NCBI RefSeq assembly: GCF_003459505.1
Contig: NZ_QRWD01000016.1
Coordinates: 1 to 13,965, forward strand
DNA length: 13,965 nucleotides
From: Collinsella sp. AF20-14LB
GTDB lineage: Bacteria; Actinomycetota; Coriobacteriia; Coriobacteriales; Coriobacteriaceae
Reading direction: 5' to 3'
Shown here: piece by piece, positions 1 through 13,965 of the stretch
Layout of the letters: each line of letters begins with the position of its first letter
Position numbering within the stretch: position 1 is the first letter of the stretch
The notes under the pieces: model-generated
What the model was told of the DNA's origin: nothing
Databases searched by the model: none
What the model saw: the letters and a program-made list of their open reading frames with translations, nothing else
Translations under genes and position numbers: made by a program

Positions 1-93
1 AGCGATCCCGCAGGCGAAGCCGAGGACCAGCGAGACACCAAGCGCCCTGCCGGCACTCGCGGGTAGCCGCGGCACCAAAAAACGCCTGCGCAC
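1..93 (-). CDS. possible 5' end of an unidentified gene with a hydrophobic N-terminus (partial, runs off the left edge)
   Basis: On the minus strand a frame stays open from a GTG at 93-91 to the window edge (31 codons). It reads Arg-Arg-Arg-Phe-Leu early and then the hydrophobic stretch LGVSLVLGFACGIA, like a signal peptide or membrane anchor. TTG (78-76) and GTG (75-73) are alternative starts. No Shine-Dalgarno is visible, and the first codons overlap the SRP RNA terminator, so expression would need read-through or an unseen promoter. The competing reading is a plus-strand frame of 21 codons (1-63, stop TAG 64-66), a hydrophilic tail that could be the 3' end of a gene lying to the left. I favour the minus strand only because the hydrophobic segment is protein-like and the neighbours on that side are also minus-strand. 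The function is unknown. Confidence 0.3.
   Translation of the reverse strand, partial: MRRRFLVPRLPASAGRALGVSLVLGFACGIA
77..93 (-). terminator. Rho-independent terminator of the SRP RNA
   Basis: On the minus strand the outer part of the SRP RNA closing helix (GTGCGCAGGCG, 93-83) is followed directly by T6 (82-77). The 3' arm can pair with GCGTCTAGCGCG upstream of the mature 5' end (199-188), allowing one bulge and a G-U pair. The RNA's own closing stem would therefore act as the terminator hairpin. Confidence 0.6.
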
Positions 94-186
94 TCGATGG
101 ATTCGGATGCCCGACAGAGGCTCCTTATGGCTGCTTCCTTCCGGACCTGACCAGATTCGGAACATGTCGTCATCCGAACCCATCGA
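94..186 (-). ncRNA. ffs: signal recognition particle RNA, small bacterial type (4.5S)
   Basis: Read on the minus strand, this contains the hallmark SRP loop sequence GGTCAGGTCCGGAAGGAAGC (150-131), which binds the Ffh M domain. It is enclosed by a long helix: TCGATGG near the 5' end (186-180) pairs with CCATCGA at the 3' end (100-94), followed by matching GGTTCGGATG and CATCCGAATC. The RNA is the scaffold of the signal recognition particle, which targets nascent membrane and secreted proteins to FtsY and the Sec translocon. The length of about 93 nt fits the small bacterial form lacking an Alu domain. The primary transcript probably runs from about 200 to about 77, because the closing helix continues outward (CGTCT..GCGC with GCGC..AGGCG) and ends in T6. 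The mature ends are estimates. Confidence 0.95.
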
Positions 187-206
187 ACGCGCTAGACGCT
201 CGGTAT

Positions 207-235
207 ATCTTACCTGCTCCCGCCCGCCACGGCAA
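207..235 (-). promoter_or_regulatory. predicted sigma-70 type promoter of the SRP RNA
   Basis: On the minus strand TTGCCG (235-230) and TAAGAT (212-207) are separated by exactly 17 bases. Transcription would start near 200, where the extended closing stem of the SRP RNA begins. The -10 box fits the TAnnnT pattern and the -35 box matches four of six consensus bases. The promoter begins where the hairpin after the adhesin gene ends, so SRP RNA is probably transcribed independently. Confidence 0.55.
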
Positions 236-269
236 GTGGGGCGAACCCATCGGATGGATTCGCCCCACT
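235..269 (-). terminator. strong hairpin just after the adhesin gene, without a U-run
   Basis: Eleven perfect base pairs (235-245 with 259-269, AGTGGGGCGAA and its complement) enclose a second five-pair stem (247-251 with 253-257). The hairpin begins 11 bases past the adhesin stop codon. There is no T-run on the minus-strand side, so it is not a canonical intrinsic terminator. It may act with Rho, stabilise the 3' end of the very long mRNA, or shield the SRP promoter that follows. Confidence 0.5.
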
Positions 270-280
270 CGTCCATATCG

Positions 281-3200
281 CTAGCGGCGCCTGCGGTACA
301 GGACCGCGCCGCCCGCTGCGGTCAGCGCGCCAATGCCGGCCATGGCGCCGAGCGCCTCAAGCGGCAGGCTGCGGTCGCCGGTGTCGGGCATACCGCCCTT
401 GGAGCCGTCACCGCTAGCGCCGCTGCCGGAGCCGTTATCTGAACCGCCGCCCGAGCCGCCGCCCGGCGTGCCGGGGTTCTCGGGGGTGCCGGGGGTGCCG
501 GGCTCCTCGGCGTAGCTGTTGGTGAAGACCGGCGGCAGGTTGGCGTCGCCCTCGTAGGAAACCTTCGCCGACAGATAGCCCGTCTTGGTGCCGTCTGCCG
601 CCTCGTCGCTCACCGTGACGACGATCTTGTGCACCGCCTTGTCGTAGGTCACGTGCGCCTGGCCGTCGTCGACCTCGCTCACCGTGAAGGTGTAGGTGCC
701 GGCCTGCTTGAAGGTCAGCGCATCGAACGTGACGCTGCCATCGGCGGCATTCTTGGCGGTCGACATGACCTTGCCGTCCCGGCTCTTGAGCTCAAAGCTA
801 AACTGGCCCGCCTTGAGCTCGGCGCCCTTGAGCACCTTGGCGGCGCCCAGTTTGAGGGTGACGGGTGCGGCCTCGTAGCCGTTGGTAAAGGTCACCGAGG
901 TGTCGCCCACGGCATTGCCCTCGGCATCCGCCAGCTCGTGCTTGACGGCGAGCGTGCCGTTACCGGCATCGGTGACCGTCGTGCGCACGCGGTACGTCGT
1001 CTTGTCGTACGTCACGCCGCCCGCCGTGCCGGCGACCTCGCGCAGCTCGTAGCTGTGCGTGCCGGGCGCGGTGTAGGGGACGGGGCTGAGCTCGACCGTT
1101 CCGTCGGCGGCGTTCTTGCCCGTCGCCACGACGCTCTCGCTGCCGTCGGCGGCAATCTCGACCAGCTGGAACTCGAACTCGCCCGCGGCCAGGCCACGGC
1201 CCTCGAGCTTCTTGCTCACCTTGATCTGGTCGGTGACGGAGCTCGGCGTCGGGCTCACGACGTAGGTGTTGGTGAACTCGAACGCGCCCTTGCCCTCGGG
1301 CGTGCCCTCTGCGGGCAGGACCTTCGCGACAAGCGTGCCCGCGGCGGTGTCCTCGACCACCCTGACCGTGAAGGTCCTGGTCGCCGTCGCGTCGTTGGCC
1401 ACGCCGTCGACCGAGCCGGACTCGCTCACCCGGTAGGCGAACGTCTTGGTGCGCAGGCCGTCGCCGTCGATCTCGACGCCATCGAGATCGCTCGGCTGCT
1501 TGAACGTGACGCGGCCCAGCACGACATTGCCGGCGGCATCGTTGGTCGCCTCGGTCACCGTCTTGCCGGAGGCGTCGACCGGTGCGGGCGCGCCGTCCAG
1601 CGGCTCAATCTTAAAGGTGTACCTGCCCGCGATGTCAGCCTGCGTGAGGCCGAGTCCGGCCTGGCCGAGCGCCAGCGTCTTGGTACCCGCGATGTCGACC
1701 GTCGCCTCGCCGGCGCTATAGCCGTTCACAAACGACAGCGTGCCGTCGGAGCCCTCGGGGTAGGTCACGGCCACATCCAGCCCGCCCTTGCCGTTATCGG
1801 TCACCTTGACCGTGATGCCGAAGCTTGACGTGGCCGCCGTCACGCCCGCAGGCAGCCGGTCCGTACCGTCCTCGGAAACGGTATAGGGAATGACCCAGGA
1901 GCCGTCGGCGGCCCTGGTGGCGGTGCCGTCTCCCACCATCCGCTCGAGCGCGTCAGTAGTATAGGCAATAGGCGAGAACGCAAGTCCCGCGGCCACGCCG
2001 TCGCCGGAGGCCCGGTTGGTCGCGGTCGCGACCACGTTGCCCCGGGCATCGCGGACGGAGAACGGGAACTCGCCCGCCTTCGCGGCGCGGCCCGTCAGCG
2101 TCTTGGTGGCATTAATTGCCACGTTGCCCTCGCCGCCGAGCGTTCCGGTGGCCTCGTAGGAGTTCTGGAACGCGACCGTCACGGGCGCGGGCGCCGCCAT
2201 GGCGTCATCTGCCGTGGAGACCTCGCTGCGGGCGACCTCGACACCGTCCCTGGCAACCGTGGTCGTGACCGTGAGCTTGCCCGTCGCGGCGTCGTAGGCG
2301 GGCGCGATGGTCACCGTGCGCGGCGCGGTGTCGTTGGTGTAGCCCTCGCCGCCGAGCTTGGTCTCGGTGGCGGTGAAGCGATAGACCTTGCCCGCGTCGG
2401 CGTCGGTGAACTTCACGTCGCTCTCCGCGGTCCCGCCGATGAGGTCGACCAGGCCGGCCGCACCGTCATCGGCCGCGGCCACGGCGTAGGCGTCCTTGCC
2501 GGTCTTGAGGCCGAGCTTGGCGGCCGTCTCGGCATCGGCGGTCACGGTGAAGGCGAACTGCCCCGCCTCCATGGCGTGGCCGGAGAGCGTCTTGGACAGG
2601 CGCACGCCCACGCGGGCCGAGTAGTCGAGCTTGGTCGTGTAGGTGTTGACGAAGTCGCCGCCGCTCGCCTGCGCAATCGCGGGCGTCGTGGCCGTAAGGT
2701 TGCCGGAGCCGTCGTCGGTCACGGTCACCGTCATCGTGGCGACGTGGTCGTCGTAGGCCACACCGGCGATGGCGGAGCCGTCATCGGGCTTGACCTCGCG
2801 CACCGTGTAGGTGAAGGTCTTGGCGCGCACGCGCTTGCCGCCGACCTCGGCGAACCCGGCATCTTTGATGTCATTGAGCGTGTAGCGGATGGAGCCGAAG
2901 TCAAAGGCGACCCTATCGCCCGCCTTGGTGCCGGCGGCGGCCGTCACACTGACGGTCTTGGAGCCGTCGGCAGAGCCCTCGGGCATGGGCGCGTCGCCCT
3001 CGCCCGCGAGCGCGAACTGGAAGCTGTCGCCCTCCGCCCAGTCGCGACCCTTGAGCGTCTTGGTGAAGAGTCCCGCGGTGGAGACGTCCCTGCCCCCGGT
3101 GGCCGTTCCGTACGTGTTGGTGAACGCGACGGTCGCGCCGTCCTCGGTCACGGCGCCTTCGGCCTTGGAGCCGTCAGCCCGGTTGACCGTGGTCGCGTAG

Positions 3201-6200
3201 CCCTCGGCGGCATCCTCGGTCACGGTATAGTGCGCGCCCACGGGTAGGCCGGAGATGATCTTCTCCCCGCCATCCTTAAGCGTGAAGTTCGCCTTGCCGT
3301 CCGCGAACGTCACGGCGTGCTCGCCCTTGCCGAAGGTGCCGGAGACGGGCTCGCCGTCCCCGTCGGTCAGCGCGACCGTAAAGCCGAACTCTCGCTGGCT
3401 GTCGCCGCCGACGACCGTCTTCTTGACGGTGAGGCTGCCCTCGCGGGACACGCTGTTGTGGGTCGTGTTGGTCTGGGATTCGTTCTCCCCCACCTTAACC
3501 GTGGCGGTGTTGGAGATGTCGTCGACCACGGCGGCTTCGGCGGAGACCTTCACGTCAAAGCTGAGCGTGCCCGTGGCGCCCGCAGCCTGCTCGCCGAGCG
3601 ACCAGGTAAGGGTGCGCGTCGCGGCGTCGTAGGCGGCACCGTCGGCAGAACCCTCAACATAGTTAACGCCCTTGGGCAGGACATCGGTCACCGTCACGTC
3701 AGCCGCCTGCGCGGCGCCCCTGTCGTCGACGCTGTTATTGGCCCAGCCGATGGTATAGGTGAGGGTATCGCCCACGCCCACCAGCCTGCCATCCACATTG
3801 ACCTTGGCACCCGAGGCGTCCGCCTTGGTGACGGTCTTGGTGTTGTCGTGCGGCGTGAAGGTGTTGGTGAAAGTCTTCTTGCCCCGCTCGTTGGAGATCT
3901 CGGCCTTAAGACCGGCACCAGTCTGAGTCACTGTGATGTCGAAGGTGTAGGCATGCGCATCGTCCTCAATCAGGACATCGCCGTTTGCTTTCTCGGTCAC
4001 GGTCGCGTGGTAGGTACCCAGATTGGTGAAGCTGAGCTCGCCAAAGGAAACCTTGCCGTCCTTGTCATTCTTCGCCTCGATTGGGTAGCCCTCGAGGACA
4101 TTGCCCGCGCCATCGGTGAGGGAGAGCTCGAAGGTGAATTCCCCCTCCTGGAGGCCGGGCTTGCGGCCGCCCGCGAGCACCTTGGTGAGCTCGGGGACGG
4201 ACGCCGTGGCGGGGGCGGGGTCGAAGGTGTTGGTGAAGGCGGCGGAGGCGACCTGATCGGCCGAGATGGAGCCATCGGCCCTGGATCCCTCGGCTCCGTT
4301 CACCGCGGCTTTGTAGCCATCGGCGGCACGTTCGGTCACCGTGTAGGCGGTTCCCGCGGGCAGCCCCGTGATCCTCGCCGTCTGGCCATCTTTGAGCTTG
4401 AGGGTCGCCTTGCCGTCCTCGAACGTCGCGTCACCGTAGGTGCCGGACACTTTGTTGCGGCCTGCGGCATCGGTGGCCTCAACCACAAACTTAAATATCT
4501 TGTCCGCGTCGACCGCCAGGCCCTCGCGCGCCACGACGGTCTTGGAGACGTCGAGCTCGCCCGTCTTCACAGTGTTGGTCACGGTGAAGCCGCGCTCGGC
4601 GTCGCCGGTGACCTTCGAGCTGTAGCCCTCGACGGGCACCTCGGCCACGGCGTAGTCGATCACGGAGCCGGACTTGGAGTACTTGGGCAGGCCCTCGAAG
4701 GAGTGCTTCCAGCTATTGGACTTCGACAGCTCGGCCGACTCGCCGGTGTCCTTCCCGTCGGCGAGCAGGCGCACGGTGGCCTTCTCGGCCGCCGGGCCGA
4801 CCCACTTCTTCTCGACGGGCACCGAGACCTTGGCCGTGGAGGTGTTGGTCACGGTGAAGCCGCGCTCGGCGTCGCCGGTGACCGCGGAGTCATAGCCCTC
4901 GACGGGGTCCTCGGACACGGTGTAGTGCGCGCCCGCGGGCAGGTTGGAGAAGACGCCCTTCCAGTCGTTGGACTCGCTCAGGGTGATCGAATCGATGACG
5001 GTATCGCCGTTCTTGAGATTTACTTTGACCTTATTAGGATGGGGAATCCTGGGGTTCTCCCAGACCTTTTTGATGGGAATGTCGATGTTCTCGGACTTGC
5101 CGATGATGACACCGCCGTTGGCGCCGATGCCGCCTCCCCGCTCGGCCGTATTGCCAGAGATCGTCAGCGACGTCTGACCGCGGCCGAGGTTATACACATC
5201 CTCGCTCATCACAGATTTAAGCGCGACGTTCGGCGTGGCGTCGGTAAAGGACAGGGGCTCGCCGTTGCCACCGTCGGGAGAGAATCGCGGGATTTCGGTG
5301 TTTGTTTCCGCATAAGTGCCTTCGGGGTTAAACAGCCCACCGTCTCTGTACCAGCTGACCTTTCCGCCGCCCGGAGCGCGGTTGGCCAAGGTCAGTTTGT
5401 ATTTGGCGTCTTTGAAGCCGGTGAAGACGAGGTCGTCTCCCGCCTCATCGGCCGAGTTCCTGGCGATCAGGCCACCGTTCTGGACGTAGACCTTGGCATC
5501 TCCGGTCGGGCAGAACCACATGCCGCCGCCCTGCTTTTTCGCATGGTTATCAACAACGAGAGCGTTTTCGATATGGAGCGTGCTATAGACGAGATACTCG
5601 TTGCCTTCGCTATATACGCCGCCACCCATATTCCGAGCAGTATTGTCCTTGATCTCGCCCGCACTGAGCTTGACGTCATCTGAATAGGTATAGATGCCTC
5701 CGCCGGCGGAAGCGGAGTTACCCGATACGGAGCCACCTTTCATAGTGAAAGCGGTATGGTCCCTACCACCCTGCTGCAGGCCGCGATCGACCACGCACAC
5801 TCCGCCGCCTTTGCCATCAGAATACGCAATATTGTCCTCGATCTTGCCGCCCTTGAGGGTAAACTCGGCATTCCCTTCGACGTGCACTGCGCCGGAGGGA
5901 GTTCGATTCCCAAGCTTATAGCCTCTGTTGCGCACAAGCTGACCACCGGTCATCTCAAAGGAGGCTCTCTGGTTACGAGCCTCGCTGTACATGACCACCG
6001 CGCCGCCCTGATAGCCGGCGTTATCCTCGATACTGCCGTTACTCATCTCAAGGTGGGCATCGCCCATCAGCATGATGCCGGTAGACGAAAGGTAATTACC
6101 ATCGCCGTCTGCGGAGAAAGACACATGATTCTTACGGATAACGCCGCCCTTCATGACAACATGAGCGCCGTCTTTCGCGTGGACAGCGCCGCAATACGCG

Positions 6201-8077
6201 TCCTTAAGTTCGCACTGCTCGATAACGCCGCCCGTCATGGTAAGCGAAGCCTTGTCTCCCGACACGTCGATGACACCCGTATTGACGGTGTTCGCAGCGC
6301 CGTCGCACACAACGGCCTCGTCAGAGAGCACAACCGCTCCCCTGCTAGAAATAATGGCGCCCTTGTTGTAGCGACCACTCAGGGACACTTTCCCCGACAG
6401 CTCGAGGGATGCCCCCTCGGCAACATTGACCAGTACGGAGAAGCCGCTTTTCTTTGCCAAGATGGTATAGGGCTCATCCGACGTGATCTTAATCATCTTC
6501 CCGGCAGGAATCGTGAGCGTGGAGCCAAGCTTCACGTGCTTTTTCAGGGTGATGACGGTTTCCTTGTCATAGGGGGCCTCGTCGACCAGATCCTGAAGGG
6601 TCTTGGTGCTGTCATCGCTCACGGTACCGCCGACGCCGTCATCGATGGACTCGCGCGTGTAGACGATATCGACGCCAAAGAACGGGAGGTTCTCCGAGCC
6701 TTTGATGTCGTCCATGCTGTTTTCGATTGTGATCTTTTTAACCGTGCTGCCTTCAAACATACCCGAGGGTATTTCGGTGAGGCCGCGCCCGATCGTCACA
6801 TCCTTCACGCCACCTACGCCCGAGAAGGCCGCCGTGCCAACGGAAGTCACGGAATCCGGAATGGAAAGCTGCTCCGGCAACGTGCCGTAATAGAAGGCGT
6901 AGTTGCCAATTGTCTCAAGTGTCCTGGGAAGCTGGACGGCGACGTTGCTCTGGATAAAGGCCCACTCACCGATACTCTTCAGGCTGTCGTAAAGCCCCAC
7001 GATCTTAACCGGTGTGTAGCAGAACGCATTGTCCGGAATGTTCTGAAGCGAGGACAGATCCACGGACGCCTGCAGATTTTTGCACTCGTAAAAAGCCCCC
7101 CAGCCCATCTTTGTCACCTTGCTTAGATTGGGCACGCTCACCAGGCTGGCGCACCCCTGGAAAGCAGAGGATCCGATGCTCTTCAATGTGCCTGGGAAAT
7201 CGATCCCAGTCAATCTCGAGCAAGTCCGAAACGCCCCATCCCCGATGGACTCGATTTCGCTCAGCGCGGTGACGGACGTGAGAGAGGTGCATCCGTCAAA
7301 CATGTGCGAGGGGATCTTGGTAACCGAAGCGGGCAACGACACGCTTGTCAGAGACGTGCAGTCTTCGAACACGCCCGTTATGGTGTCGGAGAAGGCGACA
7401 TCTTTTGGAAACTCGATGCCTGTGAGGGCCGTAGCCCCCTCGAAGGCGCCCGAGCCCGAAATCATTTTGAGGGTTGAGGGGAGATCGATCTCCGAAAGGT
7501 TGCTGCAGCCATAGACCATCATGTTGGCGCTAATCTCCTCGACGCCCTCATCGAAATAGAGCTTTTCGAGCGAGCCAGCGTTTTGCAGCGAGCAAGCGAA
7601 GTTCTTGATGGAGCCAGGGATATGGAGCTCCTTGACCTTTGCGAACCTCCGGAAATTCCCTCCGTACATTTTTTCGAGCGTGTCGGGAAGCGTCAGCTGC
7701 TCAACGTTCTTGGCCACGATACCAGACGAGAAATAAAGTTTGGTGACTTTGTAGGTCTGGCCACCATGCTCGATGGAGCTGGGCACACTCACCGCGGTCA
7801 CACTGTCGTCGGCAACAATACCTGTGATTTCCGCCGTGCCCTTATCCGTGGTCTCGCACGAATAGGTCACGCCGTCCTGGGTGATCTCAAACTCCTCCGC
7901 AGTATACGCAGTCCGCGATTCCGTGGCCGCATATGCGACACCGGCCGTCGCGCCAACGGATAAACATCCGAAGCCGAGAACCAGCGCAAGGCAGAGAGCA
8001 GCGACTCTCTGCCCCCCCGCCGAAAACTTTCCTCTCCAATTCCCTTCTCCCCCTCTGGTGTCGCCCTCTCTTCCCAA
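281..8077 (-). CDS. giant LPXTG-type cell-wall-anchored adhesin (BspA-like LRR, beta-helix, multi-domain isopeptide stalk)
   Basis: About 2,598 residues. A signal peptide (hydrophobic core about 25-46, cleavage likely after AYA at 48-50) precedes BspA/LRR_5 leucine-rich repeats (about 95-475). A glycine-rich beta-helix follows (about 530-990), with repeated MTGG, GGGIY and DNxA-type turns. Next come two Cna_B domains (about 998-1170), a DUF5979/Cna_B-like domain (1174-1290), an FctA/Spy0128-like domain (1293-1410), a DUF11 domain (1410-1540), a second DUF5979-like domain (1546-1660) and six more FctA-like domains (about 1668-2515). Most stalk domains end in FTNTY, FTNGY or similar, the asparagine strand of intramolecular isopeptide domains. 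A Pro/Gly/Ser linker leads to MPDTG (2563-2567), a hydrophobic segment and RRRR, so sortase anchoring is expected. Inference: a stiff surface fibre presenting the LRR/beta-helix head to host or microbial ligands. The assigned start is TTG at 8077 with no Shine-Dalgarno; a better TTG at 8039 is out of frame across a G7 tract (see findings). Ligand unknown. Confidence 0.9.
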   Translation of the reverse strand: MGREGDTRGGEGNWRGKFSAGGQRVAALCLALVLGFGCLSVGATAGVAYAATESRTAYTAEEFEITQDGVTYSCETTDKGTAEITGIVADDSVTAVSVPSSIEHGGQTYKVTKLYFSSGIVAKNVEQLTLPDTLEKMYGGNFRRFAKVKELHIPGSIKNFACSLQNAGSLEKLYFDEGVEEISANMMVYGCSNLSEIDLPSTLKMISGSGAFEGATALTGIEFPKDVAFSDTITGVFEDCTSLTSVSLPASVTKIPSHMFDGCTSLTSVTALSEIESIGDGAFRTCSRLTGIDFPGTLKSIGSSAFQGCASLVSVPNLSKVTKMGWGAFYECKNLQASVDLSSLQNIPDNAFCYTPVKIVGLYDSLKSIGEWAFIQSNVAVQLPRTLETIGNYAFYYGTLPEQLSIPDSVTSVGTAAFSGVGGVKDVTIGRGLTEIPSGMFEGSTVKKITIENSMDDIKGSENLPFFGVDIVYTRESIDDGVGGTVSDDSTKTLQDLVDEAPYDKETVITLKKHVKLGSTLTIPAGKMIKITSDEPYTILAKKSGFSVLVNVAEGASLELSGKVSLSGRYNKGAIISSRGAVVLSDEAVVCDGAANTVNTGVIDVSGDKASLTMTGGVIEQCELKDAYCGAVHAKDGAHVVMKGGVIRKNHVSFSADGDGNYLSSTGIMLMGDAHLEMSNGSIEDNAGYQGGAVVMYSEARNQRASFEMTGGQLVRNRGYKLGNRTPSGAVHVEGNAEFTLKGGKIEDNIAYSDGKGGGVCVVDRGLQQGGRDHTAFTMKGGSVSGNSASAGGGIYTYSDDVKLSAGEIKDNTARNMGGGVYSEGNEYLVYSTLHIENALVVDNHAKKQGGGMWFCPTGDAKVYVQNGGLIARNSADEAGDDLVFTGFKDAKYKLTLANRAPGGGKVSWYRDGGLFNPEGTYAETNTEIPRFSPDGGNGEPLSFTDATPNVALKSVMSEDVYNLGRGQTSLTISGNTAERGGGIGANGGVIIGKSENIDIPIKKVWENPRIPHPNKVKVNLKNGDTVIDSITLSESNDWKGVFSNLPAGAHYTVSEDPVEGYDSAVTGDAERGFTVTNTSTAKVSVPVEKKWVGPAAEKATVRLLADGKDTGESAELSKSNSWKHSFEGLPKYSKSGSVIDYAVAEVPVEGYSSKVTGDAERGFTVTNTVKTGELDVSKTVVAREGLAVDADKIFKFVVEATDAAGRNKVSGTYGDATFEDGKATLKLKDGQTARITGLPAGTAYTVTERAADGYKAAVNGAEGSRADGSISADQVASAAFTNTFDPAPATASVPELTKVLAGGRKPGLQEGEFTFELSLTDGAGNVLEGYPIEAKNDKDGKVSFGELSFTNLGTYHATVTEKANGDVLIEDDAHAYTFDITVTQTGAGLKAEISNERGKKTFTNTFTPHDNTKTVTKADASGAKVNVDGRLVGVGDTLTYTIGWANNSVDDRGAAQAADVTVTDVLPKGVNYVEGSADGAAYDAATRTLTWSLGEQAAGATGTLSFDVKVSAEAAVVDDISNTATVKVGENESQTNTTHNSVSREGSLTVKKTVVGGDSQREFGFTVALTDGDGEPVSGTFGKGEHAVTFADGKANFTLKDGGEKIISGLPVGAHYTVTEDAAEGYATTVNRADGSKAEGAVTEDGATVAFTNTYGTATGGRDVSTAGLFTKTLKGRDWAEGDSFQFALAGEGDAPMPEGSADGSKTVSVTAAAGTKAGDRVAFDFGSIRYTLNDIKDAGFAEVGGKRVRAKTFTYTVREVKPDDGSAIAGVAYDDHVATMTVTVTDDGSGNLTATTPAIAQASGGDFVNTYTTKLDYSARVGVRLSKTLSGHAMEAGQFAFTVTADAETAAKLGLKTGKDAYAVAAADDGAAGLVDLIGGTAESDVKFTDADAGKVYRFTATETKLGGEGYTNDTAPRTVTIAPAYDAATGKLTVTTTVARDGVEVARSEVSTADDAMAAPAPVTVAFQNSYEATGTLGGEGNVAINATKTLTGRAAKAGEFPFSVRDARGNVVATATNRASGDGVAAGLAFSPIAYTTDALERMVGDGTATRAADGSWVIPYTVSEDGTDRLPAGVTAATSSFGITVKVTDNGKGGLDVAVTYPEGSDGTLSFVNGYSAGEATVDIAGTKTLALGQAGLGLTQADIAGRYTFKIEPLDGAPAPVDASGKTVTEATNDAAGNVVLGRVTFKQPSDLDGVEIDGDGLRTKTFAYRVSESGSVDGVANDATATRTFTVRVVEDTAAGTLVAKVLPAEGTPEGKGAFEFTNTYVVSPTPSSVTDQIKVSKKLEGRGLAAGEFEFQLVEIAADGSESVVATGKNAADGTVELSPVPYTAPGTHSYELREVAGTAGGVTYDKTTYRVRTTVTDAGNGTLAVKHELADAEGNAVGDTSVTFTNGYEAAPVTLKLGAAKVLKGAELKAGQFSFELKSRDGKVMSTAKNAADGSVTFDALTFKQAGTYTFTVSEVDDGQAHVTYDKAVHKIVVTVSDEAADGTKTGYLSAKVSYEGDANLPPVFTNSYAEEPGTPGTPENPGTPGGGSGGGSDNGSGSGASGDGSKGGMPDTGDRSLPLEALGAMAGIGALTAAGGAVLYRRRR
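389..403 (-). other. MPDTG-type sortase signal region of the adhesin
   Basis: The adhesin ends with Gly-Gly-MPDTG (MPDTG encoded by 391-377 on the minus strand), then a hydrophobic stretch rich in Ala, Gly and Leu and four arginines before the stop at 281. This is the tripartite LPXTG sorting signal with Met in place of Leu. Class A or housekeeping-type sortases cleave between Thr and Gly and attach the protein to peptidoglycan. No sortase gene lies in the window, so the enzyme must be encoded elsewhere. Confidence 0.8.
4572..4613 (-). repeat. 42-bp direct repeat, copy 1 (in second Cna_B domain)
   Basis: This stretch is identical to 4842-4883. It encodes the end of a Cna_B domain (VTGDAERGFTVTNT on the minus strand). 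The copies are 270 bases (90 codons) apart, so recombination between them would delete or duplicate exactly one domain in frame. Confidence 0.85.
4842..4883 (-). repeat. 42-bp direct repeat, copy 2 (in first Cna_B domain)
   Basis: This is the second exact copy of the 4572-4613 repeat, at the corresponding position of the neighbouring Cna_B domain. Identity at the nucleotide level, not only the protein level, indicates recent domain duplication or gene conversion. Confidence 0.85.
8012..8018 (-). repeat. G7 homopolymer tract in the adhesin N-terminal coding region
   Basis: Seven consecutive G on the minus strand (C on the plus strand) lie between the candidate start codons and the signal-peptide hydrophobic core. 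No in-frame ATG, GTG or TTG lies between this tract and the hydrophobic core, so any translation of the adhesin must cross it. The position is typical of slipped-strand phase-variation switches. Confidence 0.7.
8037..8054 (-). promoter_or_regulatory. ribosome-binding site and alternative TTG start, out of frame with the adhesin in this allele
   Basis: On the minus strand AGGGGGAG (8054-8047) is followed after seven bases by TTG (8039-8037), an almost ideal Shine-Dalgarno spacing. The encoded start is Met-Glu-Arg-Lys-Val-Phe, a typical short basic N-region. In this sequence that frame stops after 50 codons at TGA (7889-7887). With six or nine G in the tract at 8012-8018 it would continue into the adhesin as MERKVFGGGQRVAALC. 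The annotated TTG at 8077 has no comparable ribosome-binding site. Confidence 0.6.
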
Positions 8078-8351
8078 GAGCGATCTATTGATTAGGACAG
8101 ATTAAAGACAACATTATGCCCAAAGAGGTCCATCATGGAGATAATCCACGTCTTCGCCCGAAATGGTAATAAATTGGCAGGATTAATCGGCGAACAACTG
8201 AACGAAGAGCAATCTACTAATGGCACACAAATGGCGGCGCCAACACCTGAAGTGCATAGTCTCCGATCCCCAGACAACACCATCGAGCGCCGCAGGGCGC
8301 AGGATTAAATTGTTCAGATTCACATGCCTTTACGGGTGTTTTCCTAGTCCC
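8078..8351. other. upstream region of the adhesin gene, no gene recognised
   Basis: About 270 bases, visibly richer in A and T than the flanking genes, between the adhesin start and the insertion sequence. It should hold the adhesin promoter. TTGTTC and TTTATT 18 bases apart on the minus strand (around 8170-8200) are a possible pair, and CATAAT near 8115 is another -10 candidate, but neither is convincing. A small hairpin (8287-8291 with 8296-8300) is present. The sequence TTAATCCTGC occurs twice on the minus strand (near 8180 and 8305). The minus-strand frame at 8092-8283 (63 codons) shows no coding character and no ribosome-binding site that I trust. Confidence 0.5.
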
Positions 8352-8359
8352 AAAAAGAC
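8352..8359 (+). repeat. target-site duplication, left copy (AAAAAGAC)
   Basis: AAAAAGAC abuts the left terminal repeat of the insertion sequence and recurs exactly at 9844-9851 beyond the right end. Eight-base duplications are usual for IS256-family elements. The match extends outward by two C, so a 9- or 10-base reading cannot be excluded. Confidence 0.85.
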
Positions 8360-8383
8360 GATCGCGTCGAAAATGTTGGTGTA
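8360..8383 (+). repeat. left terminal inverted repeat of the IS256-family element
   Basis: It begins GATCGCGTCGAAAATG and continues TTGGTGTA. Aligned without gaps to the reverse complement of 9820-9843, 19 of 24 bases agree. The inner GTGTAA recalls the IS256 family end. Confidence 0.85.
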
Positions 8384-8416
8384 AGAGTGGCACCCTAACG
8401 TCCCTTTAACGAAGAA

Positions 8417-8478
8417 CGGCCTTCGTCCTAGAATCTGAAATCACCACAACAACAGGTTCTAGGAAAGGACGAAGACCG
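8417..8478 (+). promoter_or_regulatory. inverted repeat in the transposase leader
   Basis: CGGCCTTCGTCCTAGAA (8417-8433) is complementary to 8457-8478 apart from a five-base bulge and one G-U pair. The right arm contains the purine-rich stretch AGGAAAGGACGAAG just before the transposase ATG (8481). A transcript entering from outside the element would fold and hide the ribosome-binding region. This fold-back protection against read-through expression is known from IS10 and IS50; its use here is inference. Confidence 0.5.
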
Positions 8479-8480
8479 CT

Positions 8481-9761
8481 ATGGAAATCTTATCAGACCC
8501 GACGCCGGACATGCTCGCCATGCCCCGTTTCGACGACGGCGCCATCGACATGCAGGAGCTGCTCAGGCGCCTCGCCGAGCAGGTCGTGAACGCCGTGATG
8601 GACGCCGAGGCCGACCAGCTGTGCGGGGGCGGGTCGAACAGCCGAAACGGCTACCGCGAGAGGTCGCTCGCCACCTGCGTCGGCACGCTGACGCTGCGCA
8701 TCCCGAAGCTCCGCACCGGCAGCTTCTTCCCGGACGACGTGATCGAGCGCTACCAGCGCGCGGACCGCGCCCTCGTTGCCGCCGTCGCCGAGATGTACGC
8801 CACCGGCACGAGCACCCGCAAGGTGCAGAGGGTGGCCGAGAAGATGGGCGTCTCCAGGCTCTCCAAGGACCAGGTGAGCGCCATCGCGTCGAGCCTGGAC
8901 GCCGACATCGAGGAGCTCTGCGCAAGGCCGCTCGACGGCTCGCCGGTGCCCTACGTCTGGCTCGACGCGACCTACGTCAAGTGCCGCCGCGAGGGGCGCG
9001 TTGCCTCCACCGCCGTGGTCACCGCCATCGGCTGCGACGCGGGCGGCTGGAGGCGCGTCCTGGGCGTCGACGTGGTGGACACCGAGTCATACGACTCGTG
9101 GCTCGCCTTCCTGCGGACCATCCGCTCGCGCGGGGCGGCGGGCGTGCGGCTCATCGTCTCGGACGCCCACCCGGGCCTCGTCCGCGCGCTCGGCGAGGTC
9201 TTCCAGGGCGCCGCGTGGCAGCGCTGCGCCGTCCACCTCATGCGCGACTGCATGCGCGAGGCGAGCTCCTGGCAGCTCAGGCGCCGCGTGGGCAGGATCG
9301 TCTCGCAGGTGTTCCGCGGGCGCGACGCCGCCACCGTGACGGCCATGTACCACGCGGCGTGCGACATGCTGGCGGGGTGCTGCCCGAGGGCGGCGGCTGT
9401 GCTGGAGGAGGCCGAGCCCGACGCGCTGGCCTACCTCGACTTCCCGCCGACCCACTGGAAGCGCCTGCGCACCAACAACGTGCAGGAGAGGACCAACCGA
9501 GAGATAAAGCGCAGGTCGCGCGTCGTGCAGGTGTTCCCGTCAACGGGCTCGCTGGTGCGGCTCGCGGGCGCGGTCATGTGCGAGCAGGACGAAATATGGC
9601 AGGAGTCCAGGTACTTCTCGGAGGAGAGGATGAACGAGCTCTACGACGAGGGCCGCACGCGCGGGATCGACGGCCCCGTCGACTGGGCGCGGCTTGAGGC
9701 GGAGGCCAGGAAGATGATCGAATCGGGCCTCGAGCTTGCGGACAGGGTCGAGGCGGCATAG
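8481..9761 (+). CDS. IS256-family (Mutator-type) transposase
   Basis: A 426-residue DDE transposase, the usual size for the family. It catalyses cutting and strand transfer of the surrounding element. The likely catalytic triad is visible: Asp162 in VWLDATYVK, Asp228 in LIVSDAHPG and Glu336 in TNNVQERTNRE. The family's Cys/His motif is present as RCAVHLMRD (248-256). The N-terminal region (about 20-130) includes NGYRERS and LRIPKLRTGSFFP, conserved in Transposase_mut proteins. The reading frame is uninterrupted, both ends are normal and all key residues are present, so the enzyme should be active. The start is ATG, with AAAGGA about 12 bases upstream inside a leader hairpin, so translation is probably weak. 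GC content is as high as that of the host genes, suggesting exchange among related high-GC bacteria. Confidence 0.95.
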   Translation: MEILSDPTPDMLAMPRFDDGAIDMQELLRRLAEQVVNAVMDAEADQLCGGGSNSRNGYRERSLATCVGTLTLRIPKLRTGSFFPDDVIERYQRADRALVAAVAEMYATGTSTRKVQRVAEKMGVSRLSKDQVSAIASSLDADIEELCARPLDGSPVPYVWLDATYVKCRREGRVASTAVVTAIGCDAGGWRRVLGVDVVDTESYDSWLAFLRTIRSRGAAGVRLIVSDAHPGLVRALGEVFQGAAWQRCAVHLMRDCMREASSWQLRRRVGRIVSQVFRGRDAATVTAMYHAACDMLAGCCPRAAAVLEEAEPDALAYLDFPPTHWKRLRTNNVQERTNREIKRRSRVVQVFPSTGSLVRLAGAVMCEQDEIWQESRYFSEERMNELYDEGRTRGIDGPVDWARLEAEARKMIESGLELADRVEAA

Positions 9762-9819
9762 GATATCAACCGTGTTCCAGGTTCCAGGACGCCGGGCCGA
9801 CTCGCTTCGGATCGGACGC

Positions 9820-9843
9820 TACACCAACTTTCTCGACACTACC
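9820..9843 (-). repeat. right terminal inverted repeat of the IS256-family element
   Basis: Read on the minus strand it starts GGTAGTGTCGAGAAAG and continues TTGGTGTA, matching the left end at 19 of 24 positions. It begins 58 bases after the transposase stop codon. Confidence 0.85.
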
Positions 9844-9851
9844 AAAAAGAC
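9844..9851 (+). repeat. target-site duplication, right copy (AAAAAGAC)
   Basis: An exact copy of 8352-8359. Removing the element and one copy restores AAAAAGACCGGTCT, so the insertion fell beside the 10-base palindrome AGACCGGTCT (9849-9858). Confidence 0.85.
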
Positions 9852-9853
9852 CG

Positions 9854-10037
9854 GTCTGACGCTGCGCCACGAAAAGGGCCTATCTACTACGTTTAGGTCA
9901 CAGGGGTCGACCATAGCCGACTTTTTCGAAAATCGGCAAGCTTTCTACCTGCGATTTTGTTTTTGCAAATTCCAGGATGGTCGAAGGTGGCCGGTTTAAC
10001 GTAGTAGATGGCCGCATTTCGTGGCAAACGGTCCGAC
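9854..10037. repeat. large imperfect inverted repeat (foldback element), non-coding
   Basis: Two 61-base arms, 9854-9914 and 9977-10037, are complementary without gaps. The outer 40 bases match at 31 positions, including TCTACTACGTT and GCCACGAAA. The innermost 8 (TCGACCAT) match perfectly, and 13 bases between them do not pair. The 62-base centre holds its own hairpin (GCCGA 9916-9920 with TCGGC 9933-9937). Short open frames across it on both strands have no ribosome-binding sites and look incidental. It could be a MITE-like or palindromic intergenic repeat, or a structured RNA. I cannot tell its copy number from this window. Confidence 0.7.
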
Positions 10038-10076
10038 CCAAGACCCAAGGCAGCCAACCTCGAATGGCCATTCTCG

Positions 10077-10145
10077 AAGTTGCGGTGGAATACGGACTGA
10101 ATTGGCCCCTTAAAGGCAAAAACACTCCGTATTCCACCGCAACTT
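10077..10145. repeat. perfect 20-bp inverted repeat with 29-base loop
   Basis: AAGTTGCGGTGGAATACGGA (10077-10096) is exactly complementary to 10126-10145. The loop is 29 bases and contains CCTTAAAGG. The structure starts 15 bases beyond the stop codon of the TadA-glycerate kinase gene and may end or protect that transcript, although no T-run follows on the minus strand. It may also belong to the same intergenic element as 9854-10037. Confidence 0.75.
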
Positions 10146-10160
10146 ATAGGGAGATAGGCC

Positions 10161-11942
10161 TTAGAGGCGGGCGAGGTCGTAGGATCGAGCGGCTGCTTCG
10201 CCGGCGCAGATGAGGTTGGTTGCGGCTTCTTGCGGATCGAGTGCCCGCTCCAGGTCCATGGGCTTGCGACAGATCGGAAGCACCAAGTCGACGCCCTGAC
10301 CATACACCGCATCCAGGTTGTCAGCGCGACCGCCCACGACAGCGGCTACCGGCTTGCCATATCGCTTCGCACGACAAGCCACACCCACCGGCGCCTTGCC
10401 GGCGGCGGACTGCTCATCCATATTGCCCTCGCCCGTTATGACGAGGTCGACATCGCGCACGCGCTCGTCAAACCCCACGAGGTCGAGCACCGTCTCCACG
10501 CCCGAGCGCAACTCGGCACCGAGTGCCAACAGCGCTGCTCCCAGACCACCGGCGGCACCGGCGCCGGGCACGCCGAGCACCGAGCCAAATGTCCGTGCGC
10601 TCTCAGGTGTGCGCAACAATCCCTGGGCTCGAGCTCCGGCAATCGCAGCGTCGAGCAAGCGACCGTAGCCGACCATCCAGCTGTCGCACCTGTTCAGCGC
10701 CTCGGCATCATCCGCCGGCAGGCCTTTCTGCCCACCGAACACCGCCAGAGCGCCTCGGCGTCCCACGAGTGGATTCTCTACATCCGAAAGCACAACGATA
10801 CGAGCGCCATCCAAAGCCTGCAGCGCTGGCGCCAAATCAACGCTCGCCACCTGCTCGAGACCCGCAAGACCGGGGGCGACAACGCAGTTCCGATCATCGA
10901 CCACACGCGCGCCCAGCGCCTGCAGCATGCCGGCGCCACCGTCGTTGGTGGCGCTGCCGCCCAAGCCAATATAGATAGTCTTTGCGCCCGTGCGAACCGC
11001 GCGAAGCATGAGCTCGCCCACGCCATAGGTTGTAGCGGCCAGCGCCGACGACTCCGTGCAAGGCGAGTACCCGATGCCGGCCGCCTCGGCCATCTCGATG
11101 ACCGCGGACTCGCGCTCGACATCAACCAGCATCCGGGCAGGCACACGCTCGCCCAAGGGGCCTGCCACCTCGCAGGTCACAAGCTCGCCACCGCAGGCGG
11201 CAACGGCGTCGAGCGTTCCCTCGCCACCATCTGCCAGCGGCAACGTGGCCACCTGGGCATCGGACCACACACGGCGCACGCCTTCGGCAACCGCCGCCTC
11301 CGCCTGTGCACTCGACACGCTGCCCTTAAAGGAATCAATCGCCAACAGCACACGGCGGGGCCGGCGGCACGCGGTACCAAAATCGACCGCCTCAACGGCG
11401 ATATCTTCGGCACACGCGAGCGCCTCGGCATGAGCGGCATGTGCCCCAAGATCGGCCCCACAACCGCAGTCAGCACCATCGGTGCCACGCAGCCCACTAA
11501 AATAGCTGCTCAACACCTCACGACACTCGTCTGCCAGCACACCGGCGGTCACATTAAACCGATGATTCAGGCGCGAGTCGGCATTCAAATCGTATAGGGA
11601 TCCCAACGCGCCCGCCTTGGCGTCGCTCGCGCCATACACGCAGCGTCCCACGCGCGCGTTGACCATAAGCCCCGCGCACATGCAGCAGGGTTCGAGCGTC
11701 ACGTAGACCGTACAGTCGGAAAGGCGCCAGCGGCCAAGCGCCTGGGCAGCGACGCACAGGGCCGCGAACTCTGCATGCGCCGAAGGGTCCTGGTCGAGCT
11801 CGCGACGATTATGCGCCCTCGCGACGATCTCGCCGTCGCGCACCACTACGGCTCCGATGGGCACCTCGCCCACCGCCGCGGCGGCTCGCGCCTCCGCCAA
11901 CGCCTCGCGCATGAACTTCTCGTCGATTTCGGTGATCGTCAT
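10161..11942 (-). CDS. fusion of tRNA adenosine deaminase (TadA) and class I glycerate kinase
   Basis: A 593-residue protein. Residues about 1-150 are a TadA-type deaminase, with HAE (56-58) and PCCMC (85-89) supplying the zinc ligands His56, Cys86 and Cys89 and the proton shuttle Glu58. TadA converts A34 to inosine in tRNA-Arg(ACG). After a 45-residue Ala/Cys-rich linker (152-196), residues 197-593 are a GlxK/GarK-type glycerate kinase, which phosphorylates D-glycerate to 2-phosphoglycerate using ATP. Its motifs are DSFKGS (203-208), PLADGGEGT (235-243), GLGGSATNDGG (327-337) and TGEGNMDEQS (503-512). Both parts are full length. The start is ATG at 11942, because GGGAAGG lies six bases upstream; a longer frame to 11993 has no such site. 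No internal start with a ribosome-binding site precedes the kinase, so one polypeptide is expected. The reactions are unrelated, and the reason for the fusion is unknown. Confidence 0.9.
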   Translation of the reverse strand: MTITEIDEKFMREALAEARAAAAVGEVPIGAVVVRDGEIVARAHNRRELDQDPSAHAEFAALCVAAQALGRWRLSDCTVYVTLEPCCMCAGLMVNARVGRCVYGASDAKAGALGSLYDLNADSRLNHRFNVTAGVLADECREVLSSYFSGLRGTDGADCGCGADLGAHAAHAEALACAEDIAVEAVDFGTACRRPRRVLLAIDSFKGSVSSAQAEAAVAEGVRRVWSDAQVATLPLADGGEGTLDAVAACGGELVTCEVAGPLGERVPARMLVDVERESAVIEMAEAAGIGYSPCTESSALAATTYGVGELMLRAVRTGAKTIYIGLGGSATNDGGAGMLQALGARVVDDRNCVVAPGLAGLEQVASVDLAPALQALDGARIVVLSDVENPLVGRRGALAVFGGQKGLPADDAEALNRCDSWMVGYGRLLDAAIAGARAQGLLRTPESARTFGSVLGVPGAGAAGGLGAALLALGAELRSGVETVLDLVGFDERVRDVDLVITGEGNMDEQSAAGKAPVGVACRAKRYGKPVAAVVGGRADNLDAVYGQGVDLVLPICRKPMDLERALDPQEAATNLICAGEAAARSYDLARL

Positions 11943-11948
11943 CGTTCG

Positions 11949-11955
11949 CCTTCCC
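11949..11955 (-). promoter_or_regulatory. ribosome-binding site deciding the TadA-glycerate kinase start
   Basis: GGGAAGG on the minus strand lies six bases before ATG (11942-11940). This selects that ATG over the upstream in-frame ATG at 11993, which abuts the tRNA gene. Confidence 0.75.
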
Positions 11956-11993
11956 TGTTGCAAATTCAAAACGATGCTATCATTACGACTCAC

Positions 11994-12083
11994 GGAGAGA
12001 TGGCAGAGCGGTTGAATGCGGCGGTCTTGAAAACCGTTGAGCGCGAGAGCGTTCCGGGGGTTCGAATCCCCCTCTCTCCGCCA
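11994..12083 (+). tRNA. tRNA-Ser (anticodon UGA)
   Basis: The acceptor GGAGAGA (11994-12000) pairs with TCTCTCC (12073-12079), followed by G and an encoded CCA (12081-12083). The anticodon stem CGGT/ACCG holds the loop CTTGAAA, giving anticodon TGA (12028-12030), which reads UCA and related serine codons. A long variable arm (about 12040-12056), typical of class II serine tRNAs, and a T-loop GGTTCGAATCC are present. Total length is 90 bases. A -10-like TATCAT lies at 11978-11983, but its -35 box is unclear. Only T4 follows the CCA, so the 3' end may be made by processing. Confidence 0.97.
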
Positions 12084-12086
12084 CTT

Positions 12087-12671
12087 TTAGTGATGCACCG
12101 GTGTCATGGTCCGCTCAAACAGCGCATCGACCACGTCGGCCATCTCGGGTCGACGCTCAAGATCGTGGCCCGATTCCCACCATATCGTGAAAAGTCGAAT
12201 AATACCGCCGGCGACAAACTCAGACGTCGTCTCGAGTGACACGGGGGCCAGGGCATCCTCGGCAAGCACGTTCATCACACGCTCGCGGATGGAGCGGGCA
12301 ATACGGTCGCAAATAACGTTGGTCAGCATTCCCGACATGCTGCTCGCCAAAATGTTGTCCATGAGCTGCTCATGGGCCAGAATCAGGTCCATGGCATCGT
12401 CCAAAATCGCGTGCCGGAGCGCGCGCACGTCCTCGGCAGACACTGTGCCGGCCTCATCGGGCTGTTTTTGCGGCAAGCCGGACATGAGCTCATCGATATA
12501 AAAGGCAAAGTAATCGTTCTTGTCGCGAAAGTGCTTGTAGAACGTCGTGCGGCGAATCATGGCGCGGTCGCACAGCATGGCAACCGTCAGGTCCTCAAAA
12601 CGATGCTCCTCGAGAAGCTCGGTGAAAGCATCGAACAGGGCACGATAGGTTTTCTTAATGCGAAGGTCCAT
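12087..12671 (-). CDS. TetR/AcrR-family transcriptional regulator
   Basis: A 194-residue protein, the usual TetR size. The N-terminal part (about 1-60) is the DNA-binding domain: KKTYRALFDAFTELL leads into the helix-turn-helix LTVAMLCDRAMIRRTTFYKHF and then RDKNDYF, the classic TetR pattern. Residues 60-194 form the variable helical ligand and dimer domain, with IIRLFTIWWESG near the end resembling the TetR_C_8-type C-terminal domain. I take ATG at 12671 as the start, with AGGATGG eight bases upstream. ATG at 12683 is possible but would leave GAGG directly against the start codon. The gene points away from lemA (212 bases between starts) and converges on the tRNA-Ser gene, leaving only three bases. 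It may regulate itself and perhaps lemA. The ligand cannot be inferred. Confidence 0.9.
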   Translation of the reverse strand: MDLRIKKTYRALFDAFTELLEEHRFEDLTVAMLCDRAMIRRTTFYKHFRDKNDYFAFYIDELMSGLPQKQPDEAGTVSAEDVRALRHAILDDAMDLILAHEQLMDNILASSMSGMLTNVICDRIARSIRERVMNVLAEDALAPVSLETTSEFVAGGIIRLFTIWWESGHDLERRPEMADVVDALFERTMTPVHH

Positions 12672-12695
12672 CCGTATCGCCATCCTCAGGGCAAA

Positions 12696-12716
12696 GACAA
12701 TACTCGTCAATCTGTC
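12696..12716. promoter_or_regulatory. weak candidate operator between the TetR regulator and lemA
   Basis: GACA (12696-12699) and TGTC (12713-12716) form the outer halves of a 21-base dyad just upstream of the regulator's start. The inner bases are not symmetric. Position and size would suit a TetR operator, but the symmetry is poor. Confidence 0.2.
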
Positions 12717-12791
12717 GCATATCTTACACCTGTACCTCGCGCGCTTTGCCCCAGTGCCAACCCCACCGAAAACATAACGCTTACCGGAAAG

Positions 12792-12821
12792 TTCGGCACG
12801 GCAAAACGTTGCGGGTATACT
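12792..12821 (+). promoter_or_regulatory. predicted promoter of lemA
   Basis: TATACT (12816-12821) is a near-consensus -10 box. The best -35 candidate, TTCGGC (12792-12797), lies 18 bases upstream but matches poorly. Transcription would start near 12828, giving a leader of about 55 bases. Confidence 0.45.
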
Positions 12822-12882
12822 AGTAGCGTTATACCAACGGCAGCTGGCGCATGCCGCCGCGGCCATTCGAAACGGAGACATC

Positions 12883-13434
12883 ATGATTACCGTCATCATC
12901 GGCATCGTTGTTGTCATTGTGATTGTCTGCGCCATCGCCGGCATCTACAACAACATGGTCACCAAGCGTAACCGCATCGATAACGCCTGGCAGAACATCG
13001 ATACGCAGCTGCAGCGCCGCAACGACCTGATCCCCAACCTGGTCGAGACCGTCAAGGGCTACGCCAAGCACGAGCAGGAGACGCTCTCCGCCGTGATCAG
13101 CGCGCGTAACACCGCCGTCAAGGCCACTACGCCCGAGGCCAAGATGGAAGCCGACAACGTGCTGACCGGTGCGCTGCGCCAGCTCTTTGCCGTCGCCGAG
13201 GCCTACCCCGACCTTAAGGCGAACACCAACTTTACGCAGCTCCAGGCATCGCTCGAGGATACCGAGAACAAGGTGAGCTACGCACGCCAGAGCTACAACG
13301 ATTGCGTGCTCAGCTACAACAACGCCATCCAGACGTTCCCGGCTGTTATCTTTGCCGGCATCTTCCAGTTTAAGGAGCGCCAGGGCTTCGAGGCCGCCGA
13401 GGCCGCCCGCCAGGCACCAACCGTCAAGTTCTAG
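12883..13434 (+). CDS. lemA: LemA family membrane protein
   Basis: A 183-residue protein, the normal length for the family. One N-terminal membrane helix (about 2-22, Ile/Val-rich) is followed by the LemA signature: YNNMVTKRNRIDNAW (22-36), then QLQRRNDLIPNLVETVKGYA (42-61). The remainder is mainly helical and likely coiled, consistent with the LemA four-helix fold facing outward from the membrane. The biochemical role of LemA proteins is unknown; they often accompany TPM-domain or peptidase membrane proteins, none of which is present here. The start is ATG at 12883, with GGAG five bases upstream. It is transcribed away from the TetR-type regulator and ends 35 bases before a strong terminator, so it is monocistronic. 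Confidence 0.93.
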   Translation: MITVIIGIVVVIVIVCAIAGIYNNMVTKRNRIDNAWQNIDTQLQRRNDLIPNLVETVKGYAKHEQETLSAVISARNTAVKATTPEAKMEADNVLTGALRQLFAVAEAYPDLKANTNFTQLQASLEDTENKVSYARQSYNDCVLSYNNAIQTFPAVIFAGIFQFKERQGFEAAEAARQAPTVKF

Positions 13435-13469
13435 TGAGCCGTTGACGCATCCACAACCGTTTTTGCATA

Positions 13470-13513
13470 AACCGCCCCGTCGAATGCATACTTCGACGGG
13501 GCGGTTGCTTTTT
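13470..13513 (+). terminator. Rho-independent terminator of lemA
   Basis: AACCGCCCCGTCGAA (13470-13484) pairs perfectly with 13492-13506 around a seven-base loop. T5 (13509-13513) follows two bases later. Confidence 0.95.
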
Positions 13514-13535
13514 GCCCGAAGGTACCCCCAGGGGC

Positions 13536-13744
13536 GGCGTGCAAATTTTGGAGTTTTCAGCATCCCGGAACCCACAGGGCAGGAACGTGCCCACAGAACC
13601 GCGTTGAAAACCCTGATTCTGAGCCCTCAGCGCCTCAGAGATCGCTCATTTTTTTTACAGGATGCGGCTCATGGCGCCTGACTTTTGTCCAAAAACCAGT
13701 ATGCAGGCACCCTCGACTGCTGAAAACTCCCAAAAATGCACGCC
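13536..13744. repeat. inverted-repeat-bounded intergenic element, about 209 bp
   Basis: The 27-base ends 13536-13562 and 13718-13744 are inverted copies with only a few mismatches, sharing GGCGTGCA and AGTTTTCAGCA. The interior holds a small hairpin (GGGCA/TGCCC near 13577-13592), a T8 run near 13650 and no convincing reading frame. No target duplication is evident outside the ends. The form suggests a miniature transposable element or a dispersed intergenic repeat. A structured RNA is also possible. Confidence 0.6.
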
Positions 13745-13826
13745 CCGCCCCACCCCAGGCGAGCGGCAACCGAAAAAACGTGCACGTCCCCTCTTCGGCT
13801 GCAACTACGGCAAAGCCCTAACAGCC
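13745..13826. other. intergenic stretch, no gene recognised
   Basis: About 80 bases between the inverted-repeat element and the minus-strand terminator. It contains the palindrome CGTGCACG and a possible weak hairpin (CCGAA with TTCGG). I see no reading frame or RNA gene. Confidence 0.4.
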
Positions 13827-13860
13827 AAATAAAAGGCGCGGCCAATAGGCCGCGCACCTT
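13827..13860 (-). terminator. Rho-independent terminator for a minus-strand gene
   Basis: GCGCGGCC (13836-13843) pairs perfectly with GGCCGCGC (13848-13855) around a four-base loop. On the minus strand the stem is followed by TTTTATTT. AAGG and CCTT just outside can extend the stem past a small bulge. It faces a gene entering from the right edge. Confidence 0.8.
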
Positions 13861-13865
13861 CTCCC

Positions 13866-13965
13866 CTACAGCCCAGTAACCTCCTGGCAAGGAATGCAGA
13901 GCACTCGACCGAGGCGGACCGGCCTATCTCCCGGCGCATTCCACAGGACGAAAGAACCTCCGCCG
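13866..13965 (-). CDS. possible 3' end of an unidentified gene (partial, runs off the right edge)
   Basis: On the minus strand one frame is open from the window edge to TAG (13868-13866), 32 codons ending QEVTGL. The stop lies about 10 bases before a good minus-strand terminator, which is the arrangement expected at the end of a gene. The peptide includes SFVLWNAPGDRP and a Cys-Ile-Pro-Cys motif, but I do not recognise a family. Another minus-strand frame is also open here, so the frame choice rests mainly on the stop-terminator spacing. Confidence 0.4.
   Translation of the reverse strand, partial: GGGSFVLWNAPGDRPVRLGRVLCIPCQEVTGL

What the first reader, a model, noticed from the sequence alone, without database searches (positions are those of the whole stretch)
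7887..8077. Giant adhesin appears to be a phase-variable gene caught in the OFF frame
Seen: the adhesin frame has only one possible start, TTG at 8077, with no Shine-Dalgarno. No in-frame start exists between the G7 tract (8012-8018) and the signal-peptide core. A second TTG (8039-8037) has AGGGGGAG seven bases upstream but is out of frame and stops after 50 codons (TGA 7889-7887). With six or nine G it would read MERKVFGGGQRVAALC straight into the adhesin, giving about 2,585 residues with a short basic N-region typical of signal peptides. Known: slippage in short G/C tracts near starts switches surface proteins in many host-associated bacteria. Inference: this allele is OFF or weakly expressed. 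A one-base homopolymer sequencing error would give the same picture, and would then mean the gene is constitutively on from 8039.
Basis: partly seen in the sequence, partly recalled or inferred. Interest (0 to 1): 0.75.

Follow-up and report, generated by a model that had tools for sequence, protein, structure and literature searches.

The report
Hypermutable G-tract switch on Collinsella adhesin
Near the start of a 2,598-residue surface-protein gene in a bacterium that is likely a gut Collinsella sits a run of seven G's; relatives carry otherwise identical copies of the protein with inferred runs of 7, 9 or 10 G's, so the run likely acts as a slipping switch that turns the protein on and off in individual cells.

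Summary
The adhesin frame (281-8077, minus strand) has one ordinary start, TTG 8077, without a Shine-Dalgarno. TTG 8039 has a very strong one, but at G7 it opens a different, 50-codon frame. Of 171 close relatives from three protein searches (two are the window's own entries), 117 show an inferable tract length: 6 (2), 7 (32), 9 (49), 10 (33), 12 (1). Eleven pairs of predicted proteins are identical for 2,477-2,665 residues beyond the tract yet differ in tract length; eight are 9/10 pairs. On a tree of the protein bodies tract length changes 51 times, close to shuffled labels (54.7, sd 3.2). The frame label alone changes 36 times, against at most 22 for any of 148 well-mixed amino-acid columns. 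Lengths are inferred from protein starts, not DNA; expression was not measured. The closest known system, Bifidobacterium breve's G-tract pilus switch, has nearly the same layout. Long G-tracts also lie near the 5' ends of some envelope genes in related genomes. It is a new member of a known kind; the papers searched hold no report for Collinsella.

The parts
281..8077 (-). Giant surface protein frame as it stands (2,598 aa from TTG 8077): signal peptide, BspA-type LRR, Cna_B, DUF11, DUF7601 and seven FctA-type isopeptide stretches, MPDTG-type wall-sorting tail
   Evidence: signal peptide and sorting tail read by eye
8012..8018 (-). G7 tract, the switch element
   Evidence: inferred length varies 6-12 in relatives
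8037..8039 (-). TTG start with strong Shine-Dalgarno; in this allele it opens a 50-codon frame
8047..8054 (-). AGGGGGAG, Shine-Dalgarno-like, seven bases before TTG 8039
   Evidence: duplex -12.0 kcal/mol
7887..8039 (-). 50-codon short frame read from TTG 8039 in this allele, ending at TGA 7889-7887
8075..8077 (-). TTG, sole ordinary start of the adhesin frame here; no Shine-Dalgarno (-0.5 kcal/mol)
7928..8002 (-). Signal-peptide core and likely cleavage region (AALCLALVLGFGCLSVGATAGVAYA)
   Evidence: by eye
281..391 (-). MPDTG motif, hydrophobic stretch and basic tail: predicted sortase sorting signal
   Evidence: by eye

Best explanation
The G-run at 8012-8018 likely works as a slipped-strand (replication-slippage) phase switch for the giant surface protein, because relatives' proteins that are identical beyond the run carry different inferred run lengths, which place the same protein body in different frames relative to two upstream start codons. 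Shown: the two TTG starts lie in different frames here; only TTG 8039 has a strong Shine-Dalgarno; relatives' predicted proteins begin at one start or the other according to inferred tract length; tract length has little or no phylogenetic signal. Inferred: the 8039 frame is the ON state, and the window's frame (fed only by TTG 8077) is OFF or weak. A third class of lengths, which would join neither start, is expected, but gene callers would not show it. The switch would make a clonal population a mixture of cells with and without this predicted wall-anchored adhesin.
For: Relatives: inferred lengths 6 (2), 7 (32), 9 (49), 10 (33), 12 (1) of 171 collected; 54 not inferable. Eleven identical-body pairs differ in tract length (8x 9/10, 2x 7/10, 1x 7/9). 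Of 70 distinct first-1000-residue bodies, 13 occur with more than one length, 4 with 7, 9 and 10. In three of the eight 9/10 pairs the longest listed contigs differ by one base: 11732/11733 and 14568/14569, 24011/24012. On a FastTree of 126 bodies, tract length (117 rows) needs 51 changes (200 shuffles: mean 54.7, sd 3.2, minimum 46) and the frame label (121 rows) 36 (mean 39.0, sd 3.1, minimum 31); a control residue needs 10 (mean 28.2, sd 1.7) and 148 amino-acid columns with minor count >=30 need a median of 11, maximum 22. Shine-Dalgarno contrast -12.0 vs -0.5 kcal/mol. Nearly the same layout is experimentally shown for B. breve bbr_0113 and bbr_1889 (PMC9187656). G10 tracts also lie near the 5' end of the two best homologues in the family (L012; L013/L038); in L012 the tract lies in a TTGACA-18-TATGCT promoter-like spacer.
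Against: No DNA of the relatives could be read; lengths rest on predicted proteins and glycine counts, and gene callers choose starts. The two visible frames are about equally common (A 68, B 53 of 126 rows), so population data do not say which is ON. Observed changes are slightly below the shuffle means (51 vs 54.7, 36 vs 39.0), so a weak phylogenetic signal is possible. Seven G is near the short end for frequent slippage (recalled). Some pairs may be re-assemblies of one sample: one 9/10 pair lists the same longest contig length (141556) for both alleles. No transcript, protein or switching data exist here. Five relatives begin MGQRV, which this model does not explain, and 45 rows start beyond the tract.
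Confidence: 0.82

Rival explanations
1. The tract differences are sequencing or assembly errors, and the gene is constitutively on from one start.
For: Homopolymers are error-prone (recalled); many relatives come from assemblies without an organism name; in three 9/10 pairs the longest listed contigs differ by one base, and in one both are 141556, so some pairs could be re-assemblies of one sample.
Confidence: 0.08
2. The polarity is reversed: TTG 8077 is the working start, so the window's frame is ON and the 8039 frame OFF.
For: The N-terminus MGREGDTRGGEGNWRGKF shows few changes among the 68 rows in that frame; the frame is as common as the other.
Against: No Shine-Dalgarno at 8077 against -12.0 kcal/mol at 8039; the resulting N-region is long and carries three acidic residues, while the 8039 N-region is short and basic (by eye). 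Nucleotide constraint on the ribosome site would conserve the same stretch.
Confidence: 0.1
3. The protein is made at every tract length by transcriptional slippage or ribosomal frameshifting at the G-run, so the tract sets a level and not an ON/OFF state.
For: Nucleotide runs can slip in transcription and translation (recalled; a recoding review is cited in PMC9187656, seen only as a reference).
Against: In B. breve, transcription drops after the out-of-frame stop, and pilus-like structures were seen in derivatives with the frames placed in line, not in the parent (PMC9187656 section 15). Not tested in this organism.
Confidence: 0.08
4. The window's copy is a decaying gene with its 5' end disturbed by the IS256 element upstream.
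For: An IS256 element with a 10-bp target repeat lies at 8360-9841, about 280 bp upstream of TTG 8077.
Against: The 7.8-kb frame is intact, and the 171 relatives include 31 others with the same inferred 7-G form; the IS lies outside the gene.
Confidence: 0.04

Closest known systems
Bifidobacterium breve UCC2003 G-tract switch of sortase-dependent pili (bbr_0113, bbr_1889; PMC9187656)
   Same: Short upstream frame with good translation signals, then a G-tract, then a giant anchored surface-protein frame (2,674 aa in bbr_1889b) in another frame; the annotated downstream start lacks a Shine-Dalgarno; tract-length plasticity in the population (abstract, sections 15 and 21 and passages read).
   Different: Different class of bacteria. 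In B. breve the secretion signal is in the upstream frame; here the signal-peptide core lies after the tract. Here a second start codon serves another frame, and no sortase or pilin cluster is visible inside the window. B. breve has experimental proof; this locus does not.
Poly-G promoter switches such as Neisseria meningitidis PorA (PMC3639595, start of abstract in a search listing only)
   Same: A poly-G run whose length sets expression of a surface protein; L012, a homologue from the same family, has G10 in a promoter-like spacer.
   Different: In the window the tract is in the leader before the signal-peptide core, not in a promoter.
Haemophilus influenzae lic1-type translational switch with start codons in several frames (recalled, no call)
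   Same: Alternative start codons in different frames upstream of the repeat could give graded expression.
   Different: Tetranucleotide repeat and lipopolysaccharide genes there (recalled); mononucleotide tract and a wall-anchored protein here.

Membership tests
Simple-sequence-repeat contingency locus (slipped-strand phase variation) | Mononucleotide tract at the 5' end of a surface gene | tested here: met
   G7 at 8012-8018
Simple-sequence-repeat contingency locus (slipped-strand phase variation) | Tract length polymorphic among close relatives with an otherwise conserved gene | tested here: met
   Inferred from protein starts, not DNA: 6, 7, 9, 10, 12; 11 identical-body pairs
Simple-sequence-repeat contingency locus (slipped-strand phase variation) | Tract evolves faster than the rest of the gene | tested here: met
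   36 frame changes vs at most 22 for 148 amino-acid columns; close to shuffled labels
Simple-sequence-repeat contingency locus (slipped-strand phase variation) | Length change alters the frame linking start and coding region | tested here: met
   Two N-terminal classes follow inferred length
Simple-sequence-repeat contingency locus (slipped-strand phase variation) | Reversible switching with measured ON/OFF expression | not testable with these tools
   No reads, transcripts or proteomes
Bifidobacterium-type G-tract pilus switch | Short well-initiated frame plus G-tract plus giant sortase-anchored frame | tested here: met
   MPDTG tail by eye
Bifidobacterium-type G-tract pilus switch | Secretion signal encoded in the upstream short frame | tested here: not met
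   The signal core lies after the tract, in the giant frame (by eye)
Bifidobacterium-type G-tract pilus switch | Gene is first in a cluster with pilins and a dedicated sortase | tested here: inconclusive
   No sortase among the 7 window proteins scanned; an SRP RNA follows the gene at 91-186 and the window ends
Bifidobacterium-type G-tract pilus switch | Sequence homology to bbr_0113/bbr_1889 | not tested
   Not compared
Isopeptide-domain (Cna_B/FctA) LPXTG-type surface protein | Cna_B and FctA/Spy0128-like domains above curated cut-off | tested here: met
   FctA 358.6 bits, Cna_B 134 bits; TIGR03786 195.4 bits

The most novel reading that the evidence does not exclude
Collinsella and its kin run a genus-wide contingency system: poly-G tracts in promoter spacers and leaders independently switch adhesins, Flp-like pilins, capsule-type sugar transferases and a DNA adenine methyltransferase. 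The adhesin here is a three-state version (strong start, weak start, no start) that gives gut populations standing surface diversity.
Probability: 0.4. Interest if true: 0.78.

Novelty: new member of a known kind. Interest (0 to 1): 0.62.

Why it matters
Collinsella is a common gut actinobacterium (recalled). If this giant surface protein switches by slippage, individual cells in one gut differ in adhesion and antigen display, a single reference genome cannot say whether a strain makes the protein, and metagenome reads over one short tract would report the state directly. It would extend the bifidobacterial pilus switch to another class of gut actinobacteria. Public annotation may also start these proteins at an internal codon, which hides the signal peptide: the entry named Collinsella sp. 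TM06-3 (P0147) and the 9-G form P0066 have the same listed contig length and body.

Tried and rejected
Tried with little or no result: the window's own genome is not held. No sigma-70-type promoter was found on the minus strand of 7950-8480. L038 and L061 tracts gave no promoter match. The 57-aa frame at 8135-8308 (+) matched no NCBIfam family. PMC3711429 (passages only) does not mention Collinsella.

Considered and rejected: using the 120-row listing as a frequency estimate, since its ranking favours long N-termini; searches use regions away from the N-terminus. Treating internal starts (MTYSC, MAEIT) as the invisible third frame: five MTYSC rows share an exact body with a visible-frame row, one of them the window's own, so they can be alternative gene calls. 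Dropped before counting: three unrelated LRR proteins (P0002, P0003, P0062); the window's own two entries (P0004, P0123) are kept in the 171, and without them the counts are 169 with 31 at 7-G. Each listing shows only the best 120 of 7,474, 2,487 and 7,686 hits.
Full report
WHAT IS THERE. The minus-strand frame 8077-281 encodes a 2,598-residue surface protein. Pfam finds BspA-type LRRs, Cna_B, DUF11, DUF7601 and seven FctA-type isopeptide stretches; NCBIfam agrees (TIGR03786). The tail MPDTG, a hydrophobic stretch and RRRR looks like a sortase sorting signal (by eye). Relatives with 100% identity over the query region are named Collinsella sp. AM41-2BH, TM06-3 and AF23-6, so the organism is likely a Collinsella; the window's own assembly is not held.

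THE START. The adhesin frame's only ordinary start before the signal core is TTG 8077. TTG 8039 lies in another frame and ends after 50 codons at 7889-7887. The 19 nt upstream of TTG 8039 (positions -22 to -4) pair with the 16S tail (recalled letters) at -12.0 kcal/mol, reached by 0.5% of 1,201 NTG triplets in the window; TTG 8077 gives -0.5, reached by 93%.

POPULATION EVIDENCE. Three protein searches (best 120 listed of 7,474, 2,487 and 7,686) gave 171 close relatives after three unrelated LRR proteins were dropped; two of the 171 are the window's own. The glycines between the start and the signal core, with the frame of the N-terminus, give the tract length; 7 in 32 rows, 10 in 33 (both beginning MGREGD), 9 in 49, 6 in 2, 12 in 1 (beginning MERKVF or MERNVF). 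The rest are 5 beginning MGQRV, 4 with irregular tracts and 45 with starts beyond the tract. The rankings do not depend on the N-terminus. The 120 rows: 9 in 43, 10 in 18, 7 in 17, 6 in 1, 12 in 1, MGQRV in 4, internal starts in 36. The 120 rows: 9 in 42, 7 in 19, 10 in 17, 6 in 1, 12 in 1, MGQRV in 5, and 35 others, the three unrelated proteins included. The three listings overlap. Lengths 8 and 11 would leave the body joined to neither start and so would be invisible here; nothing can be said on their frequency.

SAME GENE, DIFFERENT TRACT. Eleven pairs of relatives are identical for 2,477-2,665 residues beyond the tract but differ in inferred length: eight 9/10, two 7/10, one 7/9. Of 70 distinct first-1000-residue bodies, 13 occur with more than one length and 4 with 7, 9 and 10. 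In three of the eight 9/10 pairs the longest listed contigs differ by exactly one base, in one by two bases, and in one (P0154/P0157) they have the same length; the other three list unrelated lengths.

RATE TEST. On a FastTree tree of 126 protein bodies (111 different) with the tract left out, tract length (117 rows) needs 51 changes, close to 200 shuffles (mean 54.7, sd 3.2, minimum 46). The frame label (121 rows) needs 36 (shuffles 39.0, sd 3.1, minimum 31). A control polymorphic residue needs 10 (shuffles 28.2, sd 1.7). The 148 amino-acid columns with a minor count of at least 30 need a median of 11 and at most 22. The tree was built from those columns, which favours them; some rows may be re-assemblies of one sample; and the tract counts are slightly below the shuffle means. 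Even so, the tract behaves as a hypermutable site in a gene that otherwise keeps its history.

HOW IT LIKELY WORKS. Slippage of DNA polymerase changes the G-run. In one class of lengths the strong start at 8039 reads into the adhesin with a short basic N-region (inferred ON). In the window's class the strong start yields a 50-codon peptide, and only the start without a Shine-Dalgarno at 8077 is in frame (inferred OFF or weak). A third class joins neither. Shown: the frames, the Shine-Dalgarno contrast, the inferred length classes and their near lack of phylogenetic signal. Inferred: slippage as the cause, the ON/OFF polarity and any effect on adhesion.

NEIGHBOURS AND KIN. Of 65 family genomes searched, 26 have an LRR match at E <= 0.001. 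The two best (L012 from G049, 42%; L013/L038 from G021, 41-49%) both carry G10 near the 5' end of the frame, before the likely start by eye. Among the 41 loci then held, five (four distinct tracts: L012, L013/L038, L020, L041) had a G or C run of at least 8 near the 5' end of a long frame. In L012 the run sits in a TTGACA-18-TATGCT promoter-like spacer; no promoter match was found for L038. Runs of nine or more G occur in 43 of 43 genus genomes. In one-per-genome loci, 17 of 27 centred tracts (of 30 loci; 3 not centred) lie near the 5' end of a frame of at least 200 aa on the G strand, against 7.9 (sd 2.2) expected from random positions (1 of 500 draws as high); the C strand gives 9. In G001 it is 11 of 13 centred tracts (of 16 found) against 3.4 (sd 1.5), 0 of 500 draws as high; the C strand gives 3. 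Ten G001 frames were scanned: SpaA fold, DUF6273 with pilin-like signals, a sugar transferase, a methyltransferase and a LuxR-type regulator were among them; two long frames matched no family.

WHAT IS KNOWN. In B. breve UCC2003, two sortase-pilus genes are split by a G-tract into a short, well-initiated frame and a giant frame; population tract-length plasticity and pilus production were shown (PMC9187656; abstract, sections 15 and 21 and passages read). That is the same logic. The differences here are the second start in another frame, the signal core lying after the tract, and a different class of bacteria. For Collinsella, the searches 'Collinsella' with 'phase variation' (7 papers, none by title on this), 'slipped-strand mispairing' (0), 'homopolymeric tract' (0), 'contingency loci' (0) and 'homopolymer' plus 'frameshift' (2, both off topic by title) found no report in the open-access library. 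Broader searches were seen only as their first 20, 20 and 10 listed papers. Subscription papers were not searched.

LIMITS. No relative's DNA was read; lengths are deduced from predicted proteins. No reads, transcripts or proteomes were available. Five MGQRV rows are unexplained.

VERDICT. It is a new member of a known kind, more interesting for hinting at a genus-wide set of such switches.

Noticed in passing
window 8360-9841 (+), repeats at 8350-8359 and 9842-9851: An IS256-family element with a 10-bp target-site repeat lies about 280 bp upstream of the adhesin start; a 92%-identical end begins two contigs of G001 (L001, L002). Whether it changes adhesin transcription is unknown.
   Followed up: partly
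window 91-186 (-) and 11994-12080 (+): A bacterial small SRP RNA lies directly downstream of the adhesin, and a tRNA lies beside the glycerate-kinase/deaminase frame.
   Followed up: no
P0109, P0110, P0111, P0113, P0117: Five relatives at several places on the tree begin MGQRV; this would need an NTG codon at or inside the tract, perhaps an interrupted tract.
   Followed up: no
adhesin residues about 1040-1140 (relatives): Protein length varies by a 90-residue insertion in this region, just before or within the Cna_B stretch, in 5 of 5 pairs aligned.
   Followed up: partly
L072, L075, L079, L080 (G001): Four similar leaders (ATG, short stretch, G9-10) precede a class III-type pilin signal (GQSIIEYVLI, read by eye). 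Three were scanned (L072, L075, L079): all have DUF6273, two with Flp/Fap pilin matches below cut-off.
   Followed up: partly
L080 around 2100 (G001): G11 lies at the start of an open frame matching a D12-class adenine methyltransferase only from model position 85, suggesting a tract inside the gene and a possible phase-variable methylation system.
   Followed up: partly
L082 (G001), L042, L060: A G10 tract precedes a Bac_transf sugar transferase frame in G001; G9 and G10 tracts with similar leaders, by eye, occur in two other genomes, whose frames were not scanned.
   Followed up: partly
L086 (G001): G12 lies near the start of a frame with a LuxR-type (GerE) DNA-binding end.
   Followed up: no
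G007, G029, G027 and G008: Three genus genomes hold hundreds of nine-G matches (566, 989 and 270, overlapping matches counted, both strands) and G008 holds 90, while the other 39 hold 2-34; a biological or assembly cause is not known.
   Followed up: no
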